Shown here: one piece after another, positions 1 to 64,000 of the stretch
Position numbering within the stretch: the stretch's first letter is position 1
Layout of the letters: each line of letters begins with the position of its first letter
Assembly: GCF_023051145.1 (NCBI RefSeq)
Contig: NZ_JALKFS010000005.1
Location: forward strand, 1,922,001-1,986,000
Origin: Williamsia sp. DF01-3
Lineage (GTDB): Bacteria > Actinomycetota > Actinomycetes > Mycobacteriales > Mycobacteriaceae
Reading direction: 5' to 3'
DNA length: 64,000 nucleotides
Program-made: the position numbers and the translations under genes
The notes under the pieces: model-generated
Database searches by the model: none
Told to the model about the DNA's origin: nothing
Seen by the model: the letters and a program-made list of their open reading frames with translations, nothing else

Positions 1-890
1 ACCGCCTTCAGTTTCGCGGGGTCGGCGATGTCGTAAATGGCCGCTACACGGCCGTCGCGGACCACAAAGCAGCTGGCGCGAGCCGGAGATGCGCGACGGT
101 CACCGGCATCGTCCCATCCGGCGCTGTACGCGCCGAGTTCGCCGTTGATGAGCACCGGGATCTGCTCGGACAGGAACGACTCTCCGTACCGTCGGACCAG
201 ACCCAGCAGGAAACGCGCGACGCCGTCGGCGCCGTGGATGGGCTTGACCGCTGTGGGGGTGGTGCGGTTCGCGTCGCCGACGATCACGGCGTCCGGATCC
301 AGGGCAGCCACAACGGAATCGACGTTTTTCGAGGCCAGCGCAGCAACGAGGCGCTGAACCGCCTCTGCTTGCTCGGCTTCGGACACCGGCGCCGGCACTC
401 CCGAGACGATTCTCCTGGCACGTGAGGCCATTTGGCGGGCCGAAGCCGCGTTCACACCCAGGAGGGCGCCGATCTCGGCGAACGGCACGCCGAAACCGTC
501 ATGCATCACGAATGCGACGCGCATCGCGGGAGTCAGGGTCTCGAATACCACCATCGCGGCGTATCGGCTGTCTTCCGCGGCGACCACCGCCTGTAGTGGA
601 TCTTGTGAGTCGCTGGACGGTAGCGCGGTGACCACGGGCTCGGGAAGCCATTGGCCCACATACTGTTCTCGTCGAACCGCTGCTGACCGGAGTCGGTCGA
701 GGCAGATGCGGCCGACCACGGTGGTCAGCCAGGCGCCGAGGTCGTTGATCGAGTCGACATCGACATCGGCCAGACGCAGCCACGATTCCTGCACGGCGTC
801 CTCGGCGTCCGTGACACTCCCGGTGATCCGATATCCCACCGCGAGCAGGCGAGAGCGTTGATCCTGGAATCGATCCGCGAGACTCGGCAT
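1..890 (-). CDS. ECF41-type RNA polymerase sigma factor (SigJ-like), cut by window edge
   Basis: An alternative sigma factor that would direct RNA polymerase to a small set of promoters. Reading from the CAT at 888-890, the protein begins MPSLADRFQDQRSRLLAVGY and continues through sigma-70 regions 2 and 4. A WLPEP motif in the linker and DPAKL just before the window edge correspond to the WLPEP and NPDKL signatures of the ECF41 group, whose C-terminal SnoaL-like domain replaces a separate anti-sigma factor. About 296 codons are visible with no stop, so only the last few residues are likely to be missing. terD lies 31 bp upstream on the same strand and may be cotranscribed. The family call is strong; the target promoters are unknown. 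Confidence 0.85.
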   Translation of the reverse strand, partial: MPSLADRFQDQRSRLLAVGYRITGSVTDAEDAVQESWLRLADVDVDSINDLGAWLTTVVGRICLDRLRSAAVRREQYVGQWLPEPVVTALPSSDSQDPLQAVVAAEDSRYAAMVVFETLTPAMRVAFVMHDGFGVPFAEIGALLGVNAASARQMASRARRIVSGVPAPVSEAEQAEAVQRLVAALASKNVDSVVAALDPDAVIVGDANRTTPTAVKPIHGADGVARFLLGLVRRYGESFLSEQIPVLINGELGAYSAGWDDAGDRRASPARASCFVVRDGRVAAIYDIADPAKLKA

Positions 891-921
891 GGGGTGATGG
901 TAGGCGGACGCCGGCCGGTTC

Positions 922-1500
922 TCAGCCGATGTTGACCCCGTAGTCGCGTGCGATTCCGGCGAGCCCTGATGCGTATCCCTGGCCTACTGCCCGGAACTTC
1001 CACTCGCCGCCGCGCCGGTAGATCTCGCCGAACACCATCGCAGTCTCGGTCGATGCGTCCTCGCTCAGGTCGTAGCGCGCCAGTTCCCGTCCGTCGGCCT
1101 GGTTGACGACCCTGATGAAAGCGCCGTGCACCTGGCCGAAGCTTTGACCGTGGATATCGGCCTCATGGATGGTGACCGGAAAGATGATGGAGTCGACGTC
1201 CGGCGACAGGGCCTTCAGGTCGACGGTGATCGTCTCGTCGTCGCCCTCGCCTTCACCGGTGCGATTGTCTCCGGTGTGTTCGATGGCCCCGTCGGGGGAA
1301 CGCAGGTTGTTGTAGAACACAAAAAACGAGTCGTTCAGCACCTTCCGGTTCGCGTTGATCGCAAGGGCACTGGCATCGAGGTCGTAGTCGGCCCCGGTGG
1401 TGGATCGGACGTCCCATCCGAGGCCGACGCTCACCGCGGTCAGATTGGGCGCTTCCTTGCTCAGCGAGACGTTTCCGCCTTTGGCCAGGCTCACAGACAT
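922..1500 (-). CDS. TerD family stress/tellurium resistance protein
   Basis: A TerD-domain protein of 192 residues, the normal single-domain length. Members bind calcium and are linked to tellurite, oxidative or general envelope stress; the biochemical role is not settled. The start is set at the ATG ending at 1500, giving [15 protein letters not shown], the standard TerD N-terminus; longer readings add 128 residues without family character. Typical features follow: [15 protein letters not shown], a [10 protein letters not shown] block and a C-terminal [19 protein letters not shown] segment. It lies directly upstream of the sigma factor gene and divergent from the SDR gene at 1583. Confidence 0.92.
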
Positions 1501-1582
1501 GGGCATCCTCCTTGGAGCGGGTTCTTTGGCTTGCAAACCATCCCCTCCAAGAGTACCGATGGCCGCGTCTACAGTCGGCAGT

Positions 1583-2377
1583 ATGCGTATCGATCTGAGC
1601 GGTAGAACAGCATTGGTGACAGGTTCGAGCCAGGGCATCGGAAAGGCAATCGCGAAGGGACTCGCCGAGGCGGGAGCGCGCGTTGCGGTGAACGGTCGAG
1701 ACGCTGGGAAGCTGCGCGACGCAGTGGCGGAACTGACCGCGCAGGTACCCGGAGCCGATGTCATACAGTTGGCTGCCGACGTCACCACCACCGACGGTGT
1801 GGACACGTTGCTCGCTGCCCTTCCCTCGGTCGACATCTTGGTGAACAATCTCGGCATCTTCGGGTCGCAGCCTGCGCTGGACATCTCCGACGAGGAATGG
1901 CGTCGTTACTTCGAGGTGAATGTGCTTGCCGCAGTGCGACTCATCCGCGCCTATCTGCCGTCGATGACCGATGGTGGGTGGGGACGCATACAGAACATCG
2001 CAAGCGACTCGGCGATCGTGATCCCCGCCGAGATGATCCACTACGGGATGTCGAAGACGGCACTGCTCGCCGTGAGCCGTGGGTTCGCGAAGGAAGCAGC
2101 AGGCACCGGCGTCACCGTGAACTCGGTGATAGCGGGGCCGACACACACCGGTGGGGTGGAGGACTTCGTCTATCAACTCGTGGACAAAGACCTCCCGTGG
2201 GACGAGGCCCAGCGCGAGTTCATGCGTCTGCACCGTCCACAATCGTTGCTGCAGAGGCTGATCGAGCCCGAGGAGATCGCGAACATGTGTGTCTATCTCG
2301 CGTCTCCGCAGGCTTCGGCTACGACTGGTGCCGCCGTACGGGTAGATGGCGGTTACGTGGACTCGATCGTTCCCTGA
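1583..2377 (+). CDS. SDR family NAD(P)-dependent oxidoreductase
   Basis: A classical short-chain dehydrogenase of about 264 residues; substrate unknown. The start ATG at 1583 gives [14 protein letters not shown], placing the cofactor-binding TGSSQGIG motif near residue 14 as usual. VNNLG replaces the common NNAG, and the catalytic YGMSK (YxxxK) is present with a preceding Ser in the SDSA segment. The C-terminus ([15 protein letters not shown]) is that of a complete SDR. It is divergent from terD with about 80 bp between starts. No neighbouring pathway genes indicate a substrate. Confidence 0.9.
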
Positions 2378-2444
2378 ACACTGAACCCTGGGCTCAGCGG
2401 GTGATGCGCCTGAGTGCACACAAGTCGTGATCTGATGGCCGGAT

Positions 2445-3698
2445 GTGACGTCTGGGCTGAACCTGTGTGCAACGGTGCCCGCGAGAGCGTCTGCCCCAGA
2501 ACGTGATCGAGAGATTTGTCAGACCCCTTATTTAGAATGGGGTCATGTTGTTGGTCGAGGGGGAACTCGAGCCATACAGTTGGCCGAGGATCTGAGAACT
2601 GTTCCGCGTGAGCTGAATCGGCGGTTCGCGCGCACAATCGCCGACGTTGTCGAACTGGCGACGTTGCGGGTGCGTGAAGAACTGGCCGTGTCAGGGGACC
2701 TGGACAAGGCCGCCCGCATCCCGGTTGTTGAGGTGTCCCTGTTGGGTGTTTCGCGAACGATGGCCGGGGTGTACATCGACAACGGCCTGCAACTGCGCGA
2801 CCGATTCCACGAGACACGTGCGGCGTTCGAGGAAGGCGACATCGGGTTCACGCATGTACGCGAAATCGTCACCGCACTCCAGGGTCTCGACGACGCGTTA
2901 CTCGCCCGCGTCGAACCCGAAGCCATACTGATTGCCCAGCAGGGACTCTCACGCTCCGTCCTGCGCAACGAACTCGACCGGATGGTCATCGCTGTCGACC
3001 CCGACGGGGCAGCAGAACGACGCAAAGCGATGAAACCACACCGCGACTACCGGTCCTCCCGCGACCGTCGGCAACTTCACCAACAACGCGCCGACGCGCA
3101 GGGTGGTGGAGACCTTTGCACACACCACAAACCTGCCTGCAGCAGCAGACAGCGCACCCGCGGCCAGCAGATTGACCGGAACGGTATGCGGCCCCGTGTC
3201 GTCTGGACTGAGGAGCGAGGGAGCGCAGCGACTGAGTCGACGAGGGAAGACGACGCGCTGAGGGCCGCATACCCGCGAGCGCCAGCGAGCAGACAACACT
3301 GCCGACACCGGCAATCCGGCATCACCGCCCCGCCACCGGGACTGCTCCCACCCGACGGTCACGGCGGACTCACCGAACCACCACCAGGCGCGTTGACCTA
3401 TCAACCGTCCCAGGCGCTGCGCGAGATGATCATCGCCCGCGACGGCACCTGCCGAACTCCCGGATGCTCCACCCCGGCATCCGAATGCGAGATCGACCAC
3501 ATCATCCCGTTCAACCATGCCGACCCTCGATCGGGTGGCTGGACAATCGAAGAAGACCTTGCCCCCATCTGCCGCCCCGACCACAAACGCAAAACCCTCG
3601 GCTACTGGATCGCCCGAATGCACTCAGACCGAACCATCACGTGGACAACCCAATACGGACAGACCTACGTCACCCGCCCGCATGGTCTGGGCCGCTAG
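2445..3698 (+). CDS. DUF222/HNH endonuclease-like protein, probably degenerate
   Basis: The N-terminal part (about 2560-3030) resembles DUF222 of the actinobacterial 13E12-type family. The C-terminal part (about 3400-3650) carries an HNH nuclease motif: CRTPGCS, then [11 protein letters not shown], then [11 protein letters not shown]. The middle does not look like the family. From about 3050 to 3330 the family-like wording moves to the +1 frame ([20 protein letters not shown]), and about 40 residues normally found before the RRADA block seem to be missing. GAGCGA-type low-complexity DNA sits at 3209-3290. The reading frame is open but is probably a decayed or chimeric copy. The start is uncertain. 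Confidence 0.6.
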
Positions 3699-4483
3699 GG
3701 CACGAGGTACTGGCTGTCGCGCACATCGGTGATCACCATGTGGCCCGGTGCGTGACCAATCGCCAACGCAGGCCGCGACTCCATCACCGCGGCCTGCGGG
3801 GTGACGCCGCATCCCCAGAACACCGGTATCTCGCCCCGGCGAATGTCCACAGCGTCGCCGAAGTCGGGCTGGTCGATGTCGTAGATGCCGAGTGCGGCGG
3901 CGTCGCCGATATGTAGCGGAGCGCCGTGAACCGCGGGATAGCGCGACGTCACCCGTACCGCGGTTGCGACCAATTCTGCTGGTACCGGCCGCATCGACAC
4001 CACCAGTGGACCGGATAGACCTCCTGCCGGGCGGCAACGCTGAGAGGTCTTGTACATCGGCACATTTGAACCCTGTTCGATGTGTCGCACGGGTACGCCG
4101 GCCTCGATCAAGGCAGCTTCGAACGTGAAGCTGCACCCGATCAAGAACGAGACCAGATCTTCCCGCCACCACGGCGTCACGTCCGTTGCCTCATCGACCA
4201 GTTCGCCGTTTTCATAGATTCGGTAGAGGGGCACGTCGGTGCGGATGTCGCCGTCCTCACCCAGCATCGGTCCGGTCACCTCGCCGGCATCCAACACATC
4301 GAGGATTGGGCACGACTTCGGGTTGCGTTGCGCGAACAGTAAGAAGTCGTAGGCGTCGGCGCGCGGAAGGGTCAACAGGTTGGCCTGCGTGTATCCGGGT
4401 GCCCAGCCTGCGGTCGGGGTGATCAGCCCGTCGCGGAACAACTTTCGGGCCGCCGACGGGGTGGCGGCTGCGGGTGATGTCAT
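3695..4483 (-). CDS. DUF1445 family putative hydro-lyase (YcsI / D-glutamate cyclase-like)
   Basis: A 262-residue protein of the YcsI/DUF1445 family, annotated elsewhere as a putative hydro-lyase; the mitochondrial relative is a D-glutamate cyclase. Family features visible are the N-terminal [20 protein letters not shown] block, the central [12 protein letters not shown] segment with a conserved Cys, and the C-terminal [15 protein letters not shown] and GHMVITD blocks. The ATG at 4483 follows an AGGAG ribosome site. It is the last gene of the pxp operon, 28 bp after pxpC, which fits a role in handling D-glutamate or 5-oxoproline. The activity is inferred from family and position. Confidence 0.85.
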
Positions 4484-4511
4484 CGGGAGCTCCTATCGGG
4501 CGAACACGTGG

Positions 4512-5386
4512 TCATCGGGCCCAGCGGAGGTGCACTGACTGGCCGGGACGGATCTGGGCGGCGCGATCGACGTCCTCGTCGATCAGTACGGCAACCACGG
4601 GATAGCCGCCGGTGACCGGATGGTCGGCGAGGAACACCACCGGTTGTCCGCTTGGAGGTACCTGAATTGCCCCCGCACCATGCCCTCGCTGGGCAATTGA
4701 CGATCCGGATCTCGGTGGTTGAGGCCAGGCGCAGTGCCGTTCAACCGCATTCCCACTCGATCGCTGTGGTCGGATGCCTGCCACGCCACACGCACCAGAT
4801 CATCGGCGTCCAGAACCCATCCGTCGCGCGGACCGCGGATGGCGCGCAGTTCCACGTCTCCGGCGGCCGGCGCCGCAACTGGGGCGACGTCGACGTCCGG
4901 TAGTTCGCCGGGCCGGGGTCCGATCTCCAACACCGTTCCGACGGCCACCGGATCTGGCCCAAGTCCTGACATGGTGTCGGTACTACACGAGCCCAATGTG
5001 GGCGTCGCCGCGATGCCCCCGCGGACGGCCACGTACGCACGAAGTCCGGCTCGTGCCATACCGAGGGACACCGAACCCCCCGCGTGCACCACAAACGGGG
5101 CATTGATCCCGACCGGGTGAGGCCCGGAACCGTTGTCCACCAACACATCGACATCGGCGCCGGTGACCGCCAGCCACACCTCACCCGTCGCTCGAAGCGA
5201 CAGCCCGCCGAGAGTCAACTCGAGTGTTGCAGCATCTTCGGGGTTGGACAGCAGCCGGTTCGCGAGACGGTGCGACCGCCGATCGGCGGCACCGGAGCGA
5301 CTCACCCCGAGCGAGGCGAGTCCGGGGCGGCCACCATCTTGAATGGTGGTGAACGGCCCGGTGGCCAACACCTCGAGCGTGCTCAC
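4512..5386 (-). pseudogene. pxpC: 5-oxoprolinase subunit PxpC, single-base frameshift
   Basis: The biotin-dependent-carboxylase-like subunit of the ATP-driven 5-oxoprolinase that opens 5-oxoproline to glutamate. The first part, from a GTG at 5386 ([21 protein letters not shown]), is read in one frame to about 4675. The conserved end (VPPSGQPVVFLADHPVTGGYP) is in the next frame, ending at 4512. The switch lies at a run of five C on the plus strand (4670-4674, GGGGG in the sense strand); a sixth G restores a 291-residue protein of normal length. The start overlaps the pxpB stop by four bases (GTGA). A base-calling deletion is more likely than real decay because the rest of the operon is intact. 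Confidence 0.85.
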
Positions 5387-5994
5387 GAGACGCTCTGGAA
5401 TCGTACGAGTGTGCCCGGCTGCAGCAGTGCGGGTGGATCGCGGTCCACATCCCACATCGGTAGGTCGGTGTGCCCCAACAGTTGCCAACCGCCGGGGGAC
5501 TGTCGTGGGTAGATGCCACTGAACTCACCAGCGAGTCCGACGGCGCCGGCCGGGACCTTGGTCCGGGCGTCGTCGCGGCGCGGGACCTGCAGCCGTGGGT
5601 CGCCGCCGATGAGGTAGGCGAAGCCCGGTGCAAACCCGCCGAAGGCCACGTGCCACGGGGTACCGGTGTGTGCAGTGATCACCTCGTGCGGGGTCATCCC
5701 GGTGAGGCGAGCGACGTCGTCGAGATCGGGTCCGTCGTAGATCACCGGCACGTCGATGATTGGGCCATCACGACGAGCTTTCTCGGGTGCCGGGGTGAGG
5801 CGCTCGAGTGCGGTGCGCAGCGCGCCTGTTCTACCTGGGCCATCTGCGGTCACCAAAACCGTTCTGGCGCCAGGGACCACGTCCACGACGCCGGGCAAAT
5901 CCGCCTCGTTGATCGCGACCGTCCAGCCGATCGCCTCTTCGGTGGTCTCCGCCTCGATGAGCAGAGACCGATCCCCGTACGTCAGAACCGTCAT
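5383..5994 (-). CDS. pxpB: 5-oxoprolinase subunit PxpB (KipI/allophanate hydrolase subunit 1 family)
   Basis: A 203-residue KipI-family protein that works with PxpA and PxpC as ATP-dependent 5-oxoprolinase in the cytoplasm. Diagnostic blocks are the N-terminal [11 protein letters not shown], the central [20 protein letters not shown] and the C-terminal [20 protein letters not shown]. The ATG overlaps the pxpA stop by four bases (ATGA), and its own stop overlaps the pxpC start, so the three subunits are translationally coupled. Length and motifs are normal. Confidence 0.95.
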
Positions 5995-6749
5995 GAGAAA
6001 GGCTTTATCTCAACATCATTCGCACCGAGGATGTCCCGGACGGCGCGGGCCATCTCGATCGCGGCAGGGGAGTCGCCGTGTACGCACACCGAATCCACGT
6101 CGAGCTTCACGGTGGAACCGTCGACGGCCTCGACCAATCCATCACTGACCATCCGAAGCACTCGCTCGGCCACCGTGTCGGGATCGTGCAGGACCGCGCC
6201 GGGTTCACGCCGCGACACCAGCGTCGCCGACGGGGTGTAACCGCGATCTGCGAATGCCTCGCGGATCACCCGCAGCCCGCGCTGTTCGGCCAGCTCGAGA
6301 AGCCGCGAGCCCGGCAGCCCGAGAATCGCCAGTCCCGGATCGACCGCGGCCACCGCATCAACAACGGCGGTAGCGTGCCCATCGTGGTGAACGGCTGTGT
6401 TGTACAGCGCACCATGGGGTTTGACGTAGGTGACCGTGCCGCCGGCGGCTGCAGCAAGTGCCTGCAACCCGCCGATCTGATACACCACGTCGTCGGTCAA
6501 CTCGGTCCGCGACGCGTCGACGAATCGTCGGCCGAATCCCGCGAGGTCACGATAGGCGACCTGGGCGCCGATCCGGACGTCGCGTTGCACCGACCACCGC
6601 GCGGTGCGGGCGATGGTGCTGGGATCGCCGGCATGAAACCCACACGCGATGTTTGCACTGGTGACGAGGTCGAGCATGGCCTCGTCGTCGCCGAGTTCCC
6701 ATCGGCCGAACGATTCGCCGATGTCGCTGTTGAGATCGATGGTGGTCAC
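5991..6749 (-). CDS. pxpA: 5-oxoprolinase subunit PxpA (LamB/YcsF family)
   Basis: A 252-residue LamB/YcsF-family subunit of 5-oxoprolinase. The start is a GTG at 6749 overlapping the stop of the upstream transporter by four bases (GTGA). The protein opens with [20 protein letters not shown] and continues with [13 protein letters not shown], both hallmarks of the family with likely metal or substrate residues. The KPHGALYN and REAFADRGY blocks follow. It sits between the transporter and pxpB in one tightly packed operon. Confidence 0.95.
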
Positions 6750-7951
6750 AGGTCACCGAGTTTCGTCAGTGATTCGTAGCCGAGATACAAGGTGACAAGC
6801 CATGCGATGACGCCGATGCTCAACAACCATGTGGGATAACGGTACCCGCCGAGCAGGTCACGGCGACGCCATGCGACCCAGAGCACGATGGTGAAGCCGA
6901 TGGGCAAGATGATGCCGTTGAACGCGCCCGCGAAGATCAGCAGCTTCACCGGCGTGGTCTCGATCAACAGATAGATGACCGTGGTGATCGCGATGAAGCC
7001 GACCGTCAGCAGATTGCGGGTACGAGCTCCGGTGTTGGATGTGGTCAGAAATGACACCGATGTGTACGCCGCACCGATCACCGACGTGATGCTCGCCGCC
7101 CACAGGATCACCCCGAACAGGTGCATGCCGACGCTGCCGAGCGCCGACTCGAAGGCCGACGCCGTGGGATTGTCCTTGGCCAGAGCCACGCCGCCTGCGG
7201 TGACACCGAGAACGGCGAGGAACAACAGCACTCTCATCACACCGGTGACGATGACGCCCAAGACCGAACTGCGGCTGATCTGCTTGACGTGTTCGGGCCC
7301 GGTCATCCCGGTGTCGAGAAGCCGGTGTGCGCCGGCGTAGGTGATGTACCCACCGACGGTGCCACCGATGATGGTGGTGATGACCAGGAAGTCGATCTCC
7401 TCGGGAATCACTGTGTTACGCAATGCTTCGCCCGCGGGAGGCCCGGAAACGATCGCCACGTAGCCGGTCATCAAGATCATCCCGGCACCGAGCACCACCA
7501 CTATGCGGTCGAGGGCAACACCCGCGCGCTTGCTCAGGAAGATGGCGATGGCGATCAACGCGGAGATCGCGCCGCCGATCCGTGGTTCGAGTCCGAACAT
7601 TGCGTCTGTACCCAAACCGGTACCGCCGACATTGCCGATGTTGAACACCAGTCCGCCGAGGAGCACAAGCCCGGCGAGCACGTATCCGGCTCCGGGGAGG
7701 ACGTCGTTCGCGAGCTCATGGGCACGACGACCCGCGACCCCGATCACTCGCCAGACATTCAGCTGTACCGCAATGTCGACCAAGATGGACACCAAGATCG
7801 CGAAGGCGAATGCCGCCCCGAGCTGCACGGTGAACTGGGTGGTCTGAGTGATGAAGCCGGGCCCGATGGCACTGGTCGCCATGAGGAACATGGCTCCCAG
7901 GAGCGCGGCGCGCCCGCCCTTGTTGGCCTCGACGGCAATCGTTTCTGCCAT
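6746..7951 (-). CDS. NRAMP-like transporter (YcsG family) of the 5-oxoproline operon
   Basis: A 401-residue membrane protein with about eleven hydrophobic segments, related to NRAMP metal transporters. In Bacillus a relative (YcsG) is encoded beside the pxpABC genes. The N-terminus has the [20 protein letters not shown] segment, where NRAMP members have DPGN; that metal-binding signature is not intact. Together with the context this makes uptake of a small acid such as 5-oxoproline or glutamate plausible instead of metal uptake. It is the first gene of the operon, and the promoter region with a GntR-type palindrome lies just upstream. The substrate is inferred. Confidence 0.85.
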
Positions 7952-8052
7952 GGAGATCTCCTTGTTGTCTGTCGAGCTGTGCCGGCGGCGATGTGCCTCG
8001 ACTGCTCCTCAGCGTCGCGTCCGATTGTTTCCAAAGCTTTGCTGACTCGATA

Positions 8053-8079
8053 AGGATTGTTCAACAATCTCACAATCCT
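8053..8079. promoter_or_regulatory. Palindromic operator between the pxp operon and gntR
   Basis: In the 148-bp divergent gap, 8056-8068 reads ATTGTTCAACAAT, a perfect 13-bp palindrome. It is nested with a second inverted repeat, AGGATTGT (8053-8060) and ACAATCCT (8072-8079). The spacing and the TTGT...ACAA half-sites are typical of GntR/FCD regulators, and the divergent gntR is the natural candidate to bind here and control both directions. The repeats are seen directly; the binding protein is inferred. Confidence 0.7.
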
Positions 8080-8099
8080 GCGTCTCGTACACTCGGTTC

Positions 8100-8791
8100 G
8101 TGGAAACGGAATCCGGATTCGACAGCGTTCTCGGCGCGCTCGAAGCCGCTCGTCCCGAAGTTGTTCTGACTTCCTCGGCGGAACGTGCAGCGTCCGTTTT
8201 GCGCGCGCAGGTCGACGAAGGCCGCCTTCGCTCCGGCGCTCGTCTGCCCGAAGAAGCAATCGCCCGGGCACTGGGCATCTCTCGCAACACCCTGCGCGAG
8301 GCGCTGAGCCAGTTGATCTCCGAACGCATACTCGAGCGGGTACCCAACAGGGGGTGTTGATCCGTACGCCCACCGCCGACGACGTGCGCGACGTCTACCG
8401 GGCGCGTCGGGTGATCGAGACGGGAGCCATCAGGGTGGGTGCCCACGCCCGGCCCCAACACGACGCCATGCGGGCGGCGGTCGCCGAAGGACAGAAAGCC
8501 CTGGCGCGCGGTGACGGCGATGCAGTCGCGAGCGCCAATCAGCATTTTCACCGGGCCGTGGTCGCTCAGGCCGGTAGTGCCCGGCTGGACGTGGAGATGA
8601 ATCTTCTTCTGGCCGAGATGCGCCTGGTCTTCTTTCGTACCGGGTCGGCCCGGCAATTCCACGAACGTTACGTGCAGCGCAATGGTGAGATCGCGGATCT
8701 GCTGTCGTCAGGTGACGTGGAGGCCGCGGCGGTTGCGATGGACACGTATCTGCACGACGCCGAGGCCCACCTGCTGACCCAGTTCGACTAG
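8100..8791 (+). pseudogene. GntR family (FCD domain) regulator, single-base frameshift
   Basis: The likely regulator of the divergent 5-oxoproline operon. The GTG at 8100 opens a winged-helix GntR domain (EAIARALGISRNTLREALSQ) that runs to a premature TGA at 8358. The FCD ligand domain (RTPTADDVRDVYRARRVIE to LLTQFD) continues in the next frame to 8791. The break is at GGGGG (8350-8354): a sixth G turns RVPNRGC-stop into RVPNRGVLIRTP and gives a normal 230-residue protein. This is probably a base-calling deletion. If it is real, the operon would have lost its regulator. Confidence 0.85.
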
Positions 8792-8798
8792 TGGTCTG

Positions 8799-9008
8799 TC
8801 AGTAGTCGTCTTCCTTGTTCGGCCGCGTCCGGTCGGTCCATCCTGAGCCGTTGTGGTAGCGCTCGATGCTCGGGTCGTGCTCATCGGGGTACCAGTCGGC
8901 GGGTGTCGGTGGCTTTCTTGCTCGAGCCGCTTGGACGAGGGCGATGATCACGCCCACGACCACTACGACGATGACTACCACCAGGATGATCTGCCAGGGC
9001 TCCATCAT
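8799..9008 (-). CDS. Small single-pass membrane protein with DUF2510 tail
   Basis: A 69-residue protein with one strong N-terminal transmembrane helix rich in Val and Ile (about residues 5-26). A basic stretch follows (ARARK), then a DUF2510-type motif (ADWYPDEHDPSIERYHNG, then GWTDR). DUF2510 is a short Trp-rich motif common in actinobacterial membrane proteins, of unknown function. The topology is probably N-out with the motif in the cytoplasm. It converges on gntR with a 7-bp gap. Confidence 0.75.
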   Translation of the reverse strand: MMEPWQIILVVVIVVVVVGVIIALVQAARARKPPTPADWYPDEHDPSIERYHNGSGWTDRTRPNKEDDY

Positions 9009-9176
9009 CTGAGTATGTCGTGCCGCGGGTCTCGGCGTGCGGGGTCCTGGACAGGGGCCGACGGAAATCCAACCTCCGGGCTAGTGCATCTGGGAAGAAA
9101 CCGATTCGATGGCCGGTTTGACCGAAGGAGGCCGGGCGAACGTCGCGGCCGTACCTGAGGACCCTAGGATTTCACC

Positions 9177-9596
9177 ATGTCGAACACCGATGATGTCGTC
9201 GAACAGATCCTGAGCAAGTACGACACGATCACCGTGGTCGGGGCCAGCGCCGACCCTGCCAAGGCGGCGCACACCGTGCCCGTCCACATGCAGGACCACG
9301 GATGGCGGATCATCCCGGTGAACCCCAAAGCCGACGAACTCTTCGGGGAACCTGTCTACCGAACACTGGCCGACATCCCCGAACAAATTGGCCTCGTCGA
9401 CGTCTTCCGTCCCTCTGACCAGACGGCGGAGATCGCCCGGCAGGCGGTGGCCGCCGGGGCCACAGCACTGTGGCTTCAGCTGGGTATCGCGTCGGCCGAG
9501 GCTCGCGAGATCGCAGAAAATGCGGGCCTGCTGTACGTGGAAGACCGTTGCCTCATCATCGAACAGCGGCGACTGGGCGTGTCGGCGCCACGCTGA
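9177..9596 (+). CDS. CoA-binding domain protein (YccU family)
   Basis: A 139-residue stand-alone Rossmann-like CoA-binding domain similar to E. coli YccU. Visible features are TVVGASADPAKAAHTVP near the N-terminus, RIIPVNPKADELFGEPVY in the centre, LVDVFRPS, and the C-terminal YVEDRCLIIE. It resembles the CoA-binding domain of succinyl-CoA synthetase alpha and acyl-CoA synthetases but lacks the catalytic parts. The cellular role is not known. Length is normal for the family. Confidence 0.9.
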   Translation: MSNTDDVVEQILSKYDTITVVGASADPAKAAHTVPVHMQDHGWRIIPVNPKADELFGEPVYRTLADIPEQIGLVDVFRPSDQTAEIARQAVAAGATALWLQLGIASAEAREIAENAGLLYVEDRCLIIEQRRLGVSAPR

Positions 9597-9608
9597 CCCG
9601 TAAGGCGC

Positions 9609-10664
9609 CTACGAGTAGCGCACGATCCGCGAAAGGCGCTTCGCGTCGGTGAGCATGGTCTCGATGATCGTGCCTGCCACGGTGTCGAACTCCTCGGCCG
9701 CGCGGTTCAACCGCTCCGACCCCAGCTCGTCCTCGGCCGCGGCGACGTACTCGTCCGAATCGTCGTCGACCACAACGCTGATCACCCATTCGAGCTTTGC
9801 CAGCTGACGGTCCACCTGCTCGACGCCTGCGCGGTACCGGGTGAACGCCTCCAGTCGCTGGACGAGCACACCCAGCCGTTCGTCATGCACCTGCGACCGC
9901 GCAGCGTGGATGGCGGTGAGCTCGAGGTCGTCGCCGAGGTCGTCGGGCGGACCGGCCCCGAGTTTGTCGACGGAGGCACGAAGCCGCGCGCAGCTGCGAC
10001 TGATCTCTGCCACCTCGGCATCGAGGTCGACCCGGATCATCTTGTTGTCGAGGATGTCGTGCTTCCAGGATCGGCTCTGCTCGATCGCCGTCGCCGTCGA
10101 ACACGCCAGGTAGGCGAGCTTGCCGATGGGATGCGCCCGCATCTCGTCGATCGTTGCCTGGTCGTGCGGCGACAAGGTGGATTGGCGCAGCTGCCGTCGC
10201 AGTGGTCGCGGGTAGTTGTTCTCGTCGGTGCGGACGGCCCAATCGTCGATCTGCCCAGAGTCTCGGTCGAGGAGACGATCGATGTCGATGCGGGGCTCGT
10301 CGCCCCGCCACGTGTCGACGGCGATGAACGCGAACCGGATGGCAATCGACTCGCCGGGACGCGTCCCTCCTTGGTGGTCGATCCAGTACGGCGTGGCCGT
10401 GGTCTTGGCCAGATCGGACAGTCCGTCACCGCCCTCGGATCGCCGACGAAGCGGCGCAGGCGGGGCGAAGTCGGTAATTGCCGGTGACGTCGACCCGGAT
10501 TCGCCGGTCGCTTCGACCGGGGGTGGCGCGCGTCGCTCGGACGCCGCGCGGAACCGGGCCGCCCAGTCGATCGACTTGATCCATTCGGTCCCCACCAGCA
10601 CCAGTGCACTCGTGGCAAAGACCAGCACGAAGCCGATGATCGCCGAGATGTACACCATGCTCAC
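9609..10664 (-). CDS. Hypothetical membrane-anchored protein with coiled-coil-like region
   Basis: Not recognised. The 351-residue reading starts at a GTG (10664), or an ATG two codons later, and begins with one transmembrane helix (about residues 4-26, YISAIIGFVLVFATSALVLV). A Pro/Arg-rich linker follows, then a mainly charged, helical soluble part with heptad-like stretches (about residues 170-320) that ends at RLSRIVRYS. The layout suggests an inner-membrane-anchored cytoplasmic protein. It converges on the CoA-binding gene and is divergent from the hydrolase gene at 10740. No catalytic motif was seen. Confidence 0.75.
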   Translation of the reverse strand: MSMVYISAIIGFVLVFATSALVLVGTEWIKSIDWAARFRAASERRAPPPVEATGESGSTSPAITDFAPPAPLRRRSEGGDGLSDLAKTTATPYWIDHQGGTRPGESIAIRFAFIAVDTWRGDEPRIDIDRLLDRDSGQIDDWAVRTDENNYPRPLRRQLRQSTLSPHDQATIDEMRAHPIGKLAYLACSTATAIEQSRSWKHDILDNKMIRVDLDAEVAEISRSCARLRASVDKLGAGPPDDLGDDLELTAIHAARSQVHDERLGVLVQRLEAFTRYRAGVEQVDRQLAKLEWVISVVVDDDSDEYVAAAEDELGSERLNRAAEEFDTVAGTIIETMLTDAKRLSRIVRYS

Positions 10665-10739
10665 CCATTATCCGCACCGGCGAGACATGGCGCACGAAAC
10701 CGGCGATGCGGTGGGCGTGACAGGCGCGCTGGTGAGCGT

Positions 10740-11651
10740 TTGACTACCGTGGCGTCGGTGGACACGCTGACCCGGCCATCCGGCGCCGAATCGATCACCC
10801 TCGCGGTGCGAACGTCGGGTCCGGTGACAGATCGGCCGGTGGTGCTGGTGCACGGAATGGGCGGCGATCATCAGACATGGCGCCCGCTGGCCAGGCAATT
10901 GCGAGCGCTTGGCCGAACGGTAATCACGTACGACCAGCGCGGTCACGGCAGGAGTTCGCGATCGGGGGACTACCTGCTCGATGACTTCCGCGATGACCTG
11001 ACCTTTGTACTCGATGACCTGGGTGTGGCTGAGGTCGATGTGGTCGGGCATTCGCTGGGCGCACACACCGTGGCGCGAATGGCGATGGCCGCGCCCGACC
11101 GGATCCGCCGGCTGGTGCTCGAAGAGATACCGCCCATGCCCCGCGGACAGGCCGACCTGGACGAGAACATCGCGCCGTCGGCGGGAGGGTGGCCTGAACG
11201 GCTCCGGGGAGCCTGGTCGTTCGCCCGCTACCCGAGCCCGGTGATCCGCTTCGACCACCGGATGCCCCAACTCGTCGCGACCCAGTTCCAGGTGATCGAC
11301 ACCGACTGGTGGGATTCTCTGAACGTGATCACCTCGCCCGTGCTGGTCATCTCGGGTGGTGAACAAAGCTTCTTGCCGCCCAGGCACCTACGCAGTGTGA
11401 GCGAGGCCCTGCCCGACGGGCACTTCACCGCAATCGAGGCCGGCCACAGCGTGCACCGCGACCGCCCCTCGGAATTCAACCGCCGGGTGCTCGATTTCCT
11501 CGGGGGTAGGCACAGCCGTCGACTGGCGGTATGTCATTCGGATAGATGCACACCCGACCCGGCCATCATCGATCGGATCCCCTCGGTCACCTCGGTCCTG
11601 ACCGCACGCGCGGTCAGGCCGTCTTGCCTGCGTAGCTGGTGCCAAGTGTGA
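10740..11651 (+). CDS. Alpha/beta hydrolase (stop probably displaced by a frameshift)
   Basis: A serine hydrolase of the alpha/beta fold. It has an HGMGG oxyanion segment near residue 39, RGHGRSS, the nucleophile elbow GHSLG near residue 102, and a late GHSVHRDRP with the catalytic His. The start is a TTG at 10740; GTG 10749 is an alternative. The natural end would be VLDFLGG: adding one G to the GGGGG run at 11502-11506 creates a TAG at once, near 11509. As given, the frame reads on for about 47 non-family residues and overlaps the convergent TetR gene by 118 bp. The substrate is unknown. Confidence 0.88.
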   Translation: MTTVASVDTLTRPSGAESITLAVRTSGPVTDRPVVLVHGMGGDHQTWRPLARQLRALGRTVITYDQRGHGRSSRSGDYLLDDFRDDLTFVLDDLGVAEVDVVGHSLGAHTVARMAMAAPDRIRRLVLEEIPPMPRGQADLDENIAPSAGGWPERLRGAWSFARYPSPVIRFDHRMPQLVATQFQVIDTDWWDSLNVITSPVLVISGGEQSFLPPRHLRSVSEALPDGHFTAIEAGHSVHRDRPSEFNRRVLDFLGGRHSRRLAVCHSDRCTPDPAIIDRIPSVTSVLTARAVRPSCLRSWCQV

Positions 11652-12148
11652 ACGTCGAGGAGCACACACAACATTCGTTGCAGGCGTTCTCTCCTGCGTG
11701 GGGCAAGCTGACTCAGCTGTGGTTCGAACACCTCAGATATCCACCGGTGGTGCGCTTTTCGCCCCTCGCGTGCAACGTCGGCCAAGGCTTCGAACGTGTC
11801 GGCCTGGGCCAGCATCTTCACCGTCGACTCACCGGACTCCTCGTAGCCGGCGAGGACCGCGTCGACGATGGAGGCGACGTCGCCTGCCACTACACCGGAC
11901 CGAATCTCGTTGACGCGTGGGATGAATCGCTCCGAGATGCCGGTGAGGTAAAGGTTGTCCTTCGACCCGAAATGGTTGGTGATTGTTTGTCCCGATACCC
12001 CTGCCGCGGCGGCGATGTCGGCGATCGTGACGTCGCCGTAACTGCGGTTGTTGAACAGTGCGGTTGCGGCGTCGAGGATGTGCTCGCGAGTCTGCTGGGC
12101 CGCCCTTGCGCGTGCGCCCATCCGGTAGGTCCTCTTCGATACGGTCAC
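11534..12148 (-). CDS. TetR/AcrR family transcriptional regulator
   Basis: A repressor with an N-terminal TetR helix-turn-helix (TREHILDAATALFNNRSYGD, then DIAAAAGVSGQTITNHFGSK) and a variable all-helical ligand domain. I placed the start at the GTG ending at 12148 (TVSKRTYRMGARARAAQQTR). The ATG at 12121 is an alternative, and longer readings run into the divergent promoter. About 204 residues is normal. It is divergent from the glycosyltransferase gene at 12232, which it probably controls. Confidence 0.88.
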   Translation of the reverse strand: MTVSKRTYRMGARARAAQQTREHILDAATALFNNRSYGDVTIADIAAAAGVSGQTITNHFGSKDNLYLTGISERFIPRVNEIRSGVVAGDVASIVDAVLAGYEESGESTVKMLAQADTFEALADVAREGRKAHHRWISEVFEPQLSQLAPRRRERLQRMLCVLLDVHTWHQLRRQDGLTARAVRTEVTEGIRSMMAGSGVHLSE

Positions 12149-12167
12149 TACACCTACTTTGGCTTGG

Positions 12168-12206
12168 TGTTGACAAAAACGAATATGAGCCCATACTAGC
12201 GAATAT
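12168..12206 (+). promoter_or_regulatory. Probable promoter/operator of the glycosyltransferase gene
   Basis: TTGACA at 12170-12175 is a consensus -35 element. TACTAG at 12194-12199 is a fair -10 with an 18-bp spacer. Two copies of CGAATAT (12180-12186 and 12200-12206) lie exactly 20 bp apart around the -10, and TATGAGCCCATA between them is a short palindrome. These are plausible contacts for the divergent TetR regulator. The elements are seen; the function is inferred. Confidence 0.5.
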
Positions 12207-12231
12207 CCGACAACCCCACCAGGGAGAAACC

Positions 12232-13473
12232 ATGGCTCGCATACTCGCCTACACACCACCCGCGCTGGGGCACGTGTTCCCCTTGGTCCCCGGCCTGCTC
12301 GAAATGCAGCGTCGTGGCCACGAGATCCAGGTCCGCACCGCACCGGATGCAGTTGCTCATCTCCGTGCTGCGGGATTGAGTGCTGAGGCCGTCGATGAAC
12401 GGATCCTCGAGGTGGAGGTCACCGACTTCCGGGCCGCCAACGACGCGGAACGACTCAGGTCGGGCCAACGCGACCTCATCGATCGCGGGCGTTTCGACGG
12501 CCCCGACCTCGACCGGACCGTTGAGCGCCTCCGGCCAGATGTACTGCTGGTCGACTGTATGGCCTACGGCGCGCAGATTCGAGCTCAAGTCAGCGGTTTA
12601 CCCTGGGCGATGACCCTGCCGAGTCTGCTTCCTCTGCGCGAGAGGGGGATTCCGCCGTACGGACTCGGGTTGGCTCCTCGAGCCGGTATCACCGGCGCTG
12701 TGCGCGACGCGCTGATGTGGCCCGTCGTGGAGAAGATGTTCGGCAAGGCCATGCTGCCTGGGATCAACGAGCTGCGAAGTGCGGCCGGGCTGACGGCGCT
12801 CGCGTCCCCGCTGGATCTGTACGACCAGCCCGATGCGGTCATCTGTATGACCGGTGCCCCGTTGGAGTACGACCGCTCGCAGCTGCCGACCTCGGTGCAC
12901 ATGGTCGGGTTCCAACCGTGGGATCCACCGGCTGCGGCACCGGACTTCATCGATGAACCGGGCGACCCATGGATACTCGTGACCTGTTCGACCGACTATC
13001 AGGGTGATGAATCACTGGCTCGGACGGCCGTCGAAGCATTGCGGGATCAGCCGTTTCGGGTTCTGCTGACGCTCGCCGACGCCTACGAGAAGGCTGACCT
13101 ACCGGACGCCCCGAACATCACAAAGGTGAAGTTTGTCCCGCACGGCCCGATCATGGGCAAGCTCGCCGCTGTTGTCACCCACTCAGGCATGGGCATCGTC
13201 GGCAAGGCCACCTGTGCCGGGGTGCCGATTGTCGCTGTTCCCTTCGGCCGCGACCAGCCCGAAATCGCACGCCGGATCACCGAAGCCGGTGTGGGAGTGT
13301 CGATACCGGCAAAAAAGCTCACCCCTCCCAAGCTGCGCCAGGCGGTGAACGCCGCCGTTGCCATGCGGCCGCGAGTCGTCGAGGTCGCCCGTGGCCTCGC
13401 CGAATCGGATCCCGCGGCCGCATTCGCCGACGCGGCGGGTGCCCTTGTGTCGACGCCGAACACAGCTCGCTGA
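12232..13473 (+). CDS. Glycosyltransferase, MGT/UGT-like (GT1) family
   Basis: A 413-residue macrolide-glycosyltransferase-type enzyme. The N-terminus, MARILAYTPPALGHVFPLVP, carries the acceptor-side His typical of GT1 enzymes. The C-terminal donor-binding signature is VPHGPIMGKLAAVVTHSG, then GKATCAGVPIVAVPFGRDQ. The ATG at 12232 follows AGGGAGAA; longer readings overlap the TetR gene. It would transfer an activated sugar to a small lipophilic acceptor. With a divergent TetR this is a common arrangement for detoxification or secondary-metabolite tailoring; the acceptor cannot be told. Confidence 0.88.
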   Translation: MARILAYTPPALGHVFPLVPGLLEMQRRGHEIQVRTAPDAVAHLRAAGLSAEAVDERILEVEVTDFRAANDAERLRSGQRDLIDRGRFDGPDLDRTVERLRPDVLLVDCMAYGAQIRAQVSGLPWAMTLPSLLPLRERGIPPYGLGLAPRAGITGAVRDALMWPVVEKMFGKAMLPGINELRSAAGLTALASPLDLYDQPDAVICMTGAPLEYDRSQLPTSVHMVGFQPWDPPAAAPDFIDEPGDPWILVTCSTDYQGDESLARTAVEALRDQPFRVLLTLADAYEKADLPDAPNITKVKFVPHGPIMGKLAAVVTHSGMGIVGKATCAGVPIVAVPFGRDQPEIARRITEAGVGVSIPAKKLTPPKLRQAVNAAVAMRPRVVEVARGLAESDPAAAFADAAGALVSTPNTAR

Positions 13474-13478
13474 AAGTG

Positions 13479-14699
13479 TCAGGTGTTGTCCGGACTGACC
13501 AGCGACGCGCGGTCTTTCCTGCGCCGGGCTCCGATCATCGACGCCGTGAACGGCAGCGCCAACACGGTGACCGCACCTGCGGTCACCAGCACCGAGGCGT
13601 TTGCTTCGGTCATCTCACCGGCCGCCACGGCAACGCCTGTCACCGCCACGATGAGGGGCAAACCGGTCGCGGAGTACAGGCCCAGTTGCGCACGCTCGGC
13701 GATGGAAAAGGGCGGTTCGGTGCCTGATTGCCCCCGATCCCATCGGGTGGCGATGAATACGGGGAGGCCGCGCACTGCGATGATCAGGAGTACCAGCACC
13801 ACCAGGAGGCCGGGTTTCGAGAACACCGCCGCGATGTCGATACCCATGCCGGAGGTGATGAAGAAGATGGGGATCAGGAAGCCGAAAGCTATTCCGTCCA
13901 GCTTGGTTTCCAGTGACTCATGTCCCTCGGGCAGCAGCCGCCGCAGGATGAACCCCGCTGCGAACGCTCCCAGTACCGTGTCCAGCTCGAACTCGTAGGC
14001 CAGCACCATGAGTCCGACGAGCAAGAACATCGTCACCCGGACGGTGGTCTGGGCGGTGGTCTCCGCGCCGGCGGACACCAACTTCGTCAGCCAGGTCTGC
14101 TGCCGCAGAATGCGGTCCGACACCAGTCCGACGGCAACCGCCGCGATGGTGAACAGGATGAGGACAACGGTGGATTGGAGCGATCCGCGCGTGCCGAGCA
14201 GTACCGCCATCGCGATGACCGGCCCCACCTCTCCGAACGCGCCGTGGTTGAGGACCGTCTGTCCGAGTCGGGTGTCGAGCAGTCCGTTGTCGCGGAGGAT
14301 GGGGAGCAGCGTGCCGAGCGCGGTGGAGCACAGAGCGATGGCCACTGCGCTCTCGGCGGTCAACAGGCCTGTGGCACCCAGGGCGAACGTGGCGCCGAAG
14401 GCAATCGCCAGGCAGCACATCCAGGTGTAGAAGGCTCGACGGCCCTCTCGGCCAACGAGTTCTGATGTCTTGACCTCGTATCCCGCCAGCAGGAACAGCA
14501 TTCCGAGACCGAGTTCGCGAAGCATCTCGATCTCGCTGCCCTCGACGGCCCAATCGAGGGCATGCGGCCCGATCAGGATTCCGCCGACGAGCAGGAGCAC
14601 AACCTCGGGTATCCGCTTGCCCGGGATCAGCCCGGCGACGAGGGGTGCGAGCACCGCGCACCCCACGATCCAGAAAAACGAGGTGACCACGGTTCCCAT
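13479..14699 (-). CDS. CPA2 family cation/proton antiporter
   Basis: A 406-residue integral membrane protein with about 12 hydrophobic segments and the Na+/H+ exchanger domain of the CPA2 (Kef-type) group. Features include LLVGGILIGPHALDW near residue 40, ELGLGMLFLLAGYEVK, and the GLLDTRLGQTVLNHGAFGEV segment. The last occupies the position of the ion-binding motif; the usual acidic pair is reduced here to Asn-His. There is no C-terminal TrkA-N domain. It converges on the glycosyltransferase (5-bp gap) and is followed upstream by the thioesterase gene. Confidence 0.88.
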   Translation of the reverse strand: MGTVVTSFFWIVGCAVLAPLVAGLIPGKRIPEVVLLLVGGILIGPHALDWAVEGSEIEMLRELGLGMLFLLAGYEVKTSELVGREGRRAFYTWMCCLAIAFGATFALGATGLLTAESAVAIALCSTALGTLLPILRDNGLLDTRLGQTVLNHGAFGEVGPVIAMAVLLGTRGSLQSTVVLILFTIAAVAVGLVSDRILRQQTWLTKLVSAGAETTAQTTVRVTMFLLVGLMVLAYEFELDTVLGAFAAGFILRRLLPEGHESLETKLDGIAFGFLIPIFFITSGMGIDIAAVFSKPGLLVVLVLLIIAVRGLPVFIATRWDRGQSGTEPPFSIAERAQLGLYSATGLPLIVAVTGVAVAAGEMTEANASVLVTAGAVTVLALPFTASMIGARRRKDRASLVSPDNT

Positions 14700-14705
14700 G
14701 TCGCG

Positions 14706-15164
14706 TCAGCTCTCTGCGGACGAGCCGGCGAGATCGGCGATCACCGAACGGATGGATGGTGGGATGTCGACTGGTTTGCGCGACGAGCGGTCTACGTACA
14801 CATGTACAAATCGCCCGGTCGCGGCGATGGCATGGTCGCCGTTCGGGCCGCTACGGAAGATCGCCAACGCGTAGACAACGCTGCGGGTGCCGAGGCGTTC
14901 CACCGATATGCCCACCAGCAGTTGGTCCGGGAAACTCAGTTCGCGCAGGTAGTTGCACGATGTCTCGGCCACGATCCCGATGGCCGGGAGGTCACGGATG
15001 TCGGTGCCCGTGGCTGACATCAGCCAGGCGTTCACCGCGGTGTCGAAGTACGAGTAGTACGTCACGTTGTTGACGTGACCGTAGTGGTCGTTGTCGTGCC
15101 AGCGGGTCGGGATCGGCCACAGCACCGGATAGTCGTCGGGCGATGGATGCGGACCTGTGGTCAC
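14706..15164 (-). CDS. Acyl-CoA thioesterase (4-hydroxybenzoyl-CoA thioesterase fold)
   Basis: A 152-residue hotdog-fold thioesterase that would hydrolyse a cytoplasmic acyl-CoA. The motif TRWHDNDHYGHVNNVTYYSY is the standard active-site region, and its first Asp is the catalytic residue of the 4HBT/YbgC group. SCNYLRELSFPDQLLVG follows. It lies 6 bp upstream of the antiporter on the same strand and is divergent from the alcohol dehydrogenase at 15305. The chain-length preference is unknown. Confidence 0.9.
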   Translation of the reverse strand: MTTGPHPSPDDYPVLWPIPTRWHDNDHYGHVNNVTYYSYFDTAVNAWLMSATGTDIRDLPAIGIVAETSCNYLRELSFPDQLLVGISVERLGTRSVVYALAIFRSGPNGDHAIAATGRFVHVYVDRSSRKPVDIPPSIRSVIADLAGSSAES

Positions 15165-15304
15165 CGGCCTCGAATCTCCGTTCTCGGGGCTTGCCCTATC
15201 GTGGTCGACGTCGTCATGGGACGCCCGGTTGGCTGGTCGTCCCGGATAGAGACTACGAGGTGCCTGGTGGATCTGGGCTGTTGCCGAGCTGGAAAGGCGC
15301 GCAC

Positions 15305-16417
15305 ATGTTGATCACTGGAGCAGTTCTCGAGGAGATCGGGCGGGCGCGACCCTACGCGCAGTCCACACCTATTGCGGTGCGCGAGCTGGAGCTGCAGTCG
15401 CCCGGACCTACCGAGCTGCTCGTCCAGGTCGAGGCAGCGGGTGTCTGCCATTCCGATCTGAGTGTGGTGGACGGCAACCGGGTACGACCGGTCCCGATGC
15501 TGCTGGGTCACGAGGCAGCCGGCATCGTGCGTGAACGGGGCTCAGAGGTCGCCGACATCGAGGTCGGCGATCGCGTGGTGATGTCGTTTCTGCCGCGGTG
15601 CGAGCACTGTGAGGGTTGCGCGGCGGGCGGGCGGCTCCCATGCGTACCGGGATCGGTCGCGAACAACGCCGGCGAGATGCTCCACGGCGGCCGCCGGCTC
15701 TCGTCACCCGGTGGCGGCGGGCCGATTCACCACCATCTGGGTGTCTCGGGGTTTGCCACTCACGCGGTGGTTGATGCCGCGTCAGCCGTGTCCGTGGGCA
15801 ACGACGTGCCCGCCGACATTGCCGCCGTCCTGGGTTGTGCGGTCCTCACGGGTGGGGGAGCGGTGCTCAACGCCGCCAAACCCTCACCGCAGGATTCGAT
15901 CATGATCGTCGGCCTCGGCGGCGTCGGCATGGCAGCGTTGATAACCGCTGTGGCGCAGAACGTCTCGAGGATCGTCGCGGTGGACACCATGGAAGACAAG
16001 CTCGGTCTCGCCCAAGAGCTCGGCGCGCACGAGGTGTACACGCCGCAGGATGTGACGCAGCGAGGTGTGAAGGCCACGTACGTCATCGAGTGCGCCGGTA
16101 ACGCCAAGGCTTTCGAGACCGCCTTTGCGGCTACGGCCCCTGGTGGAACCACCGTGACGGTGGGCCTGCCCGCTCCGGCCGCAAGGTCAAGCATCTCGCC
16201 GTTGACCATCACCGCTGAAGCTCGGACCATCGTCGGGAGTTATCTGGGATCAGCCGTGCCCAGTCGCGACATCCCCCGGTACGCACAGATGTGGCGCGAG
16301 GGGCGCCTGCCCGTCGAACAGCTCATCTCCTCGCGCATCCGGCTCGACGAGATCAACGACGCGATGGACCAGCTCGCCGACGGCAAGGCCATCCGTCAGG
16401 TGATCATGTTCGACTGA
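15305..16417 (+). CDS. Zinc-dependent alcohol dehydrogenase (MDR superfamily)
   Basis: A 370-residue medium-chain dehydrogenase oxidising an alcohol or reducing an aldehyde with NAD(P). Catalytic zinc ligands are visible in AAGVCHSDLSVVDG (Cys) and LLGHEAAGIV (His-Glu). The structural-zinc loop is RCEHCEGCAAGGRLPC, and the Rossmann motif is GLGGVGMAALI. The start ATG at 15305 gives MLITGAVLEEIGRARPY; the longer in-frame reading covers the divergent promoter region. The wording near GGRRLSSPGGGGPIHHHLG is typical of the group close to class III enzymes. The substrate is unknown. Confidence 0.92.
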   Translation: MLITGAVLEEIGRARPYAQSTPIAVRELELQSPGPTELLVQVEAAGVCHSDLSVVDGNRVRPVPMLLGHEAAGIVRERGSEVADIEVGDRVVMSFLPRCEHCEGCAAGGRLPCVPGSVANNAGEMLHGGRRLSSPGGGGPIHHHLGVSGFATHAVVDAASAVSVGNDVPADIAAVLGCAVLTGGGAVLNAAKPSPQDSIMIVGLGGVGMAALITAVAQNVSRIVAVDTMEDKLGLAQELGAHEVYTPQDVTQRGVKATYVIECAGNAKAFETAFAATAPGGTTVTVGLPAPAARSSISPLTITAEARTIVGSYLGSAVPSRDIPRYAQMWREGRLPVEQLISSRIRLDEINDAMDQLADGKAIRQVIMFD

Positions 16418-16430
16418 CCGACCCGCCGCG

Positions 16431-16495
16431 TTTCCTCCGATTGCAGCGACATCCTCCGGTTGCAGTCGGAGGATGTGACTGGAGTCGGAGGGTGT
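16431..16495. repeat. Intergenic palindromic repeat, copy A
   Basis: Between the convergent alcohol dehydrogenase and nrtR genes is a repeat built from TCCTCCGGTTGCAGTCGGAGGA and a flank GGAGTCGGAGGGTGTG. A partial unit, TCCTCCGATTGCAG, precedes it. The same unit recurs at 51575-51743 and 52751-52996. The palindrome could fold into a stem and act as a bidirectional terminator here. The rest of this gap holds nothing else recognisable. Confidence 0.75.
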
Positions 16496-16508
16496 GGGCG
16501 CCGGGGAG

Positions 16509-17141
16509 TCAGCGACGGACGCGGAAGAGCTCGGCAGGCCGTCCGGTGTCGGCTGTGGCGCGTTCGCCAGTGCCCTCCAGAGCTCCGATGAAACGACGGC
16601 GAAAAGTGTCTTTGACCAATGTGGCACCGAAGATCGCCTCGTGCAGGCGCCGCAATTCCAAGAGGGTGAACTGATCGCCGAGTAGCCGGTCGGGGTCAGG
16701 GCTGTTCGAGTAGCGAACCCGAATGTCTTGTACCGCTTGGGAAACCATGATGTTGTGGTCGAAGGTGAGGTCCTCGGAAGGTGACTCGCCGGTGATCGTC
16801 ACGAGCAGCGCGTCGTCGGGAAGATGCCGGCGCATGGCTGCCGCACCGTGTGCCATCGACAAGACCCACCCGCGATCGTCCCGTGACGGGTCGTCGTACA
16901 TGCCGAGTTGATGAAAGGCCAGGCCGCGAATGCCTGCCTTGGTCTGCAAGGCGCGACTCGCCGCATCGGCGAGGGTCTCACCCCGGTGCAGGAAGGTACC
17001 GGGTAGCGCCAGGCCGCGCTCGGACTTCACAACCAGCACGGCCAGCTCGTCGCCGTGCACAGTCAGAACAGCCACGTCGACGGCAACCGACGGCCGGTCG
17101 TAGTCGGTCAGAGCCTTACCTGCCGCATCGAGCCACACCAT
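16509..17141 (-). CDS. nrtR: NrtR family ADP-ribose-sensing repressor (Nudix-like plus winged helix)
   Basis: A 210-residue regulator of NAD/ADP-ribose metabolism. The N-terminal Nudix-like domain keeps the frame GTFLHRGETLADAASRALQ, but the catalytic REUXEE glutamates are missing. This is typical of NrtR proteins, which bind ADP-ribose as an effector instead of hydrolysing it. The C-terminal part (LLGDQFTLLELRRLHEAIFG, then FRRRFIG) is the winged-helix DNA-binding domain. It is divergent from an ADP-ribosylglycohydrolase gene, with two 20-bp palindromes in the 61-bp gap. Repression of both sides, relieved by ADP-ribose, is the expected mechanism. Confidence 0.9.
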   Translation of the reverse strand: MVWLDAAGKALTDYDRPSVAVDVAVLTVHGDELAVLVVKSERGLALPGTFLHRGETLADAASRALQTKAGIRGLAFHQLGMYDDPSRDDRGWVLSMAHGAAAMRRHLPDDALLVTITGESPSEDLTFDHNIMVSQAVQDIRVRYSNSPDPDRLLGDQFTLLELRRLHEAIFGATLVKDTFRRRFIGALEGTGERATADTGRPAELFRVRR

Positions 17142-17150
17142 CCGTTGATG

Positions 17151-17193
17151 TTAGCGCACATCTGCGCTAACCTTTAGCTCAACTTTGATCTAA
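17151..17193. promoter_or_regulatory. Tandem NrtR-box-like operators
   Basis: Two 20-bp palindromes lie in the nrtR/glycohydrolase gap. TTAGCGCACATCTGCGCTAA (17151-17170) is perfect apart from its 4-bp centre. TTAGCTCAACTTTGATCTAA (17174-17193) has one arm mismatch. They share the pattern TTAGCnCA...TG..CTAA and are 23 bp apart centre to centre, about two helical turns. The second overlaps the TAAGGAG ribosome site of the glycohydrolase. The palindromes are seen; NrtR binding is inferred from family and position. Confidence 0.8.
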
Positions 17194-17202
17194 GGAGAAG
17201 CG

Positions 17203-18171
17203 ATGGTTCTCGATGACCAACAGCTCGACCGGGCCCTCGGGGTCCTGCTCGGGACGGCAGCAGGAGACGCACTCGGCGCGGGCTACGAGTTCACCTACCC
17301 CGCGGCGCACACCGAGATCCGGATGAAAGGCGGCGGGACGTTCGACTGGGACCCCGGTGAGTGGACCGACGACACGTCGATGGCGATCTGCGTGACCGAC
17401 GGATTGACCGATGGCCACGCCGATCTCGATGCGATCGCCAGGTCGTTTGTGCGCTGGTACGACTCCGGCCCACCTGATATCGGTACGCAGACCCGGGCGG
17501 TGTTGAGCGGCCGGTGTCGATCGGCACGCGAGATGACTGACAGGGCTGCGAGCTTGACCGGACGCACCGGTGGCAACGGTTCCCTGATGCGTACGGCGCC
17601 AGTGGCCCTGGCGTTTCTCGACGACCCCGGGGGTTGTGTGCGCACTGCGGGTGCCATCAGCGATCTCACGCATTACGACGAACGCGCACGAGAAGCGTGT
17701 CAGATGTGGAGTTGTGCAATCCGGCACGCGGTACTCACCGGGTCGCCTGACGGGGTGCGGATCTATCTTGAGCAGGCGCCTGCATCGGTCCGTGCGTATT
17801 GGGGACCGTTGCTCGACATCACCGAAAACGGTTCGCCGGCAGACTTTCCCAACAACGGTTGGGTGGTGCATGCGCTGCAGACCGCCTGGTGGGCGCTGAC
17901 CAGGGCTGCCTGCGATCTGCCCGAGACATTGGAGTACTGCGTGCGTGCGGGTAACGACACCGACACCACCGCGGCCATCGCCGGCGGACTGGTGGGAGCC
18001 TGCCGAGGAGCCTCGGCGATCCCATCGGAATGGAAGTCCCTCCTCCATGGCCATCCCGGCCACACTTCGGTCGACCTCGCCGCGACCGTACGCCGGATCG
18101 TCGGTGAGGCAGCGGGTCCGACTTCACCCAACGTCGAAACGGGCGACACGGCACGAAAGGACAAACAATGA
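17203..18171 (+). CDS. ADP-ribosylglycohydrolase family protein (DraG-like)
   Basis: A 322-residue enzyme expected to remove ADP-ribose from proteins, nucleic acids or small molecules. Binuclear Mg/Mn ligands are visible in EWTDDTSMAI (near residue 60) and RAGNDTDTTAAIAGGL (near residue 250). The N-terminal LLGTAAGDALGAGYE is the conserved start of the fold, and NGSLMRTAPVAL is also typical. The ATG at 17203 follows TAAGGAG. Its stop overlaps the macrodomain start by four bases, so the two are coupled. Control by the divergent NrtR is likely. Confidence 0.92.
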   Translation: MVLDDQQLDRALGVLLGTAAGDALGAGYEFTYPAAHTEIRMKGGGTFDWDPGEWTDDTSMAICVTDGLTDGHADLDAIARSFVRWYDSGPPDIGTQTRAVLSGRCRSAREMTDRAASLTGRTGGNGSLMRTAPVALAFLDDPGGCVRTAGAISDLTHYDERAREACQMWSCAIRHAVLTGSPDGVRIYLEQAPASVRAYWGPLLDITENGSPADFPNNGWVVHALQTAWWALTRAACDLPETLEYCVRAGNDTDTTAAIAGGLVGACRGASAIPSEWKSLLHGHPGHTSVDLAATVRRIVGEAAGPTSPNVETGDTARKDKQ

Positions 18172-18677
18172 CCATCATCGACGTCGTCATCGGAGACATC
18201 ACCACCACGCGAGCCGATGTGATCGTCAACGCTGCGAACTCGTCGCTGTTGGGCGGTGGTGGTGTCGACGGCGCAATCCACCGCGTGGGCGGGCCCGAGA
18301 TACTCGATGAGTGCCGGCTCGTCCGTGCAACAACACTTCCCGACGGCCTCGGTGTGGGAGCCGCGGTGGCCACCACGGCGGGAAGGCTCCCGGCGAGGTG
18401 GGTGATTCACACGGTGGGGCCGCGCTACTCGGCGCGTCACGACCGGTCGGCTGACCTGCGGGCGTGTTACCAGCGCAGCCTGCTGCTGGCACGGTCACTG
18501 GGGGCGACTTCTGTCGCCTTTCCGTTGATCTCGGCCGGTGCGTACGGGTGGCCCGTCGCCGATGCGGTGTCCCGTCAGGTCTCCGCCATCAAGACCGCCG
18601 AAGTGAACCTGGACTTGGTGACTCTCGTGGCCTTCTCGCGCGCAATCGGCCAGTTGAGCAGGCAATATGTCGGCTGA
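18168..18677 (+). CDS. Macrodomain protein (O-acetyl-ADP-ribose deacetylase / mono-ADP-ribosylhydrolase type)
   Basis: A 169-residue stand-alone macrodomain of the MacroD/YmdB type. The ADP-ribose pocket signatures are VDVVIGDITTTRADVIVNAA, then NSSLLGGGGVDGAIHRVGG, then the loop with AAVATTAGRLPARWVIHTVG and PLISAGAYGWP. It starts four bases inside the glycohydrolase (ATGA), forming a two-gene ADP-ribose-removal operon. Its likely role is to de-ADP-ribosylate Asp/Glu or deacetylate O-acetyl-ADP-ribose in the cytoplasm. Confidence 0.93.
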   Translation: MTIIDVVIGDITTTRADVIVNAANSSLLGGGGVDGAIHRVGGPEILDECRLVRATTLPDGLGVGAAVATTAGRLPARWVIHTVGPRYSARHDRSADLRACYQRSLLLARSLGATSVAFPLISAGAYGWPVADAVSRQVSAIKTAEVNLDLVTLVAFSRAIGQLSRQYVG

Positions 18678-18754
18678 CCGGGTCGCCTGATGAACACTCG
18701 GTACCGGGGCTAAGCTGTCAGCAGGTCATAGTGACCGGCACCACAGGAGGCCCC

Positions 18755-19678
18755 ATGAATCGGTACGCAGTGCGCTCCAAGACCAGCCAGCTCGACCCCG
18801 AGAAGGACTTCGAGGAGATCAACCGGCTGCTCGCGACCATCGAGTTCCCCTGGGACATCAACCAGGCACTGAGTTTCGCGCTGTTCCGGACGTACGCGGT
18901 GCCGTCCGTGGGCCAACTGTTGTTCGACACCGGAGAGTTCACCGACAAAGTCCAGAAACGCTACGACGACACCACCCTGCTCCTCGACGGTGTGCTCGAA
19001 CACGGACTCGACAGCGAGACCGGGCGGACGAGCATCCGCCGCATCAATCAGATGCACGGTGCCTACGACATCTCGAACGACGACATGCTCTACGTACTCG
19101 CGACATTCGTGGTGACCCCGGTGCGCTGGATCGAGGACTACGGCTGGCGGCAGCTCAATCACAACGAGGTGGTGGCCGCCACCAACTACTATCGCCGTCT
19201 CGGAACCCTGATGGGGATCAAGCAGATTCCGGCCACCTACACCGAGTTCGAGCACTTCCTCGACGATTACGAGCAGAAGAACTTCGCCTACAACGACGGT
19301 GCGCGCAAGGTCGCCGATTCGACGCTGGCCTTGATGACCACGTTCCCGCCGAACGACAAGGCCCCGGCCTGGTTGATCAACATCTTTGCGCGCTCGTTGA
19401 TGGACGACGCCCTACTCGACGCATTCGGTTACCGGCATCCGCCACGGGCTGTCCGGGCCGTGTCGCGCGCAGCGCTCCGTGCGCGGGGCAGGCTGGTCCG
19501 CTGGTTCCCCGTCCGTAAGGCGCCGTTGCATGCCCGCGACCTCCCGAACATTCGTACCTACCCTGATGGCTACGACGTCACCGCGCTCGGCACATTCCCC
19601 CGTGGATGCCCTGTGGCGCACGGCGATTCGTCTCCGGTGGCTTCGGGGCAGGCAGCCGCGGACACCCTCGCCAAGTGA
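18755..19678 (+). CDS. Oxygenase MpaB family protein (DUF2236)
   Basis: A 307-residue DUF2236 protein, a heme-type oxygenase-like family common in mycolata and related to latex-clearing and MpaB proteins. Features include a mainly helical body, WDINQALSFALFRTYAVPSV near residue 30, MHGAYDISNDDMLYVLATFV near the centre (a His and hydrophobic pattern typical of the family), and NHNEVVAATNYYRRLGTLMG. The start ATG at 18755 follows ACAGGAGG. It stands alone between the macrodomain gene and a convergent MFS gene. The substrate is unknown. Confidence 0.85.
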   Translation: MNRYAVRSKTSQLDPEKDFEEINRLLATIEFPWDINQALSFALFRTYAVPSVGQLLFDTGEFTDKVQKRYDDTTLLLDGVLEHGLDSETGRTSIRRINQMHGAYDISNDDMLYVLATFVVTPVRWIEDYGWRQLNHNEVVAATNYYRRLGTLMGIKQIPATYTEFEHFLDDYEQKNFAYNDGARKVADSTLALMTTFPPNDKAPAWLINIFARSLMDDALLDAFGYRHPPRAVRAVSRAALRARGRLVRWFPVRKAPLHARDLPNIRTYPDGYDVTALGTFPRGCPVAHGDSSPVASGQAAADTLAK

Positions 19679-19687
19679 TCGGGCATG

Positions 19688-20917
19688 TCACGCGGGCATC
19701 TTGACGTCTTTTGCGGCGAGGAGAGCTGACAGCGCCTGAGGAATCAGAGCAAGACTCAGCACGCCCATGGCCAGCGGCCATGAACCGCTGATGTCATGCA
19801 AGGCGCCGATGGCCAAGGGGCCGGCCGCGGCGAGGCAGTAACCAACGGCCTGTGCCATTCCCGATATCTGCCCGGTCTGGGCAGGACTCGAGCTGCGCAA
19901 CACCATGAACAACAGCGCCAAACTGATCGATGCCCCCGGCCCGGCAGCCACACAGATCACCCAGAACGCTGTCCAGTGGTCGGTACCGATGAGTCCGGCG
20001 AATCCGACTGCACTCACCACGCACGCCAACAGGGTGATCACACGCTGGCCGCGGAAATGCCCGGCGATGATGGGAACCAGCAGCGACATGAGCAGCGCGA
20101 CGGTCTGGGCCAGCGCCAACAAACCGCCTGCTGCGGATTTGGCCATGCCCCCATCGATCAGGTACTCGGGAAGCCACGCGGTGAACGTGTAGAAGATCAG
20201 CGATTGCGCACCCATGTAGATGGTGATCGCCCAGGCGATCTTGTTGCGCCACAGCGAAGTAAGCGCGGGTCGGGCGCCCATCCGGTGCTTGCGTGAGAGC
20301 TGCGGAATCCACAGGACGAGCCCGATGACGGTCAGCAGCGACCACGATGCCAAGGCGATGCGCCACTGGTCATCGACGGCCGTATAGATGGGAACCGTCA
20401 GGCCCGCTGCCAGGGCCGCGCCTCCGGACAGCGTCATCGAGTAGAGACCGGTCATCAAACCTGATCGGTGCGCAAAATCCCGTTTGATCAATGCCGGCAG
20501 CACCACGTTGCAGATGCCGATCGCGACGCCGGCCACAGCGGATCCGGCAAACAGCGCCGGGACCGATGGAACGAGGCGGAGCAGTATTGCACTGAGCAAC
20601 AGGAGCATTGCGCCGAACACCGTGCGTTCGATACCGAACCGGCGGACGAGTCGCGGCGCGATCGGCGACACCAGTCCGAAGAACAACACCGGCAGGGTGG
20701 TCAGGAGCCCGGCGGTGGCGCTGCTGAAGCCCTCAGAAGCCTTGATGTCGTCGACCAGGGGAGCGACGGCCACCACGGCGGGCCGTAAGTTCGCTGCCAC
20801 CACCATGATCGCCAGGCCGGCAAAGATCGCCGCGGTGCGGCCGGGCCGTCGCGGGGACGTCGACGGCGGGCCCACCGCGACAGCGGTACTGCCCGGATTC
20901 GTGAGAGGGCCAGTCAT
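19688..20917 (-). CDS. MFS transporter, CynX/NimT type
   Basis: A 409-residue major facilitator with 12 predicted helices, of the group that includes cyanate and nitroimidazole transporters. ANLRPAVVAVAPLVDDIKAS near residue 42 and LLTTLPVLFFGLVSPIAPRL are characteristic. The ATG overlaps the stop of the upstream gntR by four bases (ATGA), so the two form an operon. Being next to the PucR and nucleobase genes, it may move a small nitrogenous compound such as a carbamoyl or cyanate-like product. The direction and substrate are not known. Confidence 0.87.
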   Translation of the reverse strand: MTGPLTNPGSTAVAVGPPSTSPRRPGRTAAIFAGLAIMVVAANLRPAVVAVAPLVDDIKASEGFSSATAGLLTTLPVLFFGLVSPIAPRLVRRFGIERTVFGAMLLLLSAILLRLVPSVPALFAGSAVAGVAIGICNVVLPALIKRDFAHRSGLMTGLYSMTLSGGAALAAGLTVPIYTAVDDQWRIALASWSLLTVIGLVLWIPQLSRKHRMGARPALTSLWRNKIAWAITIYMGAQSLIFYTFTAWLPEYLIDGGMAKSAAGGLLALAQTVALLMSLLVPIIAGHFRGQRVITLLACVVSAVGFAGLIGTDHWTAFWVICVAAGPGASISLALLFMVLRSSSPAQTGQISGMAQAVGYCLAAAGPLAIGALHDISGSWPLAMGVLSLALIPQALSALLAAKDVKMPA

Positions 20918-21621
20918 GAGAGGACCTCGATCGAGCGGTCGAGGTAGCAGGCGACAGCCGCCTCTGCCGCCACCGGGTCGCGATCCCGGATGGCTGCGAC
21001 CACTTCGGCATGTCCGGTCGGATGCGGGTGTGATTGGGCGTCGGCCGCGATGACGGTCGCGTGGGTGCGTGCCATCACCTCTGCGACTCCGGCATAGAGC
21101 TCACCGAGGAGCCCGTTGCCCGAGGCCGTGATGATGGCGGTGTGAAAAGCGATGTCCGCGTTGATGTATCGATCGAGGTCTTCGGCGCCGAATGCCTCGC
21201 GCATCTCGGTCAGAAGTCGGTCGAGTTCCCGTACGTCATCGTCGTTCCTGGTGGACGCTGCCGAGCGGGCGGCTTCGCGCTCGAGGGCGCGTCGCACCTG
21301 GAGCAGCTCCAGGATCTCGGAGTTCTCCACGCACCGACCGATGGCAGCGGCCATGAGATTGCGGCTGCGCACGTATGTACCATCGCCGCGCCGGGGCTCC
21401 AGGAAGCCTGAATGTTCCAACGCGCGAACGGCTTCCCGTACTGTGTTGCGCCCGACGCCGAGCTGGGCCACCAAGTCGGGCTCGGCCGGGATCCTCGCGC
21501 CGACGGCCCACTCACCCGACCGGATCAACTCCTGAATGCGCTCCACGACGAGTTCACTTGTACGTCTCGGCCGAGTGATGGACGCCGCCTCGGCTGGTAC
21601 CTGTGTCGTCTCCGTTCGCAT
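20914..21621 (-). CDS. GntR family regulator (FCD domain)
   Basis: A 235-residue regulator. The N-terminal winged helix has the sequence ELIRSGEWAVGARIPAEPDL, then VGRNTVREAVRALEHSGFLE. The FCD domain follows with metal- or ligand-type His/Asp residues in NADIAFHTAIITASGN and the later GHAEVVAAIRDRD. It is transcribed just ahead of the MFS gene with a four-base overlap. A short inverted repeat AACAT-CCC-ATGTT (21633-21645) sits 12 bp upstream of its start and could be an autoregulatory site. The effector is unknown. Confidence 0.9.
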   Translation of the reverse strand: MRTETTQVPAEAASITRPRRTSELVVERIQELIRSGEWAVGARIPAEPDLVAQLGVGRNTVREAVRALEHSGFLEPRRGDGTYVRSRNLMAAAIGRCVENSEILELLQVRRALEREAARSAASTRNDDDVRELDRLLTEMREAFGAEDLDRYINADIAFHTAIITASGNGLLGELYAGVAEVMARTHATVIAADAQSHPHPTGHAEVVAAIRDRDPVAAEAAVACYLDRSIEVLS

Positions 21622-21681
21622 GGAAACAACCTAACATCCCATGTTTGATGGTGCCGAGCGGCCGGGATCGGAAGGGGCGGC

Positions 21682-23142
21682 CTATTCGCCTTCGACGTTG
21701 TTGTCCAGCGAGAACATCGACAACGCCGTGAAAATCGTCAGCCGCCGCTCCGGTTCATTCATGAACGGCCCGGTGATCTGCTCGATTCGGGCAATCCGGC
21801 TTCGGAGCGTGTTGGGGTGGATGTACAGCTCCCGTGCGGATTCGGTGATGTTGCAGTCGGTGGACCGCAGCACTCGCAGGATTCGCCGTTGATCGAGACC
21901 GTCCGGTGTCGGACCGGCAACCGAGCCCAGTGTCTCGGCGACAAAACTGCGGCGGGCGTGTTCGGGCAGTTGGTACAGCAGGCCGAGCACACCCAGGTCG
22001 CGGTATCTGGTCACCCGGTTGATCGCGCCGACGCGTCTGCCGACCGCCACGGCACGGCCGGCCTGCCGGAACGAACTCGGATAGCTGCGAGGATCGTCGA
22101 CCTCCTCGCTGGCGCCGACCGCCAGCGGAACCTGCACCGACCGGTACAGCGCACGGGCCAGGGCATCGAAATCGACTGTCGCACGGATCATCACGACCAC
22201 GGTGCCAGAGTTGACGATGGTGATCGAATCGGGATCGAATCGCAGGGCCACCGGGGTCATCGCGGTTCTGAGCTGCTGCAGCCCGTTCAAGTCCACCGAG
22301 ATGCCGAACGGTTCGATGCCCAGACAGACGACGCGATGGCGCCCGAACAGCGACAACCGCCGGCTCTTGCGCAAGCTCGTCTCGCGTTGCACAAGGTCGT
22401 CGCCCAGGATGTGTTTGAGATTGCGGGCGATTTCCGCGGCGGCTTCGTCGGTGGCTGTGTCGGCGAGCCTGGCGTGCAGGCGAAAGATGGGCGCGAGCGT
22501 CGTCAGGATCAGGAGTTCGTCTGGCGTGAGGGCCTTGTCGCGGCGGACTTCCAGTACGGGTCCGCCCACCGACGCAGCAGACAATCGCACCGAGGTGACG
22601 TCGGGATCGGTGGGGCCCGCGACGTCGGAGAGGTGTAGGCCGGCGCCGAGGAACCGGCCCAGACGGTCGAGCAGTTTGTCGAGGTCGTCGGCCGCGGCAA
22701 GGATGTCGTCGGGAACGGACGCCGCGCGGGGCCCGGTCTCGGAACGAACCTCGTCCGACTGCTGCAACTGTCTTTCGAACGACACGACGAGATCGGCATG
22801 TGGCACGAGTGCGCTGTTCCACAACAAGCACACCCCCGCCCGCTCGGCGCGAGCCACCAGCTGCCGGGGCGGATTGACCGGACGGATGGGGCTGACCAGT
22901 ACTGCCACAGGTTTCTTTGCCAGCACCGGATCCAGGATCGGCAACAGATCTGGAAGTGGGCCGCTGGGCCGGGTGGGCTTCCACTCCACCGTCACAACGG
23001 CCTCGTCGAGCGTGAGGTGGTCCCGTGCATGGGCCAGGTCGATCACCGACGTGATCGAGGTGTCGATTCCGGCGGGTGAGGTGGCCATCTGGACGCCGGA
23101 GACCCCGGCGAGCCCAGCCGGTGTGGCTCTCCCTTTCGGCAC
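21682..23142 (-). CDS. PucR family transcriptional regulator
   Basis: A 486-residue regulator of the PucR/CdaR type that typically activates purine, pyrimidine or hydantoin catabolism. The C-terminal helix-turn-helix (RILRVLRSTDCNITESAREL, then HPNTLRSRIARIEQITG) is clear and the middle part has the GGDEF-like regulatory fold. The start is taken at the GTG ending at 23142, which follows AGAGGAGG; the longer reading runs through the divergent oxygenase gene. It is divergent by 52 bp from the first 2OG oxygenase and is the obvious regulator of the plus-strand cluster to 32716. Confidence 0.9.
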   Translation of the reverse strand: MPKGRATPAGLAGVSGVQMATSPAGIDTSITSVIDLAHARDHLTLDEAVVTVEWKPTRPSGPLPDLLPILDPVLAKKPVAVLVSPIRPVNPPRQLVARAERAGVCLLWNSALVPHADLVVSFERQLQQSDEVRSETGPRAASVPDDILAAADDLDKLLDRLGRFLGAGLHLSDVAGPTDPDVTSVRLSAASVGGPVLEVRRDKALTPDELLILTTLAPIFRLHARLADTATDEAAAEIARNLKHILGDDLVQRETSLRKSRRLSLFGRHRVVCLGIEPFGISVDLNGLQQLRTAMTPVALRFDPDSITIVNSGTVVVMIRATVDFDALARALYRSVQVPLAVGASEEVDDPRSYPSSFRQAGRAVAVGRRVGAINRVTRYRDLGVLGLLYQLPEHARRSFVAETLGSVAGPTPDGLDQRRILRVLRSTDCNITESARELYIHPNTLRSRIARIEQITGPFMNEPERRLTIFTALSMFSLDNNVEGE

Positions 23143-23194
23143 GTCGATCCTCCTCTGGGAACCACACTGCAGGTTCGTCAGGCAGAGTAGTCGC

Positions 23195-24184
23195 GTGCTC
23201 GCCATCCCGCCGGTCGACCTGCTCGAAGCCTCCCGCGACCCCGAAACACGGGCGCGCCAGATCGAGCTGCTCGACACCGCCTGCTCCCGCACCGGCTACG
23301 CGTTGCTCACCGGTCACCGCATCCCGACCTCGTTGCTCACCGAGCTGTACAGCGTGAGCAGGCAGTTCTTCCTCTTGTCCGACACAGAGAAAGCAGCCGT
23401 GAGGCAGCCGGCGCCTGAGCAGGTCCGCGGCTGGACGGGACTCGGATCCGAGGGGATGGCTTACTCGCTCGACGAGGAATCGCACGGCGACCTCAAGGAG
23501 AAGATGGACATCGGCCCGGTGTCGGGCCCGACGGTGGGGCAGCCCGGCGCCGGCCCGATGGCCTATCCGAATCTGTGGCCGCGATTTCCCGAGCGGTTCC
23601 GAGCGGTGTGGGAGGACTACTACCGCCACATGCAGCGGGTCGGCGCCGAACTGCTGTCGCTGGCGGCAGAGGGGTTCGGTCTGCCGTCGGATCATTTTGC
23701 GCCGATGTTCGACACCGAGATGAGCATGCTTCGCGGACTGTACTTTCCGCCTCAACCCGAGCCGCCCCTGGCACATCAGGCGCGCGCCGGCATTCACACG
23801 GACTACGGCGCGTTCACCGTGGTCTCCGCGGAGTCGTCGCCGGGAGGCCTTCAGGTACTCGACCCCGACGGCGAATGGCTGGAGGTCACCACCACCCCGG
23901 CCACGTTGGTGGTGCTCACCGGTGACCTGCTCGCGGAATGGACCGGTGATCATTGGCCGGCCACCTTGCACCGCACGGCCAATCCGCCGCGATCGGTGGC
24001 CTTCGACAGCTCGCGCCTGAGTTTCGCCTTCTACCAACACCCCAATTTTGATGTGTCGGTTGCGGCCCTACCGCCCTTTGCGGCGTCGGATCCGACGGCC
24101 GTACCCGACCCACTGCGTGCCGGCGACCACCTTGCCGAGAAGTACGTACGGCAGACCACCTTCGGCCGGCGCACCGCCGATTGA
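23195..24184 (+). CDS. 2-oxoglutarate/Fe(II)-dependent oxygenase (isopenicillin N synthase-like), first of two
   Basis: A 329-residue non-heme iron oxygenase of the DIOX_N/2OG-FeII_Oxy family. The iron facial triad is visible as HTDYGAF (His-x-Asp) and the later WPATLHRT (His). SSRLSF gives the Arg-x-Ser that binds 2-oxoglutarate. The start is a GTG at 23195, 52 bp from the divergent PucR start. It is the first gene of the nucleobase cluster. Thymine 7-hydroxylases belong to the same broad fold, so oxidation of a methylated pyrimidine or purine is plausible but unproven. Confidence 0.88.
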   Translation: MLAIPPVDLLEASRDPETRARQIELLDTACSRTGYALLTGHRIPTSLLTELYSVSRQFFLLSDTEKAAVRQPAPEQVRGWTGLGSEGMAYSLDEESHGDLKEKMDIGPVSGPTVGQPGAGPMAYPNLWPRFPERFRAVWEDYYRHMQRVGAELLSLAAEGFGLPSDHFAPMFDTEMSMLRGLYFPPQPEPPLAHQARAGIHTDYGAFTVVSAESSPGGLQVLDPDGEWLEVTTTPATLVVLTGDLLAEWTGDHWPATLHRTANPPRSVAFDSSRLSFAFYQHPNFDVSVAALPPFAASDPTAVPDPLRAGDHLAEKYVRQTTFGRRTAD

Positions 24185-24195
24185 CACCGATCGCG

Positions 24196-24247
24196 GTGTT
24201 ACGTATCGAGTGCGGCAGGAAACGTCCACGTAATCCACTGTTACGCA
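24196..24247. promoter_or_regulatory. Possible regulator site upstream of the second oxygenase
   Basis: The 181-bp gap between the two oxygenase genes holds three TTACG/CGTAA half-sites: TTACG at 24199-24203 and the inverted pair CGTAA (24229-24233) / TTACG (24241-24245), with a 7-bp spacer. Position suggests binding by the PucR or GntR regulator of this region. The half-sites are seen; the function is a guess. No clear -10/-35 pair was found. Confidence 0.3.
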
Positions 24248-24365
24248 TGTGTTTCCGATGTGGTGATGTGACAGGTGGCGGCGCGAACTATCGGTGATCG
24301 GTGCTCTTGTTGGTTGCTTGCATCGCAAACAGACTCGATGCAGACGACAAGTGAGGAGCCTGCAG

Positions 24366-25361
24366 ATGTCTGTAGTACCGGTGATCGACATTTCCGCACT
24401 GCACGGAGACGACGACAACGCCAAGGCCGCGGTGGCGGCCGAACTCGACCATGCATGCCGCGAGATCGGGTTCTTCCAAATCACCAATCATGGAATCGAC
24501 GCTCAGGTGATCGCCGACATGTACCGCACATCCGACGAGTTCTTTTCGCTCCCCGAAGCCGAGAAGCGGCACGTCGCTCAGCCGAGCCCGGACACCGTGC
24601 GCGGTTACTCGTCCATCGGGGAGCAGGCGTTCTCCTACAGCGAGGATGTCCACCAGCCGCGTGACCTGCACGAGAAGTTCGACGTGGGCCCGGTCGACTT
24701 CGATCGCGACGACCCATACTTCTCGGTGGAGAACGCAGGTCCGCACTTCCTGCCCAACCAGTGGCCGCAGCGTCCGGCGGAGATGGAACAAGCCTGGAGC
24801 ACGTACTTCCGCGCGATGAACGGCCTCTCCCGCAACCTGATGAGTGCCTTCGCCCGCGGACTCGGACTCGATCCCGACTACTTCGTCGACACCATCGACA
24901 AGGACATCAGCATGCTCCGGGCCATCAACTACCCGCACATGACCACACCGCCCCAGCCGGGTCAGATGCGCGCGGGCGCCCACACCGACTACGGCAGTCT
25001 GACCATCGTCCGGCAGGAAGAGGCGCCCGGTGGACTCGAGGTGTTCACCATGGACGGGGACTGGATCCCGGTGCCGGTTGTCCCGGGTGCACTGGTGGTC
25101 AACATCGGAGACCTGATGGCGCAGTGGACCAACGACCAGTGGACGTCCACCCGGCACCGTGTGCGTACGCCACGGCCCGACGCGACCGGCGACACCCGGC
25201 GGATGTCCCTGGTGTTCTTCCACCAACCGAACTACGACGCGATGATCGAATGCCTGCCCACCTGCCTGGCGCCAGGGGAAGAGCCGAAGTACCGGCCGAT
25301 CAGTTCGGGTGACCACCTCACCGAAAAGTTTGCCAAGACGATCGCCCTCACGCCTCGCTGA
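24366..25361 (+). CDS. 2-oxoglutarate/Fe(II)-dependent oxygenase (isopenicillin N synthase-like), second of two
   Basis: A 331-residue paralogue of the oxygenase at 23195. It has REIGFFQITNHGID in the N-terminal DIOX_N domain, the iron ligands HTDYGSLT and TRHR, and the 2-oxoglutarate-binding RRMSL. The start ATG at 24366 follows GAGGAG. Its stop shares a base with the ATG of the ferredoxin gene (TGATG), so the two are translationally coupled. This is unusual because enzymes of this class take electrons from 2-oxoglutarate and need no ferredoxin. Confidence 0.9.
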   Translation: MSVVPVIDISALHGDDDNAKAAVAAELDHACREIGFFQITNHGIDAQVIADMYRTSDEFFSLPEAEKRHVAQPSPDTVRGYSSIGEQAFSYSEDVHQPRDLHEKFDVGPVDFDRDDPYFSVENAGPHFLPNQWPQRPAEMEQAWSTYFRAMNGLSRNLMSAFARGLGLDPDYFVDTIDKDISMLRAINYPHMTTPPQPGQMRAGAHTDYGSLTIVRQEEAPGGLEVFTMDGDWIPVPVVPGALVVNIGDLMAQWTNDQWTSTRHRVRTPRPDATGDTRRMSLVFFHQPNYDAMIECLPTCLAPGEEPKYRPISSGDHLTEKFAKTIALTPR

Positions 25362-25636
25362 TGTCGGGCTCGAGCTTCGAGATCGAGCTGCGGCGCACCG
25401 GACGGGTGGTGACGGTACCGGCCGACCGGACCGCGTTGGCCGTGGTCCGCGATGTGGTGCCCACCGCCGAGTTCAACTGTCTCCAAGGCGAGTGCGGCGC
25501 ATGCGTGGCCACAGTGCTCGAAGGCACCCCTGACCACCGCGACACCGTTCTGTCCGACCGGGCAAGAGCCGCAGGCAAGCGAATCATCCTCTGTGTCAGC
25601 CGATCCCTCTCGGATCGACTGGTGATCGACCTCTGA
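25361..25636 (+). CDS. Stand-alone 2Fe-2S ferredoxin domain of phthalate dioxygenase reductase type
   Basis: A 91-residue protein with the plant-type 2Fe-2S ligands in FNCLQGECGACVATVLEG and a fourth Cys in IILCVSRS. TPDHRDTVLSDRARAAGK and SDRLVIDL match the C-terminal ferredoxin domain of VanB/phthalate dioxygenase reductases. The FMN and NAD domains of those reductases are absent and no stretch is left for them. It is coupled to the second 2OG oxygenase by a TGATG overlap. Its reductase and electron acceptor are not encoded in this window as far as I can tell. Confidence 0.9.
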   Translation: MSGSSFEIELRRTGRVVTVPADRTALAVVRDVVPTAEFNCLQGECGACVATVLEGTPDHRDTVLSDRARAAGKRIILCVSRSLSDRLVIDL

Positions 25637-25652
25637 TCGAAAGGCCCCGACA

Positions 25653-26063
25653 ATGACGACAACCAGCCTGTCGTTTGCCAGCGTGTTCAGCGCGGACATC
25701 GAGAAGCTCAGCACCTTCTACCGCGAGCTGCTCGGACTCGACGAGGTACTCGAGCTGCGCTCGGAGCACTTTCGGGGACTTCGTATCGGCGGCACCATCC
25801 TGGGTTTCAGTGCCCCGACTGCCTATTCGATGCTCAATCTCGCTGCCCCGCACCATGAGCAGGACGGGGTGAGCAGCTTCCTGACGTTCGAACTGCCCAC
25901 CGATGCCGACGTCGACACCGTCACCGCGGCCGCAACGGCGGCCGGGGCAACCTGCGTAAAAGAACCCGGTCGGACGTACTACGGGGCGTGGCAGTCGGTG
26001 CTGCTCGACCCCGACGGCAACGCCTTTCGGCTCAACCACCTGACGCTCGAACAGCCTTCCTGA
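25653..26063 (+). CDS. VOC family (glyoxalase/dioxygenase-like) protein
   Basis: A 136-residue vicinal-oxygen-chelate fold protein. The repeated beta-alpha-beta-beta-beta pattern is recognisable from FASVFSADIEKLSTFYRELL at the start to the closing LLDPDGNAFRLNHL. Candidate metal residues are not complete enough to name a reaction. The ATG at 25653 follows AAAGG, 16 bp after the ferredoxin. In this operon it could open or isomerise an oxidised ring product, but this is speculative. Confidence 0.85.
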   Translation: MTTTSLSFASVFSADIEKLSTFYRELLGLDEVLELRSEHFRGLRIGGTILGFSAPTAYSMLNLAAPHHEQDGVSSFLTFELPTDADVDTVTAAATAAGATCVKEPGRTYYGAWQSVLLDPDGNAFRLNHLTLEQPS

Positions 26064-26119
26064 CGTTTCCTCCATCCCGCCCCACCTCGACAGTGCCGTC
26101 GAATCATCAGATCCGCACG

Positions 26120-26140
26120 GGCGCAGGTCTTCTCTGCGCC
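26120..26140 (+). promoter_or_regulatory. Leader hairpin before the NCS2 permease
   Basis: GGCGCAG (26120-26126) and CTGCGCC (26134-26140) form a perfect 7-bp stem with a 7-nt loop, ending just before the GAAAGGAAG ribosome site of the permease. It could protect or attenuate the message at this internal boundary of the operon. There is no T-run, so it is not a classical terminator, and it does not look like a known riboswitch. Confidence 0.4.
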
Positions 26141-26154
26141 GAAAGGAAGCCCGC

Positions 26155-27474
26155 ATGTCCATATTCGACTGGCAACTCAAAACCGGTGACGCCGTCGTGG
26201 CGCCCCACGAACGCCTCAGCTGGCCGCGCACCGTCGGCATCGGGCTACAGCACGTGGTCGCGATGTTCGGCGCGACATTCCTCGTCCCGGTCCTCACCGG
26301 TTTCCCTCCGGCCACCACGCTGCTGTTCTCCGGTATCGGGACCATCCTCTTCCTCATCATCACGCGTAACCGGCTACCCAGCTACCTGGGCTCGAGTTTC
26401 GCGATCATCGCCCCCACGATCGCGGCGGGCGCCTCACACGGCCCGTCCGGCGCACTCGGGGGAATCGTTGTGGTCGGCGCCTTGCTGATGATCATCGGTG
26501 TGGTGGTCCACTTCGTCGGCATCGGCTGGATCGAAGCGTTGATGCCCCCGGTGGTGACCGGCGCCATCGTGGCTCTGGTCGGGTTCAACCTCGCGCCCAC
26601 GGCCAAGACCAACTTCGAAGAAGACGCCATCACCGCCTTCATCGTGCTTGTGCTGCTGCTGTTGTCGTTGGTGCTGTTCCGCGGCTTGCTCGGTCGACTC
26701 GCCATCTTCACCAGCGTGGTGATCGGCTACTTCATCGCCCTGGCCCGCGACAAGGTCGACACCGATCCCATCGGACAGGCCGACTGGTTCGGTCTGCCCG
26801 ACTTCACCGCACCCACCTTCCACCTCTCGGTACTGCCCATGTTCATCCCGGTGGTGCTCGTGCTGGTCGTCGAGAACATCGGGCACGTCAAATCCATCAA
26901 CACCATGACCGGCATCAACAACGACCACCGGATCGGGCGGGCACTGGCGGCCGATGGCCTCGCAACCGTGCTGGCCGGTAGCGGCGGCGGTTCTGCCACC
27001 ACCACATACGCCGAGAACATCGGCGTCATGGCCGCCACCAAGGTGTATTCCACCGCCGCCTACTGGGTGGCAGGAGGCGCCGCGATCCTGCTCGGCCTAT
27101 CGCCAAAGGTGGGTGCGGTCATCGCGTCCATCCCGCCGGGTGTTCTCGGCGGCGTGACCACCGCGCTGTACGGCCTCGTCGGTATCCTCGGCGTCCACAT
27201 CTGGGTCACCAACAAGGTGGACTTCTCCAAGCCCATCAACCAGTTCACCGCGGCGATAGCTCTTGTCATCGGCATCGCCGACTTCTCGTGGAAGATCGGC
27301 GATCTGAGTTTCGGTGGTATTGCTTTGGGCGCCATTTCCGCGGTGGTGATCTACCACGTGATGCGTCTGATCGGACAGTGGCGCGGCACCGTGGTGGTGG
27401 ACGAACGAGTGCCTGCCACAACCGGGCCGACCGACCCCGAACGTCCGCACAGCGCGGAGAAGCAGGAGATCTGA
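26155..27474 (+). CDS. NCS2 family nucleobase permease (uracil/xanthine type)
   Basis: A 439-residue permease with about 14 hydrophobic segments that would import a purine or pyrimidine base with protons. Motifs include the N-terminal LQHVVAMFGATFLVPVLTG, SSFAIIAPTIAAG, VVENIGHVKSINTMTG (the region with the conserved substrate-binding Glu) and SATTTYAENIGVMAATKVYS. The wording is closer to UraA/RutG than to xanthine permeases. Its last codon overlaps the dihydropyrimidinase start (TGATG). This is the strongest clue that the cluster handles a pyrimidine-like base. Confidence 0.92.
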   Translation: MSIFDWQLKTGDAVVAPHERLSWPRTVGIGLQHVVAMFGATFLVPVLTGFPPATTLLFSGIGTILFLIITRNRLPSYLGSSFAIIAPTIAAGASHGPSGALGGIVVVGALLMIIGVVVHFVGIGWIEALMPPVVTGAIVALVGFNLAPTAKTNFEEDAITAFIVLVLLLLSLVLFRGLLGRLAIFTSVVIGYFIALARDKVDTDPIGQADWFGLPDFTAPTFHLSVLPMFIPVVLVLVVENIGHVKSINTMTGINNDHRIGRALAADGLATVLAGSGGGSATTTYAENIGVMAATKVYSTAAYWVAGGAAILLGLSPKVGAVIASIPPGVLGGVTTALYGLVGILGVHIWVTNKVDFSKPINQFTAAIALVIGIADFSWKIGDLSFGGIALGAISAVVIYHVMRLIGQWRGTVVVDERVPATTGPTDPERPHSAEKQEI

Positions 27475-28895
27475 TGTCGATCACACTCATCCGCGGCGGC
27501 ACGGTGGTGTCCTCGACCGGCAGACAACTCATCGACGTGTTGATCGACGGCGAGACGATCGTCGCGCTCGTCGAACCGGGCGCCACTGCGCTCGGCGCCG
27601 ATCTCTCCGCCACCGCCGACACCGTCATCGACGCCACCGGCAAGTACGTCATCCCCGGCGGTGTGGACGCGCACACCCATATGCAGATGCCATTCGGTGG
27701 CACCACCGCGTCGGACACCTTCGAAACAGGTACCCGTGCAGCGGCTTTCGGCGGCACCACCACCATCGTCGACTTCGCCATCCAGACACCCGGGGAGCGA
27801 TTGCAGGACACCCTCGGCGCGTGGCATGACAAAGCGGCGGGCAACTGCGCGATCGACTACGGGTTCCATCAGATCATCGGCGATGTCAACGACGAATCCC
27901 TCTCGGCCATGAGCGAACTGGTGGCCGAAGGGGTCACCAGCTTCAAGTTGTTCATGGCGTACCCGGGCGTCTACTACTCCGATGACGGCCAGATCTTGCG
28001 GGCGATGCAGAAGTCCGCCGACACCGGCGCATTGATGATGATGCACGCCGAGAACGGCATCGCCATTGACGAATTGGTGGCCCAGCACCTCAAGCGTGGA
28101 GAGACCTCCCCGTACTTCCACGGTGTCTCACGCCCGTGGCAGCTCGAGGAAGAGGCCACGCACCGGGCCATCATGCTCGCCGATGTCACCGGAGCGCCGC
28201 TCTACGTGGTGCACGTGTCCGCCCGGCAGGCCCTCGAGCAGATCGCGACCGCACGTGGCAAGGGCGCCAACGTGTTCGCCGAGACATGCCCGCAATACCT
28301 GTACCTCTCGCTGGAGGAACAACTCGGCGCCGCGGGCTTCGAGGGTGCGAAGTGGGTGTGTTCGACCCCGCTGCGCTCACGTGCCGAGGGTCATCAGGAC
28401 GAGCTGTGGAAGTTCATCCGAACCGGCGATGTGTCCGGTGTCGCCACCGACCACTGCCCGTTCTGCATGGTGGACCAGAAGGAACTCGGAATCTCCGACT
28501 TCTCCAAGATCCCCAACGGAATCGGCGGTGTCGAACACCGGCTCGACCTCATGTACCAGGGCGTGGTCGACGGACGCATCAGCCTGGAGCGGTGGGTGGA
28601 GGTGTGTGCCACCACGCCGGCCCGCATGTTCGGGATGTACCCCCGCAAGGGAGTGATCTCCCCGGGCGCCGACGCGGACGTGGTGATCTACGACCCGGCA
28701 GGTCACACGAGCATCGGTCTGGGCAAAACGCACCACATGAACATGGACTACTCGGCCTGGGAGGGTTTCGAGATCGACGGCGCCGTGCAGACGGTGCTCT
28801 CCCGGGGCAAGGTCATCGTCGATGGTGGCAGTTACCTCGGAGCCAGCTCAGACGGGCGGTTCGTGCGCCGCGAGCTGTCACAGAACCTGCTCTGA
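27474..28895 (+). CDS. Dihydropyrimidinase / hydantoinase
   Basis: A 473-residue cyclic amidohydrolase opening dihydrouracil-, dihydrothymine- or hydantoin-type rings. Metal ligands appear in GGVDAHTHMQMPFGG (HxH) and the carboxylated Lys in FKLFMAYPG. Further His residues are in MMHAENG and YVVHVSA, and the catalytic Asp is in ATDHCPFC. The start ATG at 27474 overlaps the permease stop, and the longer reading lies inside the permease. It is the second step of reductive pyrimidine breakdown, with the amidohydrolase at 30021 and the aminotransferase at 31331 as the expected later steps. Confidence 0.94.
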   Translation: MSITLIRGGTVVSSTGRQLIDVLIDGETIVALVEPGATALGADLSATADTVIDATGKYVIPGGVDAHTHMQMPFGGTTASDTFETGTRAAAFGGTTTIVDFAIQTPGERLQDTLGAWHDKAAGNCAIDYGFHQIIGDVNDESLSAMSELVAEGVTSFKLFMAYPGVYYSDDGQILRAMQKSADTGALMMMHAENGIAIDELVAQHLKRGETSPYFHGVSRPWQLEEEATHRAIMLADVTGAPLYVVHVSARQALEQIATARGKGANVFAETCPQYLYLSLEEQLGAAGFEGAKWVCSTPLRSRAEGHQDELWKFIRTGDVSGVATDHCPFCMVDQKELGISDFSKIPNGIGGVEHRLDLMYQGVVDGRISLERWVEVCATTPARMFGMYPRKGVISPGADADVVIYDPAGHTSIGLGKTHHMNMDYSAWEGFEIDGAVQTVLSRGKVIVDGGSYLGASSDGRFVRRELSQNLL

Positions 28896-28975
28896 GAAGG
28901 CGGCTCGCCGGCAATTTTTTCCGACAGCGGTCCCGGTAACGGTCAACCACCGCACTCAACGATTGGAGACACCGC

Positions 28976-29995
28976 ATGGACTTCGGTGTTGTCATGCAAT
29001 GCAATCCGCCGGCATCGCGGGTGGTCGAACTGGCCGTCTCGGCCGAGAACCGTGGCTTCAGCCACGTGTGGACCTTCGACTCCCACGTGTTGTGGCAGGA
29101 GCCGAACGTGATCTACAGCCAGATCCTCGCGGCCACCCGCAATGTGACCGTCGGTCCGATGGTCACCAATCCGCTCACGCGTGACGCAACGGTGACCGCC
29201 TCGACGTTCGCCACGCTCAACTCGATGTTCGGAAATCGCACGGTGTGCGGTATCGGCCGGGGCGACTCGGCCGTGCGTGTGCTGTCGGGCAAGCCATCCA
29301 CACTGGCGACATTGCGCGAAAGCATCGATGTCATCAAGGAACTCGGCAACGGGCGTAGTGCCACGATCAACGGCACGACCGTGCGCTTCCCCTGGGCGGG
29401 CAAGTCGCGTCTCGACGTCTACGGCGCCGGGTACGGACCGAAGGCCCTAGAGATGATCGGTCAGGTCGCCGACGGGTTCATCCTGCAACTCGCCGATCCC
29501 GCCATCGTCCGATGGACGGTGGAACGCGTGAAGCAGGCAGCCGAGGCGGCGGGGCGTGATCCCGCGGCGGTATCGATCGTGGTCGCCGCCCCGGCCTACG
29601 TCGGAGACGATCTGGACCACCAACGCGATCAATGCCGCTGGTTCGGCGGAATGGTGGGCAACCACGTCGCCGACCTCGTCGACAAATACGGCGGTGACGG
29701 CGCGCAGGTACCTTCGGCCCTCACCGACTACATCAAGAACCGGCAGGGTTACGACTACAACGAGCACGGCCGAGTGGGCAACAGCCACACAGCATTTGTG
29801 CCCGACGAGATCATCGATCGGTTCTGCATCCTCGGCCCACCGGAGCGTCACGTCGAGCGACTGGAGGAACTGCACGCCCTCGGTGTCGACCAGTTCGCCG
29901 TCTACCTTCAGCACGACGGTAAGGACACCACACTCGACGCGTACGGCGAGACGATCATTCCCGCCCTCGCGCCCACAGTCGCTGCGCGATCATGA
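28976..29995 (+). CDS. LLM class F420-dependent oxidoreductase (TIGR03842 type)
   Basis: A 339-residue luciferase-like TIM-barrel oxidoreductase, expected to use F420 (or FMN). It opens MDFGVVMQCNPPASRVVELA and contains HVWTFDSHVLWQEPNVI and CGIGRGDSAVR, the wording of the TIGR03842 subfamily. It lies 80 bp downstream of the dihydropyrimidinase on the same strand. No classical dihydropyrimidine dehydrogenase is present, so this enzyme is a candidate for the ring reduction or oxidation step. That role is my inference. A GGCG/CGCC stem followed by six T (28900-28921) lies in the gap. Confidence 0.9.
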   Translation: MDFGVVMQCNPPASRVVELAVSAENRGFSHVWTFDSHVLWQEPNVIYSQILAATRNVTVGPMVTNPLTRDATVTASTFATLNSMFGNRTVCGIGRGDSAVRVLSGKPSTLATLRESIDVIKELGNGRSATINGTTVRFPWAGKSRLDVYGAGYGPKALEMIGQVADGFILQLADPAIVRWTVERVKQAAEAAGRDPAAVSIVVAAPAYVGDDLDHQRDQCRWFGGMVGNHVADLVDKYGGDGAQVPSALTDYIKNRQGYDYNEHGRVGNSHTAFVPDEIIDRFCILGPPERHVERLEELHALGVDQFAVYLQHDGKDTTLDAYGETIIPALAPTVAARS

Positions 29996-30020
29996 CCGGC
30001 GCGGAACAGAAAGGACCGTC

Positions 30021-31334
30021 ATGACCTCTTCCGGATCGCACGCCTCCGGGTCCGTTCGTGTCGAATCGACGTCGGCGTCCGACACCGCGTTCCTCGATGA
30101 CTTCGCCACCATGTCGACCTTCGGTGCCACCACGGCGGGCGGTGTCGAACGACAGGCCGCGACAGCCGCCGATGCCGACAACCGGCGCTGGCTGGGCCGG
30201 TGGCTCACCGATCGCGGGTTCACCGTTCTCTACGACCGCGTCGGCAACATGTTCGGCCTCTACGAACTCGTGCCGGGTGCGCCCTATGTGCTGGCGGGTT
30301 CGCATCTGGACAGTCAGCCACGCGGCGGACGCTTCGACGGCGCGTACGGTGTGCTGGCCGCCGCCCACGCGATGGACAGGCTGCGCCGTCACTACACCGA
30401 CCATCCGGAGCATGCCAGGCACAACCTGGCAGTGATCAACTGGTTCAACGAGGAGGGCTCCCGTTTCAAGCCGTCGATGCAGGGCAGTGGCGTCTTCACC
30501 GGGAAGATCGCCCTGCAGGCCGCCCTCGACACCACCGACGCCGACGGGACCACCGTGGCGCAGGCGTTGGGCTCGTGGGACATGCTCGGCGACAGCGACG
30601 TCTTCACCGTCGGTGACCACCACACCGCCGGCGGCCGCGCTGTCGCGTCGTACGCCGAGATCCACATCGAGCAGGGCCGCGAGCTGGACAAGGCCGGTGT
30701 GCTGATGGGTGTGGTGCCCTCCACCTGGGGAGCCAACAAATACGAGATCTCGGTGCTGGGCGCTCAATCCCATACCGGCGCCACCGCCATCGCCGACCGT
30801 CAGGATGCCCTGTACGGAGCAGCGAAAGTTGTTGTGGCACTGCGCGAACTCGCTGATGAGTACGGTGATGACCTGCACACGTCCTGTGGTCAGCTGACCG
30901 TGTACCCCAACTCGCCGGTGGTGGTCGCCCGCGAGGTGGACATGCATCTCGACCTGCGTTCGCCGTCCGATGAGCTGCTCGAGGAGGCCGACGCCAAGTT
31001 GATCCGGGCGTTCGCCGAGATCGAGGTGGCCGCCGACGTCAAGATCGAGCGACGTTTCGCACACACCTGGAAAGGCCATACCTATCAGCCCGAAGGCGTG
31101 GCTTTGGCCGAAGAGGTGATCGATGCCCTCGGGCACAGCCACATGCAGGTGCGTACCCGTGCAGGCCACGACTCGACCAACATGAAGGACGTGGTTCCCA
31201 CCGTGATGTTGTTCATCCCGAGCGTCGACGGGGTATCCCACGCCGAGAACGAATACACGCACGACGGCGATCTCACCGCGGGGGTCGACGTGCTGACCGA
31301 GACCGTGGCGCGGATGGTGGAAGGCAAACTGTGA
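30021..31334 (+). CDS. M20 family N-carbamoyl amidohydrolase (beta-ureidopropionase / N-carbamoyl-L-amino acid hydrolase type)
   Basis: A 437-residue zinc-dependent amidohydrolase that removes the carbamoyl group from the ring-opened product, releasing CO2, ammonia and a beta- or alpha-amino acid. Metal-site motifs of the family are GSHLDSQPRGGRFDGAYGVL (His, Asp), INWFNEEGSRF (Glu), YAEIHIEQG (His) and VSHAENEYT (His). The ATG at 30021 follows AGAAAGGA; the longer reading overlaps the LLM gene. Its stop overlaps the aminotransferase start by four bases (GTGA). Confidence 0.9.
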   Translation: MTSSGSHASGSVRVESTSASDTAFLDDFATMSTFGATTAGGVERQAATAADADNRRWLGRWLTDRGFTVLYDRVGNMFGLYELVPGAPYVLAGSHLDSQPRGGRFDGAYGVLAAAHAMDRLRRHYTDHPEHARHNLAVINWFNEEGSRFKPSMQGSGVFTGKIALQAALDTTDADGTTVAQALGSWDMLGDSDVFTVGDHHTAGGRAVASYAEIHIEQGRELDKAGVLMGVVPSTWGANKYEISVLGAQSHTGATAIADRQDALYGAAKVVVALRELADEYGDDLHTSCGQLTVYPNSPVVVAREVDMHLDLRSPSDELLEEADAKLIRAFAEIEVAADVKIERRFAHTWKGHTYQPEGVALAEEVIDALGHSHMQVRTRAGHDSTNMKDVVPTVMLFIPSVDGVSHAENEYTHDGDLTAGVDVLTETVARMVEGKL

Positions 31335-32716
31335 CCAATACGTTCGACAACACACCGTTCGGGGGCCAAGACGCATTCGACGACGCACGCGAGGCCGGCC
31401 GCCGTGCCCACGAACTCGACCGCGCACACGTCTTCCACTCGTGGTCGGCGCAGGCTCAGATCTCACCGATGACGATCCTCGCGGCGTCCGGTTCACACAT
31501 CTGGGACGGCGACGGCAACCGGCTGTTGGACTTCTCCTCGCAGATGGTGAACACCAATGTGGGACACCAACATCCGAGAGTGGTCGACGCCATCGCCGAG
31601 CAGGCACGAACGCTCTGCACCATCGCACCCCAGCACGTCAACGTGGCACGGTCCGAGGCTGCACGCCTGATCGCCGAACGCACCCCCGGTGACCTCGACC
31701 GCATCTTCTTCACCAACGGCGGCGCGGATGCCGTCGAACATGCGGTGCGGATGGCGCGCCTGCACACCGGACGGCGCAAGGTGCTGACCCGCTTCCGGTC
31801 CTATCACGGCGGCACCGACACAGCGATCAACATGACCGGCGACCCGCGGCGCTGGCCGAACGACTACGGCGCCGCGGGGGTGGTCCACTTCTTCGGCCCG
31901 TTCTTGTACCGCACGCAATTCCACTCGGTCGACGAGCAGCAGGAGTGTGAGCGCGCACTCGAGCACCTCGAGGCCGTCATCTCCATGGAGGGTCCTGCGA
32001 CCATCGCCGCGATCGTCCTCGAACCGGTGCCCGGAACCGCGGGGATCATGGTCCCACCGCCGGGGTACCTGGCCGGTGTGCGTGAACTCTGCGACCGGTT
32101 CGGCATCGTCATGATCGCGGACGAGGTGATGGCGGGGTTCGGCCGGACGGGGGAGTGGTTCTCCATCAACCACTCCGGAGTGGTGCCCGACCTCATCACT
32201 TTCGCCAAAGGAGTGAACTCGGGATACGTGCCGCTCGGCGGTGTCGCGATCAGCGGTGCGATCGCCGAGACGTTCGCCGACCGGGTGTACCCGGGCGGGT
32301 TGACCTACTCCGGCCATCCGTTGGCGACAGCCGCAGCCGTCGCGACCATCAACGCGATGACCGAAGAAGGCATCGTCGAGAATGCAGCGGCCATCGGACG
32401 CGACGTCCTCGGGCCCGGGCTCGCCGAGCTGGCGGCACGACATCGCAGCGTCGGCGAGGTGCGTGGGATCGGTGTCTTCTGGGCGGTGGAGCTGGTCAAG
32501 GACCAGGGCACCCGAGAACCGTTGGCGCCGTACGGTTCCACCAGCGCGGCCATGAACGACGTCATAGGCGCGTGCAAAAAGGGTGGACTGTTGCCGTTTG
32601 CCAACTTCAACCGCCTGCACATGGTTCCCCCGTGCACGGTGAGCCCGACCGAGGTCGCCGAAGGCCTGGAGATCCTCGACGCCGCGCTCACCGTCGCCGA
32701 CGCGTTGGTCGGCTGA
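31331..32716 (+). CDS. Class III aminotransferase (beta-alanine:pyruvate / omega-amino acid type)
   Basis: A 461-residue PLP enzyme. The Lys that holds PLP is in LITFAKGVNSGYVPLGG, the preceding Asp in MIADEVMAGFGRTGEW, and the phosphate-binding region is FFTNGGADAVEHAVRMAR. Coupled to the N-carbamoyl amidohydrolase by a GTGA overlap, it would take beta-alanine or beta-aminoisobutyrate to a semialdehyde, completing pyrimidine-type catabolism. The substrate is inferred from context. Its 3' end overlaps the convergent aldo/keto reductase by 29 bp. Confidence 0.92.
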   Translation: MTNTFDNTPFGGQDAFDDAREAGRRAHELDRAHVFHSWSAQAQISPMTILAASGSHIWDGDGNRLLDFSSQMVNTNVGHQHPRVVDAIAEQARTLCTIAPQHVNVARSEAARLIAERTPGDLDRIFFTNGGADAVEHAVRMARLHTGRRKVLTRFRSYHGGTDTAINMTGDPRRWPNDYGAAGVVHFFGPFLYRTQFHSVDEQQECERALEHLEAVISMEGPATIAAIVLEPVPGTAGIMVPPPGYLAGVRELCDRFGIVMIADEVMAGFGRTGEWFSINHSGVVPDLITFAKGVNSGYVPLGGVAISGAIAETFADRVYPGGLTYSGHPLATAAAVATINAMTEEGIVENAAAIGRDVLGPGLAELAARHRSVGEVRGIGVFWAVELVKDQGTREPLAPYGSTSAAMNDVIGACKKGGLLPFANFNRLHMVPPCTVSPTEVAEGLEILDAALTVADALVG

Positions 32717-33695
32717 CGGCGAGCGGCACCTCAGACGAAGCCGCCACCTGGTGTGGCTGATAGGGCTCTTGGAGGTAATCCACCTCGGTGTCGTCAAGGG
32801 TCAGTTCGAGGGCCCTGACCGCGTCGGTGAGATGCGAGGGTTTGGTGACCCCGACGATCGGGGACGCGGTGCGAGCGGCGACCCAGGACAGCGCAACCTC
32901 TGCCGGCGCAACGCCCCGCTTGTCGGCGATTTCGAGCACCCGCTCGACGATCACTTGATCGCCCGCGGAGTAGAGCGTGCGTCCGAACGCGTCGGTGTCG
33001 GCCCGGGCGGTCCGCGCATCCCAGGGCCGGGTGAGCCGACCACGGGCCAATGGACTCCACGGGATCACGCCGATACCCTCATCGGCGCAGAGCGGCAACA
33101 TCTCTCGCTCTTCTTCGCGGTAGATGAGGTTGTAGTGGTTCTGCATCGAGATGAACCGCGTCCAGCCACCGAGTTCTGCGGTGTGCAGCGCCTTGGCGAA
33201 TTGCCAGGCGAACATCGACGAAGCCCCGATGTAGCGGACCTTGCCGGCCTTGACCACGTCGTGCAGGGCTTCCATCGTTTCCTCGATGGGGGTGTCATAG
33301 TCCCACCGATGGATCTGCTGCAGGTCGATGTAGTCGGTCCCGAGTCGCCGCAGGCTGTTGTCCGTCTCGGCGAGGATCGCCTTGCGAGACAGGCCGCGAC
33401 CGTACGGCCCCGGCCGCATGGGGCTGTACAGCTTCGTTGCGATCACCACGTCATCCCGGGAGGTGAAGTCAGCCAATGCGCGTCCGACGATCTCCTCACT
33501 ACTGCCCGCCGAATAGACGTTCGCCGTGTCGAACGTGGTGATACCGGCGTCAACAGCCTGCTTGATGATGTCGCGGCTCGCGTCCTCGTCGAGTGTCCAC
33601 TCGTGGGGGCCGCGTCCAGCGACACCAAAACTCATGCATCCCAGCGTCAGTGACGACACCTTCAACCCCGTGTTGCCCAGGTTGACGTAATCCAC
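32688..33695 (-). CDS. Aldo/keto reductase
   Basis: A 335-residue NADPH-dependent aldo/keto reductase. The catalytic tetrad is visible: Asp and Tyr in FDTANVYSAGSSEE, Lys in VIATKLYSPM, and His in LQQIHRWDYD. The N-terminus, MDYVNLGNTGLKVSSLTLGC, is standard. It converges on the aminotransferase with a 29-bp overlap at the tail. A second, distinct aldo/keto reductase gene lies 38 bp upstream on the same strand. The carbonyl substrate is unknown. Confidence 0.93.
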   Translation of the reverse strand: MDYVNLGNTGLKVSSLTLGCMSFGVAGRGPHEWTLDEDASRDIIKQAVDAGITTFDTANVYSAGSSEEIVGRALADFTSRDDVVIATKLYSPMRPGPYGRGLSRKAILAETDNSLRRLGTDYIDLQQIHRWDYDTPIEETMEALHDVVKAGKVRYIGASSMFAWQFAKALHTAELGGWTRFISMQNHYNLIYREEEREMLPLCADEGIGVIPWSPLARGRLTRPWDARTARADTDAFGRTLYSAGDQVIVERVLEIADKRGVAPAEVALSWVAARTASPIVGVTKPSHLTDAVRALELTLDDTEVDYLQEPYQPHQVAASSEVPLAVSRPTRRRR

Positions 33696-33733
33696 TGCCG
33701 GTCCTCGTTTCTGGTGTCGCTGTCAGCGTGTGC

Positions 33734-34606
33734 TCACTCGCCGACGGCGGCGGTGAGTGCATCGATGTCGTCCTCGGACAAATCGATACCGGCCGCGGCC
33801 ATGTTGTCTTCGAGGTGGTCGACGCTGGACGTCCCCGGAATGGGCAGTATCACAGGCGATTTCGCCAGCAACCAGGCGAGCGCGAGCTGAGAGGGGCTGG
33901 CTTGCTTCTGTTCGGCGATGGCGGCGAGCTTGCTACCGGGGCCGGCGAGTTCGCCGGTGGCGAGCGGGAACCACGGGATGAAGCCGATGTTCTCGGCGGT
34001 GCAGTGGTCGAGGAGCGGTTGTGCGCTGCGGTTGGCGAGGTTGTACAGGTTCTGCACGGTGGCGATCTCGGCGATCTTCTGTGCTTCGATCAACTGGTCG
34101 ACGTTGATCTCGGATAGGCCGATCTGATCGATCTTGCCCTCCTCCTGCAGCAGCTTCAGCTCGCCGATCTGGTCGGCGAGATCGACTTTCGGATCGATGC
34201 GGTGGAGCTGGAACAGAGGGATCCGCTCGATGTCGAGGATGCGCAGACTCATCTCGGCCTGCTGGCGTAGGTATTCGGGCCTGCCGACCGGCCGCCAGTC
34301 ACCCGGGCCACCGCGCGTCAGGCCTGCCTTCGTCGCGATCACGAGGTCATCGGCATAGGGGTGGAGGGCTTGCCTGATCAACGGTTCCGCGATCGCCGGG
34401 CCGTAGGAGTCGGCGGTGTCGATGAGGTTGACCCCGAGATCCACGGCTCGACGCAACACCTTCACGGCTTCTTCGGGGTTCGCGGGCGGTCCCCACACGC
34501 CGGGCCCGGTCAACTGCATCGTTCCGTAGCCGAGTCTGTTGACATTCGAGGCCCCGCCGATGGCGAATTGTCCGGATTGTTGTGCGGCTGTGCTGTTGCT
34601 GGTCAT
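33734..34606 (-). CDS. Aldo/keto reductase, second
   Basis: A 290-residue aldo/keto reductase of a different subfamily. The tetrad is in LIDTADSYGP (Asp, Tyr), VIATKAGL (Lys) and LFQLHRIDP (His). The start at 34606 gives an N-terminus with some extra residues before FAIGGASNVNRLGYGTMQLT. The VWGPPANPEEAVKVLRRAVD wording is common in actinobacterial AKRs. It is the promoter-proximal member of the AKR pair, divergent from the NUDIX gene at 34763. Confidence 0.92.
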   Translation of the reverse strand: MTSNSTAAQQSGQFAIGGASNVNRLGYGTMQLTGPGVWGPPANPEEAVKVLRRAVDLGVNLIDTADSYGPAIAEPLIRQALHPYADDLVIATKAGLTRGGPGDWRPVGRPEYLRQQAEMSLRILDIERIPLFQLHRIDPKVDLADQIGELKLLQEEGKIDQIGLSEINVDQLIEAQKIAEIATVQNLYNLANRSAQPLLDHCTAENIGFIPWFPLATGELAGPGSKLAAIAEQKQASPSQLALAWLLAKSPVILPIPGTSSVDHLEDNMAAAGIDLSEDDIDALTAAVGE

Positions 34607-34762
34607 GAAGGCACTCCCGATTGGAGATCGAAGACTGGATTGGACGAGTCATTTCACGGTAGACCCGATCGGCGCGGGGCGCTTCCGGGGTTCATGGCGC
34701 CCGAGGTGTCGCGGGCTAGCCTGGTGCTCTGACGTCCGAACGAACACCGTGAAGGGATTCGA

Positions 34763-35221
34763 GTGCCGAAGCTCAGTGCCGGGATCATGCTGTACCGCAG
34801 TCGTGATGGACGCATCGAGGTGCTGATCGCGCACCCTGGTGGTCCGTTCTGGGCCCGCAAAGACGAAGCGGCGTGGTCCATCCCGAAAGGGGAGTACACC
34901 GAGGACGAAGAGCCCCTGGACGCCGCTCGTCGGGAGTTCCGCGAAGAGCTCGGTCTGGACGTACCCAGCGGTGAGGTCGCGGAACTCGGGGTGATCAAAC
35001 AGTCGGGTGGAAAGATCGTCACCGCGTTCGCGATCGGGGCCGACCTCGACATCACCGGCGCGGTGAGCAATGAGTTCGAGATGGAATGGCCGCCGCGGTC
35101 GGGGACGATGAAGTCGTTTCCCGAAGTCGACCGGGTCGCCTGGTTCGACGTTGAGACCGCGCGCGTGAAGTTGCTCAAGGGCCAACGCCCGTTCCTCGAT
35201 CGGCTGCTCGACCTGCTCTGA
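34763..35221 (+). CDS. NUDIX hydrolase
   Basis: A 152-residue NUDIX enzyme starting at a GTG (34763). The Nudix box is intact (GEYTEDEEPLDAARREFREE then LGL, fitting GX5EX7REUXEEXGU), so catalytic metal binding is expected, in contrast to the degenerate NrtR box at 16509. The N-terminal PKLSAGIMLYRSRDG and AHPGGPFWARKDEAAWSIPK resemble diadenosine polyphosphate or dinucleotide-type hydrolases. It stands alone; the nucleotide substrate is not known. Confidence 0.92.
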   Translation: MPKLSAGIMLYRSRDGRIEVLIAHPGGPFWARKDEAAWSIPKGEYTEDEEPLDAARREFREELGLDVPSGEVAELGVIKQSGGKIVTAFAIGADLDITGAVSNEFEMEWPPRSGTMKSFPEVDRVAWFDVETARVKLLKGQRPFLDRLLDLL

Positions 35222-35241
35222 CCGCGCGGATTGTGGCGGGG

Positions 35242-35748
35242 TCAGTCCGGCATGGCGCGCGACACCTTGCGCAGCAGTTGAACAAGAGTGGCGCGCTCTT
35301 TCGCGGTGAGTCCGGCGAGCACCGCGGTGTCTCGGGCCAGTCGCCTCGGGAACTGGGCGTGGACCAATTCGCGGCCGGTGTCGGTCAGCTCCAGCAACAC
35401 CACCCGGCCGTCACGGTCGGATTTCCTGCGCGCCAGCAGGCCGAGTTCGGCGAGGCGCTCGGTGAGTTTGGTGATGGATGCGCCGCTGAGCTTTGTCGTC
35501 GACACCACCTCGCTGGCACGCAGCGGGCGGTCGGCGCGGGCCAGTGCGCCCAGGATGTCGAACTCCGACCGGGTGACGGCATGTGCGTCCAGATCGCGGT
35601 CGAGTTGGTGGGCGAGGACCGACGAGATCCGGTTGATCCGCCCGATCACCTCCACGGGTTCTGTGTCGAGATCGGGATATGTTCTGGCCCATTCCCGTCG
35701 AACCCGCTCGACGACGTCCGACGGCTCATTCTCTTCGACCACCGGCAC
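35242..35748 (-). CDS. MarR family transcriptional regulator
   Basis: A 168-residue MarR-type repressor with a winged helix: ALARADRPLRASEVVSTTKL, then SGASITKLTERLAELGLLAR, then the wing RKSDRDGRVVLLELTDTG. It is divergent from the FUSC transporter gene, and an 18-bp inverted repeat with TCACTA/TAGTGA arms lies between them. Control of the exporter in response to an aromatic or weak-acid ligand is typical of such pairs. Confidence 0.93.
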   Translation of the reverse strand: MPVVEENEPSDVVERVRREWARTYPDLDTEPVEVIGRINRISSVLAHQLDRDLDAHAVTRSEFDILGALARADRPLRASEVVSTTKLSGASITKLTERLAELGLLARRKSDRDGRVVLLELTDTGRELVHAQFPRRLARDTAVLAGLTAKERATLVQLLRKVSRAMPD

Positions 35749-35773
35749 AGCTTATCGACCCGAGGTATTTAGT

Positions 35774-35791
35774 TCACTAGTAAAATAGTGA
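35774..35791. promoter_or_regulatory. Probable MarR operator
   Basis: TCACTA (35774-35779) and TAGTGA (35786-35791) form a perfect inverted repeat with a 6-bp centre inside the AT-rich 52-bp gap between the marR and FUSC starts. The size and position match MarR-type operators and would overlap both promoters. The repeat is seen; the regulator is inferred. Confidence 0.65.
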
Positions 35792-35800
35792 TAAATTACT

Positions 35801-36913
35801 TTGGTGCCTCTCATCGTCCCCGTCATCGACCGTGTCCATCGGAGCAGGTCGGCACTGCTGCACTCGCTCGATCCGCAGACCTGGCGGTCCGCCGTGGTCA
35901 CCGTCGAGACCGGCAACACTGCGGTTGCTTCGGCAGTCCGGGTGGGACTGGCGGTGGCCTTGGTGCTGGTTGTCGGTGGGCTGACGGGCCACCGAGACGT
36001 CGCGGGGTTCGCAGCGCTCGGAGCTCTCACCTCGGCGTTCTGCCGCCCCGACCCTTGTCGGGTTCGTCTGCCCCGACTGGTGGTGACGGGTGTGATGGTC
36101 ACGGGGTACGTCGCATTCGGTGCGGTACTGGGGGCAGCGGGGGTATCTCTCGCCGGAGAGGTGGTGGCCATCGCACTCGCCGCAGGTTTCGCCGCGCTGA
36201 TGCTGGGCGCGTTACGGGTGGTCGGCCCCGGCCCGGTCGTGATGGTCTTCGCTGCGGCAGGCGCCGCAGATTTTGCCGACAGCGCCGACGACGTCTGGAA
36301 AGCGTCGACCGCCGCGGTGATCGGCGCGGTGGTGGGCGTGGTCGCCTCGCTTGCGCCGTGGCTTGTGATGTGGGTTCGGCGTGAACCTCCCCAGCCCCAC
36401 CCGTCACCCGCTCGCGCCTCCCTGGTCCGGGAGTTGAAACGGATCGGGGACACGGAGCTGCTGTCGCAGTCGCTTCGGATCGTCGTGGCCGGCGGTGTCG
36501 CGGCCGGCATCGTCGCGGCGGTCGGTCTGCAGCATCCGATGTGGGCGGCCATGGGTGCCGTTGCCACGCTGCAGGGCGTCAACTACCACCTGACCGTCAC
36601 CAGGGGAGTCCAGCGACTGCTCGGGAATGTCGGGGGCGCTGCGATCGCCGCTGGATTGCTGGCACTGCCGATCGGCTACTGGGGTGCAGTTGTTCTCATC
36701 GCCGTTCTGCAAGTGCTCGCCGAAACCCTGGTCACCCTCAACTACGCACTGTGTTCGCTACTGGTCACGCCGATGGCGCTGATGCTGACCGCTCTCGGCG
36801 CCGGACTTGCCCCCGAGGTTGCCGTCGACCGGGTGCTGGACACTGCGATCGCAGTGGTGATCGCGGTTGTTCTGGCTGCGTTGACCATCGCCCACCACGA
36901 CGCCACCGTCTGA
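35801..36913 (+). CDS. FUSC family membrane protein (aromatic acid/drug exporter type)
   Basis: A 370-residue membrane protein with two blocks of about five hydrophobic helices separated by a short soluble part (PPQPHPSPARASLVRELKRI), the FUSC/ArAE half-transporter pattern. The start is read from a TTG at 35801, with GTG 35804 an alternative. HPMWAAMGAVATLQGVNYHL in the second block is the typical FUSC_2 signature. The partner MarR gene is divergent. Efflux of an aromatic or weak acid is likely. Confidence 0.85.
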   Translation: MVPLIVPVIDRVHRSRSALLHSLDPQTWRSAVVTVETGNTAVASAVRVGLAVALVLVVGGLTGHRDVAGFAALGALTSAFCRPDPCRVRLPRLVVTGVMVTGYVAFGAVLGAAGVSLAGEVVAIALAAGFAALMLGALRVVGPGPVVMVFAAAGAADFADSADDVWKASTAAVIGAVVGVVASLAPWLVMWVRREPPQPHPSPARASLVRELKRIGDTELLSQSLRIVVAGGVAAGIVAAVGLQHPMWAAMGAVATLQGVNYHLTVTRGVQRLLGNVGGAAIAAGLLALPIGYWGAVVLIAVLQVLAETLVTLNYALCSLLVTPMALMLTALGAGLAPEVAVDRVLDTAIAVVIAVVLAALTIAHHDATV

Positions 36914-36930
36914 TCCGCGTCAGCGTCAGA

Positions 36931-37515
36931 TCAACGCCCGATTCCTTCGGTCAGGAGGTGGGCGAGTTCGAGGTACGCCCGAGAATCATCAAGTCCGACA
37001 GCAGTTTTCACGCCTCGCTGCTGGATTCGAACCATCGCCGAGGTGGCGACATCGGCGACGAAGTCGGCGTGCACATCACGTACGTCCCCGGTGGTAACCC
37101 CTTCGTTGATGAGTTCGCGGACTCGGCCCGCGGCGGCACGCGTGTTCTGTTCGTACAGTTCTCGAGCCGGCGCGAAGGCGGCGAGATCTTCCATGAAGGT
37201 CTCACTCGCGCGGCTGAGCGCCGCTCCCACGGCGGTGAGGTACGCGGTCAACCTCGCCTTGGTGCCGGTGATGCCGACCAGTGCTTGTTCCACCTCGGCC
37301 GTGGCCGACCGGAAGAAGTCCACGGTGACCGCTCGCACCAGATCGTCCTTGCTGCCCGCGAGTGTGTAGAGGGTGGATTTGGAGCAGCGCAGTTGCGCGG
37401 CGATCTGGTCCAGCGTGAGATGTGCGAAACCGTCGGCGAGGAACAGTGCCGCCAGTTCGTCGAACAACTCGGCGCGGCGGGCGGTGGCGTGGGTCGGCGC
37501 AGCGGGAGTGGCCAT
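36931..37515 (-). CDS. TetR/AcrR family transcriptional regulator
   Basis: A 194-residue repressor. The helix-turn-helix is ELAALFLADGFAHLTLDQIA, then AQLRCSKSTLYTLAGSKDDL. The remainder is the helical ligand domain, with a TetR_C-like end. It is divergent from an acyl-CoA dehydrogenase gene, and several AGTACTG elements, including a perfect 18-bp palindrome, fill the gap. It is probably a regulator of fatty-acid or branched-chain acyl-CoA use. Confidence 0.92.
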   Translation of the reverse strand: MATPAAPTHATARRAELFDELAALFLADGFAHLTLDQIAAQLRCSKSTLYTLAGSKDDLVRAVTVDFFRSATAEVEQALVGITGTKARLTAYLTAVGAALSRASETFMEDLAAFAPARELYEQNTRAAAGRVRELINEGVTTGDVRDVHADFVADVATSAMVRIQQRGVKTAVGLDDSRAYLELAHLLTEGIGR

Positions 37516-37523
37516 GCGTCGAT

Positions 37524-37585
37524 AGTACTGGCGAAGTGAATCTAGTACTGTCGACAGTACTCAAGCGCGGCTTCCAGTACTGTCG
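37524..37585. promoter_or_regulatory. TetR operator cluster upstream of the acyl-CoA dehydrogenase
   Basis: AGTACTGTCGACAGTACT (37544-37561) is a perfect 18-bp palindrome. Half-site copies flank it: AGTACTG at 37524-37530 and AGTACTGTCG at 37576-37585. The distance between copies is about 20-32 bp. All lie in the 95-bp gap between the tetR and acyl-CoA dehydrogenase starts, so one dimer on the centre and further dimers on the half-sites could block both promoters. The repeats are seen directly. Confidence 0.75.
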
Positions 37586-37610
37586 CGCCCGTCCGACCGA
37601 GGAGACACAC

Positions 37611-38749
37611 ATGCCCGTGGACCGGCTGCTGCCCACCGACGAAGCCCGCGACCTGGTGCAATTGGCAGGCGATGTCGCCGACAAGACGCTCAGCCGATAG
37701 CCGATGAGTACGAGAAGGCCGAGAAGTACCCGGCTGAGGCATTCACGGTGCTGGGGCAGACCGGGCTGCTGAGCTTGCCGTACCCCGAGGAGTGGGGTGG
37801 CGGTGGCCAGCCGTACGAGGTCTACCTGCAGGTGCTCGAGGAGATCGCCGCCAGATGGGCGGCAGTTGCCGTTGCGGTGAGTGTGCACTCGCTGGCCTGT
37901 CATCCTTTGATGGCGTTCGGAACCGACGAGCAGAAGAAGCAATGGCTGCCAGGAATGCTCAGCGGCGATCAGATCGGGGCGTACAGCCTGTCGGAGCCGC
38001 AGGCCGGATCGGATGCGGCAGCGCTCAACTGCAAGGCGGTGGTCGCTGAGGGGGGCTACCGGATCACCGGCGCGAAGGCATGGATCACACACGGTGGGAT
38101 CGCCGACTTCTACAACCTCTTCGCGCGTACCGGCGAGGGTTCCAAAGGAATCTCCTGCTTCCTCGTCCCGGACGGCACCGACGGACTGACCTTCGGCAAA
38201 CCCGAAGAGAAGATGGGCCTCTCGGCCGTTCCGACCACCTCGGCACACTACGATTCCGCCTTCATCCCGGAGGAACGGCGGATCGGCGCGGACGGTCAGG
38301 GGCTGCAGATCGCCTTCAGTGCACTCGATTCCGGACGGTTGGGTATCGCTGCGGTGGCAGTCGGAATCGCCCAGGCGGCGCTTGATGAGGCGGTGGCGTA
38401 CGCGAAAGAACGAAAGACATTCGGCAAGAAGATCATCGACCACCAAGGGCTTGGGTTCCTCCTGGCAGACATGGCCGCAGCGGTCGACTCGGCCCGGGCG
38501 ACATACCTTGATGCAGCGCGGCGCCGCGACGCCGGGTTGCCGTACTCGCGCAACGCATCGGTGGCCAAGCTGGTCGCCACCGATGCGGCGATGAAGGTGA
38601 CCACCGATGCCGTTCAGGTGTTCGGCGGCTACGGCTATACCAAGGACTTCCGGGTCGAACGGTTGATGCGCGAGGCCAAGATCACGCAGATCTTCGAGGG
38701 CACCAACCAGATTCAGCGGCTGGTGATCAGTCGGTCGCTGGCAGGTTGA
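37611..38749 (+). pseudogene. Acyl-CoA dehydrogenase, single-base frameshift near the N-terminus
   Basis: A flavin-dependent acyl-CoA dehydrogenase (first step of beta-oxidation). The ATG at 37611 gives MPVDRLLPTDEARDLVQLAG and reaches a TAG at 37698-37700. The family continues in another frame (ADEYEKAEKYPAEAFTVLGQ, then LPYPEEWGGGGQ) to 38749. Changing CC to CCC at 37694-37695 gives ADKTLSPIADEYEKAE, the normal wording, and a 379-residue protein. FAD- and substrate-region motifs (YSLSEPQAGSDA, and AVQVFGGYGYTKDFRVERLM with FEGTNQIQR) are intact. This is probably a sequence error. The likely regulator is the divergent TetR. Confidence 0.88.
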
Positions 38750-38759
38750 TCCGCCGGGT

Positions 38760-39698
38760 TCAGGGAAGTCCGACGATGTCGCGCCGGTAGATCAGCGCCG
38801 CTGCCCCGGCAAGCGGTGCGTCTTCCGGCAGTCCGGCGTCCAGGATCTTGACCCGGGAGATGTACTGCAGCGGATGGCGATTGACCACAGATTGGATCAG
38901 CGGCAGTAGATCGGGAGTCACTCGCGAGAATCCGCCGCCGATGGCCACGGTATCGAGCTCGACCAGCGCCGCGGCACTGCAGATCGCCTGGCCCACAGCC
39001 TCCGATACCCGGAGCACCGCGCTGTAGGCGATGTCGCCGCCGTCGCGGTAGGACGCGGCAAGGTCTTCTCCCGACTCGCCGGTCCACCCCTGAGCGCGGG
39101 CCCACGCCACCGCATGGGGTCCGGATGCCACCGACTCGAGGGTTGTCCGGCTGCCGATGCTGACCTCGCCCGTGAACCCTGACACCTGAATCTGGCCTAT
39201 GTGGCCGCTGTTACCGGCGAGCACACGACCGTCGACGATGAAACCCCCACCGATACCGGTGGAGAGCACCATGCCCATCAGATTGCGGGCACCGATCGCG
39301 TTGCCGAGCCACTGCGCGGCCAACACGATCGCCACGCCGTCGCGATGCAGGTGAACGGGGATGTCGTGCAGCGGATCCGGGAGGCGGTCGCTGATCAGTT
39401 GACGAAGTGGATGACGACGCCATCGGGGCAGGTTGATGGGGGAGACGGTTCCGTTGTCCTCGTCGACGGGCCCTGCGGCGGCAATGCCCACGCCGACCAC
39501 CCGTGTACCGGCCGGAATCTGCGCGAGTGCGGTGTCGACGACGCGCACAACGCTTTGTTCGAGTTCGGAGCTGGTGGCATCGGGCCCGGTGGGTGCGCGA
39601 TTGCGTCCCGCCTCGAACACCTGCCCGGAGGAATCGACCCACGCGGCTTCGACCTTCGTTCCACCGAAGTCGACGGCGAGGACAACATCATCGGACAC
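38760..39698 (-). CDS. ROK family sugar kinase-like protein, zinc motif absent
   Basis: A 312-residue ROK (repressor, ORF, kinase) fold protein, probably a glucokinase-type sugar kinase. The ATP-binding LAVDFGGTKVEAAWVD is at the N-terminus and the sugar-site STGIGGGFIVDGRVLAGNSG in the centre. The start is a GTG at 39698; longer readings cross the gap to the thiolase. The CxCGxxGCxE zinc-binding motif of ROK kinases is missing: the region reads GHIGQIQVSGFTG and SIGSRTTLESVASG with no Cys, and the zinc His is a Gln. There is no N-terminal DNA-binding domain, so it is not a ROK repressor. Activity needs testing. Confidence 0.82.
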   Translation of the reverse strand: MSDDVVLAVDFGGTKVEAAWVDSSGQVFEAGRNRAPTGPDATSSELEQSVVRVVDTALAQIPAGTRVVGVGIAAAGPVDEDNGTVSPINLPRWRRHPLRQLISDRLPDPLHDIPVHLHRDGVAIVLAAQWLGNAIGARNLMGMVLSTGIGGGFIVDGRVLAGNSGHIGQIQVSGFTGEVSIGSRTTLESVASGPHAVAWARAQGWTGESGEDLAASYRDGGDIAYSAVLRVSEAVGQAICSAAALVELDTVAIGGGFSRVTPDLLPLIQSVVNRHPLQYISRVKILDAGLPEDAPLAGAAALIYRRDIVGLP

Positions 39699-39746
39699 CC
39701 GTCCCAGCCTAGTGTGCGTGTCACCCGCACGGTCCGGTTGCGCAAA

Positions 39747-39776
39747 GACGCGCCACCCAGGTGGGGGTGGCGCGTC
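39747..39776 (-). terminator. Strong stem-loop after the thiolase gene
   Basis: GACGCGCCACCC (39747-39758) and GGGTGGCGCGTC (39765-39776) form a perfect 12-bp GC-rich stem with a 6-nt loop. It sits between the thiolase stop (39802) and the ROK start (39698). Read on the minus strand the stem is followed by TTTGCG, so a moderate intrinsic terminator for the thiolase message is likely. Confidence 0.7.
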
Positions 39777-39801
39777 ATGCGTTGATGGTCGACAACCGAG
39801 T

Positions 39802-40980
39802 TCAGAGCCGTTCGATGATCGTTGCGTTGGCGAGCCCACCGGCCTCACACATCGTCTGCAGTCCGTAGCGGCCGCCGGTCTGCTCGAGTGCGTTGACCAG
39901 CGTCGTCATGATGCGTGCTCCGCTGGCCCCGAGGGGATGGCCCAGTGCGATCGCGCCGCCGTTGACGTTGGTCTTGCCGAGATCGGCCCCTGTGTCCTTG
40001 GCCCAGGCCATCACCACAGGTGCGAAGGCTTCGTTGACCTCGAACAGATCGATGTCCGAGATCTGCAGGCCCGCTCTCTCGAGGACCTTCTGCGTCGCTG
40101 GTATGACACCCGTGAGCATGTAGATCGGGTCGGAGCCGACCACGGAGAAGCTGTGCAATCGGGCCATCGGCTCGAGGCCCAGTTCCTTGGCCTTCGCGCT
40201 GCTCATGATCAGTACCGCGGCGCTGCCATCGGAGAGTGGGCTCGAGTTCGCCGCGGTGATCCGCCAGTCGATCTGCGGGAACCGTTCTTTCATGGCCGGG
40301 TTGTAGAACGCGGCCTTGAGTCCGGCCAATTGCTCGACGGTGCCGCCGGGGCGGATCATCTCGTCGGTCGACACGCCCGCGAGGGGAGCGATCTCTCGCT
40401 CGAATCGCCCGGCCTTGGTGGCCTCGGCAGCCTTCTCGTGGCTCGCGATCGAGAACTCGTCGAGCTCGGTGCGCGAGAAACCCCAGTCCGCCGCGATGAG
40501 TTCTGCGCTGTACCCCTGGGGGATGAACCCTTCTGGGTAGCGGCGCAAGAGCGCTTCGCCGAGCGGGTTTGCCCCGTCACGGACATCGGACAACATCGGC
40601 ACGCGGCTCATCGACTCCACGCCCGCGCCGACCACGATGTCCTGTACACCCGACATCACGGCCTGTGCTGCGAACGAGATGGCCTGCTGGCTCGACCCGC
40701 ATTGGCGGTTCACGGTGGTGGCCGGAACGGTCTCGGGGAAGCCCGCGGCGAGCACCGCATTGCGGCTGATGTTCTGGCCCTGCTCGTCGGCCTGTGTGAC
40801 GTTTCCGGTGATCACGTCGTCGATCAGGGCCGGATCGATACCGGTCAGTTCCACCAGGGACGTGAGGCTGTGGGCCAACATATCCACCGGATGCACGCCG
40901 TGGAGCGCACCGTTTGCTTTGCCCTTACCGATCGGGGTCCTGACTGCCCCGACGATGACAGCGTCGACGATCGAATTCAT
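39802..40980 (-). CDS. Acetyl-CoA C-acyltransferase (thiolase)
   Basis: A 392-residue thiolase of the FadA/degradative group. The nucleophilic Cys is in NRQCGSSQQAI near residue 92, then NEAFAPVV, GGAIALGHPLGASGAR with the active-site His, and the C-terminal TMCEAGGLANATIIERL with the second Cys. It would cleave a 3-ketoacyl-CoA with CoA or condense acetyl-CoA. The ATG follows AGGAGG. The protein is complete, and no frameshift was seen here. Confidence 0.94.
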   Translation of the reverse strand: MNSIVDAVIVGAVRTPIGKGKANGALHGVHPVDMLAHSLTSLVELTGIDPALIDDVITGNVTQADEQGQNISRNAVLAAGFPETVPATTVNRQCGSSQQAISFAAQAVMSGVQDIVVGAGVESMSRVPMLSDVRDGANPLGEALLRRYPEGFIPQGYSAELIAADWGFSRTELDEFSIASHEKAAEATKAGRFEREIAPLAGVSTDEMIRPGGTVEQLAGLKAAFYNPAMKERFPQIDWRITAANSSPLSDGSAAVLIMSSAKAKELGLEPMARLHSFSVVGSDPIYMLTGVIPATQKVLERAGLQISDIDLFEVNEAFAPVVMAWAKDTGADLGKTNVNGGAIALGHPLGASGARIMTTLVNALEQTGGRYGLQTMCEAGGLANATIIERL

Positions 40981-41153
40981 TGCGGCCTCCTGTTGTCTGA
41001 CTATGGTCTATATAAGTCAGGTATACCCCTGGATATTCCGGGTTGTAAACCCTCCGACCGCGCCCTTGTTCCAGCCGTTCGAGAGGAGTGGGGCCGGGCG
41101 AGGCAAGGTCGGTCCCGGTCGACCACCCCACCTGGCCGGTAGTGTGTGCTTCC

Positions 41154-42305
41154 GTGGTGCGTCTTCCCAATCTCATGACCGGTCCAAGGCTTCTGACCAG
41201 TGCGGCAACAGCTGGCGTAGCGCTCACCGCGGCCGGCGTCGGCGCCGGGTCCGAGGTGTTCCGAGCGATGGGTGCGCCCAAAGACCTTGTGCTATCCCAC
41301 ATCAACCATTCGCCGCATCAAACCGGCGGCAACTTCGGCAACGTGGAGCCGCCGACACCCGTGGAAGGGGATCGGGCGGCCGCGCTGGCGATGCTCCGTC
41401 GCGGCGACATCGGCAAGCCGAGGCGACCGCTGGAGTTCGATGTGACGCCTTTGCCTGATGTCGCAGCCGAGCTGGCGGCGACCTGGATGGGGCACGCGTC
41501 GGTGCTCGTGGAACTGGACGGATACCGCATCCTCACCGACCCTGTCTGGAGCAAACGGTGCTCACCGTCGAGTCTGGTGGGACCGGCGCGTATGCACCCG
41601 GTGCCCCACGCGCTGGCGGATCTTCCCGCGCTCGATGTGGTGCTCATCAGTCATGACCACTACGACCATCTCGATACGGTCACTGTTCGCAAACTCGCGG
41701 CCACCCATCCCGAGGCCGCCTTTGTCGCTCCCATCGGCGTCGGGGCGCACCTCGAGTACTGGGGCATCAGTCCCGAACGTATTCACGAGGCTGACTGGGG
41801 TGACTCGATCACGATCGGCGAGCTGACCTTCAATTGCACTCCCGCACGCCACTTCTCGGGACGCGGGCTGCAGCGCAACACCACCCAGTGGGCCAGTTGG
41901 GCGGTTGCCGGACCTCGACACAACTTCTTCTTCTCCGGCGACACCGGAATCACCGATGCGTTCGAGCAAGTCGGCGCCGACCACGGTCCGTTCGGGCTGT
42001 CCCTGATCGCGATCGGCGCCTACGACCGGCTGTGGCCCGACATCCACCTCAACCCGGAAGAGGCGGTGAGAGTGCACCGAATGCTCAATCGCGCCAATCT
42101 GTCCGAGTCGTTGCTGCTGCCGATTCATTGGGGCACCTTCAATCTGGCTCTGCATGAATGGGCAGACCCGGTCCAACGTCTGCTGCCTGCCGCCCAGGGC
42201 GAACAGATCCCCGTGATCACGCCGATGCCCGGTGCGCGTTTCGACGTACCGTCGCGGTCCGGCCACGGATTCGACACCCAGTCCTGGTGGGAAGGCGCAG
42301 CGTGA
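41154..42305 (+). CDS. MBL-fold metallohydrolase (Rv0906/NAPE-PLD-like), exported or membrane-associated
   Basis: A 383-residue metallo-beta-lactamase-fold protein. The metal motif is [10 protein letters not shown] (HxHxDH), preceded by [20 protein letters not shown]. Later ligands are in the [18 protein letters not shown] and LPIHWGTF blocks. The wording resembles NAPE-PLD-type hydrolases and the mycobacterial Rv0906 group. The start is taken at a GTG (41154; 41157 also possible). The hydrophobic N-terminus ([20 protein letters not shown]) could be an uncleaved signal anchor. It directly precedes the ctpE-like gene with a four-base overlap (GTGA). Confidence 0.87.
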
Positions 42306-44791
42306 CCACGCTCGGCGAAACACACGCCACCACAGGCCTGACCGCCACACAGGTGGCCGAACGCGTCGCCGCCGGCCAGGTCAACGTCCTGCCTGACCGC
42401 TCGGGCCGCAGTGTCCTCGACATCATTCGCGCCAACGTCCTCACCCGCATCAACGCCATCTTGGGTGTGCTGTTCATCATCGTGATGACCACCGGCTCGA
42501 TCATCAACGGCGCCTTCGGTTTACTGATCATCGCCAACAGCGGCATCGGCATCATCCAGGAGATCCGGGCCAAGCGAACACTCGATGCGCTCGCGATCGT
42601 CGGGCAGACCCGGCCCATGGTGCGCCGGGATGGGGTGGCCGCCGAGATCGCGCCGAGCGAGGTGGTGCTCGGCGACATCATCGAACTGGGGCCCGGGGAC
42701 CAGATCGTTGTCGACGGCGAAACCGTGGAAGCGGGAGCACTCGACGTCGACGAATCGTTGCTGACCGGTGAGGCCGACGCCGTCTTCAAGTCGGTGGGTG
42801 ATCCGATCCTGTCCGGCAGCTTCGTGGTGTCGGGTTCGGGCGCCTATCGGGCGACCAAGGTCGGCCGCGACGCGTACGCGGCTCAGCTCGCCGAGGAAGC
42901 CAGCAAGTTCACCCTCGTCAACTCAGAACTCCGCAACGGGATCGACAAGATCCTCCGGATCATCACCTGGCTTCTGATCCCCGCTGGGCTGCTGACGATC
43001 GTCAACCAGCTGTTCATCAGCGAAAACGGCATCAAGGCAGCCCTTTTGGGCATGGTCGCCGCGCTGGTGCCGATGGTTCCCGAGGGCCTGGTGCTGATGA
43101 CGTCGATCGCCTTTGCCGTCGGGGTCGTGCGGCTGGGTCGTCGGCAATGTCTGGTGAACGAGTTGCCCGCCATCGAGGGCCTCGCCCGGGTCAACGTGGT
43201 GTGCGCGGACAAGACCGGCACACTCACCGAGAACGGCATGCGGCTGGCGCAACTCGTTCCGCTCGGCGACGATCGCGCCCAGCTCGAAGAGGCGCTGGCC
43301 GCACTTGCGGCGCACGACCCACGCCCCAACGCCAGTGTGCAGGCGATGGCCGAGGCCTATCCCGTCGCGCCGGAGTGGTCGGTGACCCACATCGCGCCGT
43401 TCACGTCGGCGAGGAAGTGGAGCGGGATCTCGTTCCAGGACACCACGACCGCCAAGGACCAGGGCAACTGGCTGCTCGGCGCTCCCGACATGTTGCTCGA
43501 TCCGGCGAGCGAGACCGCCGCGCGCGCAACGGAACTGGGCGCGGAAGGATTGCGGGTTCTGCTGCTGGCCTCCACCGATCAGCCGGTCGACACTCCTACC
43601 GACGACGGCCTGTCGGCTCCGGGACACGTTGTGCCGCGGGCGCTCATCGCACTCGAGCAGCGCGTGCGTCCCGACGCCCGCGAGACACTGGACTACTTCG
43701 CATCCCAGCATGTCTCGGTGAAGGTGATCTCTGGCGACAACGCCGTGTCGGTGGGCGCGGTGGCGGGTTCGCTGGGCCTGGGAACCGTTGACGACGCTGT
43801 CGACGCCCGGAGTCTGCCGACCGACCAAGACGAGCTCGCCGACGTCATCGACGGCCACACCACCTTCGGTCGCGTACGACCCGACCAGAAACGCGCGATG
43901 GTGGGGGCGTTGCAGGGCCGTGGCAACACCGTGGCGATGACCGGCGACGGCGTCAACGATGTTCTTGCCCTCAAAGACGCCGACATCGGTGTGGCGATGG
44001 GGTCGGGTAGTTCGGCCAGCCGCTCGGTGGCCCAGATCGTCTTGCTCGACAACAAGTTCGCCACGCTGCCCTACGTGGTCGGCGAAGGCCGGCGGGTCAT
44101 CGGCAACATCGAACGCGTCTCCAACCTGTTCCTGACCAAGACCGTGTACGCGGTGCTGCTGGCGTTGATGATCGGTATCGCCGGGGTGGCAGGGGAACTG
44201 TTCGGCTTCACGCCCATCTCCTACCCGTTCCAGCCCATCCACGTCACGATCTCCGCGTGGTTCACCATCGGTGTGCCGGCGTTTGTCCTCTCGCTGGCAC
44301 CCAACAACGAACGCGCTCGCGGTGGTTTTGTCGGCAGGGTGCTGCGCCTGGCCATTCCGTCCGGCATCGTGATCGCCGTGTGCACGTTCGTGGCGTACGC
44401 ACTGGTCTATCCCGGCGGGGAGGGTGTTGCGCTCGGTAGCAAGGACTCGGTCGAGATGACCCCGGAGCAGACGCAGGCGGCGACGACGGCCCTGATCACC
44501 CTCATCGCGATCGCGTTGTGGGTGCTCGCGGTGGTCGCGCGACCGTACAACTGGTGGAAGGTTGTGCTGCTGGTCGGCTCGGCACTGGCCTACGTGATGA
44601 TCTTCTCGCTGCCGTTCACGCAAGAGCTGTTCAAACTCGACCCGACTGACTGGAGCAAAACTGGAATTGCAGCTATTGCATCGGCGATCGGTATCGTTGC
44701 TGTGGAAGTGCTGTGGCGACTGAACCCGACAATTGCGGCGTGGTTTAGTAAAGTTAAATCAAATCCGCAAGAGCAAAGATCGCCGACGTGA
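42302..44791 (+). CDS. ctpE: CtpE-like P-type cation-transporting ATPase
   Basis: An 829-residue P-type ATPase pumping a divalent cation; the mycobacterial homologue CtpE has been linked to calcium uptake. The phosphorylation site is DKTGTLT with Asp303. TGE is in ESLLTGEAD, the TM4 ion-binding motif is MVPEGL, and the hinge is [20 protein letters not shown]. The start is a GTG at 42302; the longer reading lies within the MBL gene. About 10 membrane helices are present and no heavy-metal domain. The order MBL - ctpE - Rv0909-like antitoxin matches M. tuberculosis Rv0906-Rv0908-Rv0909. Confidence 0.93.
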
Positions 44792-44821
44792 GAGCATCGG
44801 CGATCCGGAGATAGGAGTGGC

Positions 44822-45028
44822 ATGGATTTCAAGAATTTGGTCAACAAGGGCAAGTCCACGCTGAGCAAGAACACCAAACTCATCGACCAGGGCGCCAGCG
44901 CGGTCAACAAGGCCACCAAGGGCAAGTACTCGAACCAGATCCGAAAGGGTGCAGATGCTGCCCGGAAGTTCGCGCAGGACGGGAACAACCCCGGCCACCA
45001 GAACCCCGGTCATCAGCCTCCTCGGTAA
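44822..45028 (+). CDS. Rv0909-like antitoxin (MT0933 family)
   Basis: A 68-residue basic, helical protein: MDFKNLVNKGKSTLSKNTKL, then the signature ATKGKYSNQIRKGADAARKF. This matches the mycobacterial MT0933_antitox family, antitoxin to the SRPBCC toxin Rv0910. The short Gly/His/Pro tail (NPGHQNPGHQ) is the variable end. It follows ctpE by 30 bp, as in M. tuberculosis. The partner toxin gene at 46317 is not adjacent here: a lipase gene has come between them and overlaps the antitoxin 3' end by about 80 bp. Confidence 0.85.
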   Translation: MDFKNLVNKGKSTLSKNTKLIDQGASAVNKATKGKYSNQIRKGADAARKFAQDGNNPGHQNPGHQPPR

Positions 45029-46262
45029 GGCGATCCCGGCAGCAGCGATTGTGCTGCTGTCGGTGAGTGCGTGCGCCGGCGGCGAGGACGACGGTCGAAC
45101 GGCCGCGTCCTCGCCGCCGTCGTCTGTCCAGTCCTCGCCTGTTCCGGCCTCGGATTCGGATCGTCCGCCGGCCCCGGCGGTCGGCGAGCGCGGCGACATC
45201 GTCGAGCAGATGCCTTTCCAGGCGAGTTCCTCCCTGAGTGATGTGGCAGAGGTGACGCGTGTCATCTATCGCTCGACCGCCGGATACCAGGGCGGGTTCG
45301 GCACGGAGGTGTCCGGGGTGGTCGCCGTCCCGAACGGAGAGCCGCCTGCGGGTGGCTGGCCGATCGTCGCCTTCGGTCACGGAACAACAGGTACCGACGA
45401 GAGTTGCGGTCCGTCGGACTATCCCGACCTTCTCGGCGAAGACGGTGCCATCACGCGACTGGTCGGACGCGGATACGTGGTGGCGGCCAGTGACTACCAG
45501 GGGCTGGGTACCTGGGTGAAGGATGCGCCTGGCCACCCGTACCTCGAACCGAAGACGATCGCCTACAACATGATCGATGCCGTGCGTGCCGCTCGAAACC
45601 TCGTTCCGGACACCTCGGACCGGTGGGCGGCAATGGGCGCCTCACAGGGTGGCCAGGCCGCATGGGCGTCCGCCGATCACGCCGACGACTACGGCCAGGG
45701 TCTCGAGTTCGTCGGGGCGGCTGCATTGGCGCCTGCTGCCGACCTCTCGCCGATCACCGACGCCGGCACCCAGATGGTGTACACCGACGCTCAGAAGATC
45801 TTCATCCCCAACCTCATTGCGGGGTTGAGGGAGGTGTACCCCGACTTCGAGGCGGACGACTACATACGCGGCGGGCTGGCCGACAACGCCGACGTCTTCA
45901 CATCCTGCGGTCCCACATTCTTGGTGGACCGATTCAGTGCGGCGATGAGCGTGGCCCCTGGAGACGCGGCCGTCGCCGATCAGGAGGCAGTGGACCGCAT
46001 CCGCACGATCCTGAAGCAAGATGCGTTGCCTGCGGGCCGGGCGGCCGGACCACTCTTCGTCGCATTCGGCGACCAGGACTCGATCATCTTGCCCGCATGG
46101 ACCGCTGCAGCAGTGCAGCGTGCGTGTGCCGGCGGCGACGTCATCGAGGTGGTTCGCAAGCCCGACGGCGGGCACACCAATCTCGGTGTGACAGGCCCGG
46201 CGATCGACTGGATCGGCGATCGCTTCGCTGGTGAACCCGCTCCGGACACCTGCCCGGCATGA
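44949..46262 (+). CDS. Secretory lipase family lipoprotein (LIP domain)
   Basis: A 437-residue alpha/beta hydrolase of the secretory lipase (LIP) family, probably cleaving acylglycerols or esters outside the membrane. The N-terminal region (AIPAAAIVLLSVSACAGG) has a lipobox with Cys, so a lipoprotein is likely. The nucleophile is in AMGASQGGQAAWASADH (GASQG), and FGHGTTGTDESCG and FGDQDSIIL hold other conserved residues. The start is an ATG at 44949 (or 44955) inside the antitoxin gene; no better start exists downstream before the signal sequence. It splits the antitoxin-toxin pair. Confidence 0.85.
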   Translation: MQMLPGSSRRTGTTPATRTPVISLLGKAIPAAAIVLLSVSACAGGEDDGRTAASSPPSSVQSSPVPASDSDRPPAPAVGERGDIVEQMPFQASSSLSDVAEVTRVIYRSTAGYQGGFGTEVSGVVAVPNGEPPAGGWPIVAFGHGTTGTDESCGPSDYPDLLGEDGAITRLVGRGYVVAASDYQGLGTWVKDAPGHPYLEPKTIAYNMIDAVRAARNLVPDTSDRWAAMGASQGGQAAWASADHADDYGQGLEFVGAAALAPAADLSPITDAGTQMVYTDAQKIFIPNLIAGLREVYPDFEADDYIRGGLADNADVFTSCGPTFLVDRFSAAMSVAPGDAAVADQEAVDRIRTILKQDALPAGRAAGPLFVAFGDQDSIILPAWTAAAVQRACAGGDVIEVVRKPDGGHTNLGVTGPAIDWIGDRFAGEPAPDTCPA

Positions 46263-46316
46263 CACCGATGGCTACGGTCCACCGGTTGCCGGTGTCGGAG
46301 CGCTAACGTCGCACCT

Positions 46317-46754
46317 ATGGCAAAGGTCAAAGATTCGATCGACGTGAACCAGTCCCCGGAAGACGCGTGGGCGCATGTGCTCGATCTGTCGCGGTATGGC
46401 GAGTGGCTCACTCTGCACGATGGCTGGCGTAGCGAGTTGCCCAGCCCCGACGAGATCCAGAAGGGCACGAAGGTTTCTTCGGTCATCGCGGCCAAGAATG
46501 CCAAGCTTCGTTTCGACTGGGTGGTGGATGAGTTCGATCCGGCCCGCCGGGTGGACCTGAAGGGCGACGGCAAGGGTGGCGTCACGGTCACCCTGACACT
46601 GACGGTGGAGCCCGCCAAGAGTGGGTCAAAGGTGGGACTCGAGGTGAACCTGACCGGATCGCCGATGATGTCGTTGATCATTCGCAGTACCGCGAAGATC
46701 CTCAAAGGTGAGATCAACCAATCACTCAAGAACTTTCGCGATCTCTACTCCTGA
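46317..46754 (+). CDS. Rv0910-like SRPBCC family toxin
   Basis: A 145-residue START/SRPBCC-fold protein. MAKVKDSIDVNQSPEDAWAH, then DLSRYGEWLTLHDGWRSELP, is very close in style to the mycobacterial Rv0910 toxin (cyclase/dehydrase-like fold). LKGDGKGGVTVTLTLTVEP and the final EINQSLKNFRDLYS complete the fold. The cognate antitoxin gene is 1.3 kb upstream, separated by the lipase gene. The mechanism of toxicity is not evident from sequence. Confidence 0.85.
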   Translation: MAKVKDSIDVNQSPEDAWAHVLDLSRYGEWLTLHDGWRSELPSPDEIQKGTKVSSVIAAKNAKLRFDWVVDEFDPARRVDLKGDGKGGVTVTLTLTVEPAKSGSKVGLEVNLTGSPMMSLIIRSTAKILKGEINQSLKNFRDLYS

Positions 46755-46767
46755 CCGAAGAGCCGTT

Positions 46768-46798
46768 CGCCAGACCTGAGGGCGAGCCGGGTCTGGCG
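46768..46798 (+). terminator. Stem-loop after the toxin gene
   Basis: CGCCAGACC (46768-46776) and GGTCTGGCG (46790-46798) form a perfect 9-bp stem with a 13-nt loop, 14 bp after the toxin stop. No T-run follows, as is common in high-GC actinobacteria. It is a plausible transcription end for the ctpE-antitoxin-lipase-toxin block. Confidence 0.5.
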
Positions 46799-46883
46799 TC
46801 TGCCCGCCACCATCTGGGGTGTTGGTTCCTGATTCGCTGTGGATAGAATCCGGCGAACCTCGAAACAACAGGGTGGGTGACGC

Positions 46884-48554
46884 ATGGGTCGACATGGGGT
46901 CGACAGCAGGGCCGATGACGACTTCGGATTCAGCGAGGGCCGAGACGGCGGTCGGGGCGGCGGCGCTCGCTGGGCGCTTCTTGCGCTGGTTGTCGTCGCG
47001 GTGTTGGTGGCCGGGCTGATTCTCTGGCGGACGGTCGGGTCGTCGTCCGGCAGCGACTGTGACTCGCGTGAAGGGGTGTCGGTGATCGCCGATCCGTCGA
47101 TGGCTGCGACCCTCAAGCCCCTGGCGGCCGAGGCGTCGGCCGACTCGTGTTACGACTTCAATGTGGCTGCGGTCAGCGGCGCCAACGTCGCCGGCCAGCT
47201 CACCAAGGGTGATCAGGCGCCCGATCTGTGGATCGCCGATTCGCAGGCCCGCGCCCGCAAGGTCACCGACCAGGCCCGCGTGCAGCGCGACGTGATCGCC
47301 GAATCGGTTGCGGCCAGTCCGGTGGTGGTGGCAGGTAAAGATGTTCCGGCGCTGACCAATTGGGTCGACGTCATGAAGCTGCCCGGCCTGCGCCTCGGCA
47401 ACCCCATCGACTCCAGCACCGGCGACGCGCCGATCGTCGGGGCGCTTGCGGCCGAACAGGCCGGCGCCATCGACCGCAAGCAGTTCACCGATGGAATGAC
47501 TCTGCTGGCTCTGCAGCAGGGTAACGCCCGCATCGGGGGCGACTCCGATATCGACCGGCTCCAGGTTGCTGCAGGCAGCGAGTCGCCGACCGTGGTCAGC
47601 GAGCAGCACTTCATCGAGTTTCAGAACACCAGCGGCAACAGTGGTCTGCGAGCCGTGATCCCCGCCGACGGGACCATGATTCTCGACTATCCGATGCTCA
47701 ACACCGCGTCGGCAGCTCGGAAAGAGATCGTGGCGACAGCGGGTGAACAACTGGCCGAACACATCACGTCCGACGACGGCGCGAAAGCGCTGACGACCGC
47801 CGGATTCCGAACGGCCATCGACGCGCCGTCGCCGGAAGGGGGCGTGGGTGCGGTGAAGGTGCTGACGCTCAAAGACCCTGCGCAAGAGGAGAAAGCGCTC
47901 AGACAGTGGGCAGTTCTCGGGGTGCCGATCCGCACGCTGGTGGTGGAAGACGCGTCCGGTTCGATGCGTGAACCGGCGGGTACCTCGACCCGGGCCGAGA
48001 TGCTCGTGGAGGCCAGCCAGAACGGCCTGAAGATCTTCCCGAACAATTCGGCGCTGGGGGCGTGGCTGTTCTCCATCGACATGGGTGGACCGGATCAGGA
48101 CTGGCTGCCGATCGCTCCCATCGAACGCCTCGACACCGTTGATGCCGATGGCCAGACCCATCGCAAATACCTGGAGTCGCAGATCGTGACGCTCCCGGGT
48201 CGGGTGGGCGGCGCCACCGGGCTCTACGACACGACGCTCGCGGCGTTCAAGGAGGTCCAGGACAGTTATGACCCCAACTATTCGAACAGCGTCATCCTCC
48301 TGACCGACGGCCAGAACGAGGACGACAACTCGATCAGCCTCCAGGGTTTGCTGGCCGAACTCAAACGGCTCGAGGATCCGGCCAGACCGGTGCTCATCCT
48401 CACCATCGGCATCACCGAGGACGCCGACGCCGAATCACTCAAGCAGATCGCGGACGCCACCGGCGGAAGCAGCTACGTTGCAGAGACGCCCGCCGACATC
48501 TCGAATGTGTTCATCGACGCGGTCGCGGCGCGGATCGCCGCAGCTGGACGGTAA
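46884..48554 (+). CDS. Membrane-anchored solute-binding and von Willebrand factor A fusion protein
   Basis: A 556-residue protein with a cytoplasmic Gly/Arg/Asp-rich tail, one transmembrane helix (WALLALVVVAVLVAGLIL, near residues 29-47) and two extracytoplasmic domains. Residues about 60-330 resemble a periplasmic solute-binding protein (DLWIADSQAR, EFQNTSGNSGLRAVIPADGT). Residues about 350-550 form a VWA domain with an intact MIDAS at D356-S358-S360 (VVEDASGSM) and VILLTDGQNEDD. The function is unknown; binding of a ligand plus metal-dependent protein adhesion is suggested. The ATG at 46884 follows GGGTGGG. Confidence 0.85.
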   Translation: MGRHGVDSRADDDFGFSEGRDGGRGGGARWALLALVVVAVLVAGLILWRTVGSSSGSDCDSREGVSVIADPSMAATLKPLAAEASADSCYDFNVAAVSGANVAGQLTKGDQAPDLWIADSQARARKVTDQARVQRDVIAESVAASPVVVAGKDVPALTNWVDVMKLPGLRLGNPIDSSTGDAPIVGALAAEQAGAIDRKQFTDGMTLLALQQGNARIGGDSDIDRLQVAAGSESPTVVSEQHFIEFQNTSGNSGLRAVIPADGTMILDYPMLNTASAARKEIVATAGEQLAEHITSDDGAKALTTAGFRTAIDAPSPEGGVGAVKVLTLKDPAQEEKALRQWAVLGVPIRTLVVEDASGSMREPAGTSTRAEMLVEASQNGLKIFPNNSALGAWLFSIDMGGPDQDWLPIAPIERLDTVDADGQTHRKYLESQIVTLPGRVGGATGLYDTTLAAFKEVQDSYDPNYSNSVILLTDGQNEDDNSISLQGLLAELKRLEDPARPVLILTIGITEDADAESLKQIADATGGSSYVAETPADISNVFIDAVAARIAAAGR

Positions 48555-48664
48555 AAAATCCAGTTCTACAACGAGTCCGCTTAAAGCCGGCTGAGATCTG
48601 AGAGTCTGCTGTCAAAGGCCCCTGAAACGGACCACGGTCGACCTCGAAGCGGCAGTATGGAACC

Positions 48665-49159
48665 ATGACCTCGACATCGACTTCATTCCACAACAGCCGA
48701 ATCGTCAACGCGGGCAAGGTCGCTGCAGTCATTGCAGCAGCGGGAGCGGCCATCGCCGCCTGTGGCGACGACGGAAGCAGCACCGCAGCAAGCTCGACGA
48801 CCGCGGCGGCCAACAGTACCGCTGCCGACACCAGCGCAGTACAGAACGAAGCGGCCACCTCGGCCTACAAGAACGGCGAATACACCGCCGTCGGCTCCTA
48901 CCAATCACCCGGCGGCGAACAGCAACTCGGCGTCACCGTCACCCTGTCCAACTCGGTGATCACCGCGCTGTCGGTGGACACCAGCCAGACCAAGGGCACC
49001 TCGGCCGACTTCCAGGGCAAGTTCAAGAGCGGCATCGACGCACTGGTGGTCGGCAAGAGCATCGACGAACTCGACGTCAGCAAGGTGTCCGGATCCTCCC
49101 TGACGTCGGGGGGCTTCAACGACGCCATCGACCAGATCAAGACCGACGCCGCGGCCTGA
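48665..49159 (+). CDS. FMN-binding domain lipoprotein
   Basis: A 164-residue exported lipoprotein. The signal peptide (AGKVAAVIAAAGAAIAACGDD) ends in a lipobox Cys and is followed by a Ser/Thr/Ala linker. An FMN-binding domain starts at about residue 67 (SAYKNGEYTAVGSYQSPGG). The flavinylation signature is SGSSLTS at residues 142-148, in the place of SGATLTS in NqrC, so Ser145 is the expected FMN attachment residue. The next gene encodes the ApbE transferase that makes this bond. It probably carries electrons outside the cytoplasmic membrane. Confidence 0.85.
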   Translation: MTSTSTSFHNSRIVNAGKVAAVIAAAGAAIAACGDDGSSTAASSTTAAANSTAADTSAVQNEAATSAYKNGEYTAVGSYQSPGGEQQLGVTVTLSNSVITALSVDTSQTKGTSADFQGKFKSGIDALVVGKSIDELDVSKVSGSSLTSGGFNDAIDQIKTDAAA

Positions 49160-49176
49160 TCGACACCCGCTTTGTT

Positions 49177-50037
49177 GTGACCGGTTCGAATGAGTGGGTG
49201 TTCACCGCACTGGGCACGGCCTGGGACATCACCCTGTCGCAGGCCGTGCCCGAAGTGTTGCAGGCCTCGGTGCGCGGTGAACTCGACCGCATCGACCGCA
49301 CCTGGTCTCGGTTCCGGCCCGACTCGATGGTCGGGTCGATCGCCCGCACGCCCGGCACCTACCCGATAGAGCCGTCTGACCAGCCATTGCTCGACCTGCA
49401 CCGCACGCTGTACGAACTGACCGGCGCGATGGTGACGCCCATGGTGGGACAAACCCTGGCAGACGCCGGATACGACGCGGAGTACACCTTGCAGCCGGGC
49501 GAGACGATTGCGACCGTCCCGGCCTGGGACGACGTGCTGGCCGGGTGGCAGGGTCAGCTGGAGGTACGGTCTCCGTGCCTGCTGGATGTCGGGGCCACCG
49601 GCAAAGGATTCGCGGTGGACCGCGTCAGCGCACTGGTGAAAGCGGCAGGCTTCGATGAGTACCTGGTCAACGGGAGCGGTGACATCAGGGCCGGCGCCGC
49701 ACCTCATCGCATCGCGCTGGAACACCCCACCGACCCGACCAAGGCCATCGGCACGGTGGTCATCGAGAACAACGCGATCTGTGGCTCTGCGGGCAACCGC
49801 CGCGCGTGGGCCGATTGGCACCACATCGTCGATCCCGTCACGTCCGCGCCGACCCGTGAGGTGCTGGCGACCTGGGTGATCGCCGACGACACCATGGTCG
49901 CCGACGGATTGTCCACGGCGCTGTTCTTCACTCCCGCCCAGAAGCTGTTGAGCCACTTCTCGTTCGACTACGTTGTGGTGCGCGCCAACGGCACGGTCGA
50001 ACATTCGCACGCCAGAGAACTGGAGCTTTTCCTATGA
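49177..50037 (+). CDS. apbE: FAD:protein FMN transferase (ApbE family)
   Basis: A 286-residue flavin transferase that moves FMN from FAD to a Ser or Thr of the partner protein using Mg. Conserved blocks are the N-terminal FTALGTAWDITLS, the FRPDSMVGSI region, DVGATGKGFAVDRV, VNGSGDIRAG and the metal-site TWVIADDTMVADGLSTALFF. The start is a GTG at 49177, 17 bp after the lipoprotein gene. No signal peptide or lipobox is present and the upstream frame offers none, so the enzyme looks cytoplasmic. The stop overlaps the next gene by four bases. Confidence 0.9.
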   Translation: MTGSNEWVFTALGTAWDITLSQAVPEVLQASVRGELDRIDRTWSRFRPDSMVGSIARTPGTYPIEPSDQPLLDLHRTLYELTGAMVTPMVGQTLADAGYDAEYTLQPGETIATVPAWDDVLAGWQGQLEVRSPCLLDVGATGKGFAVDRVSALVKAAGFDEYLVNGSGDIRAGAAPHRIALEHPTDPTKAIGTVVIENNAICGSAGNRRAWADWHHIVDPVTSAPTREVLATWVIADDTMVADGLSTALFFTPAQKLLSHFSFDYVVVRANGTVEHSHARELELFL

Positions 50038-51554
50038 AGATCGTCCGCGCCGTGGACCGATTGTCGATGTACCGGTTCGTGTTGATCGCGTTGGCGATCC
50101 TGGCGGCCTACGCAATCATCGTCGCCGCGTCCGGCGCCGACTTCGCCTACACAGCAACCGAACTGCTCGGATCACTGGCCATTCTCGTGGTCGTCTGTGC
50201 CGCCGTGACATACCTCTGCGCCGCCGTCGTGCGGGTGCCGCCGGGTAGCGAGTCGTGGCTGATCACCGCCCTGATCCTGTTCTTCATCTTTCCCGGGCTC
50301 ACCGACACCGACAGTGCATGGGGACTCGTTCTCGCGGCCGCGATCGCCAGTGCCTCCAAATACGTTGTCGCCGTGCGTCGTCGACATATCGTGAACCCGG
50401 CAGTGGCCGGCGCGGTGGTGAGTTATCTGTTCGCGTACTTCTCGGTCGGGCCGTTCCTGTACCCGGTCTGGTGGATCGCAGCTGAACCGTTGATGGTCGC
50501 GATGATCGTCGTCGGCGCCGCGGTGGTCTGGAAGCTGCGCGAGTGGTGGCTCGTCGGGGTGTTCCTGGTGGTGGCCGTCTTGACGATGATCGTGGTCGCG
50601 GCCGACAACGGCACACCAGTGGGCGACGCGCTGCAGCTCGGATTCCAGTCCACACCACTGCTCTTCGTGGCGGCCATCATGCTGACCGAACCCTTGACGT
50701 CGCCGACCAGTCGCATCCCCACACTCGTCTATGCCGCTCTTGTCGCCGTGTTGATGTACTGGAATCAGTCCTTCGAGTTCACGTCCGAGTACACATTGGA
50801 GTTCGTACCGGAGATGGCGCTGCTGGCCGGCAGCCTGTTCACGTTTGTCGTCGGCAGGCAGTGGCGACGGCACATACTTGAGGTCGAGTCCGTGCAGCCG
50901 ATCGGTACCGACACATACGAGGTGCTGGCGTCACCGGGATTGCGGTTCCGGCCCGGGCAATGGGCCCAGATCTCTGATCCCACATGGAGTCCGGCACCCG
51001 AAAAGCAAGGCACCCGTAGGGTTCTGTCCCTGGCAGGCGCGCCGGGGGAGGGCACCACCCGCTTCGGATTCACCGTCAGCGGCCGACCGTCGGAGTTCAA
51101 GCGGCGTCTCATCGAAGGCGGTGCGGGGCGCCGACTGTACGTCGACGAGGTGGGCGGCGACTTCACGCTGCCACGAAACCTGCGCTCTCCCACGGTGTTC
51201 ATCGCCGGCGGTATCGGTATCACGCCGTTCCGGTCGATGCTCGCCGACCTCACGGAGCGCGGCGACACCGACCTCACCCAGGTCTCGCTGATCTACGCCG
51301 CGAACTCCGAGGACCGGCTCGTGTACGGCGATGTGCTGGATGCCGCGCGCGCACGTGGAGCCCAGGTGATCACCGTGGTCGGGGGATTGGTGAGTGTTGA
51401 TGACGTCGCTGCTGTCGCACGCCCCGGCGCGCACTACTACCTCTCTGGCCCGCCGATGATGCTCTCTGCGCTCAAGCCCATGCTGATTCGCGCTGAACCC
51501 GCCTTGCGCTGGCAGCCATGGCGTCTGCACACCGACCGGTTCATCGGGTACTGA
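50034..51554 (+). CDS. RnfD/NqrB-like membrane domain fused to ferredoxin-NAD(P) reductase domain
   Basis: A 506-residue fusion. Residues about 1-280 are a polytopic membrane domain with RnfD/NqrB wording (ASKYVVAVRRRHIVNPAVAG and AIMLTEPLTSPTSRIPTLVY). No SGAT covalent-flavin site is seen in it. Residues about 285-506 are an FNR-type domain: RFRPGQWAQIS and RRVLSLAG for FAD, AGGIGITPFRSML for NAD(P), and YYLSGPPMMLSALK. No Fe-S domain is present. It would pass electrons from cytoplasmic NAD(P)H through the membrane to the flavinylated lipoprotein. Confidence 0.87.
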   Translation: MKIVRAVDRLSMYRFVLIALAILAAYAIIVAASGADFAYTATELLGSLAILVVVCAAVTYLCAAVVRVPPGSESWLITALILFFIFPGLTDTDSAWGLVLAAAIASASKYVVAVRRRHIVNPAVAGAVVSYLFAYFSVGPFLYPVWWIAAEPLMVAMIVVGAAVVWKLREWWLVGVFLVVAVLTMIVVAADNGTPVGDALQLGFQSTPLLFVAAIMLTEPLTSPTSRIPTLVYAALVAVLMYWNQSFEFTSEYTLEFVPEMALLAGSLFTFVVGRQWRRHILEVESVQPIGTDTYEVLASPGLRFRPGQWAQISDPTWSPAPEKQGTRRVLSLAGAPGEGTTRFGFTVSGRPSEFKRRLIEGGAGRRLYVDEVGGDFTLPRNLRSPTVFIAGGIGITPFRSMLADLTERGDTDLTQVSLIYAANSEDRLVYGDVLDAARARGAQVITVVGGLVSVDDVAAVARPGAHYYLSGPPMMLSALKPMLIRAEPALRWQPWRLHTDRFIGY

Positions 51555-51574
51555 GTTGTCGGGGGAGTGTCGGT

Positions 51575-51743
51575 ACTTCCTCCGGTTGTGGTGAGTTCCT
51601 CCCGTTGCAGTCGGAGGGTGTGGCTGAAGTCGGAGGGTGTGGTGGTTGGGTTGGGCCTGTCGGGGGTGGGCTGGCACTTCCTCCGGTTGTGGTGAGTTCC
51701 TCCGGTTGCAGTCGGAGGGTGTGGCTGGAGTCGGAGGAAGTGG
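51575..51743. repeat. Intergenic palindromic repeat, two tandem copies (copy B)
   Basis: Two near-identical units of about 67 bp begin at 51575 and 51676 (period about 101). Each reads CTTCCTCCGGTTGTGGTGAG, TTCCTCCGGTTGCAGTCGGA, GGGTGTGGCTGGAGTCGGAG with a few differences. They occupy most of the 269-bp gap between the RnfD-FNR gene and the AbiEi-like gene. The same unit is found at 16431 and 52751. No promoter was recognised with confidence. Confidence 0.8.
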
Positions 51744-51823
51744 ACCTGTGCACACACTCGAAACTGTCCACAGAGGGCCTTTTTCGGCGGTACCTGGTCG
51801 GCGGGGGCAACGACGATGGGTAG

Positions 51824-52744
51824 ATGCAGTCATCGGAGTTCGGGCTCATCCGGCGAAAGACAGTGGTCGAAGGCGGGTTCGGCAGCGACTCGCAGCTGAG
51901 AGCGGCACGGCGGGCCGGAATTATCCAGCCGGTTGTCCGCGGTGTTTCGGCGCCTGCTGACGGCGTCGCCCTTCCACCGGATGATGAGTACCGCCGGCGT
52001 GTGATCGCCGTTGCCGGGCGCTCACGCGTTCGCGTCGTGAGCCATCAGTCGGCGGCGGTATGTCATCGGATGCAGCTCTTTCGGCCGGACCAGCGCCGTG
52101 TCCACTTGATTGCGGAGACCAAGGGCAAGCGGGAGGGCGACGTTCACGTCCACCATGCCCTTCTGGCCGCCACCGACATCGTGCTCATCGACGGTATTCG
52201 AGTCACCAGCCGAGCAGTGACGGCGTGTGATGTGGCGCGGGCGGGAACGTTTGAACAGGCCGTTGCCGCACTGGACGATGCCCTGAGGTCGGGCGTATCG
52301 CTGGCCGAGCTACACGCCATCGCGGCGCGAACCCCACACGCCGCGGGTATCGGGATGTTGCGTCGTGCATTACTGACGGCTGACGGGGACGCGGAATCTG
52401 TTGGTGAATCGGTCAGTCGAGCCTTGATGGCGGGTTGGAAAGACATCCCCATGCCGACGTTGCAGACGGAGTTCTTCGATGCGGACGGACTTATCGGCCG
52501 GACGGATTTCGACTGGGACGGGAAGGTCGTCGGCGAGTTCGATGGGCGGATCAAGTACCTCGGCACTATTGGGGAAGGCGAGCGGCCCGAGGACGCCGTA
52601 TACCGAGAGAAACTGCGGGAAGATCGGCTTCGCGCCATGGGAATCGTGGTGGTCCGGTGGTCGTGGGATGACCTCCTCAATCCAGGTCGCCTGCACGCGA
52701 AACTGCGATCCGCGCTGATCCGCGGTGGCGTGATCCCCGGTTGA
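51824..52744 (+). CDS. AbiEi/DUF559-like protein with PD-(D/E)XK nuclease features
   Basis: A 306-residue protein typical of orphan actinobacterial genes annotated as AbiEi-type antitoxin domain or DUF559 proteins. The N-terminus (IRRKTVVEGGFGSDSQLRAA, then GIIQPVVRGVSA) looks like the AbiEi winged helix. The C-terminus has GRTDFDWDGKVVGEFDGRIK, with Asp, Glu-x-Asp and Lys placed as in Vsr/DUF559 nucleases, then VVVRWSWDDLLNPG. No AbiEii toxin gene is adjacent. Both sides are bordered by the palindromic repeat family. The function is uncertain. Confidence 0.75.
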   Translation: MQSSEFGLIRRKTVVEGGFGSDSQLRAARRAGIIQPVVRGVSAPADGVALPPDDEYRRRVIAVAGRSRVRVVSHQSAAVCHRMQLFRPDQRRVHLIAETKGKREGDVHVHHALLAATDIVLIDGIRVTSRAVTACDVARAGTFEQAVAALDDALRSGVSLAELHAIAARTPHAAGIGMLRRALLTADGDAESVGESVSRALMAGWKDIPMPTLQTEFFDADGLIGRTDFDWDGKVVGEFDGRIKYLGTIGEGERPEDAVYREKLREDRLRAMGIVVVRWSWDDLLNPGRLHAKLRSALIRGGVIPG

Positions 52745-52750
52745 GAGACG

Positions 52751-52996
52751 CACATCCTCCGACTGCGGCGAGTTCCTCCGGTTGCAACCGGAGGATGTGG
52801 CTGGAGTCGGAGGGTTTGCGGGGGATGGGGCCACCTCCTCCGACTTTGGCTTGTGGCGGGTTCGTTTGTCGCGGTTGGCTAATCGCGACGCAAAACCTCC
52901 GGTTGCGGCGGGTTCCTCCGGTTGCAACCGGAGGATGTGGCTGATGTCGGAGGGTTTGCACCCACGGGACCCACATCCTCCGACTCCAGCCGACAG
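52751..52996. repeat. Intergenic palindromic repeat, two copies plus an inverted half copy (copy C)
   Basis: Unit one spans 52751-52819 and unit two 52892-52959. Each contains a perfect 22-bp palindrome with arms TCCTCCGGTTG and CAACCGGAGGA (52774-52795 and 52914-52935), followed by TGTGGCTGGAGTCGGAGGGT or a close variant. At 52971-52996 a reversed half unit (CACATCCTCCGACTCCAGCC) closes the array. This fills the 259-bp gap between the convergent AbiEi-like and proline dehydrogenase genes and could terminate both transcripts. Confidence 0.8.
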
Positions 52997-53003
52997 AACC
53001 GAC

Positions 53004-53978
53004 CTACCCCCGAGACACCAACGCTCGCAGGAAGAACGCCACGTTCGCCGGGCGTTCGGCCAGGCGGCGCATGAAATAGCCGTACCACTGTGACCCGAAG
53101 GGAACGTAGACACGGACTCGACGGCCCTCGCCGACGAGTCGGAGTTGTTCGGCGCTCCGGATCCCGTAGAGCATCTGGTGTTCCCACTCCGCGGTGGCGC
53201 GTCCGGCGTCGGCGGCCATGGCCGCGGCGGCGGCGATCATGGCCGGGTCGTGACTGGCCACCATCGGGTATCCCTGCCCATTCATCAGCACCCGCAAGCA
53301 GCGTTCATACGCCGCATCGACATCGGTTTTGCGTTGAAACGCCACCTCACCCGGTTCGGCGTAGGCGCCCTTGCAGAGCCGGATCCGCGACCCAGGGGAA
53401 GAGAACTCGTGGCAATCGTCCTCGGTCCGGTGCAGGTACGACTGGAGGACCGTTCCCAGCGCCGGAAAGTCGGCCCGTAGTTCACGGACAATCCGCAGAG
53501 TCGAATGGGTGGTGGTGTGGTCCTCGGCGTCGACGGTCACCCACACGCCTGCGTCCTCGGCTGCGGTTACGATCCGGTGGGCGTTCTCCAGAGCGATCTT
53601 CTCGCCGTGCCGAGGCAATGCGCGGCCGAGCGCCGACAGCTTGAGTGACACCTCCACCGGATGCGAGCCGGCGACCGACTCGGTGTGGTCGCCCAACATC
53701 CCGATCAACCTCAGGTACGCCTGGACAGTCGCGTCGGCCTGGGCTTCGTCGGTGGTGTCCTCACCGAGGTGGTCGATGGAGATCATCCGACCAGAGTTCA
53801 ACAGCCCGACCCCGGCCTCCATCACCTCACGATGGGACTCGCCGGCAACAAAGCGCGACACCACGTTCCGGGTCACCGGAACTCGTTCAGCGGTTCGCTT
53901 GATCCGGTCGCTGGAGGCGGCAGCCATGATGATGGTGCGTGCTGCACCCGCGGTCACGCCGGTCATGTCACTCACCAC
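53004..53978 (-). CDS. Proline dehydrogenase
   Basis: A 324-residue monofunctional FAD-dependent proline dehydrogenase (PRODH), converting L-proline to pyrroline-5-carboxylate at the membrane. Conserved blocks are MISIDHLGEDTTDEAQADAT, SLKLSALGRALPRHGEK, VTVDAEDHTTTHSTLRIVRE, RLCKGAYAEPGEVAF and the C-terminal RVRVYVPFGSQWYGYFMRRL with the proline-binding Arg pair. It overlaps the tail of the P5C dehydrogenase gene by 11 bp, so the two are cotranscribed. Confidence 0.93.
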   Translation of the reverse strand: MVSDMTGVTAGAARTIIMAAASSDRIKRTAERVPVTRNVVSRFVAGESHREVMEAGVGLLNSGRMISIDHLGEDTTDEAQADATVQAYLRLIGMLGDHTESVAGSHPVEVSLKLSALGRALPRHGEKIALENAHRIVTAAEDAGVWVTVDAEDHTTTHSTLRIVRELRADFPALGTVLQSYLHRTEDDCHEFSSPGSRIRLCKGAYAEPGEVAFQRKTDVDAAYERCLRVLMNGQGYPMVASHDPAMIAAAAAMAADAGRATAEWEHQMLYGIRSAEQLRLVGEGRRVRVYVPFGSQWYGYFMRRLAERPANVAFFLRALVSRG

Positions 53979-55619
53979 GCCCGGCGTCGTCGCGCTCCAT
54001 GTGTGGGTACCCCGCCGACGTCGCCGGGACGAAGGTCTCCTTGATGGTGCGTGTCGACGTCCAGCGCATCAGGTTCTGCTTCGACCCCGCCTTGTCGTTG
54101 GTGCCCGAGGCGCGCCCCCCACCGAACGGCTGTTGCCCGACCACGGCGCCGGTGGGTTTGTCGTTGACGTAGAAGTTGCCCGCCGCGTTGCGCAACCCGG
54201 TCATCGCGGCTTCGACGGCAGTCCGGTCATCGGCGATCACTGCCCCGGTGAGTGCATAACTGGCCGATGAATTGATCTCCTGTACAACAGAATCGAAGTG
54301 ACCGTCGTCGTAGACGTGCACCGCGAGGATGGGAGCGAAGTACTCCTTGTGGAAGGCCTCGTCGGCGGGGTCATCACTGAGCAGCACCGTCGGACGTACG
54401 AAGTATCCCTCTGCGTCGTTGTAGTCACCGCCCGCCGCGATCGTCAATGACGGAACCGACTTCGCCCGTTCGATTGCGTTGACCGCCTTGTCGAAAGCGC
54501 GTCGGTCGATGACTGCGCCGCCGAAGTTGGCGAGGTCGCGGACATCGCCGTATGACAGAGCATTGGCTTCTTGCAAGAAATCGTCGCCCATCTTGTCCCA
54601 CACCGACTTCGGGATGAAGGCGCGTGAGGCCGCCGAGCACTTCTGGCCCTGATATTCGAACGCGCCGCGGATCAAAGCTGTCCGCAGGACGTCGGGGTCG
54701 GCCGAATCATGCGCCACGACAAAGTCTTTGCCTCCTGTCTCGCCGACGAGTCGGGGATAGGCTCGATAGCGTTGGATGTTGCTTCCGACTTCCCGCCACA
54801 GGTTCTGGAATGTGGCGGTCGAGCCTGTGAAGTGGATGCCTGCGAGGTTCTCGTCGGCCAACGCGACGTCTGACACGGCGATGCCGTCGCCGGTGACCAT
54901 GTTGATGACGCCCGGGGAAGGCCTGCGGCCTCGAGTAGCTGCATGGTCATATACGCGGCGTAGGTCTGCGTCGGTGACGGCTTCCAGACCACCGTGTTGC
55001 CCATGAGCATCGGTGCGGTCGGCAGATTCGCGGCGATCGCGGTGAAGTTGAACGGGGTGATGGCATAGACGAACCCCTCGAGCGGGCGATGATCGAGCCG
55101 GTTCCACACCCCAGGGCTGGAGACGGGTTGCTCGGCCAGGATCTCGCGAGCGAACCCGACATTGAACCGCCAGAAGTCGACGAGTTCGCACGGCGCATCG
55201 ATCTCGGCCTGCTGCACGCTCTTCGACTGGCCCAGCATCGTTGCGGCGGCTATCTGCTCGCGCCAAGGTCCCGACAGCAGGTCCGCGGCCCGGAGCAGAA
55301 TGGATGCCCGTTCGTCAAAGGATGTTGCCGCCCAGTCCGGCGCTGCAGCGAGCGCAGCGTCGACCGCTCTGCGCGCATCGTGCGCGGTCGCGTTTGTCAG
55401 TGTGCCCAGCACCTCGTGGTGCGCGTGTGGCTGAACCACCGCGATCGCGGCGCCCGAACCACTGGCATGTGTGCCGCCGATGACGTGGGGGAGTTCGATC
55501 GGGTCGGCCGCGCTCATCTCGGCCAGGGTGGCGACGATCCGGGAGCGTTCTGGAGACCCGGGGGCGTAGGTGCGTACCGGCTCGTTGTGGGCAGGTGGGG
55601 GTGTGGTGATGGCGTCCAT
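53968..55619 (-). pseudogene. pruA: L-glutamate gamma-semialdehyde (P5C) dehydrogenase, single-base frameshift
   Basis: The second step of proline catabolism, oxidising glutamate semialdehyde to glutamate with NAD. The N-terminal half (MDAITTPPPAHNEPVRTYAP to MTMQLLEAAGLP) is in one frame. The rest (GVINMVTGDGIAVSDVALAD to GYPHMERDDAGRGE) is in another, with the catalytic Glu in GETGGKDFVVAH and Cys in YQGQKCSAASRAF. Extending the GGGG run at 54914-54917 by one G restores LEAAGLPPGVINMVTG and a 550-residue protein of normal size. This is most likely a sequence error. The start at 55619 faces the PucR-type gene. Confidence 0.9.
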
Positions 55620-55711
55620 GTCCTCAACTACAGCGCTATCAGCGGTGCGGCGATATGGCTGATCGGACTAAGATGAAGCGAGTTCTTGGGCCGATTGAAC
55701 AAGGGGTACCG

Positions 55712-57316
55712 ATGGCAGATACCGATGGTCGCAGGGCTGTGACACTCGGGCGGTTGCTTCTGGCACTCGACGGAACGCTCGTCACGCTGGTGGAGGCGCC
55801 CGAGGGCCTCGACCGCCCGGTGACCGCAGCTTCCCTGCTCGACGCGGATGATTTGCACCTCGGAGTGGGACGCGGAGCCAGAGCAGCCGAGTTGGCCCTG
55901 CTCGTCGGTGTCGTGCCGGCGCAGGTGATGGCGTGGTTGGCGAGTCTCGGCAGCCACACTCCGACGGCCATCCTGCTGAAGGCGCCGGACGCGGACGTCA
56001 CCCGGCGCGCGGTGTCCGCTGGGATTGCTGTGGTCGCGGTGGATTCGCATGCGCGGTGGGAACGGATCTACAACTTGATCGGGCGGGTCCTCGACCACGC
56101 TCGTGCCGAGTCCCCGGAATCGATGGCGAGCGGCACGGCGGGCGATTTGTTCGCTCTGGCGCAGGCGGTCGCAGATCGGACCGGCGGACTTGTCAGCATC
56201 GAGGATGCGGGCTCACATGTGTTGGCGTACAGCTCATCTGATGAACAAGCCGACGCCCTCCGCCGGTTGTCGATCCTCGGACGGGAGGGCCCACCGGAGA
56301 TGCTCGACTGGCTTCGGCAGTGGGGCGTGTTCACTGCTCTCAGAGCGGGGCCGAACGTGGTGTCGGTGGCGGCCCGCGACGACCTCGGGCTGCGGCCGAG
56401 AATTGCCGTGGGCATCAGAACCCCCAGAGGCAGTGAGTATCTCGGAACTTTGTGGCTGCAGCAGGGAAAGGCCGAACTGTCGCCCGATTCCGGCGATGTG
56501 ATCACCGGCGCCGCAGCCATCGCCGCTCGCATCATCTCCCGCTCCGCGGCGGTCCCGTCCGTGCATGCCGAACAGGTGCAGCGACTGCTGGGCTTGCGCG
56601 GTGACACCGTCGACATCCCTTATCTCGCCGACGCCCTGAGCATTCCGCGCTCAGGTCCCGCTACCGTCGTCGGTTTGGCACGTCGGTTTCCCGCACAGTT
56701 GCCGACGGATTCCGTTGCTGCCTATTTGCCGGCAGTCACGCTGCACGCCAGCGCTTTTCGTCCCGAATCGGTGACCGCCGCGGTCGGTGAGAGGGTGTAC
56801 GTCATCTTGCCGGACACGGACGGCGGAGCATCGACGGTGCGCTGGGTACAGAGCACGGTGGCAGCGGCTGACCGCCGGTTCGCCATGCAGATCCGGGGAG
56901 TCATTGCCGATTCGCCCGCTGGTCTGGCGGCGGTGCCGGGCCTGCGGACCGAGATCGACCGGGTTTTGGACGCGGCATCGCGGGAAGGCGCGTTGATCGA
57001 CGTGGTGACCACCGTTGCGGAGTCGCGCACCGGCGTCTTGCTCGGCGAGATCGTCGGACTGCTCGCCGACAACCCGGATCTCGTCGACCCGCGAGTGGGC
57101 CGATTGAGGGACTACGACCGCACCCACGGCTCCGACCTGGTGGCCAGCGTCCGCGCCTACCTGGATGCGTTCGGCGATGTGCGCACAGCTGCCGCCACCA
57201 TGCACGTGCATCCGAACACGCTGCGATACCGGGTTCGGCGAGCCCAGGAGCTGACCGGACTCGACCTCGGCGACCAGGCGTCGCGGCTGGTGGTGTCGCT
57301 GGCCCTGCGGGTCTGA
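55712..57316 (+). CDS. PucR family activator of proline catabolism (PruC/PutR-like)
   Basis: A 534-residue PucR/CdaR-type regulator. The C-terminal helix-turn-helix is in YLDAFGDVRTAAATMHVHPN, then TLRYRVRRAQELTGLDLGDQ. The preceding part is the regulatory GGDEF-like fold. I chose the ATG at 55712 (MADTDGRRAVTLGRLLLAL), which follows AAGGGG; an upstream ATG at 55655 would leave only 35 bp to the divergent pruA start. It faces the proline dehydrogenase/P5C dehydrogenase pair, the known arrangement for proline-responsive activators in actinobacteria. Confidence 0.88.
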   Translation: MADTDGRRAVTLGRLLLALDGTLVTLVEAPEGLDRPVTAASLLDADDLHLGVGRGARAAELALLVGVVPAQVMAWLASLGSHTPTAILLKAPDADVTRRAVSAGIAVVAVDSHARWERIYNLIGRVLDHARAESPESMASGTAGDLFALAQAVADRTGGLVSIEDAGSHVLAYSSSDEQADALRRLSILGREGPPEMLDWLRQWGVFTALRAGPNVVSVAARDDLGLRPRIAVGIRTPRGSEYLGTLWLQQGKAELSPDSGDVITGAAAIAARIISRSAAVPSVHAEQVQRLLGLRGDTVDIPYLADALSIPRSGPATVVGLARRFPAQLPTDSVAAYLPAVTLHASAFRPESVTAAVGERVYVILPDTDGGASTVRWVQSTVAAADRRFAMQIRGVIADSPAGLAAVPGLRTEIDRVLDAASREGALIDVVTTVAESRTGVLLGEIVGLLADNPDLVDPRVGRLRDYDRTHGSDLVASVRAYLDAFGDVRTAAATMHVHPNTLRYRVRRAQELTGLDLGDQASRLVVSLALRV

Positions 57317-57341
57317 CACCTGGAACGTCGCGCACGGGAAG

Positions 57342-57414
57342 TGCCCCCGGCAGGAATCGAACCTGCGACACCCGCTTTAGGAGAGCGGTGCTCTATCCAC
57401 TGAGCTACGAGGGC
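57342..57414 (-). tRNA. tRNA-Arg (anticodon CCT)
   Basis: The minus strand folds into a complete cloverleaf. The acceptor arms are GCCCTCG and CGGGGGC with discriminator A. The anticodon stem is CCGCT/AGCGG around the loop CTCCTAA, giving anticodon CCT. The T arm is GCAGG-TTCGATT-CCTGC. It reads the AGG arginine codon, which is rare in high-GC genomes. The CCA end is not encoded. It sits between the PucR-type gene and the DUF2630 gene. Confidence 0.97.
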
Positions 57415-57435
57415 GGACCCGACAAACTTACCAAC

Positions 57436-57684
57436 TCAGTTGAGATAACCCTCGACCACATTCGGCGGACGGACTTCGGCGTCGTCAGGGTCTTTGCCCG
57501 CCCGGCGGAGGGCGTCGCGCTGGCGGAGCAGATCCCAGCACTGGTCGAGCTGAACCTCGATGTCGCTGAGCTGCGAACGCTCGTCGTCGGGGCTGATCTC
57601 TCCGTTGGAGACCTGGTCACGCAGTTCTTTTTCCTGCGCGATCAGGTCGGTGATCTGCGTATGCAAATTCTTGTCACTGGTCAT
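57436..57684 (-). CDS. DUF2630 family small protein
   Basis: An 82-residue, strongly charged helical protein: MTSDKNLHTQITDLIAQEKE, then LRDQVSNGEISPDDERSQLS, and a C-terminal LDQCWDLLRQRDALRRAGKD, then VRPPNVVEGYLN. The pattern is that of DUF2630, a short actinobacterial family without known function. The start is the ATG at 57684; the longer reading adds 33 residues of Pro-rich sequence. It lies 21 bp from the tRNA gene. Confidence 0.85.
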   Translation of the reverse strand: MTSDKNLHTQITDLIAQEKELRDQVSNGEISPDDERSQLSDIEVQLDQCWDLLRQRDALRRAGKDPDDAEVRPPNVVEGYLN

Positions 57685-57773
57685 TTCACGAATTCTAGGC
57701 GCGCGCGGGTTCGTGCACAGTTCGGCCCCGCCCATCGGACGAATCCTGGCGACTGGGACCGGTGGCATCCGTA

Positions 57774-58604
57774 ATGTCACCAACCATGAGCCGAACCATT
57801 GTGCCCAGGGAACCCGCGATCGAAGCGCTCACCGCGGTGTGGGCGTCCGTGCACCGATTGGCCGACTCGTTGACCGACGAGCAGTGGGAGCACCCCTCGA
57901 CGCTGCCGGGGTGGTCGGTGGGGGACATCGTGACCCACGTGTTCACCACGGAGTTGATGCTTCTCGGCGATCCGGAACCTGTGGTCGACGCCGATGTCAG
58001 CGCCTATCCGCACGTCCGCAACGACATCGCGGCAATGAACGAGCGGTGGTTGGTGCACTACCGCGCACAGGGGAGGGCCACCACGATGGCTGACTTCGCT
58101 GACGCCATCAAGCGCCGCAGCGCCGCCCTCGACGCGACAACCCAAGACGACTTCGACGCCGACTCATTCACACCGGCAGGGCCGGACACCTATGGCAGAT
58201 TCATGCGCATCCGGATCTTCGACTGCTGGATGCATGAACTGGACGTGCGCGACACCCTCGGGCTGCCTGCGCCGGATGATGCAGTCAGTGCGCGGTTCGC
58301 CGCAGACGAGATCACCCAATCGCTGCCCTACCTCGTCGGAAAGAAGGCGGGGGCACCGACAGGCAGTCGGGTGCGCTTCGACATCACCGGTCTCACTCCC
58401 CGAACGGTGAACATCGCTGTCGACGGCCGAGCGGCGGTGGTGCCCGAGTTCGCCGAGGAGCCGACCCTGGTGCTGCGCCTCGACATCGCAGATCTCGCCC
58501 GTCTGATCGGTGGACGGACAAGTGCTGATCCGTCGGCCGTCGAGGTGACCGGCGATCCCGACCTCGCAGGTGCGGTGCTCGGCAACCTCGCATTCACGAT
58601 CTGA
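57774..58604 (+). CDS. Maleylpyruvate isomerase fold (MDMPI/DinB-like) mycothiol-type protein
   Basis: A 276-residue protein of the mycothiol-dependent maleylpyruvate isomerase/DinB-like superfamily. The N-terminal bundle has EQWEHPSTLPGWSVGDIVTH, then VFTTELMLLG, with a conserved His, and the C-terminal half has RFMRIRIFDCWMHELDVRD with a second His. The start is uncertain (ATG 57774, ATG 57786 or GTG 57762). Such proteins are common in mycothiol-producing actinobacteria and usually have unassigned substrates. Confidence 0.85.
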   Translation: MSPTMSRTIVPREPAIEALTAVWASVHRLADSLTDEQWEHPSTLPGWSVGDIVTHVFTTELMLLGDPEPVVDADVSAYPHVRNDIAAMNERWLVHYRAQGRATTMADFADAIKRRSAALDATTQDDFDADSFTPAGPDTYGRFMRIRIFDCWMHELDVRDTLGLPAPDDAVSARFAADEITQSLPYLVGKKAGAPTGSRVRFDITGLTPRTVNIAVDGRAAVVPEFAEEPTLVLRLDIADLARLIGGRTSADPSAVEVTGDPDLAGAVLGNLAFTI

Positions 58605-58611
58605 CTCGGAG

Positions 58612-59907
58612 ATGACCATGATCAGGCGGATTCTCGCGGTTGTTCTCCCGATTCTCGTCGCCGTTGCCGTCCCTGCCGCGCCCGCTTCGGCGCAGGGTCC
58701 GGTGCTCGGTGACGACTTCCTGTGGGGTGTCGGTTCGGCAGGATTCCAGTCCGAGGGCAGCTCCCCGGACAGCAACTGGCTGCGTTACTCGAACAGCACA
58801 CGGGTCCACGATCGCGTCGGCACCTCTGTCGACTTCCGCCACAGATACGCCGAGGACATCGAGAACGCGAGGTCGATGGGTGTCGAGGTGTACCGGATCA
58901 GCATCGAGTGGGCGAGGATCCAGCCTTCACCGGGGGTGTGGGACCAACAGGAACTCGCCTACTACGACGACGTGATCCATCACATCCTGCGTGCAGGGAT
59001 GCGCCCGATGATCACCCTCGACCATTGGGTGTATCCGGGCTGGGCTGCTGATCGTGGTGGCTGGAACAACCCGACGATGGCTGCGGACTGGCTCGCGAAC
59101 GCCCGTGCGGTGGTCGACCGCTACGCCGCATACGATCCGATCTGGATCACCATCAACGAACCGATGGTCTACACCTTTCTTCGTGAGGTGAACTTCGGTG
59201 GTCTTGCGCCTGACAACGTTCCGCTGATGCTGAACCAACTCGTACACGTGCACCGCACCATCTACGACTACATCCACGCTCGCCAGCCAGGCGCTTGGGT
59301 GTCGTCGAACTCGGCCTATCTGCCGACCGTGCAGCCGGCCCTCGATGCACTCTTCCTCGACCGAATCGCCGACAAGCAGGACTTCGTGGGCATCGACTAC
59401 TACTACTCCGTGGCCGCAACGGATGTGAATACCTACAACGCCGCCACCGAGGAGTACTGGAAGGCATCCACGTCGGCGGATGGGCTCTACTACGCGCTGC
59501 GGTATTACGCGCGAAAGTTCCCTGGCACGCCGCTTTACATCGTGGAGAACGGTATGCCCACCAAGGACGGCGAACCGAGGCCTGACGGATACAAGCGTGA
59601 AGACCAGCTCCGCGACGCCGCGTACTGGATCTCCCGCGCCAAGTCCGACGGTATGAACGTGGTCGGCTACAACTACTGGTCCATCACTGACAACTACGAA
59701 TGGGGCAGTTACGCTTCACGATTCGGTCTCTACCGCGTCGATGTTAAGTCCGACCCGTCACTGGCCCGGCAGCCGACCGAAGCGGTGGCCGCCTACCGCG
59801 ACATCATCTCCAGTGCAGGCGTTCGGTCAGATTATCGACCCACCCGGCCGGCCCAGTTCTGCTCACTGGTGGATGCTCCAACGAGCTGCAGTCAGCCGGT
59901 ACGGTGA
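58612..59907 (+). CDS. Secreted glycoside hydrolase family 1 protein
   Basis: A 431-residue GH1 enzyme (beta-glucosidase/galactosidase fold) with an N-terminal signal peptide (VVLPILVAVAVPAAPASAQG, cleavage after ASA). The acid/base Glu183 is in ITINEPMVYT and the nucleophile Glu312 in YIVENGMP. GSAGFQSEGSSPDSNW is the substrate-binding N-terminal block. Most bacterial GH1 enzymes are cytoplasmic, so export is unusual. The start ATG at 58612 is a few bases after the preceding gene. The last 100 bp overlap the convergent DMT transporter tail. Confidence 0.9.
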   Translation: MTMIRRILAVVLPILVAVAVPAAPASAQGPVLGDDFLWGVGSAGFQSEGSSPDSNWLRYSNSTRVHDRVGTSVDFRHRYAEDIENARSMGVEVYRISIEWARIQPSPGVWDQQELAYYDDVIHHILRAGMRPMITLDHWVYPGWAADRGGWNNPTMAADWLANARAVVDRYAAYDPIWITINEPMVYTFLREVNFGGLAPDNVPLMLNQLVHVHRTIYDYIHARQPGAWVSSNSAYLPTVQPALDALFLDRIADKQDFVGIDYYYSVAATDVNTYNAATEEYWKASTSADGLYYALRYYARKFPGTPLYIVENGMPTKDGEPRPDGYKREDQLRDAAYWISRAKSDGMNVVGYNYWSITDNYEWGSYASRFGLYRVDVKSDPSLARQPTEAVAAYRDIISSAGVRSDYRPTRPAQFCSLVDAPTSCSQPVR

Positions 59908-60838
59908 ACTCGCCGGACGAGAAGTCCGCACGATCGTCCCGAAGATTCTCCTCAGCGGAACGTTCGGCTTCTGCCGTTCCGAAGATCGCAACGGCAACCG
60001 CGCCGAGTGTGGCGAACGTGAAGCCCGCCAGCGCAAGCCATTCGAGCCCCGGCACCGTCGAGTCACCGAGCCACATGACGCCGACGATGGCCGGTGCCGC
60101 GGTTTCACCGACAACCAGTGCCGCGGTCGACCCGTTGACCGCCCCGAGCTGCAGCGCCACCGTGTGCAAGTAGAAACCTGCGGCTCCGGCAATGGCGATA
60201 ACCCAGGCCGCCGGGTCGGCGAGCATGGTGGACATCGAGAACGGTGAGACGCCGTCGAGCACCCTGACGCCGATCGCGACCGCACCGAACAGCAAACCTG
60301 CTGCGGCCCCGGCCGCCACCGATCCGCCGCGTCCCATGCGCCGCACACCGAACAGCGACAAGCCGACAACCAGCAGGGTGGCCAGCAACAGTGCCCAATG
60401 CAGCGACCTCGACGTCTCGTACGACGTGTGCGGTTCTGACGCGGCCCCGAGCAGCAGCAGCGAACCCATCACGGTGCCCATGGCTGCCCAGTCGCGGCCA
60501 TGGAGTTTGATTCCCAGCAACCGGGTGCCCAAGAGGGCGGTTACCACGAGGTTCCCGGCGACGATGGTCTGCGACAGGAACAGTGGCAGAGCGCGAGCGG
60601 CTCCGGCACCGGCGATGAAACCCAAGACGTCGAACAACGCACCGACGATGAACACACCGGTGAGCGCGGTGGCGACGGTCGACTGCAACGTGGGCGAGCC
60701 CGCTGCGGTGGACATCCGGTGGTCATCGGCGTTTTCACGTGCCGCCTGGCGCGCACCAAGCGCCTGCATCACCGACGACAGTCCGTAACCGACCGCGGCC
60801 AGCAACGCCAACGTGATTCCGACAATCACAACCCACAC
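59804..60838 (-). CDS. DMT superfamily transporter (EamA-like)
   Basis: A 344-residue membrane protein with about ten hydrophobic helices in two EamA-like halves. TLALLAAVGYGLSSVMQALG opens the first and RVLDGVSPFSMSTML marks the loop before the second. VVGETAAPAIVGVMWLGDST is the typical EamA second-half block. The last 60 residues are polar and fall in DNA overlapping the secreted GH1 gene by 104 bp; a shorter C-terminus is possible but no stop supports it. The substrate is unknown. Confidence 0.82.
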   Translation of the reverse strand: MWVVIVGITLALLAAVGYGLSSVMQALGARQAARENADDHRMSTAAGSPTLQSTVATALTGVFIVGALFDVLGFIAGAGAARALPLFLSQTIVAGNLVVTALLGTRLLGIKLHGRDWAAMGTVMGSLLLLGAASEPHTSYETSRSLHWALLLATLLVVGLSLFGVRRMGRGGSVAAGAAAGLLFGAVAIGVRVLDGVSPFSMSTMLADPAAWVIAIAGAAGFYLHTVALQLGAVNGSTAALVVGETAAPAIVGVMWLGDSTVPGLEWLALAGFTFATLGAVAVAIFGTAEAERSAEENLRDDRADFSSGEFTVPADCSSLEHPPVSRTGPAGWVDNLTERLHWR

Positions 60839-61005
60839 CTACTTCCAACACTCGACCCGGTGCAACAACAAAGGATGCTCAGGTAATTCCCAGGTTCGCC
60901 ACTGAATTAAATGACCACCCTGCGAGAACTGACCGTGGTGAGCCCGAAAACTCATCGTTGGTGGAGGCTTTCGGTGAGCTGTCGGGAACCGCCTACTGTG
61001 TTCGC

Positions 61006-61812
61006 ATGACCCGAACTGTGCTGATCACCGGTGCTTCCAGCGGCATCGGTGCCGAAGTAGCTCGTCAATTGGTGTCTCGTGGACTGACCGTGCTGGGTAC
61101 CAGCCGTCACCCCGAGTCTGTGACCGATCCCATCCCCGGCGTCCGCTATCTCGAGCTCGACCAGAACGATCCGGACAGCATTGCCCGATGCGCCGAGCAG
61201 GCCGGTGCGGTGGACATCTTGATCAACAACGCAGGCGAGAGCCAGATGGGGCCGCTCGAGGACACCCCGATGGAGGTGATCGAGAAGCTGTTCGCCACCA
61301 ACGTCTTCGGTCCGATCGCCTTGACCAAGGCGGTTCTGCCCGGGATGCGTCAGCGTGGTCGCGGCACCGTGGTGATGGTGGGTTCGATGCTGGCGAGTTT
61401 TCCGCTGCCCTTCCGGTCGACCTACGTGGCCACCAAATGCGCCATCAAAGGTTTCGCCGACGCGACCCGTCGCGAACTCGCGCCCTTCGGCGTCGCCATC
61501 TGCACCGTGGAGCCCGGCACCATCGCCACCGGCATCGGCGACCGCCGGGGCTACTTCATCGCCGACGACTCCGCCTACCGACGCGAGTACGACATCGTCG
61601 CTGCGGCCACCCGCCGCAATGAGGATGCCGGTCTCGACGTTGTCGAGATGGCCGAGGTCGTGATCGAGGCGGCGCTCAGTCCGGATCCAAAACCTCTGTA
61701 CGCCAAGGGTAATCGGGCGCCGATCGTATTCGCGCTTCGTCGTGTGCTGCCGCGCCGGGCCATCCTCGACATCACGAGCAGATTCCACAACCTGCCCAAG
61801 GCGCGGCCGTGA
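61006..61812 (+). CDS. SDR family oxidoreductase
   Basis: A 268-residue classical SDR. The cofactor motif TGASSGIG is near residue 9, NNAGESQMG near residue 80, the catalytic Ser in VGSMLASFP and YVATKCAIKG (YxxxK) near residue 145. The start ATG at 61006 gives MTRTVLITGASSGIG. The last codons overlap the cobF start by four bases (GTGA), although a functional link to cobalamin synthesis is not obvious. The substrate is unknown. Confidence 0.92.
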   Translation: MTRTVLITGASSGIGAEVARQLVSRGLTVLGTSRHPESVTDPIPGVRYLELDQNDPDSIARCAEQAGAVDILINNAGESQMGPLEDTPMEVIEKLFATNVFGPIALTKAVLPGMRQRGRGTVVMVGSMLASFPLPFRSTYVATKCAIKGFADATRRELAPFGVAICTVEPGTIATGIGDRRGYFIADDSAYRREYDIVAAATRRNEDAGLDVVEMAEVVIEAALSPDPKPLYAKGNRAPIVFALRRVLPRRAILDITSRFHNLPKARP

Positions 61813-62585
61813 CCGGACGGACGCTTCTGGTCATCGGTATCGGCCCCGGCGATCCGCGGCAGGTCACCATCGAGGCCATCGACGCGATGAAGTCGGTGGA
61901 GGTGTTCTTCGTCCTGGACAAGGCTCCAGAGCGGGGAGTCGAGGTGAAACAGTCGCTGGTGGGACTGCGTCAGGAGATCTGCGAGCGATATCTCGAGGGC
62001 GGGTACCGGTTTGTCGAGGTGCCCGACCCGCCGCGCGATCGCAATCCCGCCGACTACGCCGCCGAGGTCCGCAGATGGCACGACGCCAGGGCCGACCTCA
62101 TCGAGCAGGCTCTGATCGACGAACTGCCAGAAGGAGGGGTGGGGGCGATCCTGGTGTGGGGTGACCCCGCCCTGTACGACAGCACCCTGAGGATCGTCGA
62201 CACCATCATCGGTCGTGGCCACATCGGCCTCGACCATCGCGTCATACCAGGGATCTCCAGTGTCTCGGCACTGACCGCGGCCCATCGGATCCTGCTGAAC
62301 CGGATCGGTGAACCCATCCACATCACCACCGGGCGCAAGCTGGCCGACACCCCGGGGGAGGTGGCCGCCAATCAGGTGGTGATGCTCGATGCCGACTGCG
62401 CTTTCCTCGACACCGCAGATGCGCTCGACCACATCTGGTGGGGTGCCTACCTCGGAACCGAGCACGAGATCCTGATCGACGGGACCGTCGGCGAGGTGGG
62501 GGAGGAGATCCGCGACGTCCGCACGGCCGCACGCGAGCGGCACGGCTGGATCATGGACATCTATCTGCTCCGCAAACCCCGATGA
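61809..62585 (+). CDS. cobF: Precorrin-6A synthase (deacetylating) CobF
   Basis: A 258-residue SAM-dependent methyltransferase of the aerobic cobalamin pathway, methylating C1 of precorrin-5 with loss of acetate. Family blocks are LLVIGIGPGDPRQVTIEAID at the N-terminus, VGAILVWGDPALYDSTLRIV with the CobF-type DPALYDS, PGISSVSALTAAHRILLNRI and the C-terminal HGWIMDIYLLRKP. The start is a GTG at 61809 overlapping the SDR stop. No other cob gene is in this window, so it is separated from the main pathway genes. Confidence 0.93.
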   Translation: MTGRTLLVIGIGPGDPRQVTIEAIDAMKSVEVFFVLDKAPERGVEVKQSLVGLRQEICERYLEGGYRFVEVPDPPRDRNPADYAAEVRRWHDARADLIEQALIDELPEGGVGAILVWGDPALYDSTLRIVDTIIGRGHIGLDHRVIPGISSVSALTAAHRILLNRIGEPIHITTGRKLADTPGEVAANQVVMLDADCAFLDTADALDHIWWGAYLGTEHEILIDGTVGEVGEEIRDVRTAARERHGWIMDIYLLRKPR

Positions 62586-62586
62586 T

Positions 62587-62635
62587 GGTGGGTTCCGGCG
62601 AGGTCGACCTGCGGGTTTGCTCGCCCGAACCCACC
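62587..62635. terminator. Bidirectional stem-loop between cobF and cysQ
   Basis: GGTGGGTTCCGGCGAG (62587-62602) and CTCGCCCGAACCCACC (62620-62635) pair over 16 bp with one mismatch around a 17-nt loop, immediately after cobF and just before the cysQ stop of the convergent gene. The stem is strong enough to end transcription from both sides. No long T-run is present. Confidence 0.7.
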
Positions 62636-62652
62636 AATTCCGGGGAGCTGGG

Positions 62653-63399
62653 TCAGAGGATCTCGTCGAGGGCAGCGAGGATGGGGTCGCGTAGTTCGGT
62701 GCGGCAGATGATGAAGTCGGGCATGAACGGGCTGGGCCGGTTGTATTCGAGTTCCGAACCGTCGACGCGGCTGCAGTGCAGACCCGCAGCACGGGCGACC
62801 CCGACCGGCGCGCAGTTGTCCCACTCGTATTGACCACCGGCGTGAACGTAGGCGTCCGCATCACCGCGCACCACGGCCATCGCCTTGGCGCCTGCAGACC
62901 CGATCGGCATCATCTGCAAACCGAGGCGCCGGGAGACGTGATCGGCCTCGTACGACGACCAACCGCGTGAGGCCACCATCCGGCCGGTGAGTTCACCCTC
63001 GACCACGGGCACGGTGTCGGTGGCGAACACCTGACCGATCGCAGGCAGCGACACCGCGCAATCGGTGGGCTGACCACCCATCGTCAGAGCAATGTGCACC
63101 GCCCAGTCGTTGCGCCCGGAAGCGAACTCGCGGGTGCCGTCGAGCGGGTCGATGATCCAGACCCGGTCGGCGCGCAGACGGCCGGCGGAGTCGCGCGCCT
63201 CCTCGGACAGGACTGCGTCGGCGGGGCGGTGTTCGGCCAGCACCGCGGCGATCCAGGTCTGCGCCATCGCATCGCCGACGTCGCCGAGCAGTCGCCCCTG
63301 CAGCAGGTGTTCGTGGCGGATGTCGACGAGAATCTTCCCGGCGCCTTCGGCCAGTAGTCGGGCCAACTCGGCGTCCGACGCCGAACCAGTAGAGCGCAT
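62653..63399 (-). CDS. cysQ: 3'(2'),5'-bisphosphate nucleotidase / inositol monophosphatase family (CysQ-like)
   Basis: A 248-residue Mg-dependent, Li-sensitive phosphatase-fold protein that likely hydrolyses PAP formed in sulfate assimilation, or inositol phosphate. Metal-site motifs are LSEEARDS (Glu), WIIDPLDGTREFASGRND (DPLDGT) and GGQYEWDNCAPVGVARAAG (the second, WD-type motif). The ATG ending at 63399 (RSTGSASDAELARLL) was chosen; a GTG at 63417 is also possible. It converges on cobF and is divergent from the glycosylase by about 25 bp. Confidence 0.9.
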   Translation of the reverse strand: MRSTGSASDAELARLLAEGAGKILVDIRHEHLLQGRLLGDVGDAMAQTWIAAVLAEHRPADAVLSEEARDSAGRLRADRVWIIDPLDGTREFASGRNDWAVHIALTMGGQPTDCAVSLPAIGQVFATDTVPVVEGELTGRMVASRGWSSYEADHVSRRLGLQMMPIGSAGAKAMAVVRGDADAYVHAGGQYEWDNCAPVGVARAAGLHCSRVDGSELEYNRPSPFMPDFIICRTELRDPILAALDEIL

Positions 63400-63424
63400 C
63401 TGGTTACTAGAGCACACTGTCTAC

Positions 63425-64000
63425 ATGCCTGAGTTACCTGAGGTGCAGGCCATCGCCGATTACGTTGATGGCCGTGCCGCCGGATTGCCCATCCGACGAG
63501 TCGACGTGGCGTCGCTGGCAGTGCTCAAAACGGCCGACCCGCCGTACACGGCGCTCACCGGCCGCATCGTGGAGTCGGTGGGACGAGTAGGAAAATACCT
63601 GGTCATCACCACCGCTGCGACCGACCCCGGCGATGTGGACCCCAGGTTGCACCTGATCATCCACCTGTCCCGCGCCGGATGGCTGCGATGGTCGGACAAC
63701 CTCTCACCCGCCCCGCCGCGCCCCGGGGGAAAAGGGCCGATCGCACTCCGGGTGCACTGCGGTCTGCCCGGTGAGGGCTTCGACGTCACCGAGGCGGGCA
63801 CACAGAAACGTCTAGCAGTCTGGTTGGTGCGCGACCTGGACGAGGTCGAACGGATCAAGACACTCGGTCCGGATGCGCTCGCTCTCAGCCGTGACGAACT
63901 CGCCGCCCTGCTCGGCAAGACGAGTGCGCGCATCAAGACGGTGATCACCGACCAGCGCACCATCAGCGGTATCGGCAACGCCTACAGCGACGAGATCCTC
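63425..64000 (+). CDS. Fpg/Nei family DNA glycosylase, cut by window edge
   Basis: The N-terminal 192 residues of an Fpg/Nei-type DNA glycosylase/AP lyase. After removal of the Met, Pro and Glu (MPELPEVQAI) are the catalytic pair; VGRVGKYLVI gives the conserved Lys. TVITDQRTISGIGNAYSDEI is the H2TH region (GIGNxYxxEIL). The zinc finger would lie beyond the window. The wording is of the actinobacterial Fpg/Nei branch whose lesion preference differs from classical Fpg. There is no stop before 64000. Confidence 0.92.
   Translation, partial: MPELPEVQAIADYVDGRAAGLPIRRVDVASLAVLKTADPPYTALTGRIVESVGRVGKYLVITTAATDPGDVDPRLHLIIHLSRAGWLRWSDNLSPAPPRPGGKGPIALRVHCGLPGEGFDVTEAGTQKRLAVWLVRDLDEVERIKTLGPDALALSRDELAALLGKTSARIKTVITDQRTISGIGNAYSDEIL

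Follow-up and report, generated by a model that had tools for sequence, protein, structure and literature searches.

How can a gene cluster that encodes ring-opening enzymes for pyrimidines carry out pyrimidine breakdown if dihydropyrimidine dehydrogenase (DPD) is missing? The question is raised by a locus in the window, which is the whole 64,000-nucleotide stretch of DNA analyzed here, from Williamsia sp. DF01-3, a soil bacterium. A sequence-only reading of this DNA had put two oxygenases in place of the dehydrogenase. We propose that an F420 (deazaflavin) enzyme of the TIGR03842 family, encoded in the same operon, probably replaces the usual first enzyme of pyrimidine breakdown, a role that it fits better than the oxygenases do.

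Gene content of the cluster and absence of a canonical dehydrogenase

The cluster contains a PucR-type regulator (HTH_30 and GGDEF_2-like; 21682..23142, minus strand; the GTG downstream of AGGAGG was chosen as its start), which is divergent from a series of plus-strand genes. These encode Ox1 (23195..24184; Pfam PF14226 and PF03171), a 2OG/Fe(II) oxygenase that is IPNS/thymine-7-hydroxylase-like; Ox2 (24366..25361), a second 2OG/Fe(II) oxygenase; a 2Fe-2S ferredoxin-like protein (Fer2; 25361..25636); a VOC-fold protein that is the partner of Ox2 (25653..26063); an NCS2 permease (26155..27474); a dihydropyrimidinase (PydB/HydA; 27474..28895); an LLM/F420-type oxidoreductase (28976..29995); an M20 amidase of the hydantoinase/carbamoylase family (30021..31334); and a class III aminotransferase (PF00202; 31331..32716). 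The gap from the end of Ox1 to Ox2 is 181 bp, and from Ox2 to the aminotransferase neighboring genes overlap or are ≤91 bp apart. Profile matches confirm what the sequence-only reading had listed: the PucR regulator, two DIOX_N/2OG-FeII_Oxy proteins, Fer2 ferredoxin, VOC protein, NCS2 permease, dihydropyrimidinase, hydantoinase/carbamoylase-family amidase, and class III aminotransferase are all present at these positions. That reading overlooked the LLM/F420-type gene between the dihydropyrimidinase and the carbamoylase, and with this gene in the operon the "missing" dehydrogenase step reads differently.

The order from Ox1 through Ox2, ferredoxin, VOC, permease, dihydropyrimidinase, and LLM protein to the M20 amidase, with the divergent PucR regulator, is the same in seven other loci (L006 to L012), which are labeled Williamsia (four), Rhodococcus, Gordonia, and Kitasatospora (the last label is probably wrong). 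Three of these loci are nearly identical to the window. The aminotransferase is present in five, the sixth has a 35% match, and none was found in the seventh. Since gene order is preserved in seven other loci, the cluster is not a chance assembly.

The claim that no DPD is present was borne out by a search of the window's own genome (98.9% complete), in which no canonical DPD was found. The sole DHO_dh-domain match is a 369-amino-acid quinone-dependent PyrD (593.6 bits; cut-off, 433), and NF006183 (PreA) has no matches at E ≤ 1e-60. At the same threshold, PydA/PreA is absent from all 246 sampled genomes of the class, this one included, while the controls were positive. A search for a second DPD through the Fer4_21 family gave weak matches, with two parts of one frame above the cut-off. 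Eight genomes have a dihydropyrimidinase (below the cut-off in three) with neither PreA nor TIGR03842.

A TIGR03842 enzyme beside dihydropyrimidinase

The protein encoded at 28976..29995 matches TIGR03842, a curated family without an assigned function (hypoth_equivalog), with 587 bits against a cut-off of 295. It has the profile of F420-dependent luciferase-like hydride transferases and, in a structural model, their fold, with only 27% identity to Mer. Cys284, Asn229, His230, and Tyr259-Asp260-Tyr261 of the family are invariant in the six sequences compared. We infer that it uses F420 rather than FMN, and we propose that it is an F420H2-dependent pyrimidine reductase, a DPD analogue. It is improbable that it instead opens the ring oxidatively as an FMN-dependent oxygenase like RutA, and we rejected that candidate because F420 enzymes rank higher among its matches (Mer, 35.7; Adf, 32.1; FGD types, 28 to 30) and RutA is absent from the best 25 of 27 NCBIfam models. 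In Leisingera and Paracoccus, moreover, the TIGR03842 gene is the last gene of an F420-synthesis operon. The window's own genome encodes CofD, the single F420-synthesis step searched (G000:C5:3969380-3970351; E = 5.2e-120), and has no RutA match at E ≤ 1e-100; in the class, RutA occurs in 4 of 246 genomes, in 3 of them above the cut-off.

Outside the window's genome there are 63 TIGR03842 loci, of which 3 near contig ends (G060, G074, and G238) were left out; neighbors of the remaining 60 were counted in flanks of mostly ~6.5 kb, which are shorter where a contig ends. Dihydropyrimidinase lies near TIGR03842 in 58 of the 60, and no RutB-type match is near any of them, which also argues against a RutA-like enzyme. 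A methylmalonate-semialdehyde-dehydrogenase-type gene (60 to 74% identity; one copy profile-scanned) lies beside 22. Ox1, Ox2, VOC, and ferredoxin were found in none of the 60 within the stretch examined.

These counts bear on the possibility that the oxygenases replace the dehydrogenase and that oxidation alone readies the base for dihydropyrimidinase. The lack of a canonical DPD in the genome and the upstream position of the oxygenases in the cluster favor it, but methyl hydroxylation does not give the 5,6-saturated ring that dihydropyrimidinase requires, the operon holds a reductase-type gene, TIGR03842 and dihydropyrimidinase go together without oxygenases, and Ox2 lies beside rut genes instead in 10 loci. 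We consider this explanation very improbable.

The permease and ring-opening enzymes argue for a pyrimidine rather than a purine-side substrate. The permease is of the uracil-permease branch (uracil permease 8omz, 3.4e-76, versus 4.8e-12 for a uric acid-xanthine permease), with 369 bits to the RutG model, which is under its cut-off of 759. The dihydropyrimidinase exceeds the TIGR02033 cut-off (556.7 bits; cut-off, 393), and its PDB matches are D-hydantoinases (3e-138) and dihydropyrimidinase 3sfw (1.1e-137). The M20 amidase matches TIGR01879 (281 bits; cut-off, 204); its first substrate-named chain, below generally named chains, is the N-carbamoyl-beta-alanine amidohydrolase 8c46 (5e-59), which is closer than the solved allantoate amidohydrolase (1e-37), and we propose that it is an N-carbamoyl-beta-alanine (or 2-substituted) amidohydrolase. 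The solved structure nearest to the aminotransferase, a proposed beta-alanine/beta-amino acid transaminase, is the taurine:2-oxoglutarate aminotransferase 6jix (1.7e-106).

We see little likelihood that what the cluster breaks down is allantoin or some hydantoin instead of a pyrimidine. The amidase does score above the cut-off of a model named allantoate amidohydrolase (436.8; cut-off, 424), and PucR regulators, one of which is in the cluster, are known from purine catabolism. Against this, no protein in the genome reaches the curated allantoinase cut-off of 357.85 (the dihydropyrimidinase scores 270.4 and the only other match 243.2), for which reason we rejected an allantoin pathway; the permease branch, the ranking of the solved amidases, the semialdehyde-dehydrogenase-type neighbor, and the association of Ox2 with Rut likewise count against it.

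A proposed oxygenase front end

The sequence-only reading had placed the cluster in a pyrimidine nucleobase pathway without DPD, which the absence of PreA and the Ox2-Rut association uphold. Its view that the oxygenases modify the base ahead of ring opening is retained as probable from their closest likeness, thymine-7-hydroxylase (T7H), and from the same association, while their substitution for the dehydrogenase is not. The best PDB matches of Ox1 are the ethylene-forming-type enzyme 9ovh (2.8e-32) and the thymine dioxygenase 5c3p (1.1e-30). For Ox2, the nearest solved structure is fungal T7H, which is its best match both in sequence and in modeled fold, and the Fe(II)/2OG residues of T7H are present. 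Residue counts for Ox2 leave out L039, whose matches are in two pieces, and L040, which is partial. F285, Y209, and R185, corresponding to the base-stacking F292 and Y217 and to R190 of T7H, are found in 24 of 24 Ox2 proteins; because the Phe (10/10), Tyr (7/10), and Arg (4/10) also occur in more distant relatives that have no demonstrated connection to pyrimidines, the stacking residues are no proof of substrate. N87, which in the fungal enzyme forms a hydrogen bond to O2 of the base, is V78 in all 24, and N294 is Q287, so that both base contacts are changed; the base-contacting E122 has no aligned position in Ox2. We therefore describe Ox2 as T7H-like and do not class it as a T7H.

Thymine is the most likely front-end substrate, as judged from these matches. 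It is possible, if rather unlikely, that the oxygenases instead N-demethylate 1- or 3-methyluracil or methylcytosine or oxidize another modified base. 2OG oxygenases often catalyze N-demethylation, T7H N87 is not kept, and in Marinobacter, Ox2 relatives adjoin genes for 8-oxoguanine deaminase and another amidohydrolase, so that the Ox2 family may act on several modified nucleobases; that Ox2 matches T7H best in both sequence and fold speaks for thymine. Since this alternative shares the F420 core with our preferred explanation, the two are not exclusive.

Ox2 adjoins rut genes (A, B, D, E, F, and R) in 10 loci, and TIGR03842 was not found in any of the 9 genomes of this group that were searched (L025 was left out). 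Because no oxygenase was found at the 60 TIGR03842 loci, and no TIGR03842 in the searched genomes with Ox2 beside rut, we regard the two as separate modules. Modestobacter has Ox1, Ox2, ferredoxin, VOC, and PucR; TIGR03842 was not found in its genome, and it has only dihydropyrimidinase-like proteins with 31 to 33% identity. Neither TIGR03842 nor dihydropyrimidinase is seen within the available stretch of two Blastococcus loci. In Quadrisphaera, the LLM protein adjoining the oxygenase module groups with a standard copy, outside the Ox-cluster clade, and urease genes adjoin it. A search of plasmid DNA with Ox1-Ox2 gave partial, distant matches.

The ferredoxin has matches in L006 to L016. It was rejected as a Rieske-enzyme partner because no Rieske protein is among the cluster's Pfam matches. 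The VOC protein was rejected as a metal-dependent 5-carboxyuracil decarboxylase because its last ligand position, the C-terminal Glu site of metal-dependent VOC enzymes, is Arg in 28 of 28 sequences; no isoorotate-decarboxylase candidate was recognized within the cluster. A GAAAC-N6-GTAAC box (24240..24255, minus strand; 126 to 130 bp upstream of Ox2), which we take to be GlnR-like by consensus, is exact in the window and L006 to L011 and absent from L012 to L016. Boxes with at most one mismatch number 3 in the window versus 1.2 expected, which is not above chance, so the case for the box rests on its conservation. The three-block GlnR pattern has no matches.

Proposed pathway and comparison with known systems

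We lean slightly toward the cluster being a complete two-module pathway for a pyrimidine base, with an F420-type core and an oxygenase front end. In the core, NCS2 would import the base, the luciferase-fold TIGR03842 enzyme would reduce the C5=C6 bond with F420H2 in the dehydrogenase's stead, dihydropyrimidinase would open the ring, the M20 amidase would take off carbamate, and the aminotransferase would convert the beta-amino acid to a semialdehyde. The front-end module, in which PucR would control Ox1 and Ox2 together with VOC and ferredoxin, would oxidize a C5-substituted pyrimidine before ring attack, most likely taking thymine to 5-hydroxymethyl-, 5-formyl-, and 5-carboxyuracil. The analysis shows the gene content, the link of both modules to pyrimidine pathways, the modeled folds, and the lack of PreA; we infer all of these reactions, the in vivo cofactor, thymine as the substrate, and the fate of the oxidized C5 group. 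Several observations count against this pathway: the changed N87 and N294 contacts of Ox2 and the presence of its stacking residues in more distant relatives, the lack of TIGR03842 in other sampled genomes of the family, the Modestobacter, Blastococcus, and Quadrisphaera loci, the eight genomes with dihydropyrimidinase but neither PreA nor TIGR03842, the lack of a recognized isoorotate decarboxylase in the cluster, and the low identity to Mer.

The broader picture, to which we give even weight, is that an F420-dependent reductive pyrimidine pathway with TIGR03842 for the known dehydrogenase is widespread in Actinomycetes and was carried into marine Alphaproteobacteria with an F420-synthesis operon, and that a mobile front-end module (T7H-like Ox2 and VOC, with Ox1 and ferredoxin too in Actinomycetes) plugs into either the F420 or the Rut pathway for thymine or other C5-modified pyrimidines. 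Pyrimidine catabolism would then account, at least in part, for F420 production by these Proteobacteria, and the arrangement may explain why some bacteria make the cofactor. The role of F420 in some Proteobacteria is called an unanswered question in a 2021 review (PMC8498797); this pathway offers a testable physiological one. TIGR03842 also supplies a specific candidate for the absent first reductive step in a class with PreA in 0 of 246 sampled genomes. According to a 2015 paper on Mycobacterium smegmatis, the genes of its reductive pyrimidine pathway were not all identified (PMC4617892). It is doubtful that TIGR03842 fills that gap, because it was found in none of the 19 further genomes sampled from that family to which the window belongs, 2 of which have dihydropyrimidinase. 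If the proposal is true, an F420 enzyme that is dedicated to this pathway and active on pyrimidines would be useful in biocatalysis. In the open-licence literature, we found no description that links F420 to DPD, to dihydropyrimidinase, or to luciferase-like enzymes in this context, and none of a bacterial thymine dioxygenase.

With the reductive Pyd pathway (PydA/PreTA, PydB, PydC, and beta-alanine aminotransferase), the cluster shares dihydropyrimidinase, the carbamoyl-beta-amino acid hydrolase family, the aminotransferase class, and a nucleobase permease; it differs in that no PydA/PreA was found, a TIGR03842 F420-type enzyme is in the operon, and the cluster also has two 2OG oxygenases, a ferredoxin, and a VOC protein. 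The Rut pathway (RutABCDEFGR) has the Ox2-VOC front end in common with it (10 proteobacterial loci), and RutA belongs to the same luciferase-like superfamily as TIGR03842; however, no RutA was found in the window's genome, and ring opening in the cluster goes with dihydropyrimidinase. Bacterial relatives of fungal T7H would be a shared front end for two different ring-opening routes. Compared with Neurospora crassa T7H (PDB 5C3P-S), Ox2 is bacterial, belongs to a catabolic cluster that also encodes VOC and a regulator, either PucR or RutR, and in which no isoorotate decarboxylase was recognized, and has Val and Gln for N87 and N294. Unlike Mer and other luciferase-like hydride transferases, TIGR03842 is a curated family of its own that is tied to dihydropyrimidinase operons. 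In the ferredoxin-dependent PydAc of Clostridium chromiireducens (PMC7332683), too, the first step has another input in place of NAD(P)H. PydAc and TIGR03842 are both TIM barrels; TIGR03842 is of the luciferase-like superfamily, and PydAc is a PydA homologue.

The cluster in the window

Gene calls and family scans of the window, part of a 5.59-Mb genome, bear out the gene list and coordinates of the sequence-only reading, which overlooked one gene. This gene, at 28976-29995, encodes LLM, a luciferase-like F420-type oxidoreductase. LLM matches TIGR03842 at 587 bits, where the cut-off is 295; the NCBI family is of the kind "hypoth_equivalog", and its name gives no function. The genes for Ox2, the ferredoxin-like protein Fdx, the VOC-fold protein, the NCS2 permease (UraA branch), dihydropyrimidinase (DHPase), LLM, the M20 carbamoylase-family amidase and the aminotransferase overlap or are separated by gaps of ≤91 bp. 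Ox1 and Ox2 (23195-24184 and 24366-25361, + strand), both predicted 2OG/Fe(II) oxygenases, are separated by 181 bp, and Ox1 is divergent from the regulator PucR (21682-23142, - strand). A GAAAC-N6-GTAAC box (24240-24255, - strand), which resembles the GlnR consensus, lies 126 to 130 bp upstream of Ox2. It is conserved in L006 to L011 and absent from L012 to L016 (compared loci, of which L006 to L012 share the window's Ox1-to-M20 gene order), and its number in the window alone is no more than chance; this motif suggests nitrogen control.

The cluster and its neighbors are 95 to 100% identical, protein by protein, to those of Williamsia muralis BULT 1.1 (L006). A contig titled Kitasatospora arboriphila (L007, NZ_JNYV01000003.1) is 92 to 100% identical, gene by gene, to this Williamsia-type locus, and judging from sequence that assembly is probably mislabeled or contaminated. 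An MFS transporter and an FCD-GntR regulator (19688-21621, - strand) adjoin PucR, an adjacency kept in five Williamsia-type loci (L006 to L010), and may be part of an extended locus. Farther out are an ADP-ribosylglycohydrolase (PF03747) followed directly by a macro-domain protein (PF01661; 17203-18677 together), and then an MPAB/Lcp-type oxygenase (18740-19678).

The proposed pyrimidine reductase step

A search of the genome found no canonical dihydropyrimidine dehydrogenase (DPD), which upholds the earlier view that this enzyme is missing: the sole DHO_dh-domain match is a quinone-type PyrD, and there is no PreA at E ≤ 1e-60. Among 246 genomes drawn from the class, PreA was found in none (E. 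coli and Deinobacterium controls were positive) and RutA in 4, while TIGR03842 is present in 64 (E ≤ 1e-80) and DHPase in 69 (E ≤ 1e-100; 66 above cut-off). When the tables were compared by eye, 61 genomes had both TIGR03842 and DHPase, 3 TIGR03842 only, 8 DHPase only and 174 neither (Fisher P = 7.5e-45, related genomes being taken as independent). By genus, the counts are 24/104 for TIGR03842 and 27/104 for DHPase. Within the window's own family, TIGR03842 is confined to the window's genome (0/19 other sampled members).

Other genomes contributed 63 TIGR03842 loci, of which we compared 60, mostly with ~6.5 kb on each side. DHPase is present in 58 and a nitrilase-type carbamoyl amidase in 56, and in 55 these two genes and LLM lie on the same strand within 7 kb. 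The two amidase copies scanned resemble N-carbamoylputrescine amidase, under that model's cut-off. Matches to the aminotransferase occur in 39 loci (18 at 58 to 74% identity, 21 at 30 to 34%), to an aldehyde dehydrogenase in 23 (22 at 60 to 74%; the one copy scanned is a CoA-acylating methylmalonate-semialdehyde dehydrogenase) and to an NCS1 permease in 19. Within these spans, Ox1, Ox2, VOC, Fdx, the M20 amidase and NCS2 are found in 0/60 loci. The F420-type gene is therefore part of a reductive-type pyrimidine operon independent of the oxygenases, and the proposal that the oxygenases stand in place of DPD is not supported: the TIGR03842 enzyme of the operon would fit that role better. We consider it probable that TIGR03842 is the pyrimidine reductase.

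TIGR03842 also ends F420-synthesis operons in Alphaproteobacteria (L175, NZ_CP081067.1 144000-170000; L154, NZ_CP067126.1), and in Leisingera a transhydrogenase and the remainder of a pyrimidine pathway adjoin it. Pyrimidine use may thus be why these Alphaproteobacteria have F420; the reason that Proteobacteria produce it is listed as unanswered in PMC8498797.

Ox2-VOC and the specialized gene copies

A scan with one genome per species gave 35 Ox2 loci. In 10 of these (Marinobacter, Hylemonella and Hydrogenophaga), Ox2-VOC is followed by a BMP-type ABC importer; all 10 have RutR and RutB and 8 have RutA, the remaining two stretches beginning just before RutB. RutA and RutB (L020) and RutD, RutE and RutF (L026) are over cut-off, as is RutR (L020) in one of its two models. 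TIGR03842 was found in 0/9 of the Ox2-rut genomes searched and in 6/7 of the actinobacterial Ox2 genomes searched, Modestobacter being the one without; one actinobacterial MAG (L019) has its genes arranged as DHPase, MMSDH, LLM, ABC importer, Ox2, VOC. Ox2-VOC thus accompanies two distinct routes of ring opening, which is what one would expect if it acts on the base beforehand, and the earlier idea of a front end for modified bases has support as a model. Eleven more distant Ox2 loci (L029 to L038 and L040) are not clearly tied to pyrimidines; four of them have VOC (L031, L032, L034 and L036, on the opposite strand in L036). The last ligand position of VOC, a C-terminal site at which metal-dependent VOC enzymes carry Glu, is Arg in 28/28 sequences and is followed by an invariant Asn128.

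Two more Ox2-like oxygenases flank the rut genes and Ox2 in Marinobacter (L026, 1892-4467 and 16898-19348). Beside them lie an 8-oxoguanine deaminase that scores 663 bits (cut-off, 532) and a second amidohydrolase; the oxygenases are perhaps members of a wider family that acts on nucleobases. Another nucleoside link is seen in Neorhizobium (L156, 7950-8924), where an Ox2-like oxygenase (38%) lies beside a pseudouridine-5'-phosphate glycosidase, a kinase and an ABC importer.

In FastTree phylogenies, the window and L006 to L012 form one clade for both LLM (support, 1.0; 76 sequences) and DHPase (0.993; 71 sequences). Its sister is the standard Williamsia and Rhodococcus copies (0.98 for DHPase; 0.74 for LLM, where a Quadrisphaera copy is included). 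Three genomes, those of W. limnetica, W. soli and Rhodococcus KRD162, have a standard amidase-DHPase-LLM operon in addition to an Ox cluster; in the window's genome, the Ox-cluster copy is the only TIGR03842 over cut-off. The M20 carbamoylase is present in L006 to L012, and L174, the only Ox cluster checked for a nitrilase-type amidase, has none. In Quadrisphaera, a standard operon is accompanied by a further LLM that adjoins the Ox module; this second LLM groups with another genome's standard copy (0.983), outside the Ox clade. Urease gamma/beta and alpha genes follow that module and its LLM (L173/L013). Quadrisphaera excepted, separate LLM and DHPase copies together with M20 would suit a different, modified substrate.

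Proposed pathway and its precedents

We propose that a base is imported by the UraA-branch permease, that Ox1 and Ox2 would oxidize its C5 substituent, most likely the methyl group of thymine, and that F420H2 would then reduce C5=C6. By chemical reasoning rather than evidence, a 5-carboxy-dihydropyrimidine could shed CO2 with no enzyme dedicated to this step, and the lack of a recognized isoorotate decarboxylase in the cluster would then be explained. DHPase, the M20 amidase and the aminotransferase would then give a semialdehyde. In view of the Arg at its last ligand position, VOC may serve as a binding partner. Whether the oxygenases act on thymine or a near C5 analogue is an even call, and the whole proposal, with the substrate taken loosely, is slightly favored; its rivals partly overlap it, so that the odds do not add to one.

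The passages of PMC8498797 that were covered name no pyrimidine reductase among F420 enzymes. In two other papers, a putative F420/FMN oxidoreductase reduces C5-C6 of the mureidomycin uracil moiety in vivo, although enzyme assays failed (PMC10714638), and in Chloroflexota uric acid clusters a PydA-like enzyme is replaced by a putative F420 luciferase-family reductase (PMC12507026). Given these precedents, the proposal is a variant of a known pathway rather than a new kind of chemistry. PydA variants differ by reductant (NADP, NAD or ferredoxin), according to PMC7332683, a survey that was blind to TIGR03842 because its search demanded a DHO_dh domain.
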